The notes below the pieces were generated by a model. It saw only the letters and a list, made by a program, of their open reading frames with translations, did no database searches and had not been told where the DNA came from. A stretch of DNA of 62,286 nt from an uncultured Jannaschia sp. (GTDB lineage Bacteria > Pseudomonadota > Alphaproteobacteria > Rhodobacterales > Rhodobacteraceae). How positions within the stretch are numbered: the first letter of the stretch is position 1; the number at the start of each line of letters is the position of its first letter. This document shows, piece after piece, positions 1 to 62,286 of this stretch. A program made the position numbers and the translations under genes. Location: NCBI RefSeq assembly GCF_947494025.1, contig NZ_CANLTQ010000014.1:1-62286 (forward strand), read 5' to 3'.

Positions 1-2
1 AG

Positions 3-224
3 ACGCTGCGCGCCACAAGACACTACGGCCGGACGTTCTGGAAGCACTGGACCGGATACCACGCCCGAAGCCGCATCAAGGCGAAGATGCGATGCCTCAA
101 GGCATTCGGCGAGCGCATCGCCGCACGGGACCCCGACCGCCAGACCTCCGAAATCCACATCCGCGTCGCACTCATAAACCGCATCTCGGCCCTCGGCACC
201 GCCGAGATCCTTCGCGTGGCATGA
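3..224 (+). CDS. IS5-family transposase, C-terminal part (5' end outside window)
   Basis: An open frame runs from the window edge to a TGA at 222-224, giving about 73 residues. It reads as the tail of an IS5-group DDE transposase: a YGRTFWKHWTGYHARSRIKA stretch, then KMRCLKAFGERIAARDPDRQ, then a tail IHIRVALINRISALGTAEIL. These match the usual end of rhodobacteral IS5 transposases, where the final catalytic Glu lies shortly upstream. Whether the full element is intact cannot be seen. The same sequence family recurs as a decayed copy on the opposite strand at 8260-8500, so this element type has been active around this region. Confidence 0.75.
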   Translation, partial: TLRATRHYGRTFWKHWTGYHARSRIKAKMRCLKAFGERIAARDPDRQTSEIHIRVALINRISALGTAEILRVA

Positions 225-242
225 CATCGGCGGGGAAAGGGA

Positions 243-265
243 AAGTCACGCCTCAGGCGTGACTT
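243..265. terminator. Perfect 10-bp inverted repeat after the transposase
   Basis: AAGTCACGCC and GGCGTGACTT are exact reverse complements separated by TCA, 18 bases after the transposase stop. No T-run follows. It could be a terminator hairpin or a terminal structure of the insertion sequence. Confidence 0.5.
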
Positions 266-366
266 ACGCAACAATGCCGACCCGCAATGTGAATCCCGGG
301 GCAGGCTTTGCGCAACAAGGCCCCCGCAAAGCGAACCCCGGGCACGCTCTGGGCAACAAGGTCGGT
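266..366. repeat. Imperfect ~41-44-bp tandem repeat at the IS end
   Basis: The motif GCAACAAKGYC recurs with near-constant spacing: acgcaacaatgcc from 266, gcgcaacaaggcc from 310, gggcaacaaggtc from 351. The spacers share a GAAYCCCGGGGCA-like core. Two full units and a partial third are visible. This lies just outside the transposase and may be the IS terminal region or a repeated end. Confidence 0.45.
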
Positions 367-560
367 CACAGTGATAAAATCAAAGCTGCAGGTTTCAGCT
401 TCATTCCTAACCTACGGCCTTCGCGACGTACGTCGTATTGACTCCAAATTGGCATCATTTCCGCCGCTCAACCTCCGCATTGACCGAGGATGGCAATCGG
501 TCCGCAAGGTTTGCCGTCGATACGGGGCTCGTGAAAGCTCAACAGAGAAGGTATTCCGAG

Positions 561-1391
561 ATGCACCAGCGTCGTGGGTTGAAGCATGTAGTCCTGAGTC
601 TCTCCGCCATCGTTACATTGTGCGGAACGGCCTCGGCAGAAGCCTCGGTGGATTTGGAGTCAACAGCCGCCAAAGCCGCGGCTGCGATAGAGCGTCTGCA
701 TTACAATGCTTCAAAGGCCCTTGTCACAGCCGCGCAAGACAAGACGTTCGGCGCTTACTTCCACACTCACGACCATGAGGGACGAGAGGAAGTGAAGGGA
801 CGGATCGACAACGTCTCGCTCGCCGTGCAGGAACGATTCCACGTCGAGGAAATGTGCCTTATCGATCCAGAAGGAAAAGAGATTTCCCGTATCGTAGGCA
901 AGGAGATCGCGCATGATCTCGCCATCGATGAAGCAGACGCACCCTTTTTCGAACCAGGGTTTAGCACTCCCCATCGCAAGGTCCACATTTCCCCCATCTA
1001 TATGTCACCAGACGCCGAAAAGTGGGTGGTCGCGTATGTTACACCGGTGATCCTCGACGGCGAAAAGAAGTCGATTCTTCACTACGAGCATTCCCTTACT
1101 GCATACACCCTTCCGCTTGAGCACCAATCCAGAGCGACAGGTGCCAACATCATGCTCATGACTGAGTCCGGTCATGTGATCTATGACAGCACCCGAGAAA
1201 TTGCGATCGAACTTGAAGAAAATTTCGAGAATCTAGACGATTACTTCTCTGAATTGCAGCTCTTCGATATCGAATATTTCAAGGCTGTAAACAGCGGTGG
1301 TTTCGGAGAAATCGCCGGCCCAAATGGCCCGATCGAAGTCGCTATCCGTGACGTCGGCGACTGGATCGTCGTGGCCTGGAGCGACATCTGA
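561..1391 (+). CDS. Secreted Cache/PDC-like sensor-domain protein
   Basis: The start chosen is the ATG at 561, with AGAAGG about 10 bases upstream. It gives 276 residues and a clear signal peptide (RRGLK, then a hydrophobic run, cleavage near ASA/EA). The more upstream ATG at 438 would bury that signal. The mature part shows the pattern of an extracellular double-Cache (PDC) sensor: a long N-terminal helix, then VEEMCLIDPEGKEISRI and ANIMLMTESGHVIYDS as the paired sheet-and-loop elements. There is no transmembrane helix after the signal and no output domain, so it should be a soluble periplasmic protein. It ends 38 bases before a GGDEF-EAL gene and is probably co-transcribed with it, so it may be a periplasmic partner of that receptor. 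The ligand is unknown. Confidence 0.7.
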   Translation: MHQRRGLKHVVLSLSAIVTLCGTASAEASVDLESTAAKAAAAIERLHYNASKALVTAAQDKTFGAYFHTHDHEGREEVKGRIDNVSLAVQERFHVEEMCLIDPEGKEISRIVGKEIAHDLAIDEADAPFFEPGFSTPHRKVHISPIYMSPDAEKWVVAYVTPVILDGEKKSILHYEHSLTAYTLPLEHQSRATGANIMLMTESGHVIYDSTREIAIELEENFENLDDYFSELQLFDIEYFKAVNSGGFGEIAGPNGPIEVAIRDVGDWIVVAWSDI

Positions 1392-1429
1392 GCACGTTTG
1401 CAGAAATTGACTGGCTAAGGCAATAAATT

Positions 1430-4243
1430 ATGGGACTTCGTCTTAAGGCGGCAGCTGCGCTGTTTTTCAGCGCGTTGCTGCCACTCGGGTTGGGAACGCT
1501 GGTCGCTACCGAGTTCAGTGAACGCGCGCTCCGTACCGAGGTGGAGAACAGGCTCGAACGCTCGCTGAGCACCGATCTCCAGCAGATCGAACGAGAATTT
1601 TCTCTTCGTCTCGATGATCTCACCACGATCAGCGAAGCTGGCGTCATGCAGGACGTACTGATTGCCGACGACGCGGGAGAAATTGCTGCATCGCTCTCGA
1701 CACTCCGGAAACGCTACAGAGAGTTCGGCGCCCTTATCGTAGCGGACGAGTTCGGCAACATCCTGGCGTCTGACGGTATTCAGACGTCTGCCGACCTCCT
1801 GGCGCAGACCGAACAATTCCAAGCCACACTCTCCGGGGAGGCTGCGGTAAGCAAGTTCGGCGAAGCTTACGAGATTGCGGGCAACTCGGTTTTGATGAGC
1901 GTCCCGATCCGCGCGGCATACGATTCTGACACGGTTATCGGAGCCCTCGCCGGAGTCGTCGCGTGGGACAAGTTCCAGAAACGCCTCGCCTCGCTGTCCA
2001 TCGACGGGAACACGCAGAGCAAGGATCGGCTACTGACTTTGACGACCGACGGCGGAAGCCGCGTCATCTACGAAACGGAAGTTTCCGCTGCCGATCCCGA
2101 GGTTGCGAAGGTTCGGGAGGCGATGGAGCGCACCACCCCTCTGGGTGTCGTCAGCGAGCAACATTACCTGATCATGTCAATGAGACTACCTGCGAAGAGC
2201 CCGTTCGGACATCTTGATCTCAGCTTCCATTCTGCCGTCGCCGAGCGGGTCGCTCTCTCTGGAGCGAAGACTCTCAAGCGCGACCTGATAATCACTGCGA
2301 GCCTTCTGGCAATCGCGCTGGTACCGCTGGGCTGGTTCGGGTCGCGATCGATGACGGGTCCTCTTGTCGCCATGTCGTCGACGATGTCGCGGATCACCCG
2401 GAATACCAATCACTCCCGAGAATGGGACATGGCTGGCTCGCAGCTGCTGTCCTCCAGCGTGCAAGCCCGCAACGACGAAATCGGGCTGCTGGGCCGCAGC
2501 TTCGCGGCGCTCATGGATCAACTCTCCGCAGCCCGACGTGAACTGATCGAGAAATCGGAAGCCGAGATCAATAAGCGCCGCGAGCGGCTCGACGCCGCGC
2601 TCGACAACATGTCGCAAGGTCTATGCATGTTCGACAATGAGCATCAGCTGATCGTCCACAACCGCCGGTTCCTGGAGATGCACGGGCTGACCCTGGACGC
2701 GATCAAGCCTGGAATGGAAATCGAAGAGGTCATCCGCAGGATGCAAAGGGCCGGCAATTATACAAGCCGGCTTTCATCGGACCTTGCCGACGACCTCACC
2801 GTCGAGATGGAGAGCAGAAAGCCGCACTTCTTCTCTGATCAGATTCAGGGTGAGCGAAGTGTGGCTGTTTCTCAGGTGCCGCTGGAGAACGGTGGCTGCG
2901 TCATCACGTTCGAGGACACCACCGAACGCCGCCGTGCCGAGGCGCGGATGGAGTACCTTGCGCATCATGACGAGCTTACTGGACTACCAAACCGCACCAC
3001 ATTCCGCAAGGAACTCGACCGCGCCCTAGCCTTCGTACGGCGCGGTGGCGAACTCGCGGTCTTCTGCCTCGACCTCGATCACTTCAAGTCGGTGAACGAT
3101 ACGCTGGGCCACCCGATCGGAGACCGCCTTCTCCAGCAGGTCGCGGATCGCCTGCGGTCCTGCGTGCGCGAAACAGACGTGATTGCTCGCCTGGGTGGGG
3201 ACGAGTTCGCAATTCTTGCGCATGGTGCAGTCGAAACGCCCTCGGCTCTCGCGGACAGGGTCATCGAGACCCTTAGTGCGCCCTTTGAAATCGATGGCCA
3301 TCAGGTCGTCGTGGGTGCCAGCGTCGGTATCGCCCTCGCGCCGACGGACGGAAATGATCCCCATGTGCTTGTCAAGGCGGCCGACTTGGCGCTCTACCGG
3401 GCCAAATCGGACGGTCGAGGCGTCCATAGCTTTTACCAGCCCGAAATGGATGCCAAGTTGCAGGCCCGGCGGGCCCTCGAACTGGACCTGCGTGCGGCTC
3501 TGGCGAAGGACGAGTTCTACGTCACGTACCAGCCGATCATCAACGTCGCGACCGATCAAGTCGCCTGCTTCGAGGCGCTGCTCAGGTGGCGTCATTCCGA
3601 GCGGGGCCTCGTGCCGCCGGATCAGTTCATAGCCCTTGCTGAGGATATCGGCCTTATCCACAAGATCGGTGCCTGGGTACTCAGACAGGCCTGCCGAGAC
3701 GCGGCAACCTGGCCCTCGGATATCCGCGTAGCGGTCAACCTCTCACCGGTGCAGTTCAAGAACCCCGCCCTCGTGAGCGAGGTGGAGGCCGCGCTGATCG
3801 AATCCGGACTTGGCCCACGCCGCCTGGAACTGGAGATCACCGAGACCGTCCTGCTGAACCAGACGGACGCGACGCTCGAGGTTCTGATCCAATTGCGCGA
3901 TCTCGGCGTGAGGATATCCATGGACGATTTCGGAACGGGCTACTCTTCGTTGAGCTATCTGCGGAAATTCCCATTCGACAAGATCAAGATCGACCGCTCC
4001 TTCATCAGTGACCTTCCTGATAGTCCTGACGCACTTGCGATCATCCGAGCTATCTCCGGTCTCGGCTCCAGTCTTCATATGTCGACGACGGCGGAAGGCG
4101 TCGAGACGCTCACGCAACTCGAAGCCATCCGAGCCGAAGGCTGCACCGAAGTTCAGGGCTATCTTTATAGTCCGTCGGTCGAGGCGGCAGAGGTGATGCA
4201 TCTTCTGCAGAAATTTACACGAGAAGAGAGGAGCGTCGCGTAG
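1430..4243 (+). CDS. Membrane GGDEF-EAL c-di-GMP enzyme with periplasmic Cache, HAMP and PAS
   Basis: A 937-residue inner-membrane signalling protein. Visible order: TM1 about 5-27; periplasmic Cache-like region about 30-280; TM2 about 285-303; HAMP-like linker 304-365 (ending DEIGLLGRSF); coiled coil; PAS about 385-495; GGDEF about 510-670; EAL about 680-930. The cyclase site is canonical (RLGGDEF near 587-593) and a product-inhibition RETD I-site lies five residues before it. The phosphodiesterase half keeps FEALLRW, EITET, DDFGTGYSSL, KIDRSF and the late GVE motif, so both activities are possible. It follows the secreted sensor gene by 38 bases. About 20 bases after the stop, decayed IS5 sequence begins. 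Confidence 0.93.
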   Translation: MGLRLKAAAALFFSALLPLGLGTLVATEFSERALRTEVENRLERSLSTDLQQIEREFSLRLDDLTTISEAGVMQDVLIADDAGEIAASLSTLRKRYREFGALIVADEFGNILASDGIQTSADLLAQTEQFQATLSGEAAVSKFGEAYEIAGNSVLMSVPIRAAYDSDTVIGALAGVVAWDKFQKRLASLSIDGNTQSKDRLLTLTTDGGSRVIYETEVSAADPEVAKVREAMERTTPLGVVSEQHYLIMSMRLPAKSPFGHLDLSFHSAVAERVALSGAKTLKRDLIITASLLAIALVPLGWFGSRSMTGPLVAMSSTMSRITRNTNHSREWDMAGSQLLSSSVQARNDEIGLLGRSFAALMDQLSAARRELIEKSEAEINKRRERLDAALDNMSQGLCMFDNEHQLIVHNRRFLEMHGLTLDAIKPGMEIEEVIRRMQRAGNYTSRLSSDLADDLTVEMESRKPHFFSDQIQGERSVAVSQVPLENGGCVITFEDTTERRRAEARMEYLAHHDELTGLPNRTTFRKELDRALAFVRRGGELAVFCLDLDHFKSVNDTLGHPIGDRLLQQVADRLRSCVRETDVIARLGGDEFAILAHGAVETPSALADRVIETLSAPFEIDGHQVVVGASVGIALAPTDGNDPHVLVKAADLALYRAKSDGRGVHSFYQPEMDAKLQARRALELDLRAALAKDEFYVTYQPIINVATDQVACFEALLRWRHSERGLVPPDQFIALAEDIGLIHKIGAWVLRQACRDAATWPSDIRVAVNLSPVQFKNPALVSEVEAALIESGLGPRRLELEITETVLLNQTDATLEVLIQLRDLGVRISMDDFGTGYSSLSYLRKFPFDKIKIDRSFISDLPDSPDALAIIRAISGLGSSLHMSTTAEGVETLTQLEAIRAEGCTEVQGYLYSPSVEAAEVMHLLQKFTREERSVA

Positions 4244-4307
4244 GGCCTGGCGCAGGACTCGTTGCACAAAGGGGTTGAAGGCCAGGCTCCCCCTTTCCCC
4301 GTGGGGG

Positions 4308-4543
4308 TCATCCGACGGGCTGCGTGACGGGGATGCCGAGGGTGGTGTAGCGGTTGAAGATGGCGATGCGGGTTCGGCGGTCTGGCGGTCGAAGTCTCGG
4401 GCGGCGAGCTCCTGGCTAGGGGCTTCATGCAGTTCATTCTGGTCTCGGCGCGACTGCGGCGATGGTCCCCGCTCCAGCGGCGCCAGATCGTCCGGCCGAG
4501 GCGCTTGATGGCGCATAGGGCCTCGTTCCGCGCACCGGCTCCG
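4308..4543 (-). pseudogene. IS5-family transposase remnant, C-terminus, frameshifted
   Basis: Reading leftward in three frames in turn recovers the end of an IS5-group transposase: CAIKRLGRTIWRRWSGDHRR with AETRMNCMK, then QELAARDFDRQTAE, then RIAIFNRYTTLGIPVTQPVG ending at the TGA at 4308-4310. At least two frameshifts separate these blocks and the catalytic core is absent. Sequence to the left (4250-4300, with gttgcacaaa) may be the old IS end. It is related to, but not the same subtype as, the copies at 3-224 and 8260-8500. Confidence 0.75.
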
Positions 4544-4575
4544 GGGCTGTCCTTTTTCCACGACTTGGCTTACTG

Positions 4576-5346
4576 CTATCGGTCAGCGTATAAATGGCGC
4601 TTCACATTACATCCCATCGTGACAGACTTTACCATAGTGGTCTCCAGTCTTCGGAGAATTGCCGTTTTTTCCAATTTCGGCTCGTGGGCGCCTCGCGCGT
4701 CCACCCATGCGCGTGCGTCATCCGCTGTCTTGACAGTATCGTTGTATCCGGGCGCATAAACCGTCTCGAAGAAGGTAAAGCCATGAATGGCAAGCTCGAT
4801 CGCTGGACTATCGAGAAAGAACAGCAAGGCGCAGGTGCCGACTGTAGGTGGCCGGTCACCAATCTCTGCGCGCATCTTACGCATCATCCATGGCGGTATC
4901 AGTGTTAACGGTGGCCCGCCCTCTTCCTTCAATGCTTTGCGCTTTTCTCTGAAAAGTTTTCTCAATCTGGATTTATGCCAATGAGGATAGACGATTCCTC
5001 CGACCTGATTCTCGAGTAAGAACGACGTCGGAATAGCGCCGGCGCTTCTGTCGCCATACTCTCGCAGGTTGTGAACCAATAGATCTGTTCTTTGACCTAG
5101 AATATCCGGGGACGCGTTTTTAAGGGCTATCCCATTGTTCAACCTGACCACGACATCATAGTTATCGACTATCGTGTTCTTCAGATCGTCGAGTACGGTT
5201 TCGGCCGGCCCAACAACGATCACTCGCTTTCCCTCGAATGCTTCCGGTTGAAGGAGCTCCGGGCCCCATGGAGCCCATGGACTTGCATATAGCTGATTAA
5301 TCGCATTTCCGGGATGGCGAACAATATCTCGGATCAAATTCGCCAT
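4576..5346 (-). CDS. GT29-like (sialyltransferase-type) glycosyltransferase
   Basis: 256 residues from the ATG at 5346, which has GAAGGGA upstream; a TTG at 5373 is a possible alternative start. Three motifs of the GT29 sialyltransferase fold are visible in order: an L-like motif at 41-72 (RVIVVGPAETVLDDL, then DVVVRLNNG), an S-like motif at about 166-192 (PPTVGTCALLFFLDS, then HGF), and a VS-like HEPKLE at 221-226. Family members move a sugar, usually a sialic acid, from a CMP donor onto glycans; the actual donor here is unknown. No signal peptide is seen, so it is probably cytoplasmic. It lies beside a pyruvyl transferase gene on the other strand, which fits surface polysaccharide synthesis. 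Local base composition is less GC-rich than the backbone, suggesting acquisition. Confidence 0.72.
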   Translation of the reverse strand: MANLIRDIVRHPGNAINQLYASPWAPWGPELLQPEAFEGKRVIVVGPAETVLDDLKNTIVDNYDVVVRLNNGIALKNASPDILGQRTDLLVHNLREYGDRSAGAIPTSFLLENQVGGIVYPHWHKSRLRKLFREKRKALKEEGGPPLTLIPPWMMRKMRAEIGDRPPTVGTCALLFFLDSPAIELAIHGFTFFETVYAPGYNDTVKTADDARAWVDARGAHEPKLEKTAILRRLETTMVKSVTMGCNVKRHLYADR

Positions 5347-5373
5347 TCTGCGATCCCTTCGATCGGTCCACAA

Positions 5374-5988
5374 TTTCGAGTGTTACATTGCATATATAGG
5401 CCAGCACGGCACGGAATTTTAACGCCAAGAAACCTTACCTTGCAGAAGGTTATATATAGCATGAATCACTATTTCCGTCATGAGCGATAAAGACAGTCTT
5501 GCTTCGATCCAAGTCGGTTCACGTAAGGGCGCGGCGAGACCACGCAAGTGAGCAGCCAAAGCGGCACGTCGGTGAGACATGGAAGTTTCTGCGGTCGCGA
5601 AACCATAATCAGGAGAATATTCGAAGAAGGATTCATAGCGAACTCTCTCTGCCGACTCCGGCCAAGCTCATAGATCTGCTCGGCCGGCCGTTCCCTTTCC
5701 CTTTTCTGCTCGCGCGCCCGCTCCGCCATGTCGGCGCGCCCGAGGTCAGCGTTGATGTCCCGTGCCCAGGCTTCCCCGATCCTGCGGGTGGGACGGCGCG
5801 AGGAGCTCCGTGTGATCGACACCGCCGCGCGCCCCGTCGTCGAAAACGATCAGGCGCGTGATCCTCCAGACACTCCCGTGGGCGAAAGTTGACATCTCCG
5901 ACGGCGCCACGCAACACGGGAGTCCCCGCCAACAGGCCCGGCGGCATGAAGTCCACTGGCCTCGCCGGCCCTACGGAAAAGCCCTGAG
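5374..5988. other. Intergenic region with possible decayed coding sequence
   Basis: No intact gene is supported. The first 130 bases (5374-5500) are AT-rich (catatatagg, gttatatatagc) and probably hold the promoter of the leftward glycosyltransferase. On the minus strand between about 5880 and 5640, fragments in shifting frames look protein-like (RLIVFDDGARGGVDHTEL, then RRIGEAWARDINADLGRADM), as if a plasmid-mobilisation or similar gene had decayed. The identity is not established. Confidence 0.35.
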
Positions 5989-7143
5989 ATGACCCGTCCG
6001 ATTGCCATCGTCTTTGCCAACCTCAAGGGCAATATCGGCGATTTCGCGATCCTTCACGCGATGCTGCTGGACATCGGGACCGCCTTTCCCGACCAACCTG
6101 TCCATGTCTATTCGCATGGTTTTCTGCCGGTCGATCAGGCGCGGATGGCGGCCTTCATGCGCGAGGCCCCATTCTTTGAACATGCGGGGGTCACCTTCGC
6201 CGGAGCCCGGAAGCCGGCAGCGGCGACCTCTCGCCTCCTGCGGCTTTTTCGGCTCCGGCAGCGCTATCAGGCACGGCGCATCCGGTCGCTTGCCGTGAAG
6301 TCAACCCCCAAGGCAGCGCGGTTCTCGACGTATGACGCTGTCTATCTCGCCGGAGGCGCACAATGGACGGGGGTCACGACCGGCGTTTCCATGTTCGCCA
6401 CACTTCGGGCCATCCGTGCCCATACAGATCGCGTCTTCAGCTATCCGTTCTCCGTTTCTCCCTCCTTATGGAAGGTGAACAGCCGGGCAGGCCTCAGGGA
6501 GGATCTGGCACGGATCCGGTCGCCGCTCATCGCAAGAGACAGCGGCTCGGCAAGCGCGCTGTCGGAACTCGGCCTGGAAACGGTCCTCGGCGCCGATTGC
6601 GTGTTCTCGCTCGCGGAAGCGGCTGAACGGATCGCGCCAATATCTGAGCGGGATCCGGCGCGGATCCTCCTCGTTTTGACCGGTCAGAAGCCGCAGGTGC
6701 TGTCGGAGACGCTGCAGGCGCTGCGGGGACAAACCGGACCGATGGCGCTGCTCACCACGTGTGCTCCCGAGGATGTCCCGGTCCTGGGGCCGGTCGCCAA
6801 GGCCGCCGATGTCCCGTTGCTTGCGCCGCTAACCTGGCAGGAGACGGTGGCCGAGATGAAAGCGAGCTCGATGGTGATCACCAATCGGCTGCATGGCTTT
6901 ATTCTGGCTTCGTTCGCCGGGGTTCCCGTTCTTCCGCTTGCGGGTCGTCCCAAGCTGGAGGCGGTGGTGCGGGATGCGGGCCTGCCGCTGGAGCTCCCTG
7001 ATCTGTGCAAACTCGATGCCGGCCTGATCCGTTCGGTCCAATCCCGGCGCGCGGAGATCGTCGAAAAAATCGCCGGCTACCGCGAGACAATGCAGGGGCG
7101 GCTCCGCAGTCCCGTTCAGGCGCATGACGCAGGACAGCTGTGA
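5989..7143 (+). CDS. Polysaccharide pyruvyl transferase family protein
   Basis: 384 residues. The N-terminus carries the NLKGNIGDFAI signature (about 11-21). Near residues 292-312 lies the conserved TNRLHGFILASFAGVPVL block of this GT-B-like family. Members add ketal pyruvate from phosphoenolpyruvate to exopolysaccharide or cell-wall sugars, though some distant members are other glycan transferases. No signal peptide or membrane helix is evident. The gene overlaps by GTGA a small open frame at 7140 and is followed by a P-loop protein gene, suggesting one transcript. With the divergent GT29-like enzyme it forms a small surface-glycan module bounded by IS5 remnants. Confidence 0.85.
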   Translation: MTRPIAIVFANLKGNIGDFAILHAMLLDIGTAFPDQPVHVYSHGFLPVDQARMAAFMREAPFFEHAGVTFAGARKPAAATSRLLRLFRLRQRYQARRIRSLAVKSTPKAARFSTYDAVYLAGGAQWTGVTTGVSMFATLRAIRAHTDRVFSYPFSVSPSLWKVNSRAGLREDLARIRSPLIARDSGSASALSELGLETVLGADCVFSLAEAAERIAPISERDPARILLVLTGQKPQVLSETLQALRGQTGPMALLTTCAPEDVPVLGPVAKAADVPLLAPLTWQETVAEMKASSMVITNRLHGFILASFAGVPVLPLAGRPKLEAVVRDAGLPLELPDLCKLDAGLIRSVQSRRAEIVEKIAGYRETMQGRLRSPVQAHDAGQL

Positions 7144-7427
7144 CATCGAAAACATCAGGTCGGGTCGCGCGCTCCACCGCGGTCAGCGCCAACCTCGCTT
7201 CCGTGCTCGCAAGTCCCGGGCGGATTCGTGCCGCGGACCAAATCCGCCGCCGTGGGACAGCTTACGCGGCTCGCTACGAGGACATGGCCAAAACGGGGCA
7301 GGATGCGCGGGCCCGGATCCGCGCCATCGTGGATGCGCTAAGAGACGTGACGCACCTCGCACGCGGATCGAAGATTGACCACCATCGCGTCGCCCGACTT
7401 CGGTCGCGCGACCTACATCGTGGATGA
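7140..7427 (+). CDS. Small hypothetical protein (possibly frameshifted)
   Basis: A 95-residue frame opens with GTG overlapping the stop of the pyruvyl transferase and closes just after the next ATG, so its spacing fits translational coupling. The middle (about 35-70) is a basic, helical stretch, RYEDMAKTGQDARARIRAIV. The last 20 residues are Arg-rich and unconvincing. A different frame over 7375-7430 reads LTTIASPDFGRATYIVDD, which looks more protein-like, so a frameshift near 7370 is possible. No family is recognised. Confidence 0.3.
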   Translation: MTSKTSGRVARSTAVSANLASVLASPGRIRAADQIRRRGTAYAARYEDMAKTGQDARARIRAIVDALRDVTHLARGSKIDHHRVARLRSRDLHRG

Positions 7428-8197
7428 CAATGCGAAAGCTCCTTCGATGGCTCCGCGCGACTGACGCCCCCGCCCGCGGCACGTCGCGCTCAGACGGGAG
7501 ACGGCTTCCCGTTTGGCACGGAAAGCGCAGCGACAACCTGATCGTGGAATTCATCGGACCGCCGGCGGTTGGAAAATCGTTCCTCATCTCGATGGTGGCG
7601 AAACAGGGCAATCTGCGGAAGATGAGGCTCGAGGCCGGGGCTTCCATGCGTGGTCAAGCGATCTCCGCGGGCGACCTGCGCGTTGCCGCGCAGGCTTTGC
7701 ACGATGTGACCGGAAACTCGCTCGAATTGAACTGGCAAGACCTCGAGACCGGGTTCACGAATGCCGCCCGGCAGCTCAACTATCTCAAAGAGGACGCCCT
7801 GATCAGGCAGATGAGCGGAGCCTTTCTACTGGACGAGACCGGTCTTTTCCGGAAGTTCAGACCGCAGGTGCAGAGCCTGCTGTCGCAGGGCCGACCGGAA
7901 GACCTGGACTTCCTCCGCCGTCTGCTGGCCCGCCGGGTTCTGGTGCATGTCGTTGCAGCGCCCGAAACAATCTCCGATCGGCTCAGAGACAGGGCACTCA
8001 GTGGCGAGAAGTCGCGGGACCGACGCGATGTTGCGTTCGGAGACGAGCTGTCCGGGCGCATTCAGGAGCGGCTTGACCGCAATGAACGGTTCATTCAGCA
8101 GATAGCGGAGCTCGGAACAGGCCGCTTCATTCGGGTCGACACGGAGCACGATCTGGCCGGGGCGGCGGCGGACATCCTGCGCGCGATGAAAACCTGA
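7424..8197 (+). CDS. P-loop NTPase/kinase-like protein of the glycan cluster
   Basis: 257 residues. A Walker A motif GPPAVGKS is at 45-52 after a hydrophobic strand (LIVEFI), as in small-molecule kinases and AAA_33-type P-loop proteins. Further motifs are a possible Walker B/lid region LLDETGLFRK (about 139-148) and an Arg-rich lid near 186-205 (RLRDRALSGEKSRDRRD). No membrane segment is seen. The start overlaps the small frame before it. Such unassigned P-loop proteins often sit in capsule clusters and may phosphorylate or sulphate glycan precursors, but the substrate is not known. An ATG six bases downstream (7430) is an equally possible start. Confidence 0.7.
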   Translation: MTMRKLLRWLRATDAPARGTSRSDGRRLPVWHGKRSDNLIVEFIGPPAVGKSFLISMVAKQGNLRKMRLEAGASMRGQAISAGDLRVAAQALHDVTGNSLELNWQDLETGFTNAARQLNYLKEDALIRQMSGAFLLDETGLFRKFRPQVQSLLSQGRPEDLDFLRRLLARRVLVHVVAAPETISDRLRDRALSGEKSRDRRDVAFGDELSGRIQERLDRNERFIQQIAELGTGRFIRVDTEHDLAGAAADILRAMKT

Positions 8198-8259
8198 TCG
8201 AGAAGTTCGAGCCTTCGTCGTCGTTGTTTGAGGGGAGGCTGACAATCGAATTTCCGCCC

Positions 8260-8500
8260 CAATTTCGAGACAAGGAAGCCATACTCTTGCGGCGATGCGC
8301 TCGCGGAGTGCCCCGAGGCGTCGCGTCTTCGCCTCGACACGGCTTCTGGCGCGGTATCCGGTCAAGCGCTTCCGGACCGCGCGGCCGTGGTGTTTCGTGG
8401 CGCGCAACGTCGCGATCCGAGCTTCGCTGTCGGGCAGTCTTCCTTCCAATGGTGTCCGTTTTTCCGGATCGGAATGATTGGTCCGGCTCGCCGGTCGATG
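8260..8500 (-). pseudogene. IS5-family transposase remnant (same subtype as 3-224)
   Basis: Leftward translation gives ATLRATKHHGRAVRKRLTGY, then RARSRVEAKTRRL and RERIAARVW. This aligns by eye with the window-edge copy (TLRATRHYGRTFWKHWTGY, ARSRIKAKMRCLKAFGERIAARD). Just upstream another frame reads DQSFRSGKTDTIGRKT, matching the usual IPIRKNGR segment of this transposase group after a frameshift. Several frameshifts and substitutions make it non-functional. Confidence 0.65.
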
Positions 8501-8763
8501 ATGGCGGCATGGCAGCGGGGGTGAAGGGCGTCCCGGAATTGATCCCGTGGATCAATTCAGTCCTGAACGGGCGAAGCCCCGGGGTGGCAAGCCCCGTCGG
8601 CGATCACGGAGCCTGTCTGCACGTCCTTCCCGCGAGGGAACTGACGACGGCGATCGTTATGAACTTGAACGGCCTGATGCGCTCGCCCGAAGGATCGGCG
8701 CAATATCGCGATCCGTTGGAACAGGTGCAGCGACCTGTTCCTCGCTGCCATTCGCCTCTCGTC
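8501..8763. other. Gap between IS5 remnant and M20 peptidase gene
   Basis: Open frames here have atypical, Arg-rich composition and match no family I can name. It probably includes the 5' part of the decayed insertion sequence and the downstream end of the leftward peptide operon. No clear terminator was found. Confidence 0.4.
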
Positions 8764-9987
8764 TCAAGATTGATCGCTGCGCAGGCCCGCGGTGCCGAGG
8801 ATCGCAGCCAAGCCGGCTGAGAGCCCTCTGGCGGATAGCTCGGGCTCCACATCGATCCATTCCTCGAGCGAGTGCGCGCGGCCCCCTGTCCCGCCGGATC
8901 CCAGACAGATGGCGGGGATGCCGAGGCTTATCGGGATATTCGCGTCCGTCGAGCCTGCGCGTTCACGCGCCTCGAAGCCGAAGGCGGCCAGCGCGGCAAA
9001 CGTCGCCTGTACGATGGGCGACTGGTGGTCCGTCTTGCCCGCGGGGCGCTGGCCGATCCGCTGTAGATCCGCTGTGATCGCGCCGACCTCGGTCTTGCGG
9101 CGCGCGTTCTCGGTCGTGACGGCGGCCTCCACGAGCGCATGCAGGGCGCCATCCAGCCGGTCGAGTTCTTCCTGGCTCTCCGACCGCAGGTCGATCTCCA
9201 CCCAAACCTCTTCCGGAATGGCATTGATCGACGTGCCGCCGCCGAAAACGGAGGCGCAGTAGGTCGTGCGTGGCTTGTCCGGGACTTCGAGCTTCGCCAT
9301 GCCCGCGAGAACGTCGCCGAGCGCATGCGCGGGGTTCACGATCCCGAACGCGCTGAACGAATGGCCCCCTGGGCCGCGAAACGCCACCCTGTACCGGTGG
9401 GACCCCACGGCGATCGTGGTAACCTCCTCGACCTGAAGTCCGTCGATCGTGAAGAAGGCATCGATCCGGTCCCGGTACTGACCTTCCGTAAACAAGTGCC
9501 GCACGCCGCGCAGGTCGCCCTTCCCCTCCTCGCCCACGTCGCCGACGAACAGGAGGTCGGCCTCGGTCTCGACTCCGCCCGCGTCAAGCGCGCGGACGAA
9601 TGCCAGAAGCGCCGCGAGGCCTCGGCTGTCATCGCCGATACCCGGAGCGAAGAGCTTCGTTCCCTCCCGCCGGACGGTGCAGTCGGTGCCTTTGGGAAAG
9701 ACGGTGTCGAGATGCGCCGCCAGAACGACAGCGCGTCCATTGGCACGGCCCCGCCGGATCCCGGTGACGTTGCCGATGGCGTCGCGCCCCACCTCTTCCA
9801 GTCCGTGTTCGCGAAACATCCCCTCGTAGGCCGCGGCGCGCTCGTCCTCCTCGAACGGGGGCGCCGGGATCTCGGCGATCCGAACGATATCCTCGACGAA
9901 CCGGTCGTGGTTCTCACGCAGATCATTTGCGGCCGAGGAAAACGCCGCCGAAGAAAGTATCTCGCCAATCTCGTACGTCGTTCTCAT
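8764..9987 (-). CDS. M20-family metallopeptidase (PepT-like)
   Basis: 407 residues from the ATG at 9987, preceded by GAGGAA; the longer frame start at 10023 lacks a good site. The zinc-peptidase motifs are visible: AAHLDTVFP (first metal His and Asp), APGIGDDSRG (bridging Asp), VGDVGEEGKGDLRG (catalytic and metal Glu) and a late SGGTGGRAHSLEEW (metal His). The dimerisation lid lies between about 200 and 320 (FRGPGGHSFSAFG). It is the last gene of the leftward peptide transporter operon, 69 bases after an alpha/beta hydrolase gene. The likely job is to cleave peptides brought in by that transporter in the cytoplasm. The exact substrate is unknown. Confidence 0.88.
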   Translation of the reverse strand: MRTTYEIGEILSSAAFSSAANDLRENHDRFVEDIVRIAEIPAPPFEEDERAAAYEGMFREHGLEEVGRDAIGNVTGIRRGRANGRAVVLAAHLDTVFPKGTDCTVRREGTKLFAPGIGDDSRGLAALLAFVRALDAGGVETEADLLFVGDVGEEGKGDLRGVRHLFTEGQYRDRIDAFFTIDGLQVEEVTTIAVGSHRYRVAFRGPGGHSFSAFGIVNPAHALGDVLAGMAKLEVPDKPRTTYCASVFGGGTSINAIPEEVWVEIDLRSESQEELDRLDGALHALVEAAVTTENARRKTEVGAITADLQRIGQRPAGKTDHQSPIVQATFAALAAFGFEARERAGSTDANIPISLGIPAICLGSGGTGGRAHSLEEWIDVEPELSARGLSAGLAAILGTAGLRSDQS

Positions 9988-10056
9988 GCTGTCGTTCCTC
10001 TTCGCGTCCCGCGTCCGGATCATGTCGCCGCCTCGCGCGGCCCGTCTTCCTTCTGT

Positions 10057-10932
10057 TCAGGCATTGACGGCACCGGTGCCGGCGCCAAGCGTCTCGGCCG
10101 ATGGCAACCCGCCCGTGAACCACAGGCCGGCGGCGGCGCGGCCCATGGCGTTTCCGTCATGGTCGACGCCCGGCACCTCCGTGAGGCGCCAGCCGAAGGA
10201 AATGCCGAGCGCCTCGGCCGCGGCGCGGCCCGTCTCCAGATAGTTGCGCGCGCGGTGCAACCGGCCCGGCCCCTGCGCCCGCGCTTCGGGCTGGGAGGGA
10301 AGGTTCTCGGCGCCTGCCTCGCAATCCTTCTGGCCCGCGAGAATCCATAGATCGGAGGCGAGGAGCCGACGCAGATCGTCCTCGCCAAGACCGATCCCGC
10401 CGAGGCCCGCAGGGAACTCCACGTCGAGTGTCGGCAGGGAATACCAACCCGCATTCGCCGCGATCACCGAATCGAAGGGGCCATAGCCAACCAGGGAGAC
10501 CATGCGGTGCAGGAACTGGCCCCCGGCCGAGTGGCCGAAGATGCGTGCCTTGCCCTCGGCCATCAGTCCGGCCTCGGTCATGGCATCGACGACGCGGGCG
10601 GGGACGTGGTAGATCCAGCTCTCGCGGCGGGTGATAGCGCCGTCGTCATCCCGCACCATGCCGTTGTTGTAGCGTTCCGCCTCCGGAAAGAGGTCGTCCG
10701 AAAAGGTCGGCGCCACGATCAGCAGATCGTGCCGGTCGGCGGCATCGATCCAGAAGTCGCGGTAATCGTCACCGTTCCGCTTCATGCCATGCTGCACGAG
10801 AACCACGTCGCCCCCCGGGCGATAGCCTGCTGCGCGATAGCAGTTGAGCAGGATGCTCCGCCCCGGCTGTCCATCGAAATCGAAGGGGATCGCGCTCGTT
10901 CCCTCGCGCTCAAGAAGTGTGGCTAGTGTCAT
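10057..10932 (-). CDS. Alpha/beta hydrolase, putative esterase
   Basis: 291 residues with the nucleophile elbow GHSAGGQ (about 135-141). An early oxyanion-side block VVLVQHGMKRNGDDYRDFW (about 43-61) and a candidate catalytic His in PGVDHDGNAMGRAA near 255 are visible, so the triad appears complete. No signal peptide is seen. The start overlaps the end of the upstream ABC ATPase gene by 23 bases. Placement between transporter and peptidase suggests it removes an ester or amide group from the imported compound, but the substrate cannot be told from sequence. It resembles poly(3-hydroxybutyrate) depolymerase-like esterases in the elbow region only. Confidence 0.8.
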   Translation of the reverse strand: MTLATLLEREGTSAIPFDFDGQPGRSILLNCYRAAGYRPGGDVVLVQHGMKRNGDDYRDFWIDAADRHDLLIVAPTFSDDLFPEAERYNNGMVRDDDGAITRRESWIYHVPARVVDAMTEAGLMAEGKARIFGHSAGGQFLHRMVSLVGYGPFDSVIAANAGWYSLPTLDVEFPAGLGGIGLGEDDLRRLLASDLWILAGQKDCEAGAENLPSQPEARAQGPGRLHRARNYLETGRAAAEALGISFGWRLTEVPGVDHDGNAMGRAAAGLWFTGGLPSAETLGAGTGAVNA

Positions 10933-11980
10933 GCGGATTTCGATCCTTGTCGTGAAGATGGCAGGCGGCGGTGCGGCCGGGCGCGATCTCTCGCAGCCTC
11001 GGGGCTTCGAGCGAACAGCGGGGCATCGCGTTCGGGCAGCGCGGATGGAAGGGGCAGCCCGGGGGCGGCGCGAGGGGGGACGGCAATTCGCCCTTCACCG
11101 CCTCGAACTTGCGCTTGCGATTGCGGACCGACGGGATCTGCTCGAGCAGGGTCCGCGTATAGGGATGCGCCGGCGCGGCGAAGAGTTCGGCCGCGGGCGC
11201 CAGCTCCACGATTTCTCCCAGATACATGATCGCGACGCGGTCGGCCATGTAGCGGACCACGGAAAGATCGTGGCTGATGAAGAGGTATGTGAGCTGCCGC
11301 CGCGACCGCAGGTCGAGGAAAAGATTGATGACCTGCGCCTGGATGGAGACGTCGAGCGCGGCGATCGGCTCGTCGCAGACGAGGAATTGCGGCTCGACGA
11401 TCAGCGCGCGGGCGATGCCGATGCGTTGGCGCTGCCCGCCCGAGAACTCGTGCGGATAACGGTCCCGGTAACTGGCGTCGAGACCGACTTCGGCGAGCGC
11501 CGAATCGACCCTTTCGCGGATCTCCGCGGCGCCCAGGTCGCGGCGGTGAACGCGGAGTGGCTCGGTCAGGATGGCGCCCACGCGCTGACGCGGGTTGAGC
11601 GAGGCATAGGGATCCTGAAAGATCATCTGGACGCCCAGGATGAACGCTTTCCGCGCCGCGCGGTCGAGCTCCGAAACGGGCCTGCCGTCATAGGCGACTT
11701 CGCCCCGCGTCGGCGGGGTGATTCCGGTGATCATGCGCCCGAGTGTGGACTTGCCGCAGCCGGACTCGCCGACAAGGCCCAGAACCTCGCCGCGCCGGAT
11801 GGAAAGGTCGACGGACCGCACGGCCTTCAGCACCGGAATATCCGGCGCCCGGCCCATGAGCGACAGCACGCGTTCCGCCATGACCGGCTTGCGCGTGAAA
11901 TCGCGGCCGAGTCCGCGCATCTCCAGAATGGGCGCGGACCGGTCGGCGGTCGCGTGCGGTGGCGACACGCGGGCGGTCAT
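10910..11980 (-). CDS. Peptide ABC transporter ATP-binding protein (DppF/OppF type)
   Basis: 356 residues. Walker [10 protein letters not shown] is at 71-79, Q-loop [11 protein letters not shown] at about 120-130, signature FSGGQRQR at 179-186 and Walker B FLVCDEP at 199-205, followed by the ISHD switch. The C-terminal oligopeptide-transporter extension with a Cys cluster ([14 protein letters not shown]) is present; in this family it can hold an iron-sulphur cluster. It overlaps the preceding ATPase by the ATGA type (11977-11980). It pairs with that ATPase as the heterodimeric motor of the importer at the inner membrane. Confidence 0.95.
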
Positions 11981-12966
11981 GCGGCGGCTCCATCGTCGAG
12001 CGGGTGGTGGCAGAGCCAGCTTCGGCCGGAGGGATCGGCATCCCGCGCCGGCTCCTCGCGCCGGCAGATTTCCGTGGCACGGTCGCAGCGCGGGTGGAAC
12101 GGACAGCCGACCGGACGGGCGGAAAGCGGCGGCGCGGCACCCGGCACCTGCCGCAGCCCCTGCCCCGGCGGGGCATCGCCGGGAACGGATTCAAGAAGAC
12201 CCTTGGTGTAGGGATGGCGGGGACGATCGAGAACCTCGTCGGTCGAGCCGGTCTCGACGATCCGGCCGGCATACATGACGGCGATCCGGTCGGCGAGCTC
12301 GGCCACCACCCCGAGGTCGTGGCTGATCCAGATCAGCGCCGCACCGCTCTCGGCCTGGAGGCGCTGCATCTCGGCGATGATCTGTCCCTGAATGGTGACG
12401 TCGAGCGCGGTCGTCGGCTCGTCGGCGATGATGAGCGCCGGATTGTTCAGCAGCGCCGTCGCGATCGCGACGCGCTGGCGCATCCCGCCCGAGAACTCGT
12501 GCGGATATTGATCGAGACGCGCCCGGGGCGAGGTGATGCCCACCTTCTCGAGGCTTTCGGCGGCGCGGCGCCGCGCCTCGGCCGGCGCGACATCGGCGTG
12601 TTCGGTGATGGCTTCGACCATCTGCTCACCGATGGTGAGGACCGGGTTCAGGGTCGTGAGCGGATCCTGGAAGATCATCGCGAGCTCCGCGCCGCGCAGA
12701 CGCCGCAACCCTTCCTCGTCGAGGCGGCGCAGGTCCTGCCCGCGGAACGTCACCTGCCCGTCGGTGATCTCGCCGGGCGGGTCGATAAGGCCCAGGATCG
12801 AGAAGCCGGCGACGGACTTGCCCGAGCCCGACTCGCCGACGAGGCCCAGAACCTCACCGCGATGGACCGTCAGGTCGATCCCGTCGACCGCCGGCCAGGC
12901 GCCGGCGGCGTCATGGAACACCGTTCGCAATCCGCGCATGTCGAGAACAGGGGAATTGTCGGTCAT
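11977..12966 (-). CDS. Peptide ABC transporter ATP-binding protein (DppD/OppD type)
   Basis: 329 residues from the ATG at 12966, which overlaps the permease stop (ATGA). Longer frames upstream only read through the permease gene. Walker A GESGSGKS is at about 44-51, signature [12 protein letters not shown], Walker [13 protein letters not shown], then ISHDLGVV. The C-terminal Cys-rich extension ([14 protein letters not shown]) typical of peptide-type ATPases is present. It is the partner of the following DppF-type protein. Confidence 0.95.
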
Positions 12967-13886
12967 GAGCGCCTGGGGTCGAGCGCCGTCCTGAGACGGT
13001 CGCCTACGAGGTTGAGCGAGGAGATCAGGACGAGGAGCGCGATGCCCGGATAGAAGCTGATCCAGTAATCGCCGCTCAGAAGGTAATTGAAACCGCTCGC
13101 CACCAGCAGGCCGAGCGAGGGCTCCGTGACCGGGACGCCGACGCCCAGAAAGGACAGCGTCGCCTCGAGCGTGATCGCCGAGGCGATCTGCACCGTCGCG
13201 ACGACGAGCACCGCGTTGAGGCTGTTCGGCATGATGTGCCGGAACATCACGCGGAGCCGGGAATAGCCGAGGTTCTCGGCCGCCTCGACGTATTCCTTGC
13301 GCCGCTCGGACAGGGCCGCAGAGCGCATGATGCGGGCATAGTTCGCCCATTGCACGATGACGATGGCGATGATCACCTTGTCCACGCCCCGCCCGATCAT
13401 CGCCAGCAGCACAAGCGCGACGAGGATCGACGGAAACCCGAGAACGAAGTCCACGAACCGCATGAGAAGCGTCTCGATCCGGCCGCCCATCACCGCGGCG
13501 ACCAACCCGACGCAGATGCCGATGATCATGGCGATCGACGTGGAGATGAGGCCGACCAGAAGGCTGACGCGCAGGCCGTAGAGAATCGCCGACAACATGT
13601 CGCGGCCCTGACTGTCAGTGCCCAGAAGGAAGACCTGACCCTCGAAGCTCTCCCCGCCGGGCGGGAGAAGATTGTCCATCACGCTGAACGCGTTGAGGTC
13701 GTAGGGATCCTGCGGCGCCAGGAACGGCAGGAGCAGGCCCGCGAGCACGATCGCCGCAAGGGTGAGCAGCGCGCCCCTGACGCTCGGCCGGCGCCGGAGC
13801 TTCCGCAGCATGGCGCGGCGCTGTGGCGTGTCGGTGAGCGGCGGCCGGGTTGCCGGCCCGTCCGTGGCTCCGGTCGTGTCGGTCAT
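12963..13886 (-). CDS. Peptide ABC transporter permease (DppC type)
   Basis: 307 residues from the ATG at 13886, overlapping the upstream permease stop by ATGA. A cytoplasmic N-terminal tail precedes TM1 (about 40-62), then the family marker FLLGTDSQGRDMLSAILYG, then five membrane segments. The EAA loop (ENLGYSRLRVMFRHIMPNS) that contacts the ATPases is near 200-220. It should form the inner-membrane channel with the DppB-type permease. Confidence 0.95.
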   Translation of the reverse strand: MTDTTGATDGPATRPPLTDTPQRRAMLRKLRRRPSVRGALLTLAAIVLAGLLLPFLAPQDPYDLNAFSVMDNLLPPGGESFEGQVFLLGTDSQGRDMLSAILYGLRVSLLVGLISTSIAMIIGICVGLVAAVMGGRIETLLMRFVDFVLGFPSILVALVLLAMIGRGVDKVIIAIVIVQWANYARIMRSAALSERRKEYVEAAENLGYSRLRVMFRHIMPNSLNAVLVVATVQIASAITLEATLSFLGVGVPVTEPSLGLLVASGFNYLLSGDYWISFYPGIALLVLISSLNLVGDRLRTALDPRRS

Positions 13887-14860
13887 CCCATGTTCTCCAC
13901 CAGCTTCACGCGTGGATCGAGCGCGGCATAGGTAAAATCGACGAGCAGGTTCACGGCGACGAAGATGAACGTGACGAGCATCACGTAGGCGACCACGACG
14001 GGCCGATCGAGCTGGTAGATCGACGTGATCAGGAGGCGCCCCATGCCGGGCCAGGCGAACACGGTTTCCGTGATCGTGGAGAAGGCGATCAGCGACCCGA
14101 ACTCGACGCCCAGAACGGTAACGATCGGGATCAGGATGTTGCGCAGGACGTGCCGGCGCACGATGCGTTTCGGCCGCACCCCCTTCGCCCGCGCGAAACG
14201 GACGTAATCCTGATGGACCGCCTCCGCCGCGCCGGCGGCCGTCAGGCGGATCATCAGCGCGATGTTGGGAATGGCGAGATTGACGACGGGCAACGTCATG
14301 TGGCGCAGTCCGTCGAGCGTCAGGAAGCTGAGGGGGATGCCGAGGAGGGACACGGTCTCGCCCCGCCCCGCGGCCGGCAGCCATTGCAGCCAGACGGCGA
14401 AGATCAGGATCAGGACCATGCCCTTCCAGAAGCTCGGGATCGAATAGCCCAGGATCGAACCCGTCATGGCGGCCCGTGCCGTGCGGGTCCCGTCGTTCAG
14501 GCCGATCCAGAGGCCGATCGGAATACCGATCGCGCTGGCGATCGCGAGGGCCCAGAAGACGAGTTCGAACGTCGCCGGCATCCGGGACAGGATGAGGCTC
14601 AGCGCCGGGCGACCGTGGACGAAGGAGGTTCCGAGATCCCCCTGCAGCGCATTGCCGAGAAAGGTCAGATATTGGGCCCAGACCGGCCGATCCAGGCCGA
14701 GGCGCGCGATCATCGCCGCCCGCTCGGCCTGCGTCGCGTCGGGCGGGACGAGCAGGTCGGCCGGGTTGCCGACGGAATAGACCGCGAGAAAGATCGCGAT
14801 CGAGACGGCGAAGAGAACCGCGATGCTCTGCAACAGGCGTTGCAGGACGAAAAGAGCCAT
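13883..14860 (-). CDS. Peptide ABC transporter permease (DppB type)
   Basis: 325 residues with TM1 at about 8-30, followed by the periplasmic loop marker GLDRPVWAQYLTFLGNALQG and the block GDLGTSFVHGRPAL. The EAA loop (ARAKGVRPKRIVRRHVLRN) and the closing ITETVFAWPGMGRLL segment are both intact. It lies 73 bases after the binding-protein gene; that gap contains a hairpin. Its paralogue at 48173-49150 has the same architecture. Confidence 0.95.
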   Translation of the reverse strand: MALFVLQRLLQSIAVLFAVSIAIFLAVYSVGNPADLLVPPDATQAERAAMIARLGLDRPVWAQYLTFLGNALQGDLGTSFVHGRPALSLILSRMPATFELVFWALAIASAIGIPIGLWIGLNDGTRTARAAMTGSILGYSIPSFWKGMVLILIFAVWLQWLPAAGRGETVSLLGIPLSFLTLDGLRHMTLPVVNLAIPNIALMIRLTAAGAAEAVHQDYVRFARAKGVRPKRIVRRHVLRNILIPIVTVLGVEFGSLIAFSTITETVFAWPGMGRLLITSIYQLDRPVVVAYVMLVTFIFVAVNLLVDFTYAALDPRVKLVENMG

Positions 14861-14889
14861 GTCAGCCGTTCCCGGTTTCGGAAAGGCTC

Positions 14890-14905
14890 CGGCGCCAGCG
14901 CGCCG
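14890..14905 (-). terminator. Intercistronic hairpin between binding-protein and permease genes
   Basis: CGGCGC and GCGCCG flank a four-base loop within the 73-base gap. A hairpin here would protect or over-represent the binding-protein part of the message, as is common in ABC importer operons. No T-run follows. Confidence 0.45.
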
Positions 14906-14933
14906 AAGATCGCATGTCAGATGCCGCCGGCAA

Positions 14934-16550
14934 TCATTCCGCCGTTTGCGTCACTTCGTGGGCCAGCGTGTACTGGTCGGCCCGGCCGGGATAGCTCAAC
15001 CCGTCGCGGAAGGCCCAGATCGAGCTCTCGAAGTGCAGCGGGATGAAGCCGAGCTTGTCCACCGCCATCTGTTCGGCCCGCTGCAAAAGCGCCGCGCGTT
15101 TCTCCTCGTCGACGGTGCTGATGGCCTCGAGCAGGATCGCGTCGAACTCGGGGTCCGACCAGGCGCCGTAATTCGACGCGCCGACGCCCAGATCCTCGTT
15201 ATCGGTCGTCACGTACTGGCGCAGGAAGGAGGCCGCGCCGCCCTCGCTCGAGCCCCAGCCGCCCATCGCGAAGCTGAATTCCTTGTCACTGCGCCGCGAG
15301 AAGAAGATCGAGCGCGTCATCGCGTCGAGTTCCGTCTGGATGCCGATCCGCGTAAGGAACTGCGCCACCACCTGCGCCACCTGGCTGTCGTTGATGTAGC
15401 GGTCGTTGGTGGCGTGCAGGGTCAGGCCGAAACCGTCTGGATAGCCCGCTTCCGCCAGCAATTCCGTGGCCCGCTCCGGGTCGTATTCCAGCGGCTCGGG
15501 ATCCGGGATCGCGCCGAACATGTTGTCGGGGATGAACTGGTAGGCCGGCGTGGCGAAGCCGTCCATGATCCGGTCGACGATCGCCTGCCGGTCGATGGCC
15601 ATCGACACCGCCCGTCGCACGCGCTCGTCCTGGAAGGGGTTCGAGCCGTCCCCGGTGCGGATGAAGGGGCTGTCGTCGCGCCCGATATCCATCTGCAGGA
15701 AGATGATGCGGTTGGACGGGACCGAAACATAATCGAGCCCTTCTTGCGCCTCGATCTGCGTGATGTCCCGCGCGGCGGGGTTCTCGATCAGATCGTAATC
15801 GCCGGAGAGAAGCCCTGCGAGCCGCGGACCGGACGCGGGGACGGGCACCATCCGCACCCGTTCCCAGACGGGCGCCTCGCCGAAGTAATTCTCGTTCCGG
15901 CCAAGCGTGATGCCGGACCCCAGGGTGAACTCCTCGAGCACGAAGGGACCCGTGCCGATCGCCGCCTCACCGGTATTGAAGGCATCGACGCCGGGCCATT
16001 CGCCGGTGACGCCGCAATCATTCTCGAGATCGAAGGTGATTTCGTCGTGCTCGACGATGCCCTCGCTCAGGATCATGATCTGCGCCAGAAGCTCGGGCAT
16101 CAGCGGCTCGATCTCCTTGGTCGTGATCCTGAGCGTGTGGGGGTCGGGCGTCTCGACCGACGCGAAGTTCGTGACGACCGACTCGCCGACCGTCCCGACC
16201 GACGTCTCGTTGTTCATCGTCCGGCAATAGGTGAAGATCACGTCATCGGCGTTGAACTCCGACCCGTCGGAGAAGACCACGTCGTCGCGCAGCTGGAACA
16301 CCCAGGTGTTGTCGTCCTCGGCCTCCCATGACGTCGCGAGCCCGGGCTGGATATTCTGCTGCGCGTCGGCCCGGCCCAGGGCCGAATAGATATGCTCCGC
16401 CACGGCGTTGTTGGATGTAAGGTCATGATAATGCGGGTCGACGGCGGTCGGCTCCGAGGCGAGCGCGATCGTCAGTTCCTGCGCGGCGGCGGGAGACGCA
16501 GCGAGAGCGAGCAGCATCGCCGTCCCCGCTTTCAGGTTACGATAAGTCAT
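14934..16550 (-). CDS. Peptide ABC transporter substrate-binding protein
   Basis: 538 residues from the ATG at 16550 with AGGGAC upstream; the frame start at 16637 would spoil the signal peptide. The signal is MTYRNLKAGTAMLLALAASP with cleavage near AAA/QE and no lipobox Cys, so it should be a soluble periplasmic protein. The mature part shows the SBP_bac_5 pattern: EPTAVDPHYHD, the FQLRDDVVFSDGSEFNADDV block, and later YDPERATELLAEAGYPDG. It is the first gene of the leftward operon. A paralogue at 46507 shares the segment NDRYINDSQ/E and the SRR-x-EF motif, so the two importers probably take related ligands. Confidence 0.95.
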   Translation of the reverse strand: MTYRNLKAGTAMLLALAASPAAAQELTIALASEPTAVDPHYHDLTSNNAVAEHIYSALGRADAQQNIQPGLATSWEAEDDNTWVFQLRDDVVFSDGSEFNADDVIFTYCRTMNNETSVGTVGESVVTNFASVETPDPHTLRITTKEIEPLMPELLAQIMILSEGIVEHDEITFDLENDCGVTGEWPGVDAFNTGEAAIGTGPFVLEEFTLGSGITLGRNENYFGEAPVWERVRMVPVPASGPRLAGLLSGDYDLIENPAARDITQIEAQEGLDYVSVPSNRIIFLQMDIGRDDSPFIRTGDGSNPFQDERVRRAVSMAIDRQAIVDRIMDGFATPAYQFIPDNMFGAIPDPEPLEYDPERATELLAEAGYPDGFGLTLHATNDRYINDSQVAQVVAQFLTRIGIQTELDAMTRSIFFSRRSDKEFSFAMGGWGSSEGGAASFLRQYVTTDNEDLGVGASNYGAWSDPEFDAILLEAISTVDEEKRAALLQRAEQMAVDKLGFIPLHFESSIWAFRDGLSYPGRADQYTLAHEVTQTAE

Positions 16551-16606
16551 TCTGTCCCTGTCTTTGCTATTGTTCGTCAGCGGAGCATGCGGAATGTGAA
16601 ACGTTT

Positions 16607-16624
16607 GTTGCAACCTCATGCAAC
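16607..16624. promoter_or_regulatory. Candidate RpiR operator in divergent intergenic region
   Basis: GTTGCA and TGCAAC form a perfect dyad around a six-base centre in the 111-base gap between the leftward peptide operon and the rpiR-type gene. Divergent regulator-operon pairs commonly place their operator here. The link to RpiR is inferred from position. Confidence 0.45.
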
Positions 16625-16661
16625 CCATGAAACCCACACTGGGTCAAGAGGCACGGGCACG

Positions 16662-17486
16662 ATGAACAACGTTTTTCAAACCGACATCGCGCAGCGCGTC
16701 TCGCGGGCTTACGAAAAGCTCAGCCCGGGGCACCGCCGCATCGCGGACTTCATCCTCGAGAACCCGACCGAAGCGGCCCCCCTGAACAATATCGAGCTTG
16801 CGACCCGTTGCGAGGTTTCGACCGCCACGGCGACGCGGTTCGCCCGCGCGATCGGATTTCCGTGCTTCTCCGACTTTCGCGAGTCCCAACTCGAGGCGAT
16901 GCGCGCCGCCCGCTTCCACGTGGAGCGGTTGAGCCGGGAGATCGACGCGGAGGCCACGCATTTCGACGTGGTCCGCAACGGGCTCGATCAGGACATCCGC
17001 AACCTGCAGACGACACGCGACCGTCTGGACGAGGCCAGCTGCGGCCGCGCGGTGGAGATGATCCTGAACGCGGAGCGCATCTTTGCCTTCGGAGCCGGGC
17101 TGAGCCAGTACGCGATCGGCGTCCTGATCCACGGGCTGGAGCCCTATTGCCGGGGCAACGCGATCAATATCGGGCCGATGGGCAACGGCAACGTCGCGAT
17201 TCGCCGGGCCGTGCACTGCACCGATCGCGACCTCGTCATCACCTGCTCCCTGCCGAACTACGCGGCCGACACGATCGAGGTCACGCAAACCGCGCGCAGA
17301 AAGGGAGCGACGATCCTCTGCATCACCGACCGACCGACAAGTCCGCTAACGAAATATGCCGATGCCGTCTTCTATGCCGACGCCACGCGGAGGCTCCTGC
17401 CGAACTCGATCACCTCGGCGATCGCCGTCTCCGAAGGCATCATCGCCGCGATCGCCAATCGAAGGCAGGAAGGCCTCGACGGGTAG
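16662..17486 (+). CDS. RpiR-family transcriptional regulator (HTH-SIS)
   Basis: 274 residues from the ATG at 16662 (AAGAGG upstream). The N-terminal 80 residues are the HTH_6 domain (YEKLSPGHRRIADFILENP, then CEVSTATATRFARAIGFPCF). Residues about 125-255 form a SIS sugar-isomerase-like domain (AERIFAFGAGLSQYA, VITCSLPNYAADTIEV) that usually binds phosphosugars, although RpiR members near peptide transporters bind other ligands. It is transcribed away from the peptide operon, so it is the probable local regulator of that operon and of itself. Confidence 0.92.
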   Translation: MNNVFQTDIAQRVSRAYEKLSPGHRRIADFILENPTEAAPLNNIELATRCEVSTATATRFARAIGFPCFSDFRESQLEAMRAARFHVERLSREIDAEATHFDVVRNGLDQDIRNLQTTRDRLDEASCGRAVEMILNAERIFAFGAGLSQYAIGVLIHGLEPYCRGNAINIGPMGNGNVAIRRAVHCTDRDLVITCSLPNYAADTIEVTQTARRKGATILCITDRPTSPLTKYADAVFYADATRRLLPNSITSAIAVSEGIIAAIANRRQEGLDG

Positions 17487-17636
17487 ATCGTCCGGCCCTT
17501 TTCGGGGTTCCGCCGGCCGCATCGCGATCTCCGCCACCCGAACCCATCGTATCCGGCCCGGTCGAGTGCGCTCGGAACCCCAAGCGCGGCCTGCCGCCGA
17601 CCGGCGTCCCGGCGCGGCCGGACGGGCGGCCGTGCC

Positions 17637-17677
17637 GCCGCCCCCGCCCCCGACCCCGACCCCGACCCCGACCCGCG
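17637..17677. repeat. Short CCCCGA tandem repeat
   Basis: A C-rich run contains four to five copies of a six-base CCCCGA-type unit between the regulator and the muramidase-like gene. It may be a slippage-prone tract; no function is evident. Confidence 0.6.
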
Positions 17678-17748
17678 GAAAACATCGGCGCGGATACGCA
17701 ATCTCAACGTTTTTCGGCGAAGCCGCCGGCACTCAGAACGAGCGGCGC

Positions 17749-18543
17749 ATGAATTCGATCGGCCACGTCCTCCTCCTTGCGGCGCTCTTCGCGCTCGAAG
17801 CCGGCGCCGCGGCGGCGCAGGGCTACTCGCTGCTGGGCAAGGGGGGCCTGCACGGCGCGCGACCGCCGCTCTTCGTGGAGACGTCCCTCGGCGACACGGC
17901 GCGACCGCTGATCCGCAGCCGCGCCGAGATCCCCGACAGCGCCGAAGCGGAAGAACGGCGCGGCCACGCGCAGAGCCTCTTCATCGGACAGGCGCGCCGC
18001 GGCTTGTTCGCGCCGCGCCCCTCCCCCGGCGACGTTCACGCCTACGGGCCGATCCTCGGCGGGGACCGCCATGCGGAGATGATCCGTCACCTCATCGCCC
18101 GTGCGGAAGCCGGTCCCGAAGGCTACGACGCGGTGCAATACGGCGCCCGGGTCAGGCCCGCGCGCCGTCCCACGGAAATGACGCTGGGCGAGGTCTTCGC
18201 CTGGATCGACGCGACGCCGGGGCAGCCGCACGCGATCGGGCGCTACCAGTTCATCCCCTCGACGCTGGCCCGTCTCGTCACCATTCTCGATGCGGGACCG
18301 GACGAGCGCTTTTCGCCACGGATGCAGGATCGCCTCGCCGACATCCTGCTGCAGGATGCGGGGCTCGACGCGTTCCGCGCGGACGAGATCACGCGGCACC
18401 AGCTCATGAACAACCTCGCGCGGATCTGGGCGGGGCTTCCGAACGCCTCCGGTCGCTCGCATTACCACGGCTATGCCGGCAACGCCGCCACCATGACGTG
18501 GTCCGCGTTCGACAGCGAGATGACGCGCATCTTCCAGAGCTGA
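17749..18543 (+). CDS. Secreted lambda-lysozyme-like muramidase
   Basis: 264 residues from the ATG at 17749, giving a signal peptide (hydrophobic run LLLAALFALEAGAAAA, cleavage before QGY). Longer upstream frames are low-complexity Pro/Arg and were rejected. The C-terminal half carries hallmarks of the phage-lambda lysozyme-like/GH104 fold: LIARAEAGPEGYDAVQYG with the candidate catalytic Glu, and HAIGRYQFIPSTLARL. The likely role is cutting peptidoglycan glycan strands in the periplasm, perhaps for remodelling. It has no phage or secretion-system neighbours. The N-terminal 100 residues have no recognised domain. Confidence 0.75.
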   Translation: MNSIGHVLLLAALFALEAGAAAAQGYSLLGKGGLHGARPPLFVETSLGDTARPLIRSRAEIPDSAEAEERRGHAQSLFIGQARRGLFAPRPSPGDVHAYGPILGGDRHAEMIRHLIARAEAGPEGYDAVQYGARVRPARRPTEMTLGEVFAWIDATPGQPHAIGRYQFIPSTLARLVTILDAGPDERFSPRMQDRLADILLQDAGLDAFRADEITRHQLMNNLARIWAGLPNASGRSHYHGYAGNAATMTWSAFDSEMTRIFQS

Positions 18544-18597
18544 GGGAAGGCCCGCGCGCCCCGGCTCCGGACGTGGCCCCGTCCCGGACGGCCGGGA

Positions 18598-19659
18598 TCA
18601 CGCCGCGCCGGCGCATTCGGCGTCGGGTTCCGGCGCGACGGCGTCCGGGGCGAGGCCGAACACGGCCCCCACATCGGGCACGTAGCGCACGAGATCGGCG
18701 CGCAGCCGTTCGAGCGCGAGATCCTTCATCTTGGCCTCCAGCATCACGTCGAAGGGGCGCCGGGCGACGAGCGGCGCGCAATCGCGCAGGAAGCGGACGA
18801 ACTCGAAGGGCTGGACGAAATCCGCATGGCCCGTCCAGATCGGCGGCTGCATCACGGTCCTGGGCTTGCCGGTCTTGCGGTCCTTGCGCGTGATCTGCCG
18901 CATCTCGGTGCGCGGGCTGGAGAAATGCATCTTCGGGCGAACGTCATCGGGCCAGGTGTCGAGCACGCGGCCGAAGGCTTCGACCACGCCCAGCCCCTCG
19001 GGGTTCATGCACCAGTGGTGCTGGTGGTCGAAGATCAGCCGCACGCCGGTCTCGCCGTGGATCCACAGCGTGTCGGCGGCGGAGAAGCGGATGTCGTCGT
19101 TCTCCAGCACCAGACGCGCCCGGACATGGGCGGGCAGCCGATGCCACGCCTCGACCCAGCGTCGCCGGGCCGCCGGGCGGTCGTCGTAGACGCCCCCCAC
19201 ATGCGTCACCAGCACCGCTTCGGGGCCGAGGCCCATGCGGTCGAGCATCTCGGCCTGCGCGGCGAGGTCGCGCACGCTCCGGGTGACGATCTCCGGATCG
19301 GGGGCGTTCAGCAGCACGAACTGCGAGGGATGGAAGGACAGGCGGATGTCCAGCGCGCGGGCCTTGGCGCCGATGGCCGTCAGCTCCGCGTCGCTCTCGG
19401 CGATCATGTCATGGAACTGCGGCATGTCGGGATGGGTCGCATAGGGCGCGAGGTCCGAGGACATGCGGTACATGCGGATGCCGCGCGCCGCGCAATGGTC
19501 CAGGATGCCGTCGAGATATTCGAGCGAGACCTTGAGATGCGGCGCGTTCTGCCAGCGCCGCGCGTCGTTCGACTTCAGGTCGGGCCGGGCCATGACCTTG
19601 ACGGGAAAGCCCAGGCGCATGGGCTCGGCGGGGGCGGAATGTCGGGGTGCGTCGGTCAT
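18598..19659 (-). CDS. uvsE: UV damage endonuclease UvsE
   Basis: 353 residues from the ATG at 19659; the frame continues upstream only as Arg-rich shadow sequence. The TIM-barrel UvdE pattern is clear: MRLGFPVKV near residue 14, YRMSSDLAPYATHP, RLSFHPSQFVLLNAPD, VLVTHVGGVYDD, VLENDD, and FDHQHHWCMNP with the metal-binding His pair, then KMHFSSPRTEM. This enzyme nicks DNA 5' of UV photoproducts, giving a repair route independent of UvrABC. It is divergent from a DHH phosphoesterase gene 92 bases away. Plasmid carriage fits exposure to sunlight in surface water. Confidence 0.92.
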   Translation of the reverse strand: MTDAPRHSAPAEPMRLGFPVKVMARPDLKSNDARRWQNAPHLKVSLEYLDGILDHCAARGIRMYRMSSDLAPYATHPDMPQFHDMIAESDAELTAIGAKARALDIRLSFHPSQFVLLNAPDPEIVTRSVRDLAAQAEMLDRMGLGPEAVLVTHVGGVYDDRPAARRRWVEAWHRLPAHVRARLVLENDDIRFSAADTLWIHGETGVRLIFDHQHHWCMNPEGLGVVEAFGRVLDTWPDDVRPKMHFSSPRTEMRQITRKDRKTGKPRTVMQPPIWTGHADFVQPFEFVRFLRDCAPLVARRPFDVMLEAKMKDLALERLRADLVRYVPDVGAVFGLAPDAVAPEPDAECAGAA

Positions 19660-19751
19660 GGCGTCCCAACCCCGGGCGGGCGCGCCCGTTCCCCGGGCGG
19701 ACCGTTCGCCGCGGGGCGGACCCGCGGCCCGCATCCGCGCGTTCGGGCCGC

Positions 19752-20852
19752 ATGGATGCGATGCCCCCTTCCCTCGCGCTCGACCCCCGAAGCTGGGCCG
19801 GGGATGCCCGCGCCCGTTTCGCCGCCTTCGCGGATGGCGCCACGCCCCTGATCGCCTCGCACGACGATGCCGACGGCCTGTCCTCGGCCGCCCTGCTCGC
19901 GCGGGCCTGGGACGCCCATCGCGGCGCCCGCCCCGAGATCCGCCTCGTCGGTCGCGGCGAGAACGCCTGGGACGACGCCTTCGCGGCCGAACTCGCCGAG
20001 CGCGATCCGCCGGCACTGGTGGTGGCCGATCTGGGCCTTGCCGGGCGCCGCCCCGCGCCCGGCGCGCCGATGGCCGTGATCGACCACCACGTCCCGACGG
20101 GGGTGCCGGACGACGCGACGGTGATCTCCGGCTACGGTCTCGCGCCCACGCCCTCGACGAGCCTGCTTGCCTGGCACGCGGCCGGGGCGCTCGGCGACGT
20201 GGCCGCGCTCGACTGGCTGGCCGCCGTGGGCCTCGTCGGCGATTACGGCGACACGGCCGACTTTCCGCTGATCGCGGCGGCCAAAAAACGTCATGGCGCG
20301 GGTCTCCTGCGGGAGACCGTGAGCCTCGTCAACGCCCCGCGCCGGTCCGCCTCGGGCGATGCGGACGCGGCGCTCGCGCTGCTTCTGAAGGCGCGCGACC
20401 CCAAGGACGCCGTGCGCGGCGGCCATTCCGAAACCACGGCCTGCGACGCCGCGCGCGAGGAGGTCAAGGCCGCCACCGCCGAGGGCCGCCGCCAGCCGCC
20501 CCGCTTCGGACGCCGCTACGGCCGCGCGGTCGCCGTGATCCGGCTCCACAGCCCGTGCCAGATCCACCCGCTGGTGGCGCAGTCCTGGACGGGACGGCTC
20601 AAGGCGAAGGACGCGCCCGGCGTGATCGTGTTCGCCGCGAATTTCGGCTTTCGGGAGGGCATGGTCGCCTTCGCGGGCCGCGCGTCGGGCGAGGCCGACA
20701 TCGTCGACGTCCTCGCCCGCCACCGCCCCGACGGCGCGGACCCGACGCGCTACGGCAACGGCCACCGCCGCGCCGCCGGCGGAACGCTGCCGCACGCGCA
20801 ATGGAACGCCCTGATGGAGGATCTGGGCTTCGGTCCGGAGCTGCGCGCCTGA
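19752..20852 (+). CDS. DHH-family phosphoesterase (RecJ-like)
   Basis: 366 residues from the ATG at 19752 (a second ATG lies at 19761). The DHH domain motifs are visible: IASHDDADGLSSAALL (motif I), VVADLG, and MAVIDHHVPTG with the name-giving DHH. The C-terminal DHHA1 part ends in NGHRRAAGGTL, close to the usual GGGHxxAAG. Relatives are manganese-dependent exonucleases or small-nucleotide phosphodiesterases. Without the RecJ OB domain, the shorter length suggests a nano-RNase or orphan enzyme rather than true RecJ. Confidence 0.85.
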   Translation: MDAMPPSLALDPRSWAGDARARFAAFADGATPLIASHDDADGLSSAALLARAWDAHRGARPEIRLVGRGENAWDDAFAAELAERDPPALVVADLGLAGRRPAPGAPMAVIDHHVPTGVPDDATVISGYGLAPTPSTSLLAWHAAGALGDVAALDWLAAVGLVGDYGDTADFPLIAAAKKRHGAGLLRETVSLVNAPRRSASGDADAALALLLKARDPKDAVRGGHSETTACDAAREEVKAATAEGRRQPPRFGRRYGRAVAVIRLHSPCQIHPLVAQSWTGRLKAKDAPGVIVFAANFGFREGMVAFAGRASGEADIVDVLARHRPDGADPTRYGNGHRRAAGGTLPHAQWNALMEDLGFGPELRA

Positions 20853-20939
20853 ACGGCGGCGCGGCTGGCCCCGATCCCGGCCCGGGCGACCGCGGCCGAG
20901 ACGTTGAGCGACGGCGCCGTCCGCGCTAGGTGAGGCGTC

Positions 20940-20985
20940 GCGCGGGACGACCCGCGCCGTTCGCGCTTTCCTCGGGACGACCCGA
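20940..20985 (+). promoter_or_regulatory. Guanidine-II (mini-ykkC) riboswitch
   Basis: Two consecutive hairpins carry the identical apical GGG-ACGA-CCC. Hairpin 1 spans 20940-20957 (7-bp stem) and hairpin 2 spans 20972-20985 (5-bp stem), with a 14-base linker. Paired stem-loops with ACGR loops define the mini-ykkC/guanidine-II class. It lies 22 bases upstream of the start codon of a SugE-type SMR exporter gene, the classic target, with the Shine-Dalgarno site (AAAAGG, 20995-21000) just after hairpin 2. Guanidinium binding is expected to free that site and turn on translation. Confidence 0.9.
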
Positions 20986-21007
20986 CATCGTTGCAAAAGG
21001 CGGTCCC

Positions 21008-21331
21008 TTGGCCTGGTTCGTTCTCGTTCTCGCCGGCGTTCTGGAAATCGTCTGGGCGTTCTTCATGAAGAAGTCGGCGGGGTTCACGCTGCTCGGGCCC
21101 AGCGTGATCACCATCGTCGCGATGGTGGCGAGCTTCGCGCTCCTGTCGTTCGCCATGCGGTCGCTGCCGCTCGGAACCGCCTACACCGTCTGGACCGGCA
21201 TCGGCGCGGTCGGCGCGTTCGCCCTCGGAATCGTCGCGCTCGGGGAGGCCGCGACGCCGATGCGCCTCGTCGCGGCGATCCTGATCGTGGCGGGCATCGT
21301 GCTGATGAAGCTGTCGAGCCCGACCGCCTGA
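21008..21331 (+). CDS. sugE: SMR-family guanidinium exporter (SugE/Gdx type)
   Basis: 107 residues from a TTG start at 21008, chosen because the family begins (M)[13 protein letters not shown] right there and AAAAGG lies 7 bases upstream; the longer frame from 20930 would run through the riboswitch. Four transmembrane helices are evident. The conserved membrane Glu is in [16 protein letters not shown] (about residue 13), and the SugE/Gdx block [14 protein letters not shown] is present. Members exchange guanidinium for protons as dual-topology dimers in the inner membrane. The upstream guanidine-II riboswitch independently supports guanidinium over quaternary ammonium as substrate. Confidence 0.93.
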
Positions 21332-21361
21332 GGCCCCGCACCGGGCGCGACGTTGCCCCTC

Positions 21362-21378
21362 GCCCGCAGTGCGCGGGC
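21362..21378. terminator. Hairpin between sugE and the toxin gene
   Basis: GCCCGC and GCGGGC enclose a five-base loop in the gap between the convergent sugE and PIN-toxin genes, suitable for stopping transcription on either strand. There is no long T-run. Confidence 0.45.
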
Positions 21379-21449
21379 CGACACAGAGGGCGTCGTTCGA
21401 CACCGGGACCGGTCCCTCCGTCCAGCCCCGCCGGCGAGGGCGGGCGCCC

Positions 21450-21872
21450 CTACCCGTCGCTCCAGGGGTCGATCACGACGATGCCGCAGCCCGCGAACCC
21501 GCCCGCGTCGCGCGTCGCGACCGCGGCGCCGTGCGCCCGGGCCGTCGCCGCGATCTGGCAATCCGGGAACGAGATCGCCTGCCCGGCGCCGCGGCGCTCG
21601 GCGAAGACGACCGCGAACGCCGCCGCCGCCGCACTGTCGAAGGGCAGCACGCGGTCCTCGAAATCCTCCGCCACCATCGCCTCCACCGCCGCGAGAAGCG
21701 CGGCGCGCCGGCGGCCGCCGGGCAGGATGGCGACCCCGCGGCGCAGCTCGGCCTCGCTGACCGCGCTGAGATAGAGCCCGGACGCGTCCTGCCGTCCGAA
21801 CCACGCGACCACCGCCCCGGCGGGCGCCGGCCGCATCAGCTCGGAGACGACGTTGGTGTCGATCAGGATCAA
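21450..21872 (-). CDS. PIN-domain toxin (FitB/VapC type)
   Basis: 140 residues. The acidic residues of a PIN ribonuclease are in place: ILIDTNVVSEL (first Asp), SAVSEAELRRG (Glu), SFPDCQIAATARAHG (Asp) and VATRDAGGF (last Asp). It starts 9 bases after a ribbon-helix-helix antitoxin gene on the same strand. The pair is a type II toxin-antitoxin module, which on a plasmid promotes retention. Cleavage target, often tRNA, is unknown. Confidence 0.9.
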   Translation of the reverse strand: MILIDTNVVSELMRPAPAGAVVAWFGRQDASGLYLSAVSEAELRRGVAILPGGRRRAALLAAVEAMVAEDFEDRVLPFDSAAAAAFAVVFAERRGAGQAISFPDCQIAATARAHGAAVATRDAGGFAGCGIVVIDPWSDG

Positions 21873-21881
21873 GGCCCCGCC

Positions 21882-22124
21882 TCAGCCGAGGCGGGGCGGC
21901 TCGGGCATGGGCTCGCGCGGCGGCAACTCCAACTCCACCCCGCCGATCGCGGCGAAGCGTCGGTGGATGCGTTCGCCGAGATTCGCGCGCGACGGCGACC
22001 GGCCGACCGAGCGGCGCAGGATCTCGCGCACCTCCTCCTCCATGGATCGGCCGTGTTCGGCCGCGCGCATGCGCAGGCGCCGCTTGAGCGCGTCGTCGAG
22101 ATTGCGGATCGTGATGCTGGCCAT
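21882..22124 (-). CDS. FitA-like ribbon-helix-helix antitoxin
   Basis: 80 residues. The N-terminus MASITIRNLDDALKRRLRMR followed by RSMEEEVREILRR is a typical Arc/FitA-type RHH DNA-binding domain. The Pro-rich C-terminal tail (ELPPREPMPEPPR) is the likely toxin-binding part. It is the first gene of the pair and should repress its own promoter, located in 22125-22200. Confidence 0.9.
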   Translation of the reverse strand: MASITIRNLDDALKRRLRMRAAEHGRSMEEEVREILRRSVGRSPSRANLGERIHRRFAAIGGVELELPPREPMPEPPRLG

Positions 22125-22312
22125 GCCGTCCTCCGATTCTCATGACAATCTAGGCCGTGATTGCAATGCAATCAACACGCCCCAGGGTGGGCCACCCGGA
22201 AACAATATCCGGAAAATGCGAATAATGACGCGCGGGGCTGGCACAATGCGTCGAAGTGATGTGATCTCCGAAACTTGGACAGGACATGCGAACACAGACC
22301 GGGAGAACACCA

Positions 22313-23683
22313 ATGAAACGACTTGCCCTCACGATCACGACCGCGATGGTCGCCGCCACCGCGGCGGCCCCCGTCGCGGCGCAGAACCGCATCGACGGGC
22401 AATCGCCCGACGCGCCCGAACTCGCGGCCTATGGCGGGATGCCCGTCGGCGTTCGCCGGATCGAGCTCGTGAACGAGAACCAGCTCGACATCCTGGCCAT
22501 CGATCCCGCGGGGGAACGGCCGGCGGAGCTGCCGCGATACGACCGCCCGCTGACCGTGGAGACCTGGTACCCCGCCGCGCAAGGCTCGACCGGCGAGACG
22601 TCCTTCGACACCTATCTGCGCGACGCGACCACGGAGGTCACCCTCACCGGGCGCGCGATCCGCGATGCCGCCCCGGCGTCGGCGGCGGATCCCTTCCCCC
22701 TCGTGATCCTGAGCCACGGCTATCCCGGCAACCGGTTCCTGATGTCGCATCTGGGCGAGAACCTCGCCTCCAAGGGATACGTGGTCGCGTCCATCGACCA
22801 TACCGACTCGACCTACCGCACGCAGGCCGCGTTCGGCTCCACCCTCGTGAACCGGCCCCTCGACCAGCAATTCGTTCTGGACGAGATGGCGCGGCTCGGC
22901 GACGACGGGACGTCGTACCTGTCCGGGCTCGTGGATGCCGACCGGACCGGGGTGATCGGCTATTCGATGGGCGGCTACGGCGCGGTGATCACTGCCGGGG
23001 GCGGCGTCACCGACGCGGCCGTGGAATCGGGGGCGCCGCAGGGCACGCTCGACGTCAATCGGGAGGGCAGCCCCACGCAGGAGGCGCGGCCCGACCCCCG
23101 CATCAAGACCGCCGTGGCGATCGGGCCCTGGGGCATGAACACCGGCTTCTGGGACGAGGAGGGCCTGGCGAGCATCGACATCCCGATGCTGTTCATCGCC
23201 GGCTCGGAGGATGCGACCTCCCTCTACGAGGAGGGCGTCCGCGCGATCTGGGAGGGCGCGACGGGCGTGGACCGCTCGCTGCTGACCTTCGAGGGCGGGG
23301 GCCACAACACCGCGGCGCCGATCCCCGCCCCGGAGGAGAGCTTCTACTTCAACGAGCGGCTCGGCTTCGACGTCTCCGAGCACTACACCGACGCGGTCTG
23401 GGACACGGTGTTCATGAACAACGTCGCGCAGCACTTCTCGACGGCCTGGCTGGACCGCGCCCTCAAGGGCGACGCGAGCATGACGGATTATCTGGACCTG
23501 CCCGAGGCGGGAAGCGCCGGCTGGTTCGGCTTCGGGGACGGCACGGCCGAGGGCCTGCGCTTCGAGACCCTGTCCGCCGCGACGATGCCCGCGCCCGTTC
23601 CGCTGCCCGCCGCGGTCTGGATGCTGGGCGCGGCGCTCGGCGGGCTGGGCCTTCTGCGCGGGGGCCGCAACCGGAACGCCTGA
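22313..23683 (+). CDS. Secreted alpha/beta hydrolase with VPLPA-CTERM sorting signal
   Basis: 456 residues from the ATG at 22313 with GGGAGA upstream. An N-terminal signal peptide ends near AAPVAAQ. The hydrolase core shows SHGYPGNRF (oxyanion region), VASIDHTDSTY, the nucleophile elbow GYSMGGYG (about 218-225), a late acid in FIAGSEDATS and a catalytic-type His in FEGGGHNT, resembling PAF-acetylhydrolase/dienelactone-hydrolase-like proteins. The last 30 residues are PVPLPAAVWMLGAALGG, a further hydrophobic stretch, then RGGRNRN. That is the VPLPA-CTERM tripartite signal recognised by a dedicated exosortase. It should therefore be exported and processed at the envelope. No exosortase gene is in this window. 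Confidence 0.88.
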   Translation: MKRLALTITTAMVAATAAAPVAAQNRIDGQSPDAPELAAYGGMPVGVRRIELVNENQLDILAIDPAGERPAELPRYDRPLTVETWYPAAQGSTGETSFDTYLRDATTEVTLTGRAIRDAAPASAADPFPLVILSHGYPGNRFLMSHLGENLASKGYVVASIDHTDSTYRTQAAFGSTLVNRPLDQQFVLDEMARLGDDGTSYLSGLVDADRTGVIGYSMGGYGAVITAGGGVTDAAVESGAPQGTLDVNREGSPTQEARPDPRIKTAVAIGPWGMNTGFWDEEGLASIDIPMLFIAGSEDATSLYEEGVRAIWEGATGVDRSLLTFEGGGHNTAAPIPAPEESFYFNERLGFDVSEHYTDAVWDTVFMNNVAQHFSTAWLDRALKGDASMTDYLDLPEAGSAGWFGFGDGTAEGLRFETLSAATMPAPVPLPAAVWMLGAALGGLGLLRGGRNRNA

Positions 23684-23702
23684 TCGCGTCCCGCCCGAAC
23701 CG

Positions 23703-23730
23703 GGGCCGCGCCGATACCACGGCGCGGCCC
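23703..23730 (+). terminator. Strong GC-rich terminator hairpin
   Basis: GGGCCGCGCCG and CGGCGCGGCCC form an 11-bp perfect stem with loop ATACCA, 20 bases after the VPLPA-CTERM hydrolase stop. Confidence 0.65.
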
Positions 23731-24561
23731 GCCTCCGACCCGCCGGTCGCCGTCAGGGCGCACCCGCGCGATCACCCCGGCAAGCACGCCGGGCACTCCG
23801 GCCGCCACGCGATCGAGCAGATGCGGGTCTGCGGCCTCCACACCCCCGCCCCCGAGCCGTGCCGCCCCGCCGGCAGCTGACCATCGGTTCCGCGCCGGCG
23901 GGGCCATCCCGCGCGGCAAGGCGATGCCGTCGCTGGCGGAGGTCACGCTTCACCCGCCGGGCACCCGAAGGATTGATGGGCCACGACGCGGCCCGAACCC
24001 GCCGGGCGGACAGAGCGCCGGACAGTCGATCCATCCGTAGCCGCGATTTTCAGAGAACGGCTCCGGGCCGCGAACGAGGGCAAAGCCCCCTGCCCCTGCC
24101 CCCCTCCTACCTCCGTGCTCCCCTGTCCCCCTGCCTCCGTGCCCCCGCGCCCCCGTGCAGATGGGACGTTCAAACGACGCAGGTCGATTCCAACGCCCCC
24201 TCGTTCTTCGGCTCCGCCTTTCATCTCACTGCGAATGTCGGGCGGATGGGCGCTGACGCACCTGTGGAATGGCAGCGATTCAAACGGCGGGCGCCGACGC
24301 CCGCCGCAATCGGGCACGGATCCCACCCCGATCCGGGGGCGGAAGCGACATGCGACGTTACCTCAGCAAGTCGTTGCCCTGATCGTCAGGACAGCCTCCC
24401 GTCACACCGACGCGAAGACGCACCGCCCCTGACCAACGTGGGAAAACAGGAACCCTCGCCTCGAATTCGTTCTATAACAATGGCTTACGATCCACATCCT
24501 TGCCCACATGACGCGTCACGGCACCTAGGACCGATGTTCCGCGCCGGCGATCCTGTCCCCC
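23731..24561. other. Non-coding stretch between hydrolase and parB
   Basis: About 830 bases with no supportable gene; the long plus-strand frame across it is low-complexity and Arg/Pro-rich. A polypyrimidine-rich tract (about 24085-24160, repeated CCCCTG/CTCCGTG-like words) stands out. The 24430-24500 part is relatively AT-rich (ttctataacaatggc). A partition site or origin element could lie here, since it abuts parB, but no clear palindrome array was seen. Confidence 0.4.
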
Positions 24562-25644
24562 TCAGGGCCGCTCCAGCAGCCGTTCGATCTCGGCGATCAA
24601 AGATTCCATGATCGCGTCATCGAGCCCCGGCCCTTCCAGCCGCAGCACATGCGCCTTGCGGTCCCGCGACCGGGTGATGGTGATCCCGCTGTTCAGGCGC
24701 GACGCGACCGGCCGGTCGGGCGCGGGTTTGGCGCTTCGCGGCCGCCCGCCCCGCGCGGCGTCCGGCGCGGCCCGCGCCTCGATGGCGACGACGGCGGGCT
24801 CCAGCGCGCGCCATTCGTCGGCGAAGCTCTCGGCCCGGAGCGATTCCAGCGCGTCGCGCAACTCCGGCTCGCCTCCGGCCCGAAGCGCCGCCGCAAGGCG
24901 CAGACCCTGCTTCTCGGTCATCGCCTCGGGATAATGCAGCAGATCGCCCAGATCCTCGAAGATCAGCGCGAAGGAGCGGACCTTGGACCGCTTGGCCTTG
25001 GACGCGGCGGCGAACAGCGCGTCGACCGCCGCCTCCACGTTCGGGTAGACCCCCTGCCCCGCCGCGATCACCGCGATCCGGCCCCGCTCGAAATGCGACA
25101 GGCTCGCGCGGACCTCGTTCTCCTCGACCATCGCCGCGAACGGCCCGCCCATCTTCTCGGGCTCCCGCACGACGGCCTTGATCGTCGCGTAGACGTCGAG
25201 CTTCGTCATCTCGTGCAGTTGCCGTACGGCCAGGAGCCGCCGGTAACCCGACAGCAACCCGTAGCGCCGCTCGCCTTGACTTTGCTCCAGCTCGAAGACC
25301 TCGATCGGCAGCCGGAGCCCGTTCCGCGAAATCGAATCGCGCAGCTCCAGAAGCTCCCCCTCGTCCATCACCGCCCGGTCCCGCACCAGCACCGTCTCGT
25401 CGATGGCCCCGAGCGGCACCTCCAGCAGCACCAGCCCCCTGGCCCGCGCCTCGGAGAACGCTTCCGAATCCGCGCGATACCGTTCCCCCTCGGCCCGTTC
25501 GTCGACATCCCGCAGATCCGCCGCCGCCGCCGAATCCGCCGCCAGCGCCCCGATCGGGGCCACCTTGGTTTCGCGGCGAAACCTCTGCTCGAACTCGGCG
25601 AGGTCGTCCGGGTTCGGCGCCTCAAGCTTGCGTCGCTTAGCCAT
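24562..25644 (-). CDS. parB: Plasmid partition protein ParB
   Basis: 360 residues. The ParB N-terminal nuclease-like domain lies at about 70-165 (LRDSISRNGLRLPIEVFEL, then ERRYGLLSGYRRLLAVRQL with the conserved GxRR arginine patch). The helix-turn-helix region follows (about 175-240: EENEVRASLSHFERGRIAVI). The Arg-rich linker near 300 separates the C-terminal dimerisation end. Its start overlaps the parA stop by 8 bases, so the two are translationally coupled. It should bind a nearby centromere and load ParA for segregation of the replicon. Confidence 0.93.
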   Translation of the reverse strand: MAKRRKLEAPNPDDLAEFEQRFRRETKVAPIGALAADSAAAADLRDVDERAEGERYRADSEAFSEARARGLVLLEVPLGAIDETVLVRDRAVMDEGELLELRDSISRNGLRLPIEVFELEQSQGERRYGLLSGYRRLLAVRQLHEMTKLDVYATIKAVVREPEKMGGPFAAMVEENEVRASLSHFERGRIAVIAAGQGVYPNVEAAVDALFAAASKAKRSKVRSFALIFEDLGDLLHYPEAMTEKQGLRLAAALRAGGEPELRDALESLRAESFADEWRALEPAVVAIEARAAPDAARGGRPRSAKPAPDRPVASRLNSGITITRSRDRKAHVLRLEGPGLDDAIMESLIAEIERLLERP

Positions 25645-27019
25645 CGTTCGCCTCCATCTTCTGATCCCGCCACCACGCGCCGAGGATGACCTCCTTCACC
25701 TCGGCCCAGGTCCGGTCGAACGTCTCCCGCCCGCGCACATAGGTCTCCCGGTTGAACTCGCGGTAGTCGGCCTCGTAGATGCCGTTCACCTGTTCGCCGG
25801 CCTGCCCGATCATGGCGGTGAATTCCTGCCGGTAGGCGGTCATCAGATCGCCGAAATAGGCCTGCACCACGTTCGCCAGATCGGCCTGCTGGCCGGCGTC
25901 GAAGCGGGTGATGATGGCGCGGACGGCGTCCCATTCGAAGCGCATCTCGGGCAGGTCGTCGCGGCGGCGGGCGGCGTTCTCGCCGTCCTCGATGGAGGCG
26001 AAGGTGGAGTAGAGCATGTCGAAGAAGCGGCCCGTCGAGTCGAACTCGAGGAAGCTCGCGCCCAGGGGGACGAGGAGGATGTCGGAGGCGGCGAGGGCGT
26101 TGATCGTGAGGTAGCCGAGGGCCGGGGGGGTATCGAGGAAAACGAGGTCGTACTCCCCGAGAATCCCCTCGCCGCCGAGCGCGTTGGTGAGCGCGTCCCA
26201 GAGCGGCCAGGAGCGCAAGGCCATTCGCCAGACGGGCACCTGGAACTCGGCCCAATAGAGGTTGAGCTGCGCGCCGATGAGGTCGATGTTGGGCCAGTGC
26301 GTCGGCTGGATCACGTCGCGGGCGGCGATGCCGGAGGCGGCGCGCAGCGTTTCGTCGAGCGGGATGGGCGCGCGGCCGCCGGCCTCCCGCACCCGGTTCT
26401 CGGCCTCCACGGCGCGGGCGTAGTCCTTGGCGAGAAGGGGGAACGCGGTCATCCATTCGTCGTCGACCTTGCCGCCCATGATCGAGGTCATCGAGCCCTG
26501 CGAGTCGAGGTCGATCACGAGAACCTTGTAGCCGTCGAGCGCGGCGGACATGGCGAGATGGGCGCAGGTCGAGGTCTTGCCGACGCCGCCCTTGAAGTTC
26601 GCGACGGCCACGATCTTTGCGTCGAGCCCTTCCGGCCGCCAGGGCCGGTATTCGCGGTCGGCGGCGCCCTCGGCGGCGAAATGATCGCGAAGGGCCAGCA
26701 CCTCGGCCAGGGTGAACCACTTCGAGTTGCCCTCGCCGATGCCCTGCGGCAGGTCGGGATGGGCCTTCAGGACGCGCCGCAAATGCGCGGGCGCGACGGG
26801 GATCAGGTAGCGGCAGACCTCCCATGTGGAGAACCGCCTGAGGCGCTTGGCGCCGTCGGGGGCGTAGCCGCGCTTTGCCAGGTCCTCGCGACCCTTGGCG
26901 GCGAAGGCGGCGGCCTTGGCGAAGCGCACCGTGTCGATCGGAGGTCCGAGCTTGGCTGCCGCGCGGGCGGGGTCGATGTTCGAATACGGGGGCAGGGGGC
27001 CCTTGCCGGATGATGTCAT
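25637..27019 (-). CDS. parA: Plasmid partition ATPase ParA (type Ia, with N-terminal DNA-binding region)
   Basis: 460 residues from the ATG at 27019; the frame open to 27133 has no plausible start site. The first 125 residues include an HTH-like segment (STWEVCRYLIPVAPAHLRRV, then FTLAEVLALRDHF), the mark of long type Ia ParA proteins that autoregulate. The deviant Walker A NFKGGVGKTS is at 141-150, VLVIDLDSQGSM follows, and YDLVFLDTPPALGY is Walker B-like. It is the first gene of parAB and is transcribed away from dddL and rep. Confidence 0.95.
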   Translation of the reverse strand: MTSSGKGPLPPYSNIDPARAAAKLGPPIDTVRFAKAAAFAAKGREDLAKRGYAPDGAKRLRRFSTWEVCRYLIPVAPAHLRRVLKAHPDLPQGIGEGNSKWFTLAEVLALRDHFAAEGAADREYRPWRPEGLDAKIVAVANFKGGVGKTSTCAHLAMSAALDGYKVLVIDLDSQGSMTSIMGGKVDDEWMTAFPLLAKDYARAVEAENRVREAGGRAPIPLDETLRAASGIAARDVIQPTHWPNIDLIGAQLNLYWAEFQVPVWRMALRSWPLWDALTNALGGEGILGEYDLVFLDTPPALGYLTINALAASDILLVPLGASFLEFDSTGRFFDMLYSTFASIEDGENAARRRDDLPEMRFEWDAVRAIITRFDAGQQADLANVVQAYFGDLMTAYRQEFTAMIGQAGEQVNGIYEADYREFNRETYVRGRETFDRTWAEVKEVILGAWWRDQKMEANDG

Positions 27020-27554
27020 GCTGCCTCGACGACGTGCGATTGTTTTCCGCTTATAGTGCGAACTCTGGCACGTCCCGAGGCGTTTGCAAATCGTCCAGGG
27101 GCAATGTGGCCCCGATCGGGCCGGTTTCGCCACGAAACCACGAGCAAAACCCGACGCAACACTTGTCTAGGCTTTCGGATCTTTAAGGACTTTGCGACGG
27201 AAAATCCGTTCCGGGCCAACAGCTTGTTCCGCAACGGGCACCCGTGAACGGGGCGACGGGTATCCGTCTGCGGGACGACAGGTCGCCGATTCCGGGCCAG
27301 ACGGTTCCGATTCGCGGGAACGACGGGCCTTCCCGCGCGATCATGCCCGAAACACGAGGCGACAGCGGGATATGGGAGGGGCAGCGTCCCGTGAACGGGT
27401 GCCTTTGCGGCGCGGCACGCCGGCGGCAATTCGACAAGGTGCCCGGATGCGGGATGCGCGGACCCGATCCTCGGGATGGAACAACGGGCATCGTCGGTGG
27501 ATTGGCCCCGGAGGCCGGCGGGGCAGGGCCGGCAGCCGAAAGGGGGGACGCCGC
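27020..27554. promoter_or_regulatory. parA / dddL divergent region with repeated words (candidate centromere or operator)
   Basis: No gene is supported in these 535 bases. On the minus strand, AGTTCGCACTATAAGCGG about 30-50 bases before the parA ATG is a possible promoter. Between 27200 and 27400, words recur: CCCGTGAACGGG, a near-palindrome, at 27241-27252 and 27388-27399; TTCCGGGCCA at 27209-27218 and 27290-27299, each followed within 4-7 bases by GTTCCG. Such spaced repeats beside parA fit ParA/ParB binding or origin iterons. Confidence 0.45.
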
Positions 27555-28256
27555 ATGGATCAGGACGCCGCGGAGACCGGAGCGGCGGAGGGGGCCGGCC
27601 CCCGCCTCAAGGACAATCCGGACGTGTTCTACCTGCTGCGGGAATTCGAGACGCTTTACCGGTTCGGCTCGGACGGCGGGAGCCGGGCCATTCGGGCCCA
27701 CCGGCGCCGGGTGCGCGAAACGCTGTCGGCCGTGATCGCGAGGAATCCGGCGATGCTGGCGCGGGACGCGGCGACGAAGCCGATCACAGGGCATCTGTCC
27801 CGCGCGCTCGACCTGGGGGAACGGGGGGCGATGGGGTCGATGGCGCGCGCCTTGCGCGAAATCCGCGCCCGGCTGACCTGGGAATACGGATACGAGCGGA
27901 TGCCGGCGGCTCTGGCGCGGAAATACGCCTATTGCGAGGTGCTGGGGCCGCGGGGGCCGGTGTCCTGCGAGGCGCTTGTCCTGGGCTTCGTCCTGTTCGC
28001 GCCCGACACGACCTATCCGCAGCACAGCCATCCCGACATCGAGGAAAGCTATGTCTCCGTCGCGGGCGCATGGTCCGAGAACGAGGCGGCCGTCTACGCG
28101 CCGGGATCGCTGATCCTGAACCGGCCGGGCGAGGCGCACCGGATCACGACGGGGCCGGCCGATCCCTGTCTGCTGGCCTATGCCTGGACGGGACCGGCGG
28201 CGGCGCTGGCGGCGCCGGGCATGACGCTGAGCGGGACGCGGACGGGACGGGGATGA
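27555..28256 (+). CDS. dddL: DMSP lyase DddL (cupin)
   Basis: 233 residues from the ATG at 27555 (AGGGGG upstream); the longer frames are shadow sequence. The sequence follows DddL along its length: RAHRRRVRETLSAVI, KPITGHLSRALDLG, LTWEYGYERMPAALARKYAY, and then the cupin barrel FAPDTTYPQHSHPDIEESYV and PGSLILNRPGEAHRI. Candidate metal ligands are His157, His159, Glu163 and His195, with Tyr166 nearby. The enzyme cleaves dimethylsulfoniopropionate to acrylate and dimethyl sulfide in the cytoplasm. No DMSP transporter or acrylate gene is adjacent; it stands alone between the partition and replication genes of the replicon. Confidence 0.9.
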   Translation: MDQDAAETGAAEGAGPRLKDNPDVFYLLREFETLYRFGSDGGSRAIRAHRRRVRETLSAVIARNPAMLARDAATKPITGHLSRALDLGERGAMGSMARALREIRARLTWEYGYERMPAALARKYAYCEVLGPRGPVSCEALVLGFVLFAPDTTYPQHSHPDIEESYVSVAGAWSENEAAVYAPGSLILNRPGEAHRITTGPADPCLLAYAWTGPAAALAAPGMTLSGTRTGRG

Positions 28257-28335
28257 GGCGGGAGGAGGCACGCGGCGTCGTGCCCTTTCCGTGACGCCGC
28301 CGCCACGCAGACGGGGTCCGCATCGCGGAAAGGGC

Positions 28336-28368
28336 GGCCCCCGCCCCGAGGGGCGGACGGGGGCGGCC
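28336..28368 (+). terminator. GC-rich hairpin after dddL
   Basis: A compound inverted repeat (GGCCCCCGCCCC, GA, then GGGGCGGACGGGGGC) 80 bases after dddL could terminate its transcript before rep. Confidence 0.45.
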
Positions 28369-28562
28369 GGGCGTTTCGCCGCGCGGTCCATCCTTCGGAG
28401 GCCGGCCCGGATCCTCGCGAAGCCTTGAGGAACCCGTCTACGGGATGACATCCACGCCGGCGCCCCCCGTCCCGAAAGTACCCGGACGGGGCTGGATCGC
28501 GGGTGCCTTCTGGGGCATGGTCCCCGCAGATCCCGACAGAGGATTCGGGCGAGGAGGGCATC

Positions 28563-29750
28563 ATGGGCGCATCCGGGGCGGGGGCCTTGGCGGAAAACGG
28601 GATCGACCGGTCGCGGCTGACCGGCGCGCTCCGGCGGCCCTCGGTCAAGAAGAACGTGGCCGCGATCCACGTCTCGGGCAAGCTCACGCTGTTGCAGCGG
28701 AAGCTGTCGAACGTGCTGCTGCTCAACGCCTACGACACGCTCGTCACCGCGACCCGGCACGAGATCGACGCGCGCACCCTGTGCCTGATGATCGGCTACA
28801 ACTCGAACGATTTCGAGACGCTGAAGGCGAGCCTGCGCGGGCTGGCCGAGACGGTCGCCGAATGGGACATGCTCGACGAGCGGGGGCGGCAGGAATGGGG
28901 GATCTCCGCGCTTCTGTCCTATGCCAAGCTCAAGGGGGGCGTGTGCGAATACGCCTATTCGCCCGCGCTCGCCGAGAAGCTGCACGATCCGCGGGTCTTC
29001 GCGCTCATCAATCTCGACATCCAGCGGCGGTTCACCTCCGGCCACGCGCTGGCGCTCTACGAGAACTGCTACCGCTTCGTGCGCACCGGCAGCACGGGGT
29101 GGTGGCCGCTCGAGACCTTCCGCCGGCTGATGGGGGTGGAGGAGAGCGAATATTACCGGGTGTTCAAGCATCTCAACGCCAAGATCATCAAGCCGGCGGT
29201 GGCCGAGGTGAACCGGACCTCCAACATCACGGTGACGCCCGAGACGCGGCGGCGGGGCCGGGCGGTGACCGACATCCGGTTCCTGATCGCGGAGAACCCG
29301 CAGCTCTCGATCCTGCCGATCGACGACGGGGCGGGGGTGCGGGGGGCGCCGGTCTATGCGCGGCTCCAGGCGCTCGGCGTGTCCGACCGGCTGGCGCGGC
29401 AATGGGTGGCGGAGCACGGCGAGGCGGCGGTGGTCCGGAAGCTCGACTTCGTGGAAGGGCAGGGGGGCGTGAAAAGCCCGGTGCGTTATCTCAGCGCGGC
29501 CTTGCGCGACGGATACGGGAACGGGGGGGAGGCCGCGGCGGCGGCGCCCTCGGAGCGGGCGCGGCGTCTGGAGCGGGTGCGCGACCTGGCGGCGGCCCGC
29601 TCGCCCACGCAGCGCGACGCGGATCGGCGGCTGTTCCTGTCGGGGCTGCGGGACGGGGCGCTCCGGGCGGATTTCGAGCGTCACGGCTGGATGTCGCCGC
29701 TGAACGCGGAGGCGATCTTCGCGTTCTGGGAGGACATGGCCGGCGGCTAG
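28563..29750 (+). CDS. Plasmid replication initiator protein
   Basis: 395 residues from the ATG at 28563, with GAGGAGGG 6 bases upstream. It belongs to the initiator group commonly found beside parAB on rhodobacteral plasmids, with two winged-helix-like regions: KLTLLQRKLSNVLLLNAYD, then HEIDARTLCLMIGYNSND, then RRFTSGHALALYENCYRFVR and WPLETFRRLMGV. This resembles the Rep_3/RepB-like initiator fold; some literature calls related rhodobacteral initiators DnaA-like, and I cannot tell the compatibility group from reading alone. The C-terminus (about 300-395) is more variable. It is transcribed away from parAB. Confidence 0.85.
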   Translation: MGASGAGALAENGIDRSRLTGALRRPSVKKNVAAIHVSGKLTLLQRKLSNVLLLNAYDTLVTATRHEIDARTLCLMIGYNSNDFETLKASLRGLAETVAEWDMLDERGRQEWGISALLSYAKLKGGVCEYAYSPALAEKLHDPRVFALINLDIQRRFTSGHALALYENCYRFVRTGSTGWWPLETFRRLMGVEESEYYRVFKHLNAKIIKPAVAEVNRTSNITVTPETRRRGRAVTDIRFLIAENPQLSILPIDDGAGVRGAPVYARLQALGVSDRLARQWVAEHGEAAVVRKLDFVEGQGGVKSPVRYLSAALRDGYGNGGEAAAAAPSERARRLERVRDLAAARSPTQRDADRRLFLSGLRDGALRADFERHGWMSPLNAEAIFAFWEDMAGG

Positions 29751-29770
29751 GGCCGGAGCGCGGTCCTGTG

Positions 29771-29794
29771 CCCCGGGGGGGTGGCCCCCCGGGG
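29771..29794. terminator. Perfect 10-bp hairpin, bidirectional terminator
   Basis: CCCCGGGGGG and CCCCCCGGGG flank GTGG in the 64-base gap between the convergent rep and DUF2383-type genes. Confidence 0.65.
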
Positions 29795-29814
29795 TTCGGC
29801 CCGGCCGCGCCGGA

Positions 29815-30252
29815 TCAGTCGTATTGCGCTTCCAGCCGGTCGGTCAGGCGCTCGCCCTCCGCGATCTCGGCATGGGCGCGGACCAGCACCTCGCGGGTCT
29901 GCACGTCGAGGGTGCTGTCCTCGAGCGCCTCGCGGAACTTCTTCTCGATGTGGTCCTCGCCTTCCTCCACGCGCTCGGCCGCGCTTTCGTCGCCGCTCGA
30001 GAACGCGTCCGTGAGCGAGGTCCAGGCCTGGTGCGCGGCGCCGAGGGCGGAGCCGGACGTGCGGGCGCTTCCGCCGAGGCGGACGATCTCGCCGTTCAGC
30101 GTTTCCACGAGGGCGCGGCGCTTGGTGGCCTGTTCGCGCAGGACGTTCTGGAGGCCGGGGGTCTTGGCGACCTCGCTGGCCTTCTCGTAGCCGTTCGCGC
30201 TGTCGATGGCGGTGTCGGTGAGGGTTTCGAGGGTCTTCAGGTCGTTCGACAT
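29815..30252 (-). CDS. PA2169-family four-helix-bundle protein (DUF2383-type)
   Basis: 145 residues from the ATG at 30252 (GAAGGAC upstream); the longer frame reads back into intergenic sequence. It is all-helical and acidic: MSNDLKTLETLTDTAIDSA, GYEKASEVAK, REQATKRRALVETLNGEI, GSALGAAHQAWTSL and the closing EDHIEKKFREAL. These match the four-helix bundle family with ferritin-like topology that is often linked to stress responses. Biochemical role is unknown. It follows the protease gene on the same strand by 97 bases and may be co-expressed. Confidence 0.85.
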   Translation of the reverse strand: MSNDLKTLETLTDTAIDSANGYEKASEVAKTPGLQNVLREQATKRRALVETLNGEIVRLGGSARTSGSALGAAHQAWTSLTDAFSSGDESAAERVEEGEDHIEKKFREALEDSTLDVQTREVLVRAHAEIAEGERLTDRLEAQYD

Positions 30253-30349
30253 GTCTTGTCCTTCCGAATTCCGGTTGCCGGACAGAACACGTTGGACTTC
30301 GCGAGGTTCCAGACCGGCCGGCCCGCCGCCGCGTCGTGTCGCGGGGCGG

Positions 30350-31465
30350 TCAGGACGGCCCGTCGAGGGTGACCGTCGCGGCGTGGCGCCGGCCGTCGCG
30401 CAGCACCACGAGTTCGACCTCGCTGCCGGCTTCGCGCATGTCGAGGGCGACCAGGAGGTCCTCGGTCGTCGCAACGGGCTGCCCGCCGAGCTCGACCACG
30501 ATGTCGCCCGGCACGAGGCGGCCGTCGGCGGTGACCTCCGCGGGCCGGAGCCCGGCGCGCGCCGCCGCCGAGCCGGGCGCGACCCCGAGGACGAGGACGC
30601 CGCTCAGGCCCTGCCGCCGCGCCAGCTCGTTGATACGCGCGTCGTAGTCGATGCCGAGCGCGGGCGGGGCGTAGCGCCCCGTGGCGATGAGCTGTGGGAC
30701 GACGCGGTTCACGACGTTCACGGGAACGGCGAAGCCGATGCCCGCGCTGCCGCCGGAGGGGCTGTAGATCGCGGTGTTCACGCCGATCAGCCGTCCCGCG
30801 CTGTCGAGCAGCGGTCCGCCGGAATTGCCGGGATTGATCGCCGCGTCGGTCTGGATCAGGCCGCGAAGCGTGCGCCGGTCCGCGCCCGGAAACTCCCGGT
30901 CCAGCGCCGAGACGATGCCGGTGGTCAGCGTCCAGTCCAGCCCGAACGGATTGCCGATGGCGAGCACGTCCTGCCCGACCTGGATGTCGTCGCTTCGCCC
31001 GACGGGAAGCGGCGGGGCGTCGCCGCCCTCGATCCGGAGCACGGCGAGATCGTGGGCGGGATCGGTCCCCACGAGGCGGGCGCGGTAGGTCTCCCCGTCC
31101 GCGAGCTGCACCAGGGCGGCGGCGGCGCCTTCGATGACGTGGTTGTTGGTGACGATGTGCCCCCGCGCGTCCCAGACGAAGCCCGAGCCGCTTCCGCGCG
31201 GCACCACGTTCGAGGTCCGGCCCCAGAGGTCGGTGACGCGCGGGGACGTGGTGATGAACACGACGCTTCCGCGCGCGGCCTGAAAGGTCTCGATCACGGA
31301 GCGCTCGCGCGCCGGCAGGTCGGGACGCGGCGCGACGGGCCGGGGCAGGGCGGGCGGCGCGAGGAGCCTGTCGAGGATGTCCGGCCCGCTTTGCCACGAC
31401 ACCCCCACGAGGATCGCCGCCAGCGTTGTCAGGGCCAGCCGGGAAAGAAAGCGTCGCTCGTCCAT
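30350..31465 (-). CDS. DegS/HtrA-like serine protease with PDZ domain
   Basis: 371 residues from the ATG at 31465. A single N-terminal hydrophobic segment (about 7-24) acts as membrane anchor or uncleaved signal. The trypsin-like domain shows a full triad: His109 in IVTNNHVI, Asp139 in DPAHDLAVL and Ser215 in NPGNSGGPLL. One PDZ domain follows (about 275-365, GVLVLGVAPGSAAARAGLRP, PGDIVVELGG). One PDZ and the membrane anchor make it closer to DegS than DegP. It likely works in periplasmic protein quality control or stress sensing. No sigma-E or RseA genes are nearby. Confidence 0.93.
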   Translation of the reverse strand: MDERRFLSRLALTTLAAILVGVSWQSGPDILDRLLAPPALPRPVAPRPDLPARERSVIETFQAARGSVVFITTSPRVTDLWGRTSNVVPRGSGSGFVWDARGHIVTNNHVIEGAAAALVQLADGETYRARLVGTDPAHDLAVLRIEGGDAPPLPVGRSDDIQVGQDVLAIGNPFGLDWTLTTGIVSALDREFPGADRRTLRGLIQTDAAINPGNSGGPLLDSAGRLIGVNTAIYSPSGGSAGIGFAVPVNVVNRVVPQLIATGRYAPPALGIDYDARINELARRQGLSGVLVLGVAPGSAAARAGLRPAEVTADGRLVPGDIVVELGGQPVATTEDLLVALDMREAGSEVELVVLRDGRRHAATVTLDGPS

Positions 31466-31832
31466 CGTGTCCGTCGTCCTGCCTGTGCGTCGTCCTGCCT
31501 GCGCGTGCGGGGGCGACGGGTCGCGCGCGGGGATGCCCGTCGCCCCCAAGATGTCGCGCCGGCGCGCCGGTTCAACGGTGTCCGGCCGCCGCCGGGGCAA
31601 GGGCGGGGCCGGGCCGAGATCGGGATCGCGATCGGGATTGTCTACCGCCGGACCGGCCGCCGCAACCGTCCGGGCCGCGCGGAGGCGCCGGAACGTTTCC
31701 CTTGGGCCGGGATCGGCGAACCCGCAGGCCGCCGCCGGACACCGCCGATCCCGAAGCCCGGCCGCCGGGCATCGTCCGGGGGCGCTGCGCGGGCCGTCGC
31801 GACCCTGCCGGTGCGGCCGGCATGGCGTCGGA
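31466..31832. other. Gap between protease and FAD-GcvT operon
   Basis: About 370 GC-rich bases without a supportable gene. The part next to 31465 should hold the protease promoter and the part next to 31833 the 3' end of the dehydrogenase operon. No convincing hairpin or -10/-35 pair could be singled out. Confidence 0.4.
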
Positions 31833-34256
31833 TCAGGCCCGCATCCGTTCGCCCTTCGGGTCGAGGAGCGGGCGCAGCGACGCCTCGGCGTCGACCGGGG
31901 TTCCGGCCACCTCGATCCGGTAGCGGGAGGCCAGCACCTCCGCCGCGCTTTCGCCGGAGCAAGGGACGTAGCCCAGGCCCACCGCGCCGCCCAGCGTGTG
32001 GCCGTAGCCGCCCGAGGTGAGGTGGCCGACCATCTCGCCGTCGCGCAGGATCGGCTCCGCGTGGAACAGGAGCGGTTCGGGGTCGAGCAGCCGGAACTGG
32101 ACCAGCCGGCGCCCGAGGCCGCGCTCCCGCCGGGCGGCCACCGCGTCGGCGCCCACATGGCCGCCGGTCCGGCGGCAGGCGAAGCCCAGCCCCGCCTCCA
32201 GCACGTGATCGGCGGGCGTGATGTCGTGCCCCATGTGGCGGAAGCCCTTCTCCAGCCGCAGCGAATCCATCGCGTGCAGGCCCGCGAGCGCGAGACCCCG
32301 TTCGGCGCCGGCGGCGAGGAGGGTCTCGAAGGCGTGAACGGCCATGTCGGCGGACACGTAGACCTCCCAGCCGAGCTCGCCCACGTAGGACAGGCGGTGC
32401 AGGCGGGCGAGGCCCAGCCCCAGCTCGACCTCGCGGGCGGTGCCGAAGGGGTGGGCGGCGTCGCTCATGTCCGCCGCCACGCAGGCGGCGAGGATCTCCC
32501 GCGCGCGGGGGCCCATCACGGCCATCACGGCCTCGCCCGCGGTCACGTCCGTCACCGTCGCGGCCATGTCGCCCGCGAGCCGCCGGAGCCGCGTCTCGTC
32601 GCGCAGCCGTGTGGCGGCGGGGGTGACCATCAGGAAGGCGGTCTCGGACAGGCGGGTGACGGTGACGTCCGCCTCGATCCCGCCGCCGGCGTTGAGCATC
32701 TGCGTGTAGACGATCCGGCCCGGCGCGACGTCGAGATCGGCCGCGCAGGCCAGCGCCATGAGGCGCGGCGCGTCGCGGCCCTCCACGCGCAGCTTGCCGA
32801 AGGAGGACATGTCGTAAAGGCCCGCGCCCCCGCGCACCGCCAGATGCTCGGCCCGCTGCGCGTGCCACCACGTCTCGCGGCCCCACCCGTAGCGGTAGCC
32901 CTCGTTCGGGGCGCCGAACCAGTTCGCGCGCTCCCACCCCGCGAGCTCGCCCATGACGGCGCCGCGATCCAGAAGCTCCCGGTGGAGGGGCGAGCGGCGC
33001 ACGCCACGGGCGGTGGCCTTCTGCCGAGCGGGCCAGTGGTCGGCGTAAAGCAGGCCTAGCGTTTCGGAGGCGCGTTCGCGCAGGTAGCGGCGGTTGCGCT
33101 GGAACGGCTCCATCCGCGCGATGTCCACGTCCATCAGGTCGAAGGGCATCTCGCCGCCCTCCATCCATTGCGCCAGCGCCAGCCCGGCGCCGCCCGCCGA
33201 CTGGATGCCGACGGAATTGAAGCCCGCCGCGACCCAGACGTTGCCGGTCCCCGGACAGGGGCCGAGATGGTAGGCGTCGTCGGGGGTGAAGCTTTCGGGG
33301 CCGTTGAAGAAGGTGTGGATGCCGGCCTCCGCCAGAATTGGCAGGCGGGCGCAGGCGCGTTCGAGGATCGGCTCGAAATGGTCGAAATCCTCGGGCAGCT
33401 GGTCGAACTCGAAATCGGCGGGGATCGGGCCCCAGGGCTTGGCCACGGGCTCGAACGCGCCGAGCAGCAGCTTGCCCGCATCCTCCTTGTAGTAGGCGCA
33501 TTCGTCGGGCACGCGCAGCACCGGCAGCGCGCCCAGCCCCGCGATGGCCTCGGTGACGATGTAGAAATGCTCGCAGGCCTGAAGCGGCACCGGCGCGCCC
33601 AGCGTCTCGCCCAGATCGCGCGCCCACATGCCCGCGCAGTTGACGACGTGATCGCAGGCCACGGCCCCCGTCCCGCCGTCCTGGCGCCATTCCACATGGG
33701 TGATCCGGTCGCCCCGACGGCGCACGCCCGTGACCTCGGCGCCCTCCAGCACCCGCGCGCCCTTCGCGCGGGCACCCCTGGCGAGGCTCAGGGCGATGCC
33801 GGTCGGGTCGCCCTGTCCGTCCCGGGGCAGCCACACGCCGGAGCGGACGTCGGACGTCTCCAGATGCGGGTAGCGGCGTTTGACCTCGGCGGGCGAGATC
33901 TCCTCCACTTCGACGCCGAAGGCCCGGGCCATGGCGGCCTGCCGGGCGATCTCCTCGCGGCGGTCGTCGGACAGCGCGACGGTGATGGAGCCGGTGCGCC
34001 GGAACCCGGTGGCGAGCCCGGTTTCGGCTTCCAGCCGGCCGTAGAGCTCCTGGCTGTACTTGGCGAGCCGGGTCATCGCGGGCGTCGCGCGCAGCTGCGC
34101 GATGAGGCCGGCGGCGTGCCATGTGGTGCCCGAGGTGAGGCGGCGGCGCTCCAGAAGGAGGGGATCCCAGCCGAGCTGCGCCAGATGGTAGGCGACGGAG
34201 CAGCCGACGACGCCGCCGCCGATGACGACGACGCGGGCGGAGGCGGGGACGTTCAT
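31833..34256 (-). CDS. FAD-dependent dehydrogenase fused to GcvT-like domain (dimethylglycine/sarcosine dehydrogenase type)
   Basis: 807 residues. The N-terminal half is a DAO-type FAD domain: RVVVIGGGVVGCSVAYHLAQ dinucleotide fold, then TSGTTWHAAGL, where the His is the covalent FAD site in dimethylglycine/sarcosine dehydrogenases. An FAO-type linker is near 370-430. The C-terminal half (about 430-800) is an aminomethyltransferase GcvT fold that takes the released one-carbon unit onto tetrahydrofolate (GLYDMSSFGKLRVEG, HRLSYVGELGWEVYV, DSLRLEKGFRHMGHD). It overlaps the preceding paralogue by ATGA. Substrate is probably an N-methylated glycine derivative, unproven. Confidence 0.9.
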   Translation of the reverse strand: MNVPASARVVVIGGGVVGCSVAYHLAQLGWDPLLLERRRLTSGTTWHAAGLIAQLRATPAMTRLAKYSQELYGRLEAETGLATGFRRTGSITVALSDDRREEIARQAAMARAFGVEVEEISPAEVKRRYPHLETSDVRSGVWLPRDGQGDPTGIALSLARGARAKGARVLEGAEVTGVRRRGDRITHVEWRQDGGTGAVACDHVVNCAGMWARDLGETLGAPVPLQACEHFYIVTEAIAGLGALPVLRVPDECAYYKEDAGKLLLGAFEPVAKPWGPIPADFEFDQLPEDFDHFEPILERACARLPILAEAGIHTFFNGPESFTPDDAYHLGPCPGTGNVWVAAGFNSVGIQSAGGAGLALAQWMEGGEMPFDLMDVDIARMEPFQRNRRYLRERASETLGLLYADHWPARQKATARGVRRSPLHRELLDRGAVMGELAGWERANWFGAPNEGYRYGWGRETWWHAQRAEHLAVRGGAGLYDMSSFGKLRVEGRDAPRLMALACAADLDVAPGRIVYTQMLNAGGGIEADVTVTRLSETAFLMVTPAATRLRDETRLRRLAGDMAATVTDVTAGEAVMAVMGPRAREILAACVAADMSDAAHPFGTAREVELGLGLARLHRLSYVGELGWEVYVSADMAVHAFETLLAAGAERGLALAGLHAMDSLRLEKGFRHMGHDITPADHVLEAGLGFACRRTGGHVGADAVAARRERGLGRRLVQFRLLDPEPLLFHAEPILRDGEMVGHLTSGGYGHTLGGAVGLGYVPCSGESAAEVLASRYRIEVAGTPVDAEASLRPLLDPKGERMRA

Positions 34257-36637
34257 GCGCGGAGCCTCGTATGGTCGGGATCCCAGGCGGCGCCGGGCAG
34301 GACCCGCGCGGCTGCGGGCATGCCGAAGAGGTCGATGGCGAGTTCCGTGCCCGGCCCGGTCAGGTCGGCGGGCAGCATCGCGAGCGCGAGCGCCTTGCCC
34401 GCGCGGTGGCCCCAGGCGGCGGAGGTGACCTCGCCCACGATCGCGCCGTCATGGAGGACGTTGGACATGGCGAGCGGCTCCGTCGCGCCGTCGTGCTCCA
34501 GCAGCGCGAGGCGGCGCGCGGGGGTGCCGGGGTCGCGCAGGAGGCGCGCGACGCCCAGCTCCTCGGGGGTGTAGTCGATCGAAATCTCGGCCTTCCAGGC
34601 GGGCCAGCCCTTTTCCAGCCGCATGGATTCGAGGGCGATCATGCCGAAGGGCCGCGCGCCCGCCGCGAGGATGGCATCCCAGAGCGCGGGCATGGCGGCG
34701 GGCGGGGCGTGGAGCTCCCAGCCCAGCTCGCCCGCGAAGGACACGCGGGCGAGGTGGCAGGCCCGGCCCGCGACCGTGGCGGGGGCGTGGCGCAGCCAGG
34801 GGGCGTCGAGATCGGCGTCGGCGTTCGCGGCCCGCAGCACCTCGCGCGCCTTCGGTCCGGTCACGAGCAGGCACGACACGTCGTCCGTCCGGTCGCGCAG
34901 CGTCGCCCCGTCCGGCAGGCCCCCCGCGAGGGCGTCGCGGTCGTGCCATTGCGCGGCGGCGGCGGTCAGGAGGGTGAAGCGGTCGGCCTCGTGGCGCAGG
35001 ATCGAGAACTCGGCGAGGCAGCGCCCGCGCCCGTCGCGGAGATAGGCGAGGCCGAGGCGGCCGATGCGGGGCAGCCGCGTCGCGATCCGCCCCGCGAGCC
35101 AGTCCGCCGCGCCCGTGCCGGCGAGCTCGAAGCGGGAAAAGCCGCAAAGGTCGATCACGCCCGCGCCCTCCTGCACGGCGGCGACCTCCTCCGCCACGGC
35201 GTCCCACCAGGGGCCGTGGCGCGCGAAGGTGGCGGACGCCGCCCCGGAGGTGTCGTCGCCCGGACGCGCGTACCACAGCGCCCGCTCCCAGCCGCCGAAC
35301 GGACCCATCTGCGCGCCCGCCGCGCGGACGCGGTCGTGCACGGGCGAGAGGCGCTTGTCGCGCCCGGCGGGCCAGGCGCGATGCGGGTGGTGGATGGCGT
35401 ATTCGTGGCGGTAGGTCTGCAGGCCCATCGCGTCGGCGGCGGGCTGATCCACCCAGCCTGTGAAGCGGCGCGGGTCGACGCACCACATGTCCCATTCGGG
35501 GGCCCCGTCGACGATCCATTCCGACAGGACCTTTCCGGCGCCGCCCGCCTGCGCGATGCCGAAGGTGAACACGCAGGCCTCGAACGCGCCGGGCACCCCC
35601 GGCATCGGCCCGATCAGGGGCAGGCCGTCGGGGGCGTAGGGGATCGGGCCGTTGATGACCCGGGAAATACCGGCGGAGGCCAGCAGCGGGACGCGCGCCA
35701 TCGCGTCCTCGATATAGGGTTCCAGCCGGTCGAGGTCGTCGGGGAAGAGCTGGAACGAGAAGTCCTCCGGCATCGGCTGGTCCGGCCCGATCCAGTGGCC
35801 CCGACCGCCGCGCTCGTAGGGGCCGAGGTTGAGGCCGGTCTTCTCCTGACGCAGGTAGTAGCTGACGTCCGGATCGCGCAGCAGGGGCAGCTTGGCGCCG
35901 GTCTCGCGGGTCCAGGCGGCGATCTCCCCGATCTCCTCGGTCAGCAGGTACTGGTGCTGGAGGACGACCATCGGCACGGTGCGGCCGCCATGCGGCCGGA
36001 ACCATTCGCCGACGCGCTGCGCGTAGTATCCGGCGGCGTTGACGACGTAGCGGCATCGGATGTCGCCCTTCGCGGTATGCACGATCCATTCGTCGCCCGC
36101 GCGGCTGACGCCGGTGGCGGGACGGAAGCGGTGGATCGTGGCGCCGCGCCGACGCGCCCCCGCGGCCAGCGCCTGCGTGAGCGAGGCGGGGTCGGCATCG
36201 CCGTCATGCGCGTCCCAGAACCCGCCCCGGAGGTCGTGGGTCTCGAGAAAGGGGTAGCGGTCGCGCATGTCCGCGACGCTCATCATACCGGTCGGCATGC
36301 CGAGCTTGCGGCCCCAGGATGCGACATGCTCGAACTCGCGCATGCGGTCGTCGGTATGGGCCAGCCGGATCGCGCCGGTGACGTTGTAGGTGAACGGCGT
36401 TCCGGTGGCCTCCGCGAGCCCGCGGTAAAGCTCCATGGAGTAGCGCTGCAGCCGGGTCATGCCGAGCGAGGTGGAGAAGGTCGGGCAGTTCCCGGCCGCG
36501 TGCCAGGTCGAGCCGGCGGTCAGCTCGTTCTTCTCCAGGAGGGTGCAGTCGGTCCAGCCGCGCAGGGCCAGATGGTAGAGGCAGGACGCGCCCACGGCGC
36601 CGCCTCCGATGACGACGACGCGGGCGGTCTCGGTCAT
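34253..36637 (-). CDS. FAD-dependent dehydrogenase fused to GcvT-like domain, paralogue 2
   Basis: 794 residues from the ATG at 36637, which overlaps the regulator stop. Same layout as its neighbour: RVVVIGGGAVGASCLYHLAL, TAGSTWHAAGNCPTFS with the covalent-FAD His, VNAAGYYAQRVGEWF, then a GcvT half (DLCGFSRFELAG, SFAGELGWELHAP, ESMRLEKGWPAWKAE). The paralogues have diverged throughout, so the pair probably handles two successive or related methylamine substrates. Together with the XRE-cupin regulator they form a three-gene operon with 4-base overlaps throughout. Confidence 0.9.
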   Translation of the reverse strand: MTETARVVVIGGGAVGASCLYHLALRGWTDCTLLEKNELTAGSTWHAAGNCPTFSTSLGMTRLQRYSMELYRGLAEATGTPFTYNVTGAIRLAHTDDRMREFEHVASWGRKLGMPTGMMSVADMRDRYPFLETHDLRGGFWDAHDGDADPASLTQALAAGARRRGATIHRFRPATGVSRAGDEWIVHTAKGDIRCRYVVNAAGYYAQRVGEWFRPHGGRTVPMVVLQHQYLLTEEIGEIAAWTRETGAKLPLLRDPDVSYYLRQEKTGLNLGPYERGGRGHWIGPDQPMPEDFSFQLFPDDLDRLEPYIEDAMARVPLLASAGISRVINGPIPYAPDGLPLIGPMPGVPGAFEACVFTFGIAQAGGAGKVLSEWIVDGAPEWDMWCVDPRRFTGWVDQPAADAMGLQTYRHEYAIHHPHRAWPAGRDKRLSPVHDRVRAAGAQMGPFGGWERALWYARPGDDTSGAASATFARHGPWWDAVAEEVAAVQEGAGVIDLCGFSRFELAGTGAADWLAGRIATRLPRIGRLGLAYLRDGRGRCLAEFSILRHEADRFTLLTAAAAQWHDRDALAGGLPDGATLRDRTDDVSCLLVTGPKAREVLRAANADADLDAPWLRHAPATVAGRACHLARVSFAGELGWELHAPPAAMPALWDAILAAGARPFGMIALESMRLEKGWPAWKAEISIDYTPEELGVARLLRDPGTPARRLALLEHDGATEPLAMSNVLHDGAIVGEVTSAAWGHRAGKALALAMLPADLTGPGTELAIDLFGMPAAARVLPGAAWDPDHTRLRA

Positions 36638-37182
36638 GCGTTGCTCTCCTGCGAGTAGATGGCCGGCGAGATGATCCAGAGCGCGACGGCCGGCGCGGCC
36701 CGGTCGTTGGCCCAGCGGAAGGGCCGGCCGCGCAGCCGCGCGGTGTCGCCCGGACGAAGGTCGTGGCGATCCTCGCCCAGCCACAGCGTCAGGCGGCCGG
36801 ACAGGAGGTGCACGATCTCGGTGGTGTCGCGGCGCACGGGATCGGTGCGGCGCGCACCGGGCGCGAAGGTCGAATGGATGACCTCGAACCCGTCCGTGAG
36901 ATCGGGCGAAAGAAGCTGCTCGCGCAGGCCGGGCACCCGTTCGCCGATGGGACGGCGCGCGGCGGCGCGGACGATGTCGCCCCCCGCGCGGTCGGTGAGC
37001 AGCGACAGCGGCGCGTCGAATATCTCCGCCAGCTGCCCGAGCCTGGCGATGTCGGGCGTCGAGAGGTCGCGCTCCACCTGGCTCAGCCAGCCGACGGACC
37101 GGTCGAGCCGGGACGCGACCTCCGTGAGGGTCAGTCCGCGGGCGATGCGCAGGGCGCGCAGGTCGGCTCCAAGCGCGGTCAT
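36634..37182 (-). CDS. XRE-cupin transcriptional regulator
   Basis: 182 residues. HTH_3/XRE domain at about 5-60 (LRALRIARGLTLTEVASRLD, SVGWLSQVERDLSTP) and a small cupin at about 105-175 (TEIVHLLSGRLTLWLGEDRH, DLRPGDTARLRG). This architecture (PuuR-like) commonly regulates amine or amino-acid catabolism and senses the substrate in the cupin. It is the first gene of the operon with the two FAD-GcvT enzymes and should control it from the divergent region 37183-37393. Confidence 0.92.
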   Translation of the reverse strand: MTALGADLRALRIARGLTLTEVASRLDRSVGWLSQVERDLSTPDIARLGQLAEIFDAPLSLLTDRAGGDIVRAAARRPIGERVPGLREQLLSPDLTDGFEVIHSTFAPGARRTDPVRRDTTEIVHLLSGRLTLWLGEDRHDLRPGDTARLRGRPFRWANDRAAPAVALWIISPAIYSQESNA

Positions 37183-37393
37183 GGCCGTCTCCGTGAAATA
37201 TCGGAGTCATATTTCACCGTGCCGCCACGCCGGGCAAGCGCGAAATCGCGGTCGCGATAAGCGCACGGGGCGGCGTGGAATCCGTAAAGGACTGTTTTGC
37301 CTAAAAGGCTTCGTCTTCGGACGGGACGTTTTTCACGCTCCGTTCACCCGTTTGGGGCGAGGCGTCTCGGAAACATCATCGAGGCATATCGTC

Positions 37394-39829
37394 ATGCGCG
37401 AATACGTGTTTCTCAACCTGCTGGGCACCGCGCCGATCTATGTGCTGACGGCGCTTCTGGTCTGCATGGTGATGGCGGGGACGCTCATCCTGCTGTTCCA
37501 CCACATCGACTCGACCTCGGGACGCATCCGGATCGGCTGGGCGGCCCTTTCGGCGCTGGTGGCGGGGGTGGGCGTCTGGACCACGCATTTCGTGGCGATG
37601 CTGGGCTACCGGCCGGATCTGACCCTCGTCTACGACGGGCTGACGACCTTCGTCTCGGCGGTGGCGGGCGTCGCCCTCGTCGGCGGGCCGATCGCGGCGA
37701 GCTTCTTCGTCACCGGATGGCGCCGTGCGACCGCCGGCGCCTTCGCCGGGCTCGGCGTGGGCGCCATGCACTTCACCGGCATGTCGGCCCTGCAGGGGTG
37801 CCTTCTCGCATACAACGCGGTTTCCGTCGCGCTCGGCCTCGCCTTCGGCGCCGGATTCTTCGCCTTCGCGATCGGAAGCGACCTCGCCCGGCGCCGGGTC
37901 CTGCTGCGGGCGGGCGCCATCGTCGCCGGCGTCTGCACGCTGCATTTCACCACGCTGGCGGGCCTCTCGATCGAGCTTCTGACGCCCGACCTGTCGGCCA
38001 TCGACGGCGTGATGCTGTCCGCGCTGATCGCGGTGACCTCGCTCGGGCTGTCGACCGTCGGTCTCGCCGTGACCGTCAGCGCCCGGCGGCTGCAACTGGA
38101 GCGGGAGCGGTCCGCGGACGCCCAGGCGCATCGGAACGCCGCCTTCGCGACCGCGCTGCGCCACATGTCGAACGGCCTCGTCATGGTCGCGCCGGACGGG
38201 CGGATCAGCGCGATCAACGAGCGTGCGTGGGAGATCCTCGGACTGGACGGGACCCAACTCGAGGAGGGGGCCTCCCTGCGGGGATTCCTCGATGGCGTGG
38301 GAACAGGCCAGAACCGGGGCGCGGACGACCTTCATTCGATGATCCGCAAGCATTTCGACAACCTCGCGGCGGAGGGGTATTCCCGAACGGAGGAGAAGCT
38401 CGAGGACGGCCGCATCATCGCGGCGACCTGCAAGCGGACGCCGGAAGGCGGCGTCGTCCTGACCTTCGACGACCTGACCGAGTACCGGACAGCCGAGGCG
38501 GAGATCGCGCATCTGGCCTTCCACGATTCCCTGACCGGCCTGGCGAACCGCCGTGGCTTCCGGGAACATGTGCAGACGGTCGTCGGGCGCGACCGGCAGA
38601 CCACGCTCCTCGTTCTCGATCTCGACCGGTTCAAGCCTGTCAACGACACGCTGGACCACCCCGTCGGCGACGCCCTTCTCGTCGCCGTGGGAGAGCGCCT
38701 GACCGGAATCGTGGACGGCCGGGGATCGGTGTTCCGCCTCGGCGGAGACGAGCTTGCCATCGTCCTGAGCGGCCTCGACGACGGCGCGGCGCGCGCATTG
38801 GCCGAACACGTCGTCGCCGGCGCGGCCGAGAGCTTCCAGATCGGGGCCCACACGATCTCCATCGGGTGCAGCATCGGCATGACGGTCCTGGCGCCGGGCG
38901 AGCATCCGGCCGAAGGTCTCCAGCGGGCGGATCTCGCGCTTTACCGCGCGAAGGAGCGGGGCCGGAGCCGGGTCGAGGTCTACGAGGCGGGCATGCTCGA
39001 ACAGGCGCAACGCCGGCGGCAGATGGAGCTCGACATGCGGCACGCGCTGGACAACGACGGGTTCGAGCTGCACTACCAGCCGCTCTACCGGCTCCCGGAT
39101 CAGCGACTGCTGGGCTTCGAGGCGCTGATCCGGTGGAAGCATCCGGAATTCGGTTTCGTCTCTCCCGCCGACTTCATCCCCCTCGCGGAGGAGACCGGCC
39201 TGATCCTCGGCATCGGCGCCTGGGTGCTGGACCGCGCCTGCCAGCAATTGCGCCGCTGGCCGGACAACATCCACGTCGCGATCAACGTGTCGGCCGTGCA
39301 GATGCGGATGTCCGATCTCGCGGACGACGTGGCCGCCGCCCTCGATCGCCACGGCGCGACCGCGGACCGGCTGGAGATCGAGCTGACGGAAACGGCGCTG
39401 GTCGAGGACGGCGAGGCGATCGCGGAAACGCTCCGCCGTCTGCGCAGGCTCGGCGTCCGGATCGCGATGGACGACTTCGGAACCGGCTATTCGTCGCTCG
39501 CCCATATGCGCAACTTCGAGCTCGACCGCATCAAGATCGACCGCAGCTTCGTGGATACGAGCGACGACGACATCGGCGCGCGCGCGGTGATCCGGGCCGT
39601 CACCAGCATGGCGCGCGACCTTTCGATCCTGACGATCGGCGAGGGCGTCGAGACGCCCGAACAACTCGCGCGTCTGACGGAGCTCGGCTGCGACGTCGCG
39701 CAGGGCTTCCTGCTGGGCCGGCCCCTCGCGCAGGACGTCGCCAGCGCGCTCGTGACGGAGCAGGACATGGCCGACGACGCGGCGGCGGACGCCACGGTGG
39801 TCCCGCTCAGCCGCAAGGACGCGGCCTGA
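37394..39829 (+). CDS. MHYT-PAS-GGDEF-EAL c-di-GMP signalling protein (GGDEL variant)
   Basis: 811 residues from the ATG at 37394 (GAGG 9 bases upstream). Seven membrane helices in the first 230 residues carry the three MHYT-type repeats: TTHFVAML (63-70), AMHFTGM (124-130), TLHFTTL (182-188), proposed to bind a metal and sense a gas or redox change. PAS at about 250-365, cyclase domain 375-535, EAL 545-795. The cyclase site reads RLGGDEL (450-454, last Phe replaced by Leu), and the position of the RxxD inhibitory site is DGRG, so the cyclase may be weak or a sensor only. The EAL side is canonical (FEALIRWKH, ELTETAL, DDFGTGYSSL, KIDRSF), suggesting mainly phosphodiesterase activity. Confidence 0.92.
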   Translation: MREYVFLNLLGTAPIYVLTALLVCMVMAGTLILLFHHIDSTSGRIRIGWAALSALVAGVGVWTTHFVAMLGYRPDLTLVYDGLTTFVSAVAGVALVGGPIAASFFVTGWRRATAGAFAGLGVGAMHFTGMSALQGCLLAYNAVSVALGLAFGAGFFAFAIGSDLARRRVLLRAGAIVAGVCTLHFTTLAGLSIELLTPDLSAIDGVMLSALIAVTSLGLSTVGLAVTVSARRLQLERERSADAQAHRNAAFATALRHMSNGLVMVAPDGRISAINERAWEILGLDGTQLEEGASLRGFLDGVGTGQNRGADDLHSMIRKHFDNLAAEGYSRTEEKLEDGRIIAATCKRTPEGGVVLTFDDLTEYRTAEAEIAHLAFHDSLTGLANRRGFREHVQTVVGRDRQTTLLVLDLDRFKPVNDTLDHPVGDALLVAVGERLTGIVDGRGSVFRLGGDELAIVLSGLDDGAARALAEHVVAGAAESFQIGAHTISIGCSIGMTVLAPGEHPAEGLQRADLALYRAKERGRSRVEVYEAGMLEQAQRRRQMELDMRHALDNDGFELHYQPLYRLPDQRLLGFEALIRWKHPEFGFVSPADFIPLAEETGLILGIGAWVLDRACQQLRRWPDNIHVAINVSAVQMRMSDLADDVAAALDRHGATADRLEIELTETALVEDGEAIAETLRRLRRLGVRIAMDDFGTGYSSLAHMRNFELDRIKIDRSFVDTSDDDIGARAVIRAVTSMARDLSILTIGEGVETPEQLARLTELGCDVAQGFLLGRPLAQDVASALVTEQDMADDAAADATVVPLSRKDAA

Positions 39830-39852
39830 GAGCGGGGCTTGTCCGACGTATC

Positions 39853-39868
39853 CGCCCCGAACGGGGCG
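39853..39868 (+). terminator. Hairpin after the MHYT gene
   Basis: CGCCCCG and CGGGGCG nearly abut (two-base loop, so probably a four-base loop in practice), 23 bases after the stop. Confidence 0.45.
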
Positions 39869-40025
39869 ATCGGTCGGGCGTCGGTCCAAGCAGGGCGAAA
39901 CCGAAGCGGCGGGTCCGGCCGGCGCGGGGCGGCCGCGGATCCCGCTTTGAGTTTTGCTGACGGGCTGTCACTATCCGTCGCGGCGCGGCCGGGGGGGTCG
40001 GCCAACCGCATCTGGGAGGATCCAC

Positions 40026-41036
40026 ATGAAAGCCGCGACCTGTCTCGCCCTGACCACCGCGCTCGTCGTGGGCACCGCCGCGACGGCCGACACGCCCGAC
40101 AAGCGCATCGCCCTGTCGAACAACTATGCCGGAAATTCCTGGCGGCAGGCGATGCTCGAAAGCTGGGAGGCGGCGACGTCGCAGGCGGTCTCCGGCGGCA
40201 TCGTGGCCGCGGCCGACGCCTTCACCACCGCCGAGAACCAGGCAACCGAACAGGCCGCGCAGATCCAGAACATGATCCTGCAGGGCTACGACGCGATCGT
40301 GCTGAACGCGGCCTCGCCCACGGCGCTGAACGGCGCGGTGAAGGAGGCCTGCGACGCGGGCATCGTGGTCGTCTCCTTCGACGGGATCGTGGAGGAGCCC
40401 TGCGCCTGGCGCATCGCCGTCGATTTCGAGCAGATGGGCCGCGACCAGATCGAGTACCTCGCGAACCGCCTTCCCGAGGGCGGCGCGCTTCTGGAGATCC
40501 GGGGCCTTGCCGGGGTGTTCGTGGACGACGCCATCTCCCGCGGGATCCATGACGGGGTGGCGGCGCATCCGGACTTCACCATCGCGGGCTCGGTCAACGG
40601 CGACTGGGCGCAGGACGTGGCGCAGCGCGCGGTCGCCGGCATCCTGCCGTCGCTGCCGGAGATCGTCGGCGTCGCGACTCAGGGCGGCGACGGCTACGGC
40701 GCGGCGCAGGCCTTCGAGGCGGCGGGCCGCGACATGCCGATCATCGTGCTCGGCAACCGGCAGGACGAGCTGCAATGGTGGGCCGAGCAGCGCGACGCGT
40801 CGGGTTACGAGACGATGTCGGTGTCGATCGCGCCCGGCGTCTCGACACTGGCCTTCTGGGTGGCGCAGCAGGTGCTCGACGGCGCCGAGGTGCCGAAGGA
40901 CCTGACGGTGCCGTTCCTGCGGATCGACCAGGCGGACCTCGACGCGGCGCTCGAGACCACGCCGGAAGGCGGCGTCGCCAATACCGAATACGACCTCGAG
41001 GCGGCCAGGAAGGTAATCTCGGACGCCGCGTCCTGA
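40026..41036 (+). CDS. Sugar ABC transporter substrate-binding protein
   Basis: 336 residues from the ATG at 40026 with GGAGGA upstream. Signal peptide MKAATCLALTTALVVGTAAT, cleavage near ATA/DT. Type I periplasmic sugar-binding fold: KRIALSNNYAGNSWRQAML, NMILQGYDAIVLNAASP, GIVVVSFDGIV, ATQGGDGYGAAQAF. This is the RbsB/LacI-like group (Peripla_BP_4). It heads a rightward operon with one two-domain ATPase, two permeases and a lactonase, so the ligand is probably a monosaccharide or polyol. Confidence 0.92.
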   Translation: MKAATCLALTTALVVGTAATADTPDKRIALSNNYAGNSWRQAMLESWEAATSQAVSGGIVAAADAFTTAENQATEQAAQIQNMILQGYDAIVLNAASPTALNGAVKEACDAGIVVVSFDGIVEEPCAWRIAVDFEQMGRDQIEYLANRLPEGGALLEIRGLAGVFVDDAISRGIHDGVAAHPDFTIAGSVNGDWAQDVAQRAVAGILPSLPEIVGVATQGGDGYGAAQAFEAAGRDMPIIVLGNRQDELQWWAEQRDASGYETMSVSIAPGVSTLAFWVAQQVLDGAEVPKDLTVPFLRIDQADLDAALETTPEGGVANTEYDLEAARKVISDAAS

Positions 41037-41038
41037 GC

Positions 41039-42541
41039 ATGGGCCACGACGATCGGGCGCCTGCGCGGGGCACGGGCGGCGCCGTCGGCGCGACTCCGAT
41101 CGTCCGGTTCGAGGGCACGGGCCGCGCGTTCGGCGCGGTGCGCGCGCTGCACCCGTCCGACTTCGCCGTCCGGCCCGGCGAATGCGTGGCGCTCGTGGGC
41201 CATAACGGCGCCGGCAAATCGACGCTCGTCAATCTCGTCAACGCGGTGTTCCCGCCGAGCGAGGGCGCGGTCGTCTACGACCTGCCGCCCGGGGCCGCGC
41301 CCGCAGGGCGGAGCTTCGAGGCCGGGGCGGTGCGGGCGCGCCGCGCCGCAGGGGTGCGGGCGGTGCATCAGGAGCTGTCGCTCGCGCCGAACCTTTCCGT
41401 GCTCGAGAACCTGCGGATCGCGCAGCGCGACCTCGCGGGACGCGGGTGGCGCCGGCGGGCATCGGACCGGATGCGGGCATCGCTCGACGCGGTCTTTCCC
41501 GGCAACCGCATCCCGACCCGTGCCGTGGTTGGCGACCTCGCCCTGGCCGAGCGGCAGATGGTGGAGATCGCGATGGGCTTCGCGGACGGGATGGAGCCCG
41601 CGCGGCTCGTCATCCTCGACGAGCCGACCTCGTCGCTCGACGCCTCGGTCGCGGCGCAGCTCGTCGCCCATGTCCGCGCCTTCTGCGCCTCGGGCGGCGC
41701 GGCGATCTTCATCAGCCACATGATGGCGGAGGTCTTCGACATCGCCGACCGCATCGCCGTGATGCGGGACGGCCGCATCGTCGAGGACCGGCCCGCAAGC
41801 GCCTTCACGCAGCGAAGCCTCGTGGCGGCGATGGGCCACGTCGCGCCGGAAGCGACGGCTGCGGCGCGGGCGGCGCCGTCCGGCCCCGACATCCTCGGCG
41901 CGGATCATGGCCTTTCGGCCCGCGCGGGCGAGATCGTGGGGCTCGCCGGGCTGGCCGGTCACGGTCAGGCCGAAGCGCTCTCGCGGCTCTATCTGGCGCT
42001 TTCCTCGGACTGGCGCGCGGCGGGGGCGCCCCGCGCGGCCTTCGTGGCGGGCGACCGGGCCCGCGACGGCCTGTTCCCGCTCTGGTCCATCCGGCGCAAC
42101 GTCTCGGCGGCGGGGCTCGGCCGGCTTGTCCGGCGCGGTCTCGTCGACCGGGCGGCGGAGGCGGCGCTGGCGCGGGACTGGAAGGCGCGGATCGGCATCC
42201 GCACGGACGACCTGTCGGCGCCGATCCTGTCGCTGTCGGGCGGCAATCAGCAGAAGGTGCTGTTCGCCCGCGCCCTCGCCACCGGGGCGCCGGTTGTCGT
42301 GATGGACGATCCGATGCGCGGGGTGGACGTCGGCACCAAAGCGCAGGTCTACGACATCATCCGGGCGGAGGCCGGGGCCGGGCGCACCTTCCTGTGGTAT
42401 TCCACCGAAATGGACGAGATCCGCCTCTGCGACCGGGTGTTCGTTTACCGCAACGGCCGGATCGGTGCGGAGCTGCGGGGCGACGCGATCACCGGGGAGG
42501 CCATCGTGGCGAGTTCCTTCGAGATGGAGGCGGAGGCATGA
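41039..42541 (+). CDS. Sugar ABC transporter ATP-binding protein, duplicated (RbsA type)
   Basis: 500 residues from the ATG at 41039, two bases after the previous stop; longer frames only read back through the binding-protein gene. First NBD: Walker A GHNGAGKST at 54-62, VHQELSLAPNLSV Q-loop, LVILDEPTSSLD Walker B. The usual LSGGQ is replaced by DLALAERQMVEIA, which is common in the first NBD of these proteins. Second NBD: degenerate Walker A (GLAGHGQAEALS) and canonical LSGGNQQKV signature. It shares a 4-base overlap with the next permease. Confidence 0.92.
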   Translation: MGHDDRAPARGTGGAVGATPIVRFEGTGRAFGAVRALHPSDFAVRPGECVALVGHNGAGKSTLVNLVNAVFPPSEGAVVYDLPPGAAPAGRSFEAGAVRARRAAGVRAVHQELSLAPNLSVLENLRIAQRDLAGRGWRRRASDRMRASLDAVFPGNRIPTRAVVGDLALAERQMVEIAMGFADGMEPARLVILDEPTSSLDASVAAQLVAHVRAFCASGGAAIFISHMMAEVFDIADRIAVMRDGRIVEDRPASAFTQRSLVAAMGHVAPEATAAARAAPSGPDILGADHGLSARAGEIVGLAGLAGHGQAEALSRLYLALSSDWRAAGAPRAAFVAGDRARDGLFPLWSIRRNVSAAGLGRLVRRGLVDRAAEAALARDWKARIGIRTDDLSAPILSLSGGNQQKVLFARALATGAPVVVMDDPMRGVDVGTKAQVYDIIRAEAGAGRTFLWYSTEMDEIRLCDRVFVYRNGRIGAELRGDAITGEAIVASSFEMEAEA

Positions 42542-43464
42542 TACCCCGGATCGACATCCGCCTTCTGCTGCCGGTGCTGTCGCTGGCGTTGCTGCTCGCG
42601 GCGGTGTTCTGGCTGCAACCGCGCGCGATGAGCTATCTGGGGCTGAACCTGCTGTTCAATCTCGCCGTGCCGGTGGCGCTGGCCACGGTGGCGCAGATGA
42701 TCGTGATCATGGTGGGCGATATCGACCTGTCGATGGGCGCCTTCGTGAGCTTCGTCGCCTGCGTGACCGCGACGCTCGTCGTCGATACGCCCGCCCTGGG
42801 TTACCTCGCGCTCGTCGCCGCGATCCTCGGCTACGCGGCGCTCGGCGCGCTGATCCAGGCGCGGCGGCTGCCGGCGATCGTGGTGACGCTGGGCATGTCC
42901 TTCGCGTGGGGCGGGCTGGCGGTGTTGCTGCTGCCCTCGCCGGGCGGCTCCGCGCCCGGATGGCTGCGCGCGCTGATGACGGCGAAGCCGCCGCTCGTGC
43001 CGATGGCGGTCCTGGCCTCCGTGGCCATCGCGCTCGTCACCCATCTCGTCGTCATGCGCTCCGCCTTCGGGGTGCTTCTGCGCGGGCTCGGGGGCAACGA
43101 GCGCTCGCTCGGCAAGGCCGGCTGGTCGCCGGTCCTGCTGCGCGCGGCGGCTTACGGGCTCGCCGGCATCTTCGCGGTCCTCGCGGGCATGACGCTGGTG
43201 GGACTTTCCACGGCGGCGGACGCGAACATCGCGCTGCGCTACACGCTTCTGTCGATCGCGGGGGTGATCCTCGGCGGCGGCGAGTTCACCGGCGGCCGCG
43301 TCTCGCCCGTGGGCGCGGTGGTCGGGGCGCTCACGCTGACCCTCGCCGGCAGTTTTCTGTCCTTTCTGCGCCTTTCGCCTGACTGGCAGATCGGCGCGCA
43401 GGGCGCGATCCTGATCGTCGTGCTCGCGGCGCGGCTCCTCTTCGCGCGGCGGCGGGCCCGATGA
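42538..43464 (+). CDS. Sugar ABC transporter permease 1 (RbsC type)
   Basis: 308 residues, about eight to ten membrane helices. The branched-chain/ribose-type permease motifs are seen: MIVIMVGDIDLSMGAFVSF (the GxIDLSVG signature), later LRYTLLSIAGVILGGGEFTGG. It overlaps the ATPase stop and the next permease start by ATGA, so it is tightly co-translated. It probably forms a heterodimer with permease 2. Confidence 0.93.
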   Translation: MIPRIDIRLLLPVLSLALLLAAVFWLQPRAMSYLGLNLLFNLAVPVALATVAQMIVIMVGDIDLSMGAFVSFVACVTATLVVDTPALGYLALVAAILGYAALGALIQARRLPAIVVTLGMSFAWGGLAVLLLPSPGGSAPGWLRALMTAKPPLVPMAVLASVAIALVTHLVVMRSAFGVLLRGLGGNERSLGKAGWSPVLLRAAAYGLAGIFAVLAGMTLVGLSTAADANIALRYTLLSIAGVILGGGEFTGGRVSPVGAVVGALTLTLAGSFLSFLRLSPDWQIGAQGAILIVVLAARLLFARRRAR

Positions 43465-44399
43465 CGGCGCTGCTCGACCGGCCCTGGATCTGGGCGTGGC
43501 TCGCGGCAATCGCGGCCTTTGCCGCCACCGCCGCGATCGGCCAGTCGCAGGGCATCGCGGGGCTTCTCGTCGCGGCGCTGACCTTTTCGGCCTTCACAAC
43601 GCTGGTGGGGCTCGGCCAGATGTTCGTGATCACGCTCGGGCCGGGCAACATCGACCTGTCGATCCCGGCGACCATGACGCTCGCGGCCACCCTGTCGCTG
43701 AAGTTCATGGGCGGGGCCGGTGCGCTGGCGCTTCCGGGCTTCGCGCTGGCGCTCGCGATCGGCCTCGGCGCGGGGCTCGCGAACTACGCGTTGATCTGGC
43801 TGCTTCGCATCCCGCCGATCATCGCGACGCTCGCGGCCTCGTTCGTGTACCAGTCGCTGGCGATCTGGTCGAACCGGGGGCTGCGCATCAAGCCGCCGGA
43901 GATCCTCTCGGACGCGATGCTCGGCCGGACGCTCGGACTGCCCAACGTCGCCTATGTCGCGCTTCTCCTCTGCGGCCTGGCCTGGGTCGTGCTGGAGCGG
44001 GCGCGCTTCGGCCGCGAGGTGACGGCGATCGGACAGAACCCGCGCGCGGCGCGGCGCGTCGGCATTCCGGTGGAGCGGGTGCGCTGCGCGACCTACGTGC
44101 TATGCGCCGCGCTGGCCGCGCTCGCCGGGTTCCTGCTGGCCTGCTTCTCGGGGGGCGCGGCGCTCAACATGGGGCAGGAATACCTGCTGTCCTCCATCGC
44201 CGTCGTGGTCATCGGCGGCTCCTCCATCGGTGGCGGCCGGTCGAACGTCCCGGGCGTGCCGGCCGGCGCGCTGTTTCTGTTCCTTGTCGTGTCCATGCTC
44301 AATTCCTACGGACTCGGCGCGGGCGTCCGCCTGCTGCTGACCGGCATCATCATCGTCGGCATCGTGGCGCTCGGCGCCCGGCCCCGAACCGCGGAGTAG
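43461..44399 (+). CDS. Sugar ABC transporter permease 2 (RbsC type)
   Basis: 312 residues with the signature FVITLGPGNIDLSIPATMT and the loop AVVVIGGSSIGGGRSNVPG. The EAA-like cytoplasmic segment (GQNPRAARRVGIPVERVR) contacts the ATPase. Two distinct permeases rather than a homodimer is a known variant among rhizobial and rhodobacteral sugar importers. Confidence 0.93.
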   Translation: MTALLDRPWIWAWLAAIAAFAATAAIGQSQGIAGLLVAALTFSAFTTLVGLGQMFVITLGPGNIDLSIPATMTLAATLSLKFMGGAGALALPGFALALAIGLGAGLANYALIWLLRIPPIIATLAASFVYQSLAIWSNRGLRIKPPEILSDAMLGRTLGLPNVAYVALLLCGLAWVVLERARFGREVTAIGQNPRAARRVGIPVERVRCATYVLCAALAALAGFLLACFSGGAALNMGQEYLLSSIAVVVIGGSSIGGGRSNVPGVPAGALFLFLVVSMLNSYGLGAGVRLLLTGIIIVGIVALGARPRTAE

Positions 44400-44403
44400 C
44401 GCC

Positions 44404-45315
44404 ATGCCCCCCATCTACGAGATCGAGGATCCCCGGTTCCGCGCCCTGATCCAGCCGAACGCGCATCTGGAACGGCTGACGACCGGCCTTCGCTGGGCCG
44501 AGGGACCGGTCTGGTTCCCGGCCTTCGGCGTCCTGCACGTCTCCGACATTCCGAACGACCGCATCCTGCGGATCACGCCGGAGGGCGAGACCTCCGTGTT
44601 CCGCGACGGGGCGGGCTTCGCGAACGGCCATGCCCGCGACCGGGAGGGGCGGATGGTGTCCTGCCAGCACGGCACGCGCTCGGTCACGCGGACCGAGCCC
44701 GACGGACGGATCACGGTGATCGCCGACAGCTACGGGGGCCGGCGGCTGAACTCGCCCAACGACCTGGTCGTGGCCTCGGACGGGGCGATCTGGTTCACCG
44801 ATCCGACCTACGGCATCCTCGGCGATTACGAGGGCCACCGCGCCGAGCGGGAGCAGCCCTGCAACGGCGTCTACCGGGTGGATCCCGACGGCACGGTCGC
44901 GCGGGTCATCGACGACGCCTTCGTGCAGCCGAACGGACTGGCCTTCTCGCCCGACGAACGCGTCCTCTACGTCGCCGAAAGCGGGTCCAGCCACGATCCC
45001 GACGTCCCGCCGGTTGTGCGGGCCTTTCCGGTGGCGGACGGGCGCTGCGGGCCGGGGCGCGACCTGTTCGCGGTCGATGCCGGATTGCCGGACGGCCTGC
45101 GCGTGGACCGGCACGGGCATGTCTGGTGCTCGGCCGGGGACGGCGTGCAGGTCTTCGACGCGGCGGGCGTCCGGCTCGGGCGGATCCGCGTGCCCGAAGT
45201 GGTGGCGAACCTCGCCTTCGGCGGACCGCGCGGCAACCGTCTCTTTATCGCGGCGACCACGTCGGTCTATTCCGTGTACGTGGAAAGCTCGGCCTGCGGG
45301 TGGCCGGCCCGCTGA
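44404..45315 (+). CDS. SMP-30/gluconolactonase family protein
   Basis: 303 residues, beta-propeller lactonase of the SGL family: LRWAEGPVWFPAFGVLHVSD (metal Glu), FANGHARDREGRMVSCQHG, NSPNDLVVASDGAIWFTDP (metal Asn), LAFSPDERVLYVAES (metal Asp). No signal peptide. It is the last gene of the sugar ABC operon, so it probably hydrolyses an aldonolactone made by oxidation of the imported sugar. The dehydrogenase that would make it is not in the window. Confidence 0.9.
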   Translation: MPPIYEIEDPRFRALIQPNAHLERLTTGLRWAEGPVWFPAFGVLHVSDIPNDRILRITPEGETSVFRDGAGFANGHARDREGRMVSCQHGTRSVTRTEPDGRITVIADSYGGRRLNSPNDLVVASDGAIWFTDPTYGILGDYEGHRAEREQPCNGVYRVDPDGTVARVIDDAFVQPNGLAFSPDERVLYVAESGSSHDPDVPPVVRAFPVADGRCGPGRDLFAVDAGLPDGLRVDRHGHVWCSAGDGVQVFDAAGVRLGRIRVPEVVANLAFGGPRGNRLFIAATTSVYSVYVESSACGWPAR

Positions 45316-45332
45316 TCGCGGCCGGCGGTGTT

Positions 45333-45349
45333 CGCGACGACGCGTCGCG
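45333..45349 (+). terminator. Hairpin after lactonase gene
   Basis: CGCGACG and CGTCGCG flank ACG, 18 bases after the stop; it sits between the convergent lactonase and LysR genes. Confidence 0.5.
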
Positions 45350-45395
45350 CGGGCGCGTCCCGCGCCGGATCCTTGCCATCCGTCGTTGCCGTCGA

Positions 45396-46352
45396 TCAGG
45401 ACGCCTTCGGCTTCTCGACGCTCGCGTGGATCGCCGTGACGAAGGCGCGCGCGGCGGCGGAGGGCGCCCGGCTGGCGGGCAGGAGGATGTGGGCGGTGTA
45501 GTCGATCGCCGGCCGGAACGGGCGGAGGACGATCCCCTCCACGAGCCGGTTGGAGATCGGGAACGGATTGACGATGGTGATGCCCATTCCCGCGGCGACG
45601 AAGGCGGCGGCGGCGATGTTGGTGGACGCCTCGATCACGACGCGCGGCGTCGTGCCCGCACGTTCGAGGACGCGGTCGATGGCGCTGCGGCAGGAATGAC
45701 GGCGGGCCAGCGAGATGAAGGCCTCGCCGTCGAGATCGGCGGGACCGACGACGTCGCGGGCGGCGAGGGGGTGGCCGCGCGGGATCAGGCAGACCGCCTG
45801 CGTCGAGATCAGCGGCTCCGTCAGGATGCCTTCATGCGCGGAGCGGCTGTCCGTGAGGCCGAGGTCGAAGCGCGCCTCCGCGATCCCCGTGAAGAGCGCG
45901 TCGCTCGCCAGCACCTCGTAGACGATCCGCATCTCGGGGTGGCGCTTGCAGAACGCCACGACCAGCGACGGCAGGAAGCTGTCGGCGATGGTCGGCGGCG
46001 CGACGACGGAAAGCGTGCCGCTGTGCCCCGCATCCTCCGCCTCCGCATGTCCGGCGATGCTTTCCAGCGTCGCGAAGACCGGGCGCAACTGCTCGTTGAT
46101 CGAAAGCGCGTCGACGTTCGGAACGAGCCGCGCCCCGGTGCGGACGAAGAGCGGGATACCGAGTCGGGATTCGAGCTGCGCCAGACGGCGGCTGACGGCG
46201 GATTGCGAGATGCCGAGCGCGCGTGCGGCGTTCATCGCCGTGCCGGTATCGATCAGCCTTTGCAAAACCTCGAGTTCGCGCAACGTGATGCCGGAACGAC
46301 GGTCGCGCGCCTCCGCGGAAGAATCGCCCGGACTTGAGAGGCTGCCTGCCAC
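45396..46352 (-). CDS. LysR-family transcriptional regulator
   Basis: 318 residues. The N-terminal winged HTH is clear (ITLRELEVLQRLIDTGTAMN, AARALGISQSAVSRRLAQLE), followed by the two-lobed effector domain (SGTLSVVAPPTIADSFLPSL, GMGITIVNPFPISNRL). A 20-residue N-terminal extension precedes the HTH. It is transcribed divergently from the second peptide ABC operon and probably regulates it through the dyad in the shared intergenic region. Confidence 0.93.
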   Translation of the reverse strand: MAGSLSSPGDSSAEARDRRSGITLRELEVLQRLIDTGTAMNAARALGISQSAVSRRLAQLESRLGIPLFVRTGARLVPNVDALSINEQLRPVFATLESIAGHAEAEDAGHSGTLSVVAPPTIADSFLPSLVVAFCKRHPEMRIVYEVLASDALFTGIAEARFDLGLTDSRSAHEGILTEPLISTQAVCLIPRGHPLAARDVVGPADLDGEAFISLARRHSCRSAIDRVLERAGTTPRVVIEASTNIAAAAFVAAGMGITIVNPFPISNRLVEGIVLRPFRPAIDYTAHILLPASRAPSAAARAFVTAIHASVEKPKAS

Positions 46353-46366
46353 GGGAATCTCCGTGT

Positions 46367-46392
46367 TAACCTATGCATGCCGCGCATAGTTA
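46367..46392. promoter_or_regulatory. Candidate LysR operator
   Basis: TATGC (46372-46376) and GCATA (46384-46388) form a dyad around seven bases. The match extends outward as TAAC/GTTA with one extra base on the left. It lies 20 bases upstream of the lysR start and about 120 bases upstream of the binding-protein gene, in an AT-rich island containing ttgact and cataat. Confidence 0.5.
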
Positions 46393-46506
46393 TTTTCTGT
46401 TGACTTTCCTTTAACGCATAATAGCGTGGCGGCCAAGTTGCATGACGACGCGGCCCGGGGGCCGAAGATCGAACGAAGCGACGACCGGCAACAGGAAGGA
46501 CAAGTC

Positions 46507-48105
46507 ATGAAGGTATCCAGGATCGCCCTCACCGCAGGGCTCGTCGCGGCAGGTCTGCCGGCGATGGCGCAGGATCTGTCGATCGGGGTCAAGTCCGAGG
46601 CGACCTCGATGGACCCCCAGTTCCATCAGCTCTCGACCAACATCCAGGTTCTCAAGAACGTCTTCGAGGCGCTGACCACGCAGGACGCCAATCAGATGGT
46701 CGGCCCCGGCCTCGCCACCGAATGGGAGGCGGTGGACGACACGACCTGGCGCTTCAAGCTGCGCGAGGGCGTCAAGTTCCACGACGGCAGCGACTTCACC
46801 GCGCGCGACGTGATCTATTCCTTCTGCCGGGTGCCCCTCGTCGAGAATTCGCCCTCGGCCTACACGCTCTACACCGCCGGCATCGCCAACATGACGGCGG
46901 AGGACGACCACACGCTCGTCGTCGAGACGCAGTCGACGAACCCGCTCCTGCCGGCCGAGATCTGGAGCATCGCGATCCTGTCGGCCGACACGCTCGGCGC
47001 CGAAGACGAGATCGCCTACGCGCCCGAGGGGAATTGCGAGGGAATGGGCGACGTCCCGCAGGCCCCCGCGTTCAACTCGCCGGACGTGGCCGTGGGCACG
47101 GGCCCCTACATCCTTGACACCTACACGCGCGGATCCGAGATGGTGGTGACGCGGTTCGACGATTACTGGGGCGGCACGCCGGACTGGGCGCGGGTGACCA
47201 TGCGTCCCATCACCTCGGACGGGCCGCGGGTGGCGGCGCTCCTCGCCGGCGACGTGGACATGATCGAGTCCCCGCCGATCCAAGATATCGGACGGATCGA
47301 GCAGGCCGGCTTCAAGATCGTCGACGCCCTGTCGAACCGGATCATTTACCTGCACATGCAGCAGGTCGAGGACGCGCCGGGCATTTCCGGCACGGACGGC
47401 AAGAATCCCCTGATGGACGCGCGGGTGCGCGAGGCGATCTCGCTCGCCGTCAACCGCGAGGCCATCGCGGACCGGATCATGGGCGGCTACGCGCAGCCCG
47501 CGGGCGAGCTGTTGCCGCCGCCGATGTTCGGCACGTCCGGCCGCGAGGTCGATGCCTACGATCCGGAGCGCGCGCAGGAGCTTCTGGCCGAGGCGGGCTA
47601 CCCGGACGGGTTCCAGATCACGCTCGGGACGCCCAACGACCGCTACATCAACGACGAGCAGATCGCGCAGGCGGTGGCGCAGATGCTGGCCCGGATCGGC
47701 ATCGACACCCGCGTCGATGCCTCCACCGCCAGCCAGTTCTTCTCCCGCCGCAACGCGCTGGAATTCCCGATCTACATGGCGGGCTGGGGCGCGGCCTCCG
47801 GCGAGATGTCCTCGCCGCTGAAATCGCTCGTGGCCACCTACGACGAGGCGACGGGGATGGGGCCGACCAATGCGGGCCGCTACTCCAACCCGGAGATGGA
47901 CGCGGTCCTGATCGAGGCGATGTCGACGATCGACGACGCCGAGCGCGACCGGCTCCTGCAGGAGGCCGAGACCATGGTGCTCGAAGATTACGGCATCATT
48001 CCGCTGCATTACGAGCAGACGGTCTGGGCGATGAAGCCCGAACTCACCTACGAGCCGCGGATGGACCAGTACACGATGGCCTCCGAGGTGAAGCCGGCCG
48101 AGTGA
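46507..48105 (+). CDS. Peptide ABC transporter substrate-binding protein 2
   Basis: 532 residues from the ATG at 46507 with GGAAGGAC upstream. Signal peptide MKVSRIALTAGLVAAGLPAM, cleavage near AMA/QD, no lipobox. SBP_bac_5 motifs: SEATSMDPQFHQLSTN, FKLREGVKFHDGSDFTARDV, YDPERAQELLAEAGYPDG, IMGGYAQPAGELLPP. It heads a six-gene rightward operon and is a paralogue of the protein at 14934-16550. Confidence 0.95.
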   Translation: MKVSRIALTAGLVAAGLPAMAQDLSIGVKSEATSMDPQFHQLSTNIQVLKNVFEALTTQDANQMVGPGLATEWEAVDDTTWRFKLREGVKFHDGSDFTARDVIYSFCRVPLVENSPSAYTLYTAGIANMTAEDDHTLVVETQSTNPLLPAEIWSIAILSADTLGAEDEIAYAPEGNCEGMGDVPQAPAFNSPDVAVGTGPYILDTYTRGSEMVVTRFDDYWGGTPDWARVTMRPITSDGPRVAALLAGDVDMIESPPIQDIGRIEQAGFKIVDALSNRIIYLHMQQVEDAPGISGTDGKNPLMDARVREAISLAVNREAIADRIMGGYAQPAGELLPPPMFGTSGREVDAYDPERAQELLAEAGYPDGFQITLGTPNDRYINDEQIAQAVAQMLARIGIDTRVDASTASQFFSRRNALEFPIYMAGWGAASGEMSSPLKSLVATYDEATGMGPTNAGRYSNPEMDAVLIEAMSTIDDAERDRLLQEAETMVLEDYGIIPLHYEQTVWAMKPELTYEPRMDQYTMASEVKPAE

Positions 48106-48114
48106 TCGCCCGGC

Positions 48115-48138
48115 GTGGCCCCGACACGAGGGGGCCGC
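48115..48138 (+). terminator. Intercistronic hairpin after binding-protein gene
   Basis: GGCCCC and GGGGCC flank eight bases 11 bases after the stop; no T-run. As in the leftward operon, it lies exactly between binding-protein and first permease gene and may set a higher level of the binding protein. Confidence 0.5.
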
Positions 48139-48172
48139 GCCGCCCGCATCCCGCCCCACAGAGGAGAGCGGT

Positions 48173-49150
48173 ATGATCGTCTACCTCGTCCGGCGCTTCG
48201 GACAGAGCCTGCTCGCCATCGTGGCGATGGCGATCCTCGTCTTCGTCGGGGTCTACGCCATCGGCAACCCGGTGGACGTGCTGATCAACCCGGAGGCGTC
48301 GCAGGCCGAAATCGCGGCGACCACCGCGCGGCTCGGCCTCGACAAGCCGCTCTGGCAGCAATTCGGCATCTTCGTGTGGAACGCGGCGCAGGGCGACCTC
48401 GGGACCTCCTTCGTCTACGGGCGCCCGGCGCTGGAGATCATCGTCGACCGGCTGCCGGCGACGATGGAGCTCGCCCTGGTCGCGCTGATCCTGTCGGTCG
48501 GGCTCGGCGTGCCGCTCGGCGTCTGGGCGGGATTGCGGCCCGAAAGCGTCGCCGGCCGCACGATCATGGGCGGCTCGATCCTCGGCTTCTCGCTGCCGAA
48601 CTTCTGGCAGGGGATGCTCCTGATCCTCGTCTTCGCCGTGCTGCTGGGCTGGCTGCCGGCCGGGGGGCGGGGCGAGACGGTGGAGGTGCTGGGAATGCGG
48701 CTGAGCTTCCTGACGCTCGACGGGCTCTCGCACCTGATCCTTCCGGCGATCAACCTCGCGCTCTTCAAGATGTCGCTCATCATCCGGCTGGCCCGGGCCA
48801 ACACCCGTGAGGTCTGCCTGCAGGACTACGTCAAGTTCGCCCGCGCGAAGGGCCTGTCGGGCCGGCGGGTGGTGATGGTCCATATCCTCAAGAACATCAT
48901 GATCCCGGTCGTCACGATCATCGGGCTGGAGCTCGGCTCCATGGTGGCCTTCGCGATCGTCACGGAAACGGTGTTCGCCTGGCCCGGCATGGGCAAGCTG
49001 CTGATCGACTCGATCAACCTGCTCGACCGGCCGGTGATCGTCGCCTACCTGATGCTGACCGTCCTCATCATCGTCACGATCAACCTCGTCGTGGACGTGA
49101 TCTACTCGCTCCTCGATCCGCGCATCCGCCTGTCGGAGGTGAAGGGATGA
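48173..49150 (+). CDS. Peptide ABC transporter permease (DppB type) 2
   Basis: 325 residues with GAGGAG before the ATG. Marker blocks GLDKPLWQQFGIFVWNAAQG, GDLGTSFVYGRPAL, EAA loop ARAKGLSGRRVVMVHILKN and ITETVFAWPGMGKLL (with VTETVFA) match the leftward paralogue. Same length as that paralogue. It overlaps the next permease by ATGA. Confidence 0.95.
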   Translation: MIVYLVRRFGQSLLAIVAMAILVFVGVYAIGNPVDVLINPEASQAEIAATTARLGLDKPLWQQFGIFVWNAAQGDLGTSFVYGRPALEIIVDRLPATMELALVALILSVGLGVPLGVWAGLRPESVAGRTIMGGSILGFSLPNFWQGMLLILVFAVLLGWLPAGGRGETVEVLGMRLSFLTLDGLSHLILPAINLALFKMSLIIRLARANTREVCLQDYVKFARAKGLSGRRVVMVHILKNIMIPVVTIIGLELGSMVAFAIVTETVFAWPGMGKLLIDSINLLDRPVIVAYLMLTVLIIVTINLVVDVIYSLLDPRIRLSEVKG

Positions 49151-50079
49151 CCGACTCCATCGCCTCCGATCTCGAACCCGTCGGCACGCCCGCCCCGGCG
49201 CGCGTGGATCATCCGGCGAAGCGCGTGGCCAAGCAATTCGTGGAGGATCCGGTCGCGGTGGTGGGGCTCGTGCTCTTTCTCCTCGTCGCGCTGGTGGCGC
49301 TGCTCGCGCCGGTCCTCGCGCCGCAGAACCCCTACGATCTCGCGCAGCTCGACATCATGGACGGGGGCCTGCCACCCGGGGAGGCGAGCTTCGGCACCGG
49401 CATGACCTACTGGCTCGGCACCGACACGCAGGGCCGCGACATGGTCTCGGCCATCATGTACGGCCTCCGCATCAGCCTGTTCGTCGCGACGGTCTCGCTC
49501 GGCCTTGCCATCACCATCGGCACGGTCGTGGGCGTGACGGCGGCCTATTTCGGCGGCCGCATCGACAGCCTCATCATGCGGATCGTCGACCTGCAGCTGT
49601 CTTTCCCGGCGATCCTGATCGCACTCATCCTTCTCGCGCTGCTCGGGCGGGGCGTGGACAAGGTCGTGCTCGCCCTCGTGATCGTGCAATGGGCCTATTA
49701 CGCGCGGACTGTGCGCGGCTCCGCGATCGTGGAGCGGCGGAAGGACTACATCGACGCCGCGCGCTGCCTCGCGCTGTCGGACCGGCGGATCATGTTCCGC
49801 CACCTCCTGCCGAATTGCGTGCCGCCGCTCATCGTCGTGGCGACGGTGCAAATCGCGCAGGCCATCGCGCTCGAGGCGACGCTGTCCTTTCTCGGCGTGG
49901 GCGTGCCGATCACCGAGCCGTCGCTCGGATTGCTGATCGCCAACGGCTACGATTACCTTCTGTCGGGGCGCTACTGGATCAGCCTGTTCCCCGGCATCGC
50001 CCTGGTCGTGACGATCATCGCCATCAACCTCGTGGGCGACCGCCTGCGCGACGTGCTGAACCCGCGGCTGTCCTCATGA
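49147..50079 (+). CDS. Peptide ABC transporter permease (DppC type) 2
   Basis: 310 residues. Cytoplasmic N-terminal tail, TM1 about 37-60, marker WLGTDTQGRDMVSAIMYGLR, EAA loop ARCLALSDRRIMFRHLLPN and LEATLSFLGVGVPITEPSLG. It forms the channel with the DppB-type partner and overlaps the next gene by four bases. Confidence 0.95.
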   Translation: MTDSIASDLEPVGTPAPARVDHPAKRVAKQFVEDPVAVVGLVLFLLVALVALLAPVLAPQNPYDLAQLDIMDGGLPPGEASFGTGMTYWLGTDTQGRDMVSAIMYGLRISLFVATVSLGLAITIGTVVGVTAAYFGGRIDSLIMRIVDLQLSFPAILIALILLALLGRGVDKVVLALVIVQWAYYARTVRGSAIVERRKDYIDAARCLALSDRRIMFRHLLPNCVPPLIVVATVQIAQAIALEATLSFLGVGVPITEPSLGLLIANGYDYLLSGRYWISLFPGIALVVTIIAINLVGDRLRDVLNPRLSS

Positions 50080-51062
50080 CGAAACTGCTCGAGATCGAGG
50101 GCCTTCAGACGCATTTCTTCACCCGCGACGGGGTGGCGAAGGCGGTGGACGGCGTGAGCCTGTCGCTCGACCGGGGCGAGATCCTGGGGCTGGTCGGCGA
50201 ATCCGGATCGGGCAAGTCGGTCACCGGCTTCTCCATCCTCGGCCTGGTGGATCCCCCGGGACGCGTCGTCGGCGGGCGGATCGTGTTTGACGGGGCCGAC
50301 CTCGTCGCAGGGGGGGAACGCATGATGCGGGGCCTGCGCGGCCGGCGGATCGCGATGATCTTCCAGGATCCGATGATGACCCTGAACCCGGTCCTTCGGA
50401 TCGACACGCAGATGATCGAGACGGTGCGCGCCCATGCCGACGTGTCGCGCGCCGCCGCACGCGAACGCGCGCGGGAAGCGCTGGTCCGGGTCGGCATCTC
50501 CTCGCCCGATGAACGGCTCGAAAGCTATCCGCATCAATTCTCGGGCGGGATGCGTCAGCGCGTGGCCATCGCCATCGCGCTTCTGCACGAGCCCGACCTG
50601 ATCATCGCCGACGAGCCGACCACCGCGCTCGACGTGACGATCCAGGCGCAGATCCTGTCGGAGGTGCAGACCCTCTGCGCCGAGGCGGGGACCGCGCTCA
50701 TCTGGATCACCCACGACCTCGCCGTGGTGTCCGGCCTCGCCGACCGGCTGGCGGTGATGTATGCGGGCCGGATCATCGAGGCGGGCCCGACGGCGGGGAT
50801 CATCGCGCGGCCGGCGCATCCCTATACGAAGGGCCTCATCGAAAGCGTGCCGCAGGGCAAGCGCCACGGCACGCTCCTGAAGCAGATCGGGGGCATGACG
50901 CCCTCGCTCCTCCATTTGCCGCGGGGCTGCAAGTTCGCGCCGCGCTGCCCGCGCGCCGACGCGGCCTGCGACCCGGAACCGCCGCTCGCCGAGATCGCGG
51001 CGGGACGCGGGGTCCGTTGCGTCCATCCCCATCTCGAAGCCGAGGAGAGCGCCGCCTCGTGA
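50076..51062 (+). CDS. Peptide ABC transporter ATP-binding protein (DppD type) 2
   Basis: 328 residues. Walker A GESGSGKS at 41-48, Q-loop MIFQDPMMTLNP, signature [12 protein letters not shown], Walker [13 protein letters not shown], then ITHDLAVV. Cys-rich C-terminal extension (CKFAPRCPRADAAC) as expected for peptide importers. Its stop overlaps the GTG start of the following ATPase. Confidence 0.95.
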   Translation: MTKLLEIEGLQTHFFTRDGVAKAVDGVSLSLDRGEILGLVGESGSGKSVTGFSILGLVDPPGRVVGGRIVFDGADLVAGGERMMRGLRGRRIAMIFQDPMMTLNPVLRIDTQMIETVRAHADVSRAAARERAREALVRVGISSPDERLESYPHQFSGGMRQRVAIAIALLHEPDLIIADEPTTALDVTIQAQILSEVQTLCAEAGTALIWITHDLAVVSGLADRLAVMYAGRIIEAGPTAGIIARPAHPYTKGLIESVPQGKRHGTLLKQIGGMTPSLLHLPRGCKFAPRCPRADAACDPEPPLAEIAAGRGVRCVHPHLEAEESAAS

Positions 51063-52057
51063 CCGAACCCCTTCTTGAAATCGACGACGTCTCGAAGCGT
51101 TTCACGACCGAGCTCGACATCGCCGAGCGGATGGCGCGCCGTCTCGGCGCCGACCTCGCGCCGAAGACGGTCCATGCGGTCGATCGCGTCAATCTCGCGA
51201 TCCGGCCGGGCGAGGTGATGGGGCTTGTGGGCGAATCCGGTTGCGGCAAGTCCACGCTGGGCCGGATGGTCGCGGGCCTGCTGTCGCCGAGCGACGGGCG
51301 CATCCGCTACCGGGGGCGCGAGATCGGCACGCTCGACGGGGCGGAGGCGCGGGACGCGGCGCTGAAGATCCAGATGGTGTTCCAGGATCCGATGTCCTCG
51401 CTCAATCCGCGGCTGCGGGTGCGCGACATCGTGGGCGAGGCGCCCCGCGTCCACAGGATCGTGCCCCGCCGGGAGGTCGCCGCCTACGCGGAGGAGATGC
51501 TCGCGCAGGTCGGGCTCGACGCCGCCACGTCGAAGCGCTACCCGCACCAGTTCTCGGGCGGGCAGCGGGCCCGGATCGGGATCGCGCGGGCGCTCGCCGT
51601 CAAGCCGGACTTCCTCGTCTGCGACGAATCCGTCGCCGCGCTCGACGTGTCGATCCAGGCGCAGGTGCTCAACCTCTTCGTGCGGCTGCGCGAGGAGTTC
51701 GACCTGACCTACCTCTTCATCAGTCACGATCTCGGCGTGGTCGAGCACATCTCCGACCGGATCGCGGTGATGTATCTCGGCCGCCTCGTGGAGCTCGGTC
51801 AGGCCGAGGATCTGCTGGCGCGGCCGAACCACCCCTACACGCAGGCACTCGTCGCCGAGATCCCCACCTTCTCGACGGAAAAGAAGGTCTATTCCGCGAT
51901 CAAGGGGGAGATCCCCTCGCCGCTGAAGCCGCCCCCCGGCTGCCACTTCCACCCGCGCTGCCCGCACGCGCACGAGCGCTGCCGTGTCGAGGTGCCGGCG
52001 CTGAAGGAGGTGGCGCCCGGCCGGCTGTCGGCCTGCCATCTGAACGACGCGGCCTGA
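51059..52057 (+). CDS. Peptide ABC transporter ATP-binding protein (DppF type) 2
   Basis: 332 residues from a GTG at 51059 that overlaps the DppD stop (GTGA); a start farther upstream would sit inside that gene. Walker [10 protein letters not shown] at 58-66, [39 protein letters not shown] (Walker B ends DES rather than DEP), ISHDLGVV. C-terminal CHFHPRCPHAHERC cluster is present. Confidence 0.94.
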   Translation: MTEPLLEIDDVSKRFTTELDIAERMARRLGADLAPKTVHAVDRVNLAIRPGEVMGLVGESGCGKSTLGRMVAGLLSPSDGRIRYRGREIGTLDGAEARDAALKIQMVFQDPMSSLNPRLRVRDIVGEAPRVHRIVPRREVAAYAEEMLAQVGLDAATSKRYPHQFSGGQRARIGIARALAVKPDFLVCDESVAALDVSIQAQVLNLFVRLREEFDLTYLFISHDLGVVEHISDRIAVMYLGRLVELGQAEDLLARPNHPYTQALVAEIPTFSTEKKVYSAIKGEIPSPLKPPPGCHFHPRCPHAHERCRVEVPALKEVAPGRLSACHLNDAA

Positions 52058-52083
52058 CGGCCGGCATTTCGAAGGAGATTCCG

Positions 52084-53499
52084 ATGCAAAACGAGAACCC
52101 GATCTGGTCGCTTGTCGAGAACCGCCGCGAGGCCTTCACGGGGCTGGCGGACCGGGTCTTCGACACGCCGGAACTCGCCTATACCGAGACGCGATCCTGC
52201 GCCGCGCATACGGAGATGCTGCGCGAGCAGGGGTTCCGCGTGACCGAGAACCTGGCCGGCATTCCGACGGCCGTGATGGGCGAGGCGGGGCAGGGGGGGC
52301 CGATCATCGCCATCCTGGGGGAGTACGACGCGCTGCCCGGCCTGAGCCAGGCGCCGGGCATGGCGGAGCCGCAGGCCATCTCCGAGACGGGGTTCGGTCA
52401 CGGCTGCGGGCACAACCTGCTCGGCTCGGCGGCGATGTCGGCGGCGGCGGCGGTCAAGGACTGGCTCGAGGCGGAGGGGATCGAGGGGCGCGTGCGCTAC
52501 TACGGCTGCCCCGCGGAAGAGGGCGGCGCGGCCAAGACCTACATGGTGCGCGACGGGCTTTTCGACGACGTGGATATCGCGATCACCTGGCATCCAGGCA
52601 GCTACAGCGCGGTGGACGACATGCGCTCGCTCGCCAACACGCGGATCGACTTCACCTTCACCGGCAAGGCCGCCCATGCGGCGGGCGCCCCCGAGCTCGG
52701 CCGGTCGGCTCTCGATTCGGTCGAGCTTATGAACGTCGGTGTGAACTACATGCGCGAGCACATGCCGGACGCCGCGCGGGTCCATTACGCCTATCTCGAT
52801 GCGGGCGGGATCGCGCCGAACGTGGTTCAGGCCAAGGCCACCGTGCGGCAGCTCATCCGGAGTCCCGACCTGCAAGGGTTGCAATCGCTGATCGAGCGGG
52901 TGCGGGCCATCGCCGACGGCGCCGCGCTGATGGCGGGGACGCGGGTCGAGTCCCGGGTCTTCTCGGCGGTGTCGAACCTCGTGGAGAACCGGCCCCTTTC
53001 GGAGGCGATGCAGGCGGAGTTCGACGCGCTCGGCCCCGTGCCCTTCGACGAGGAGGACCGCGCCTTCGCCGAGAAGATCCGCCGGACCATCAGCCGCGAG
53101 GACATCGCCGACACCTTCCGCAGCGTCGGCCGGAAGCCGGATTACGAGCTTCCGCTCTGCGACTTCGTGGCGCCGCTCGACCGGCCGATGACGGGCGGCA
53201 TGGGGTCCACGGATGTGGGCGACGTGAGCTGGGCCGTGCCGCTCGTGCAGGCGCGCGTGGCGACCTGCGCCGTGGGCACCGCGCTCCATTCCTGGCAGCA
53301 GACGGCGCAGGGCAAGACGCCGGCGGCGCACAAGGGGATGCTCCATGCGGCCAAGGTCATGGCGGCCACGGCCCGCGCCGCGATCCTCGACCGGGAACTG
53401 CGCGATGCGGCCCGGGCGGCGCACGAGGCCCATCTCGCCGCGGCGCCCTACAGCAATCCGATCCCGGCCGAGACGCGCCCGCCGATCGCCGCGGAGTAG
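52084..53499 (+). CDS. M20-family amidohydrolase (AbgB-like)
   Basis: 471 residues with AAGGAG before the ATG at 52084. Motifs of the AbgB/carboxypeptidase-like M20D group: [10 protein letters not shown] (metal Asp), [13 protein letters not shown] (metal His), [13 protein letters not shown] (catalytic Glu pair), [19 protein letters not shown] (dimer lid). It is the last gene of the second peptide operon, 26 bases after the ATPase. AbgB cleaves p-aminobenzoyl-glutamate; here an imported N-acyl amino acid or aromatic amide is a fair guess, not shown. Confidence 0.88.
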
Positions 53500-53679
53500 G
53501 TCTGGCCGGCGCGCGCGATCCTCGGACGTGTCGCGAAACCGTGGTATTCCCCGAGCTTCGTCCGCATGCGGGCGAAGCCCGCTCGTTGCGTGGACAGGTT
53601 TCCGCCCCTGTATGATTGTCGGCGATCGAACCTTCGCGGGGTCGGGAAACAGGCGCTTGCGCAGCCCCCCGGGGTGAGA

Positions 53680-54470
53680 CCGTAATGGTCCTCCAGCGGC
53701 GCCCCGGCGCGGTCCGTGTCGCGGTCGAGGGTCGTCTCGTATTCGGCCAGCGCGTCGCCGCGTCGGGCGAGCGCGAACTTCACCGAAAGGTCCGATGGCG
53801 GATCGAGTGGTCCACCATCTGGACGCGGATCTTCGCGAGGCCCGGAAAGCTCGGGCACGCCCACCATCGCGTGGGTCTCGACCAGTTCCCCGATATGCGT
53901 CGCTTCGACGCGCCGGTCCGTGAGGAAAGCGTATTTCGGCATCACGCTTTCCGGCACGACGCTCTGCGGATCCATCAGGTGGTCGACATGCCATTCGTCC
54001 GAGTAGCGGCCGCCGACGCGGGCAAGGTCCGGCCCGGTCCGCTTGGAGCCCCACTGGTGGGGGTGGTCGTACATCGACTCGGCGGCGAGCGAGTAATGCC
54101 CGTAGCGCTCCACCTCGTCGCGCATCGGCCGGATCATCTGGCTAAGGCAGGTGTAGCAGCCCTCGCGGATGTAGATGTCGCGCCCGGCCAGTTCGAGCGG
54201 GGAATAGGGGCGCATCCCTTCCACTTCTTCGATGGTGTTCTCGAGCCAGAAGAGGGGCGCGATCTCCACCGCGCCGCCGACGGTGACGACCGCGAAGCTC
54301 GCCGCGAGCAGGAGCGTCGCGTTTCGCTCGAGCCGCTGGTGGAAGGTGATCCTCTTCGTCTCCGGCGGCAACTCGTTCGGAATGTCGCCCTCGCGCAGCG
54401 CCGCCCCGGTGGTGACGATCTCGGGGTCGTCGGTGGGATCGTAGTCGGGGCTACGGGGGCCCTTCGTCAT
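53680..54470 (-). pseudogene. ccoO: cbb3 oxidase subunit CcoO, degenerate
   Basis: The N-terminal two thirds read as CcoO: TM anchor and [92 protein letters not shown]. Two defects are visible. The heme-c motif that should be CxxCH reads CYTCL; the Leu codon is 54146-54144 and one base change from His accounts for it. After VGVP the sequence no longer follows the family (expected acidic DP-rich segment and the closing AYLQxLGT are missing), and it runs on out of frame. An unusual 45-residue N-terminal extension precedes the anchor. No ccoQ or ccoP follows; the M20 gene lies there instead. Confidence 0.8.
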
Positions 54471-54475
54471 CTCTT

Positions 54476-55832
54476 TCACTCCGCGGGGGTGGCTGCGAGG
54501 ACGGGGCGCGCCTCGGGCGCGCGGATTGTCCGCCACATGTTCCAGACCATGACGAGCCCGCCCGCGAGGTAGAGGACGCCGCCCAGGGCGCGGACCACGT
54601 ACATCGGGAACTTGGCGGACACGGCGTCGGCGAAGGCGTTGACGAGGAAGCCGTTGGCGTCGACCTCGCGCCACATCAGGCCCTCCATGATGCCCGAGAC
54701 CCATCGATGCCGCGTAGAGGACGATCTCCAGCGTCGCGAGCCAGAAGTGCAGGTTGATCGCGGCGACCGAATGCATCTCCGTGCGGCCCCACAGGCGCGG
54801 CGTCAGGAAGTAGAGCGCCGAGAACACCATGCCGAGCGTCGCGGCCCGGTCGGGCAATGCGGTGTAGTGCAGGTGGTGCGGCCCCGCCCAGATATAGAGG
54901 AAGATCAGCGCCCAGAAATGGATGATCGAGAGCTTGTAGCCGGAGATCGGCCGCCCGGCCTGCTTGGGGACGAAGTAATGCATCATTCCGAGGAAGCCGG
55001 CCGTCAGGAAGAACCCGACGGCGTTGTGGCCGTACCACCACTGGGTCATGGCGTCCTGCACGGCGGCGAAGATCTGCACCGACGTCGAGCGCCAGATGCT
55101 GACGGGAACCGAGAGGTTGTTGACCACATGCAGCATCGCCACGGTCACGATGAAGGCGAGGTAGAACCAGTTCGCGACGTGGATGTGCCGCTCGCGTCGA
55201 TGCAGGATCGTTCCGAGGAAGACGGCGAGATAGACCAGCCAGACGACCGTGAGCCAGATGTCCACGTACCATTCCGGTCCGGCGTATTCCTTGGACTGCG
55301 TGGCGCCGAGCAGGTCGCCGGTCGCGGCCAGCACGATGAAGAGGTTGTGGCTCCAGAACACGAATCACGCCGCGTTGCCGCCCCAGAGCCGCGCGCCGCA
55401 GGTCCGCTGCACCGCGTAGAGGGACGCCGCGATCAGGGCATTGCCGCCGAAGGCGAAGATCACCGCCGAGGTATGGATCGGGCGCAGGCGCCCGAGATTG
55501 GCGTAGGGCTGCGGCCATTCGATGTTGAGCGCGGGAAAGGCCAGTTGGAAGGCGATCCAGGTGCCCACGAGGAAGCCCACGACGCCCCAGAGCCCGGTGG
55601 CGATCACGCCGGCGCGGATCGGGCCGTCCATGTAGCCCGCGGGGGCGGGACGCGGCGCCGGCCCCCGGCCATCGGCGGGCATCGCCCTGAGCGTCCACAG
55701 AAACGCCCCCGCCGCGAGGAGCAGGACGAGAATCGCAGGGACCATGTCGGCCGCGTCCCGCGCGCAGTCCGCCGCCATCGCCGCGAGGAATGCGGGCAGC
55801 CCCAGCCCGGCCAGCTTGGGATAGTCCGACAT
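54476..55832 (-). pseudogene. ccoN: cbb3 oxidase catalytic subunit CcoN, degenerate
   Basis: The protein can be followed from the ATG at 55832 to the TGA at 54476-54478, but with three lesions. (1) A TGA at 55365-55367 replaces the expected Trp in GGNAA-W-FVFWS. (2) Near 54818, TLGMVF joins directly to [15 protein letters not shown], losing roughly 85-95 residues that hold the HVHxGALGW heme-ligand histidines. (3) Near 54700, a two-base loss shifts ASM out of frame from [14 protein letters not shown]. The copper-site residues WYGHNAV and AGPHHLHY and the first heme His (RPIHTSAVI) remain. It cannot make an active oxidase. Confidence 0.88.
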
Positions 55833-55921
55833 GCCGGTCCTTTCCCGATCGTCGTGGGTCCGGTGACATGTCCGTCGCGGGCGTGGCCTCGATCGAGATC
55901 AAGCCGCGTGAAAAAGCCGCC

Positions 55922-56653
55922 TCAGACGGGCAGCGCGCCGTCCTCGTCGTCGCCGGACTCGGCCGCCAATGCGGCAAGGTCGTCGCAGGAAAGGCCGCGC
56001 GCCCCCTCGAGCCGGATCAGCCCCGCCTTGCGCAGCGCGGTCATCTGCCGGCTCACCGTCTCGATCGTGAGGCCGAGATAGGCCGCCATCGCCTCGCGGG
56101 TGAGCGGTAGCTCCGCGCGGAGCGGCCGGTCGGCCACGGAGGCGCGCCGCAGGACGAGCGTGAGCAGCGTCGCGACCTTCTCGCGGGCGGTCTTGCGGCC
56201 GAGGACCAGCATCCAGTCGCGCGCTGCGTCGAGCTCATCCAGCGACATCTCGAGGAGCCGCCCGGCCAGATGCGGCGTCTCCACCATCATCCGCTCGAAG
56301 GCTCGCCGGTCGAACATGCACAGCGTCACCTTGGTCGCGGCCGTGACCGCATAGGGCGCGGCGGCCCGACCCGGCCGGCCGAGGAAATCCGAGGGCATGA
56401 GCAGACCCACCATCTGCATCCGTCCGTCCTCGAGCGAGCGCGTGAGCGTGGCGCAGCCCTCGACCACGGAGGCCACGAACGCGAGCGCCTCGCCTTCGAG
56501 CACGATCGTCTCCCCGGCCTGCCAGGAACGATAGCTCTTCATCGCGGCGAGGCGCGCGAGATCCTCGCCTTCGCAGGTGGCGCAGACGGCCCGGTGCCGG
56601 ATCGGGCAGGCGGCGCAGTCGGGCGTGGCGAGCGAAAGGTCGATGCGGGACAT
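55922..56653 (-). CDS. fnrL: FnrL-type oxygen-sensing regulator (Crp/Fnr family)
   Basis: 243 residues, apparently intact. N-terminal cysteines Cys13, Cys16 and Cys24 (CAACPIRHRAVC) plus Cys112 (KVTLCMFDRR) match the four ligands of an Fnr [4Fe-4S] cluster. The cNMP-like roll spans about 40-130, a long dimer helix about 130-155, and the winged HTH contains TREAMAAYLGLTIETVSRQM with the E--SR recognition pattern of Fnr. It sits between ccoN and hemN, the ancestral rhodobacteral order, where FnrL activates cbb3 oxidase and hemN under low oxygen. Here all its local targets are broken. Confidence 0.9.
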   Translation of the reverse strand: MSRIDLSLATPDCAACPIRHRAVCATCEGEDLARLAAMKSYRSWQAGETIVLEGEALAFVASVVEGCATLTRSLEDGRMQMVGLLMPSDFLGRPGRAAAPYAVTAATKVTLCMFDRRAFERMMVETPHLAGRLLEMSLDELDAARDWMLVLGRKTAREKVATLLTLVLRRASVADRPLRAELPLTREAMAAYLGLTIETVSRQMTALRKAGLIRLEGARGLSCDDLAALAAESGDDEDGALPV

Positions 56654-56749
56654 GGGCTGAAGGCCGATCGGTGAGTGGAGGCGGCGAAGATGTCACGTCC
56701 GCTGATCTGCATCAAGGCGCGCGTGACGGGTGTGGGGCAAGCGCGGAGC

Positions 56750-57919
56750 ATGGACCGTCTCGACGCCGGCCTCACGGCCCGCGCGCTCACCGCCTGCGCA
56801 TCCCGCTACACCAGCTATCCGCCCGCCACGCACTTCTCCGACGCGGTCGGACCCGAGACGATGCGCGACCGGCCGACCGAGGTGCCGGCGCGGCCGCGCA
56901 TCTCGCTTTGCGTCCGCATCCCGTTCTGCCGGCGGCTCTGCTGGTTCTGTGCCTCTCGGATCCAGGGAACCGGGACCGAGGCGCCGCTCGCCCCCTATCT
57001 CGACGCCCTCGAAGCGGAGATCCCGCTCGTCGCCGCGGCGCTTCCGGGCGGCATCACGGTCGAGCAAATGCATGTGGGCGGCGGCACGCCGACCTTTCCG
57101 CCGCCCGACCTGATGCGCCGCCTCTTCGCGATGATCGCCGCCACGATGCCGCGCGCCCCGACTCGACACGCTGACGAAGGGCGGGATCACGCGGGCGAGC
57201 CCTGGCGTACAGGATTTCGACCTTCGCGTGCCGAATGCCATCGGCCGGCCGCAAAGCTTCACGCCCGACCGGATCGCGCTCGAGGGCTACGCGCATGTGC
57301 CCCGGGTCTCGAAGCGGCAGGTAATGATCCGCGAGGTTGACCTGCCCGACGCCGGGCAGCGCCTCGACCTCGCCGCCCGCGCCTCGGACCGCCTCCGCGA
57401 TGCGGCGTTCCGGACGATCGGCATCGACAATTTCGTCCGCCCCGCCGATCCGATGGCGAAGGCGGCGGAAGCCGGAACCCTCCAGCGGAACCTCCAGGGC
57501 TATACCTGCGACGAAGCGGAGGTGCCGATCGGGCTAGAGGCCTCCGCCATCTCGAGCCTGCCCGCGGGTCATGCGCAGAACACGCCGCGCACCAGCGACT
57601 CGCGCGCACGTATGGGCCAAAGTCGATTGGGGACGACGCGGGGACACGCCCTCTTCGACGAGGATCGGCTCCGGGGTCGGGTGATCGAGCGGCTGCTCTG
57701 CGACTTCGCCGTCGATCCGGCCGCCTTCGCGGACCCTGACGCGGCGCGGGGACTGACCTGGACCGTTGCCTCGGCCTGGCCCGGGCGGTCATGCTCGACG
57801 GAACGGGACGCCCGCGCTCGCGACCGGGCGCGGAACACCTCGCACGGATGATGACGACGGAGATCGACACCTGCGCGATGCCGGAGGGGCGGCACGGTCT
57901 GGCGGTCCGACGGGGGTGA
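56750..57919 (+). pseudogene. hemN: Oxygen-independent coproporphyrinogen III oxidase HemN, degenerate
   Basis: The sequence can be traced from the ATG at 56750 (YTSYPPATHFSDAVG) to TGA at 57917-57919 (CAMPEGRHGLAV). The radical-SAM cysteines remain (PFCRRLCWFC), with His to Arg just before. After IAATMPRAP the expected EISVEIDP segment is missing and the frame shifts to LDTLTKGGITRAS. After GRPQSFT about 45 residues are missing before PDRIALEGYAHVP. A last frameshift near 57780 restores ARMMTTEIDTCAMPEG. It cannot fold into a working enzyme. Confidence 0.85.
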
Positions 57920-58170
57920 CTCCGACGCCGGATCGGCCCGAGGGCTTCAATCCTGCTGGCGATATACCTGTGATCGTCAGAAGGACGGGAGACATGTGGC
58001 AAGCCAGAGTAGAATGGGCTGTCGTAAGGCCTGGTGAGACGTTGGCGGTTGATCTTTGAATGTAAGCACGTCGTTCCGCGCAAAATCAGCGGAAACCTAC
58101 CGTCTCAGGGCCGACGATGCGGCGCTCGCGATGTGCGACCCGCAGCCTGGAAACGATCCCGGCACAGACA

Positions 58171-59247
58171 TCATCGGAGTTTCCTAGGGGTTTCGTCCAT
58201 AGCCAGCTGCTGCAGCTTCATGGCCCGGGCGGCTCGATAGACGGCCTCGTAGCGTGCCGCCATCGTATCGTCGGCGAAGCGCAGGCGCGCTCGCGCGGCA
58301 CATCGCGCGCGATCGATTTCGGGAAGCCGGGCGATCGCGGCCGGAGCGTCCTCCAGGCGGTCGACGAGGAAGCCGGTCACGCCCTCCTCGATCAGTTCGG
58401 ACATGGAGCCCCGACGCAGCGCGATCACCGGCGTGCCGCAGAGCATGGCCTCGACGATCGAGAGACCGAAGGGCTCATCGAAGGCGATCAGATGCAGGAG
58501 TCCGCGCGCGGCGCCCAGGAATCGTGCCCGCTCCGTGCCAGCGAGCGGGCCGATCCAGACCGCGCCGGGATCCTCCAGCCGGGGCACGACCTCGGTCGCG
58601 TGGTAGTCGGCATCCGCGACGATCCCGGCGAGGCGGATCGGCAGGCCGGCAGCGCGGGCTGCGTCGATGGCGGCGGCCGGTCCTTTCTCCGGATGCGACC
58701 GGCCGAAGAAGACGAGCGGCGCGTCCGGCGCGGATTCCGCGACAGCCGGCCAGGCGCTCGGGGCGAGACCGTGGTGGATGGTGGCGGCGTAGCGGAGGTC
58801 GGGATGCCGATCCGCATCGGAGATGGCAACGTAATGGGCGTCGTTCGCGTATGCGCGCCAGATCGGCAGGACCGCGTCACGCACGGAGGGCGGCCCGAAG
58901 CCGTGCAGCGTCACGATCATCGGGACGGGCAAAAGCGGCGCAAAGGGGAGCGCAGGGAAGTCGCACTGGACATGGATGACGTCGAACGCGCCACGGGCCG
59001 CCTCGGTCATGGCGGCGCCAAGATGCAGCGCCTCCCAGACCTTCACGTCGAGCGGCCCCTCCTCGTAGGGATGCGGCGCCGTCACCCGAAGCGTGCCGGC
59101 CGTGCACGAGCCTCCGGCTGCAAACAGCGTCACGTCGTGGCCCCTCCTGATCAGCGCCTCGGTCAACGTGCTCGTCGCGGCTTCCCACGGCCCATAGCCC
59201 GAGGGCGGGCAGGTCCAGGCGATCGGCGCGACCATCCCGATCCGCAT
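58171..59247 (-). CDS. GT4-type glycosyltransferase 2
   Basis: 358 residues from the ATG at 59247; longer upstream frames are shadow of the other glycosyltransferase. GT-B fold of GT4: MRIGMVAPIAWTCPPSGYGP donor-start loop, HDVTLFAAGG, DVIHVQCDFP, VFFGRSHPEKGPAAAIDAAR and the acceptor/donor EX7E-type block DEPFGLSIVEAMLCGTPVIA. No signal peptide. It starts five bases after its neighbour, so the pair forms one operon. Confidence 0.92.
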   Translation of the reverse strand: MRIGMVAPIAWTCPPSGYGPWEAATSTLTEALIRRGHDVTLFAAGGSCTAGTLRVTAPHPYEEGPLDVKVWEALHLGAAMTEAARGAFDVIHVQCDFPALPFAPLLPVPMIVTLHGFGPPSVRDAVLPIWRAYANDAHYVAISDADRHPDLRYAATIHHGLAPSAWPAVAESAPDAPLVFFGRSHPEKGPAAAIDAARAAGLPIRLAGIVADADYHATEVVPRLEDPGAVWIGPLAGTERARFLGAARGLLHLIAFDEPFGLSIVEAMLCGTPVIALRRGSMSELIEEGVTGFLVDRLEDAPAAIARLPEIDRARCAARARLRFADDTMAARYEAVYRAARAMKLQQLAMDETPRKLR

Positions 59248-59252
59248 GCGGA

Positions 59253-60440
59253 CTACTCGGCCGCGATCGTCGGCATGTCGACCTGCGCTGCCGTCCCCAG
59301 GACGGTGTCGAGCCGACGGGCGACCGCGGGCCAGATCGCCGGACGGCTCTCGTCCCAAGCCTGCTGGGCCAGCGCCTCCCGCCGATCGGGTTGCGTCAGC
59401 AGGTCCATCGCCTGCGCCGCCAATATGTCGACGTCGCCGAACGGAAACAAAAGCTCCGCCGGGAGGACATCCTCGGCATGCCAGTACGGGGTCGACACGG
59501 TCGGCACGCCGCAGGCCAGCGCATATGCGAGCGTGCCGGACGTGATCTGCGCGCGGTTGAGATACGGCGTCACGTAGACATCCGCCGCCTGCAGCGCGTC
59601 GCAGAGATCCGTGTCGTCGAGATAGCGGTTCTCCATCCGGAGCGCCCTTTCGACGCCAAGTCGGCCCGCCAGATCGGTAAGGCCGTCGCGATACCGCTCC
59701 CCCTCCTGTGCCAGAAGCATCGGATGCGTCGCACCCAGCAGGACATAGCGCGCGTCCGGAACCCTCGAGAGGATCGCCGGCAGAGCAGCGATCGCCGTCT
59801 CGATCCCTTTGCCCGGTGAAAGCAGGCCGAAGGTCAGGAGTGTCGGCCGGTCGGACCAGTCGAGCCGCCGGCGCATATCTGCGGGACGGATGCGCGCCCG
59901 GTCCGGCGTGCCGTGCGGGACGACATGGACAGACAGACCGCAGAGGCCGGTCTCCGCCAGCATGTCCCGCCCGCGAGCGGCCATCACGACGAAGGACGCC
60001 GTCCGCTGTCGGAGCGCCTCCATCGCGGCGCGCTGATGGAAGTCGGGTTCGGCCAAGACCGTATGGAGCTGCACGACGTTCGGGACGCCGGCGGCGTCGA
60101 TCAGGTCGATCAGCCACGCTCCGGCCGGACCGCCGAAGATGCCGAATTCATGCTGAACGAAAACAACGTCGGGCGCCCAGGCTGCGATCGCGCGCCCAGC
60201 CCTCGCATAATCCGCACGGATGTCCTGCCGCACCTCGAGATCGACGGCCGACCCGTAGGGATGCCTCCTCCCCGGCTCCGACATTGCGGTGACGTGAACG
60301 ACATGCCCGGCAGCGCGGAGCGCGATCGCGACGTCGCGCGTGTAGGTCGCAATGCCACAACGGCGGGGCGGATGATTCCCGACGAGCGCGACGCGCAGCG
60401 GGTATCGCGAACGGCGCCCGCGAAGCGACAATACGTCCAT
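59253..60440 (-). CDS. GT4-type glycosyltransferase 1
   Basis: 395 residues from the ATG at 60440, with GAGGAG upstream; a GTG at 60464 is a less likely start. GT4 features: VALVGNHPPRRCGIATYTRD, VVFVQHEFGIFGGPAGAWL, LLTFGLLSPGKGIETAIAAL and a late region SGTLAYALACGVPTVSTPYW. First gene of a two-glycosyltransferase operon, divergent from the toroid-like protein at 60620. Probable role in building a cytoplasmic or surface oligosaccharide; sugars unknown. Confidence 0.92.
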   Translation of the reverse strand: MDVLSLRGRRSRYPLRVALVGNHPPRRCGIATYTRDVAIALRAAGHVVHVTAMSEPGRRHPYGSAVDLEVRQDIRADYARAGRAIAAWAPDVVFVQHEFGIFGGPAGAWLIDLIDAAGVPNVVQLHTVLAEPDFHQRAAMEALRQRTASFVVMAARGRDMLAETGLCGLSVHVVPHGTPDRARIRPADMRRRLDWSDRPTLLTFGLLSPGKGIETAIAALPAILSRVPDARYVLLGATHPMLLAQEGERYRDGLTDLAGRLGVERALRMENRYLDDTDLCDALQAADVYVTPYLNRAQITSGTLAYALACGVPTVSTPYWHAEDVLPAELLFPFGDVDILAAQAMDLLTQPDRREALAQQAWDESRPAIWPAVARRLDTVLGTAAQVDMPTIAAE

Positions 60441-60619
60441 ATGGCAGGATCTCCTCGAAGACACGCTCGGCCCGACCGCGTTGCCTGAACTACGATGTCA
60501 TTGAATGGACGGCATCGTTCGGCCGTGTCTGGCATTAACCATTCGACGCAGGCGCCGGTTCCATATACCCCCACGCGACCATGCGCGAGGCATCGCGCAT
60601 CGCAGCGGAGATTTCGTCG

Positions 60620-61648
60620 ATGGCCCCTCTCGATCACCTCGTCCGTCTGACCGACGATTGCGGAATCTGGCAGCACGCCCGATGTATCGTCCCCGACCGT
60701 CGACACGGCTATTGTCTCGACGATGTATCGCGCGCGCTCTGGCTCTGCGCCCGACGCGCGCGTCTCGATCCGGTCGATCCCCGGCCCGGGCGACTGGCCG
60801 TGATCTACGCCTCCTTCGTGGATCACGCCTGGGACGCCGAGGCGGGTGGGTTCCGAAATTTCCTCTCTCACGACCGGCAATGGATCGGGGGTCCGGACGA
60901 GGATGCGTCCGCGCGCACCCTCCTGACGCTCGCGGAGACAGCCCTAGCGCTCCTACCGGACGGGATCGGGGACTGGGCACGGGAACGTTTGCGGGACGTG
61001 CTGCCCTCCGCGACGGATTTCCGATCGCCACGGCCCTGGGCGTGGGCGCTTGGAGCGCTTTCGGTGGCGCGTGAGCTCGACCTTCCGGTCGACGCTCCGG
61101 GACGAACGCTCGCCGATCGGCTGCTTGATCTGTGGCAGCGCGCGCCCGGTCTCACCTTCGAGGCCGAGCTGGCCTACGACAGTCCGCGTCTCGCCCAGGG
61201 GGCGCTGGACGGCGCGTGGTGGCGGGAGGAACTCGCGGAGGCGGGCCTGGATGCGCTACGAGAGATGTCGCGCATCCAGACAGCGGACGACGGCGCCTTC
61301 CGCCCCCCGGGCTCCGACGGCTACGGACGGCCCGGTGGCCCGGTCCGCTACGCGCAGCAACCTCTCGACGCCTGGGCGCAGGTCGAGGCGACGCTTGCCG
61401 CCCATACGCTCACGGGCGATGCGGACTGGACCCGAGAGGCGCAGCGGGCGCACGCCTGGTTCCTTGGTCGCAACGAAGTCGGTTGTCCCCTCGTGACCCC
61501 GGACGGCGGCTGCCGCGACGGGATCGACCCACAGGGCATCAGCGTGAACCAAGGCGCGGAATCGACGCTGGCCTGGCTTCACACGGACGCGGTCATGGCG
61601 CTTGCCGGGCTTGTTCCTGGCCCCGTCGATCGGCATGGGATTGCTTGA
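60620..61648 (+). CDS. Alpha/alpha-toroid (six-hairpin glycosidase-like) protein
   Basis: 342 residues from the ATG at 60620, which has GGAG nine bases upstream; the in-frame ATG at 60581 has no such site. Repeated helical pairs with conserved acidic/aromatic tips run through it: TDDCGIWQHARCIVPDRRHG, YCLDDVSRALWLCARRARLD, DARTL-like SARTLLTLAETAL, SPRPWAWALGALSVAREL, VRYAQQPLDAWAQVEATLAA, NQGAESTLAWLHTDAVMAL. This is the pattern of alpha/alpha-toroid glycosidases and of proteins that accompany GT4 enzymes. No signal peptide is seen. The catalytic residues cannot be assigned. Confidence 0.7.
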   Translation: MAPLDHLVRLTDDCGIWQHARCIVPDRRHGYCLDDVSRALWLCARRARLDPVDPRPGRLAVIYASFVDHAWDAEAGGFRNFLSHDRQWIGGPDEDASARTLLTLAETALALLPDGIGDWARERLRDVLPSATDFRSPRPWAWALGALSVARELDLPVDAPGRTLADRLLDLWQRAPGLTFEAELAYDSPRLAQGALDGAWWREELAEAGLDALREMSRIQTADDGAFRPPGSDGYGRPGGPVRYAQQPLDAWAQVEATLAAHTLTGDADWTREAQRAHAWFLGRNEVGCPLVTPDGGCRDGIDPQGISVNQGAESTLAWLHTDAVMALAGLVPGPVDRHGIA

Positions 61649-62019
61649 TGCATGTTATCCGTAAGTTCGTCTCTCCGTAAGCGTCTGGTCTGACGGCTCA
61701 GGCCGGTCCGCGAGATCTTCGGGGACCGCTTCAACAGACTTGGTTTCGCCGCCAGCATAGCGTCCGCGGGAAGGCGATCTCATCGCGGCGGTCCCAGCCG
61801 GTCGAGGTGCGGCGAATGTGATCGGTCGTCGTGCCGTTCTGTCCTCCCGTTCAGTCTGTTTATCGAACTCCGAGAGGTGACGGTGACGCATTGCATGGCG
61901 AGGACGTTTCAATCGTGGCGGCGATTGGGCAATAGGTGCCTACGAGGGTGGCCAAGACGATGTTGGATAGTCACAGGTCGACCGCCTTCTTGAAGTCGTT
62001 TGCGGGAGGGGGCGGGGAG
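61649..62019. other. Non-coding stretch before the recombinase remnant
   Basis: No supportable gene; an 85-residue minus-strand frame (61655-61912) has no recognisable motif. The lower GC of 61850-61980 differs from the neighbouring genes and suggests insertion-associated sequence. Confidence 0.4.
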
Positions 62020-62180
62020 CTACGTTTTCGCTGAGCGAAGGGTTTTGACGTCCAGCACCTTTTGGTTGTGTTTGCGCAGCGTGCCGTCAGGACCGACGTA
62101 GCGATAGAGCGTAACGGGTTTGATCCCGAGTTCGGCGGCGAGATCGCCAGACCGCCCCGAGGCGTGGGAAGAATGCGACA
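62020..62180 (-). pseudogene. Serine recombinase (resolvase) C-terminal remnant
   Basis: Leftward translation ending at the TAG at 62020-62022 gives RSGDLAAELGIKPVTLYRYV followed by GPDGTLRKHNQKVLDVKTL. This is the DNA-binding helix-turn-helix tail of a resolvase/invertase-type recombinase. Upstream the frame continues only weakly (TDRLLSHSSHASG) and meets a stop near 62253, so no catalytic domain is present within the window. It marks another mobile-element scar at the right end. Confidence 0.6.
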
Positions 62181-62286
62181 GCAATCTGTCGGTTACAAGT
62201 TTGTTCCAATGTACGGCCGCGCACTTCAGGACCTGCTGCCTTCGTCCGGGTCAGGGCGGTTCGGCAATGCCCTGCCCAGGGCCAGC

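Follow-up and report, generated by a model that had tools for sequence, protein, structure and literature searches.

Background

In Rhodobacter sphaeroides the fnrL gene lies in a ccoNOQP / uspA / fnrL / hemZ region, near genes for the cbb3 oxidase and for heme synthesis, with FNR sites at both, according to the available portion of PMC2908626. In Dinoroseobacter shibae FnrL induces the cbb3 operon and denitrification genes (PMC5398030, as far as that text was accessible). That organism, like the one studied here, has a cysteine-bearing FnrL and further Crp/Fnr regulators; unlike the present case its fixNOQPGHIS operon is working and FnrL-induced, and the accessible text does not mention orphaning of the regulator. 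Among CHUG roseobacters (M1M2, M3M4M5) and their close relatives the cbb3 operon is likewise patchy, and in the relatives fnrL lies upstream of the operon wherever the operon is present; no replacement module is mentioned for CHUG in the corresponding part of PMC9426536.

We have analysed a window of 62,286 nucleotides, comprising positions 1-62,286 of contig NZ_CANLTQ010000014.1, from an uncultured Jannaschia sp. (GCF_947494025.1, a draft of 215 contigs; here G000). Most of this genus has the cbb3-fnrL-heme unit in intact form. Unlike the R. sphaeroides region, as far as it could be read in PMC2908626, every gene of the unit in G000 except fnrL is broken or gone (Table 1).

Table 1. Features of the decayed unit around fnrL; positions are those of the window.
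Feature	Position	Strand	Basis
ccoN pseudogene	54479..55832	-	alignment with G165 locus L051; TIGR00780 pieces below cut-off
TGA replacing Trp codon 156 (W156) of ccoN	55365..55367	-	sister alignment
Junction of 252-nt in-frame deletion in ccoN	54817..54818	-	sister alignment
2-nt deletion giving frameshift in ccoN, position approximate (~54703)	54702..54704	-	sister alignment
ccoO pseudogene with 206 remaining codons; the 3' part is lost and unrelated sequence follows (departs from sister at ~53850)	53850..54470	-	sister alignment
ccoO codon 109 His to Leu (H109L), CxxCH broken	54144..54146	-	sister alignment
fnrL, intact, 243 aa, Crp/Fnr regulator	55922..56653	-	open over 243 codons; NF045989; Pfam
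hemN pseudogene, pieces in different frames, internal losses	56747..57907 (approximate)	+	sequence alignment, profile search
FNR box upstream of ccoN, TTGATCTCGATCGA, one mismatch	55889..55902	-	box comparison
FNR box between fnrL and hemN, TTGATGCAGATCAG, one mismatch	56702..56715	-	comparison of 19 genomes

Decay of the native oxidase and hemN genes

The lesions were read against the intact native operon at locus L051 of the sister genome G165. This alignment, together with profile searches, confirmed the initial annotation in its main point, that ccoN, ccoO and hemN are disabled around an intact fnrL. It also placed the nonsense codon, the deletion and the frameshift, all of which are real, in ccoN, so that the lesions of ccoO are different ones. 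The ccoN deletion removes approximately residues 339-422 (84 amino acids rather than the earlier figure of about 90), including the HVHSGALGW segment. The remaining pieces score 96.6 and 335.1 bits against a TIGR00780 cut-off of 583.15 and do not form an uninterrupted protein. At the DNA level 1211 of 1357 aligned bases (89%) are still identical to the intact copy in G165, and the suggestion that the decay is recent is supported by this identity and by the low ω of the branch (below).

In ccoO about 72 of 278 codons have been exchanged for unrelated sequence, for which no Pfam match was found in the ccoO frame or in one overlapping frame. The remnant covers positions 1-163 of the 232 in the TIGR00781 profile and scores above its cut-off (287.8 against 200.65 bits); the C-terminus is missing, and the substitution at codon 109 destroys CxxCH, which we take to be the heme-c motif. 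No match to the L051 stretch containing ccoQ, ccoP, ccoG and ccoI was found within the window, and a genome-wide search of G000 for ccoG found nothing.

On the G000 lineage 17 of 283 invariant sites have changed in ccoN (16 amino acid changes and the stop, at sites invariant in 17 other genomes) and two of 112 in ccoO. The comparison leaves out G152, which is without native cco genes, and the genus gene extraction leaves out G154 and G161, which are without FnrL. Lineage-specific protein changes in ccoN are in excess in G000 (39, counting the stop as one, against 15; p=0.0015); ccoO alone has no significant excess (12 against 8). Decay of the native ccoN and ccoO is shown to postdate the divergence of G000 from the sister species.

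The hemN pieces score 80.4 and 100.0 bits against a TIGR00538 cut-off of 324.95 and likewise do not make an uninterrupted protein; no HemN match above that cut-off was found anywhere in G000. Five of the 20 genomes of the genus are without a hemN over the cut-off (G164, G154, G165, G152 and G000). Overlapping stretches are missing in both G000 and G165, and the alignment is forced there. The gene is shown to have decayed in both the sister and G000, leaving the oxygen-dependent HemF.

FnrL is intact and constrained

FnrL matches NF045989 over its full length at 372 bits (curated cut-off 300), and contains the Pfam domains cNMP_binding and HTH_Crp_2 and the sequence ETVSR, presumably the recognition helix. 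The candidate cluster cysteines are kept as first reported, but number five rather than four: none of C13, C16, C24, C27 and C112 varies among 44 relatives, in an alignment (also used for the tree) that omits two of the 28 family FnrL loci, G042 and G081, where the motif was not located.

None of 73 family-invariant sites has changed in FnrL. Of the 90 sites invariant in the genus none has changed on the G000 lineage, where approximately four changes would be expected; this differs from the 19 of 395 in ccoN and ccoO taken together (one-sided p=0.019), as does the ratio of amino acid to synonymous changes (p=0.027), in both cases on the basis of few events. There is no excess of lineage-specific protein changes in fnrL (13 against 10, p=0.68). 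In the FnrL tree G165 is the sister of G000 with support 99/98, and the branch is longer in G000 (0.12 against 0.034).

In three-taxon GY94 codon-model fits with three outgroups ω on the G000 lineage was 0.035-0.070 for fnrL, 0.073-0.091 for ccoN and 0.047-0.048 for ccoO, and did not differ significantly between the G000 and G165 lineages for any gene, which is evidence against a strong signal of relaxation. Every fit rejected ω=1 for ccoN and ccoO; for fnrL the rejection came with only two of the three outgroups. Large, unstable branch lengths suggest to us that synonymous sites are near saturation, and for this reason the counts of lineage-specific changes are preferred. We conclude with moderate confidence that FnrL is still under purifying selection. 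Selection on the regulator and recent decay had been set as alternatives; each is supported, and both can hold.

A second oxidase module elsewhere in the genome

The question of a second complete ccoNOQP in the genome is answered by contig C19, where there is a module of order nirK-cupredoxin-FnrN-hemerythrin-ccoI-ccoS-ccoNOQP. Its full-length ccoN (C19:46310-47665) is over the family cut-off, and CcoI, CcoS, CcoO, CcoQ, CcoP, NirK, the cupredoxin and the hemerythrin are confirmed by family models. The module resembles one on plasmid p3 of Paracoccus sediminicola (NZ_CP115771.1; annotated order nirK-Crp/Fnr-hemerythrin-P-type ATPase-ccoS-ccoNOQP) in gene order and in an 86% identity of CcoN, and differs in that it lies on C19, which may be plasmid or chromosome, and has a hemN relic after it.

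The genome has a further two FNR-type regulators that contain cluster cysteines. These, the C19 FnrN and one on C36, score 215.7 and 192.4 bits against NF045989, below its cut-off of 300. The FnrN has a Crp-family HTH, its own promoter contains a perfect box, and the acquired regulators probably read the same sequence as FnrL. The view that only the regulator had been kept missed a complete ccoISNOQP with an FNR-type regulator of its own; it is because of this that we regard oxidase function as replaced rather than lost.

The sister genome G165 contains the same module in addition to its intact native operon. The two copies are 94.75% identical in DNA and collinear over approximately 16.5 kb, with flanks in common, which fits a single arrival before the split and the decay.

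G152, another species, is without native ccoN and hemN and has kept FnrL; its losses are separate from those in G000. Its ccoI-ccoN-ccoO-ccoP genes are of foreign type, ccoI is preceded by a perfect box at a distance of 70 nt, and FnrN was not found in the 19 kb around this oxidase. G154 lacks any ccoN match.

Over 149 family genomes, G000 among them, counted by hand, FnrL is missing in 12 of 13 without a ccoN match and in 7 of 136 with one (p=4e-12). G030 is an exception, having FnrL without any ccoN match, and the seven with ccoN and no FnrL are exceptions in the other direction. FnrL was scored present at E below 1e-60 (including the partial FnrL of G114 at a contig end, and excluding that of G109 at 36% identity), and ccoN for any match at E<=0.001, partial matches included.

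FNR boxes

The candidate FnrL box is TTGAT-N4-ATCAA; the HTH is present in FnrL, and oxygen-dependent binding is predicted. Between fnrL and hemN the box is perfect in 15 of 19 genomes, has one mismatch in G000 and G152, and was not found in G164 and G149. Upstream of ccoN it is perfect in 17 of 18 genomes with an intact native gene (Fisher value 0.016, or 0.018 with 16 of 17). Both boxes beside fnrL carry one mismatch in G000 and in G152; in each genome this coincides with a probable replacement of the oxidase and with retention of FnrL.

The G000 genome has 11 palindromic box matches, and a reversed control pattern gave none. Five are perfect FNR-like boxes, three on C19, one on C36 and one before a usp gene on C8, and four of these five adjoin the C19 FnrN or the C36 regulator. 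Four further matches on C8 lie among ORFs that by inspection are ParA-, ParB- and replication-like, and were not counted, being probable sites of partition. The remaining two, on C18, lack a clear target and are also outside the five.

Why FnrL may have been kept

In the explanation that we consider probable, the native cbb3 oxidase has undergone xenologous replacement and FnrL has been kept because of targets in other parts of the genome. The remnant would be that of the ccoNOQP-fnrL-hemN unit which the genus inherited vertically, and the horizontally acquired nirK-FnrN-ccoISNOQP module would have displaced its oxidase function. At low oxygen FnrL would assemble its Fe-S cluster, dimerise and act in trans on FNR boxes elsewhere. 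Candidate targets are the promoters of the acquired nirK/fnrN and of ccoI, a narK-like gene and the universal stress protein gene, where FnrL would share part of its role with the acquired FNR-type regulators. Such action in trans is plausible; it is most strongly suggested by the G152 genome, in which a local FnrN was looked for and not found. In G000 there may be some redundancy between FnrL and the FnrN of the module, and FnrL may even be dispensable, because the C19 FnrN and the C36 regulator adjoin four of the five FNR-like boxes. More tentatively, and with the odds somewhat against it, the resident FnrL might capture an incoming cbb3 module at its promoter and thereby outlive its own operon. 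This would have happened in at least two replacements (G000 and G152), with FnrL remaining constrained in each.

FnrL might instead be about to follow the other genes of the unit, the decay being too recent to have reached it and the acquired FnrN running all targets. The closeness of ccoN to the intact sister gene, an FnrN complete with HTH, cysteines and promoter box, and the mismatches in both boxes beside fnrL, one the presumed site of self-control, are all compatible with this. Set against it are the unchanged invariant sites of fnrL compared with the oxidase genes, the lack of any lineage excess, and the retention of FnrL in G152 despite loss of its native oxidase genes, and we consider it unlikely.

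Less probable again is a course in which the species became a stricter aerobe and its native oxidase decayed for that reason, before an independent acquisition of the nirK-cbb3 module. The five genomes of the genus without a hemN over the cut-off, and G154 without any ccoN match, would agree with such a course, but the collinear module, at 94.75% DNA identity, together with an intact native operon in G165, and especially its flanks in common with G000, make it less likely. That the lesions are errors in a fragmented draft assembly is very improbable, because the excess of changes at invariant ccoN sites is not expected from sequencing or assembly error, and there are independent lesions in three genes, four more genes missing and a hemN decayed in the sister as well.

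Implications

A search of the literature on cbb3 pseudogenes, FnrL on denitrification plasmids and cbb3 in Jannaschia found no such replacement in titles and the openings of abstracts. Within one genus there is a series of three stages: the native oxidase alone (most species), native and foreign together (G165), and foreign alone with the native operon decaying or vanished (G000 and G152). We note for annotation that fnrL beside ccoN-like genes does not signify a working native cbb3 oxidase. The series makes it testable whether a global regulator survives through a recognition sequence common to incoming modules, a question close to that of the orphan regulators discussed in the available portion of PMC2908626. 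If FnrL does capture incoming modules as suggested above, a resident regulator and a common box would be the condition for a foreign oxidase to replace the native one.

Lesions in the native oxidase genes and integrity of fnrL

The genome holding the window comprises 4.39 Mb in 215 contigs, the window being the entire contig C14. Among the 20 genomes of the genus in the collection the nearest is G165, in which native ccoN (536 aa, above the family cut-off) and ccoO (278 aa) are intact, with ccoP, ccoG and ccoI present by family models and ccoQ by reading of ORFs. In the window ccoN, compared with this sister, a nonsense codon replaces W156, an in-frame deletion takes out 252 nt and the frame is shifted by 2 nt. 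The deletion removes HVHSGALGW, which we take to bear heme-ligand histidines. The window ccoO runs into unrelated sequence and carries H109L in its CxxCH motif, while hemN is fragmented into pieces. Comparison with the intact genes thus shows that the disabling lesions of the initial annotation are real, although the three positions it quoted (55365-55367, and near 54818 and 54700) all lie in ccoN.

The same annotation described the adjacent regulator as intact, which is borne out by a full FnrL score (372 bits; family cut-off 300). The gene is intact and is the family's own vertical FnrL; among the best family matches listed, identity is mostly 55-63%, with 77% for G058, and FnrL at ≥60% identity is found in 18/20 genus genomes. 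The opposite case occurs in another member of the genus, G161 (L122, contig C4), with native ccoN and hemN above cut-offs and a perfect FNR-type box before ccoN; no FnrL match better than E=1e-18 was found genome-wide.

Selection was compared in the 18 genomes having all three native genes. In ccoN, 17 of 283 otherwise invariant sites are changed in the window (stop included), compared with 0-7 (mean 1.6) in the 17 other genomes; the counts are 2/112 for ccoO and 0/90 for fnrL (fnrL versus ccoN plus ccoO, p=0.019 one-sided, 0.032 two-sided). Changes specific to the window and G165 lineages, polarised against the other genomes, number 39 (stop included) and 15 in ccoN (p=0.0015), with no excess of synonymous-only changes on the window lineage (28 versus 38). 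No difference was detected for ccoO (12 versus 8, p=0.5) or fnrL (13 versus 10, p=0.68; synonymous-only 28 versus 34). The ratio of amino acid to synonymous changes differs between fnrL and ccoN plus ccoO (p=0.027); a codon model did not separate the two lineages. There is a moderately strong case for relaxed constraint on ccoN but not on fnrL.

The probable replacement module

The window genome has a second complete ccoN, above the family cut-off, on contig C19, in the order NnrS, nirK, cupredoxin, FnrN, hemerythrin, ccoI, ccoS, ccoN, ccoO, ccoQ, ccoP. The earlier view that only the regulator had been kept overlooks this second oxidase. The C19 CcoN shares 63% identity with the middle portion of the broken CcoN in the window and 57% with native-type CcoN from G058. 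Six plasmids, from Paracoccus, Sulfitobacter, Alloyangia and Limimaricola, encode CcoN of its type at 82-86% identity. The C19 gene order, Crp/Fnr gene included, recurs on the Paracoccus sediminicola plasmid, whereas the Sulfitobacter plasmid differs upstream of the hemerythrin gene.

G165 has the same module (94.75% DNA identity), collinear at 87-95% save short gaps and one short 76% block. G165 also retains the intact native operon, so that the module's arrival would precede the decay if it was inherited from the common ancestor. A search of the window genome gave no ccoG match and no intact hemN; HemF is present in 20/20 genus genomes. A second hemN relic lies behind the module in both genomes.

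Coordinates and locations of features
Feature	Location	Detail
ccoO, unrelated sequence	window, from about 53850	
Second ccoN	C19:46310-47665	
Collinear segment, window genome	C19:36562-53106	
Collinear segment, G165	C49:20920-3118	
Second hemN relic, window genome	L011 12644-13308	
Second hemN relic, G165	L052 7-308	
Candidate box 1	C19	between FnrN and cupredoxin-nirK genes
Candidate box 2	C19	upstream of ccoI
Candidate box 3	C19	before truncated usp
Candidate box 4	C36	before narK-like gene
Candidate box 5	C8	centre 65 nt before complete usp
Third FNR-type regulator region	C36 (L012 502-12000)	
TTGAC-N4-GTCAA palindromes (four)	C8:67665-70254	
Guanidine-II (mini-ykkC) riboswitch	window 20939-20985 (+)	43.8 bits
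Mechanical ORF with PF00893	window, from 20930	PF00893 from residue 28

A parallel case, and boxes beside fnrL

G152 has no native-type ccoN match and no hemN above cut-off. It has one foreign-type ccoN (639.8 bits), with a perfect box 70 nt upstream of the foreign ccoI and no FnrN within the 19 kb examined; genome-wide, native FnrL is the sole match to FnrL above 34% identity. The native operon survives in the sister of the window genome, which makes the losses in G152 and in the window genome independent.

A perfect box lies 67-94 nt upstream of 17/18 intact native ccoN genes. Among 19 genomes, only the window genome and G152 have one mismatch in both the box beside fnrL and that at the (former) ccoN promoter. 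Box loss does not prove decay: neither box is present in G149, whose ccoN is intact, and in G164 the fnrL/hemN box is missing.

Candidate targets of FnrL

A pattern search of the window genome gave five perfect FNR-like boxes as candidate sites. The usp gene on C8 is the best single candidate target, because it alone lies outside modules that bring their own regulator. In G165, too, a perfect box immediately precedes a usp relative (69% identical). A third FNR-type regulator, on C36, has cluster cysteines; by ORF reading it adjoins narK-like and narGHJ-like ORFs. The four TTGAC-N4-GTCAA palindromes on C8 were set aside as FNR boxes; they lie amid ParA/ParB/replication-like ORFs and are probably partition sites.

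The Rhodobacter sphaeroides FnrL binding regions described in PMC2908626 include ccoNOQP, uspA and fnrL/hemZ; the same paper discusses orphan regulators that lack their core regulon. An account of Dinoroseobacter shibae describes induction of the cbb3 operon and denitrification genes by FnrL, alongside three Dnr regulators (PMC5398030). Across 149 family genomes, each from a different genus, 129 have both FnrL and any ccoN match, 12 neither, 7 ccoN only and 1 FnrL only, in counts that ignore shared ancestry. This fits retention of FnrL because some oxidase, whether native or foreign, continues to depend on it.

A riboswitch in the window

The Guanidine-II riboswitch sits at the 5′ end of the mechanical ORF encoding PF00893 (Small Multidrug Resistance), the true start of which probably lies after the riboswitch. 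The pairing is the expected one.

Significance

We regard as real the recent decay of a conserved native operon after a mobile module took over its function, with the resident regulator retained. All the components are of known kinds; the interest lies in a three-stage series within one genus, together with a second independent case.
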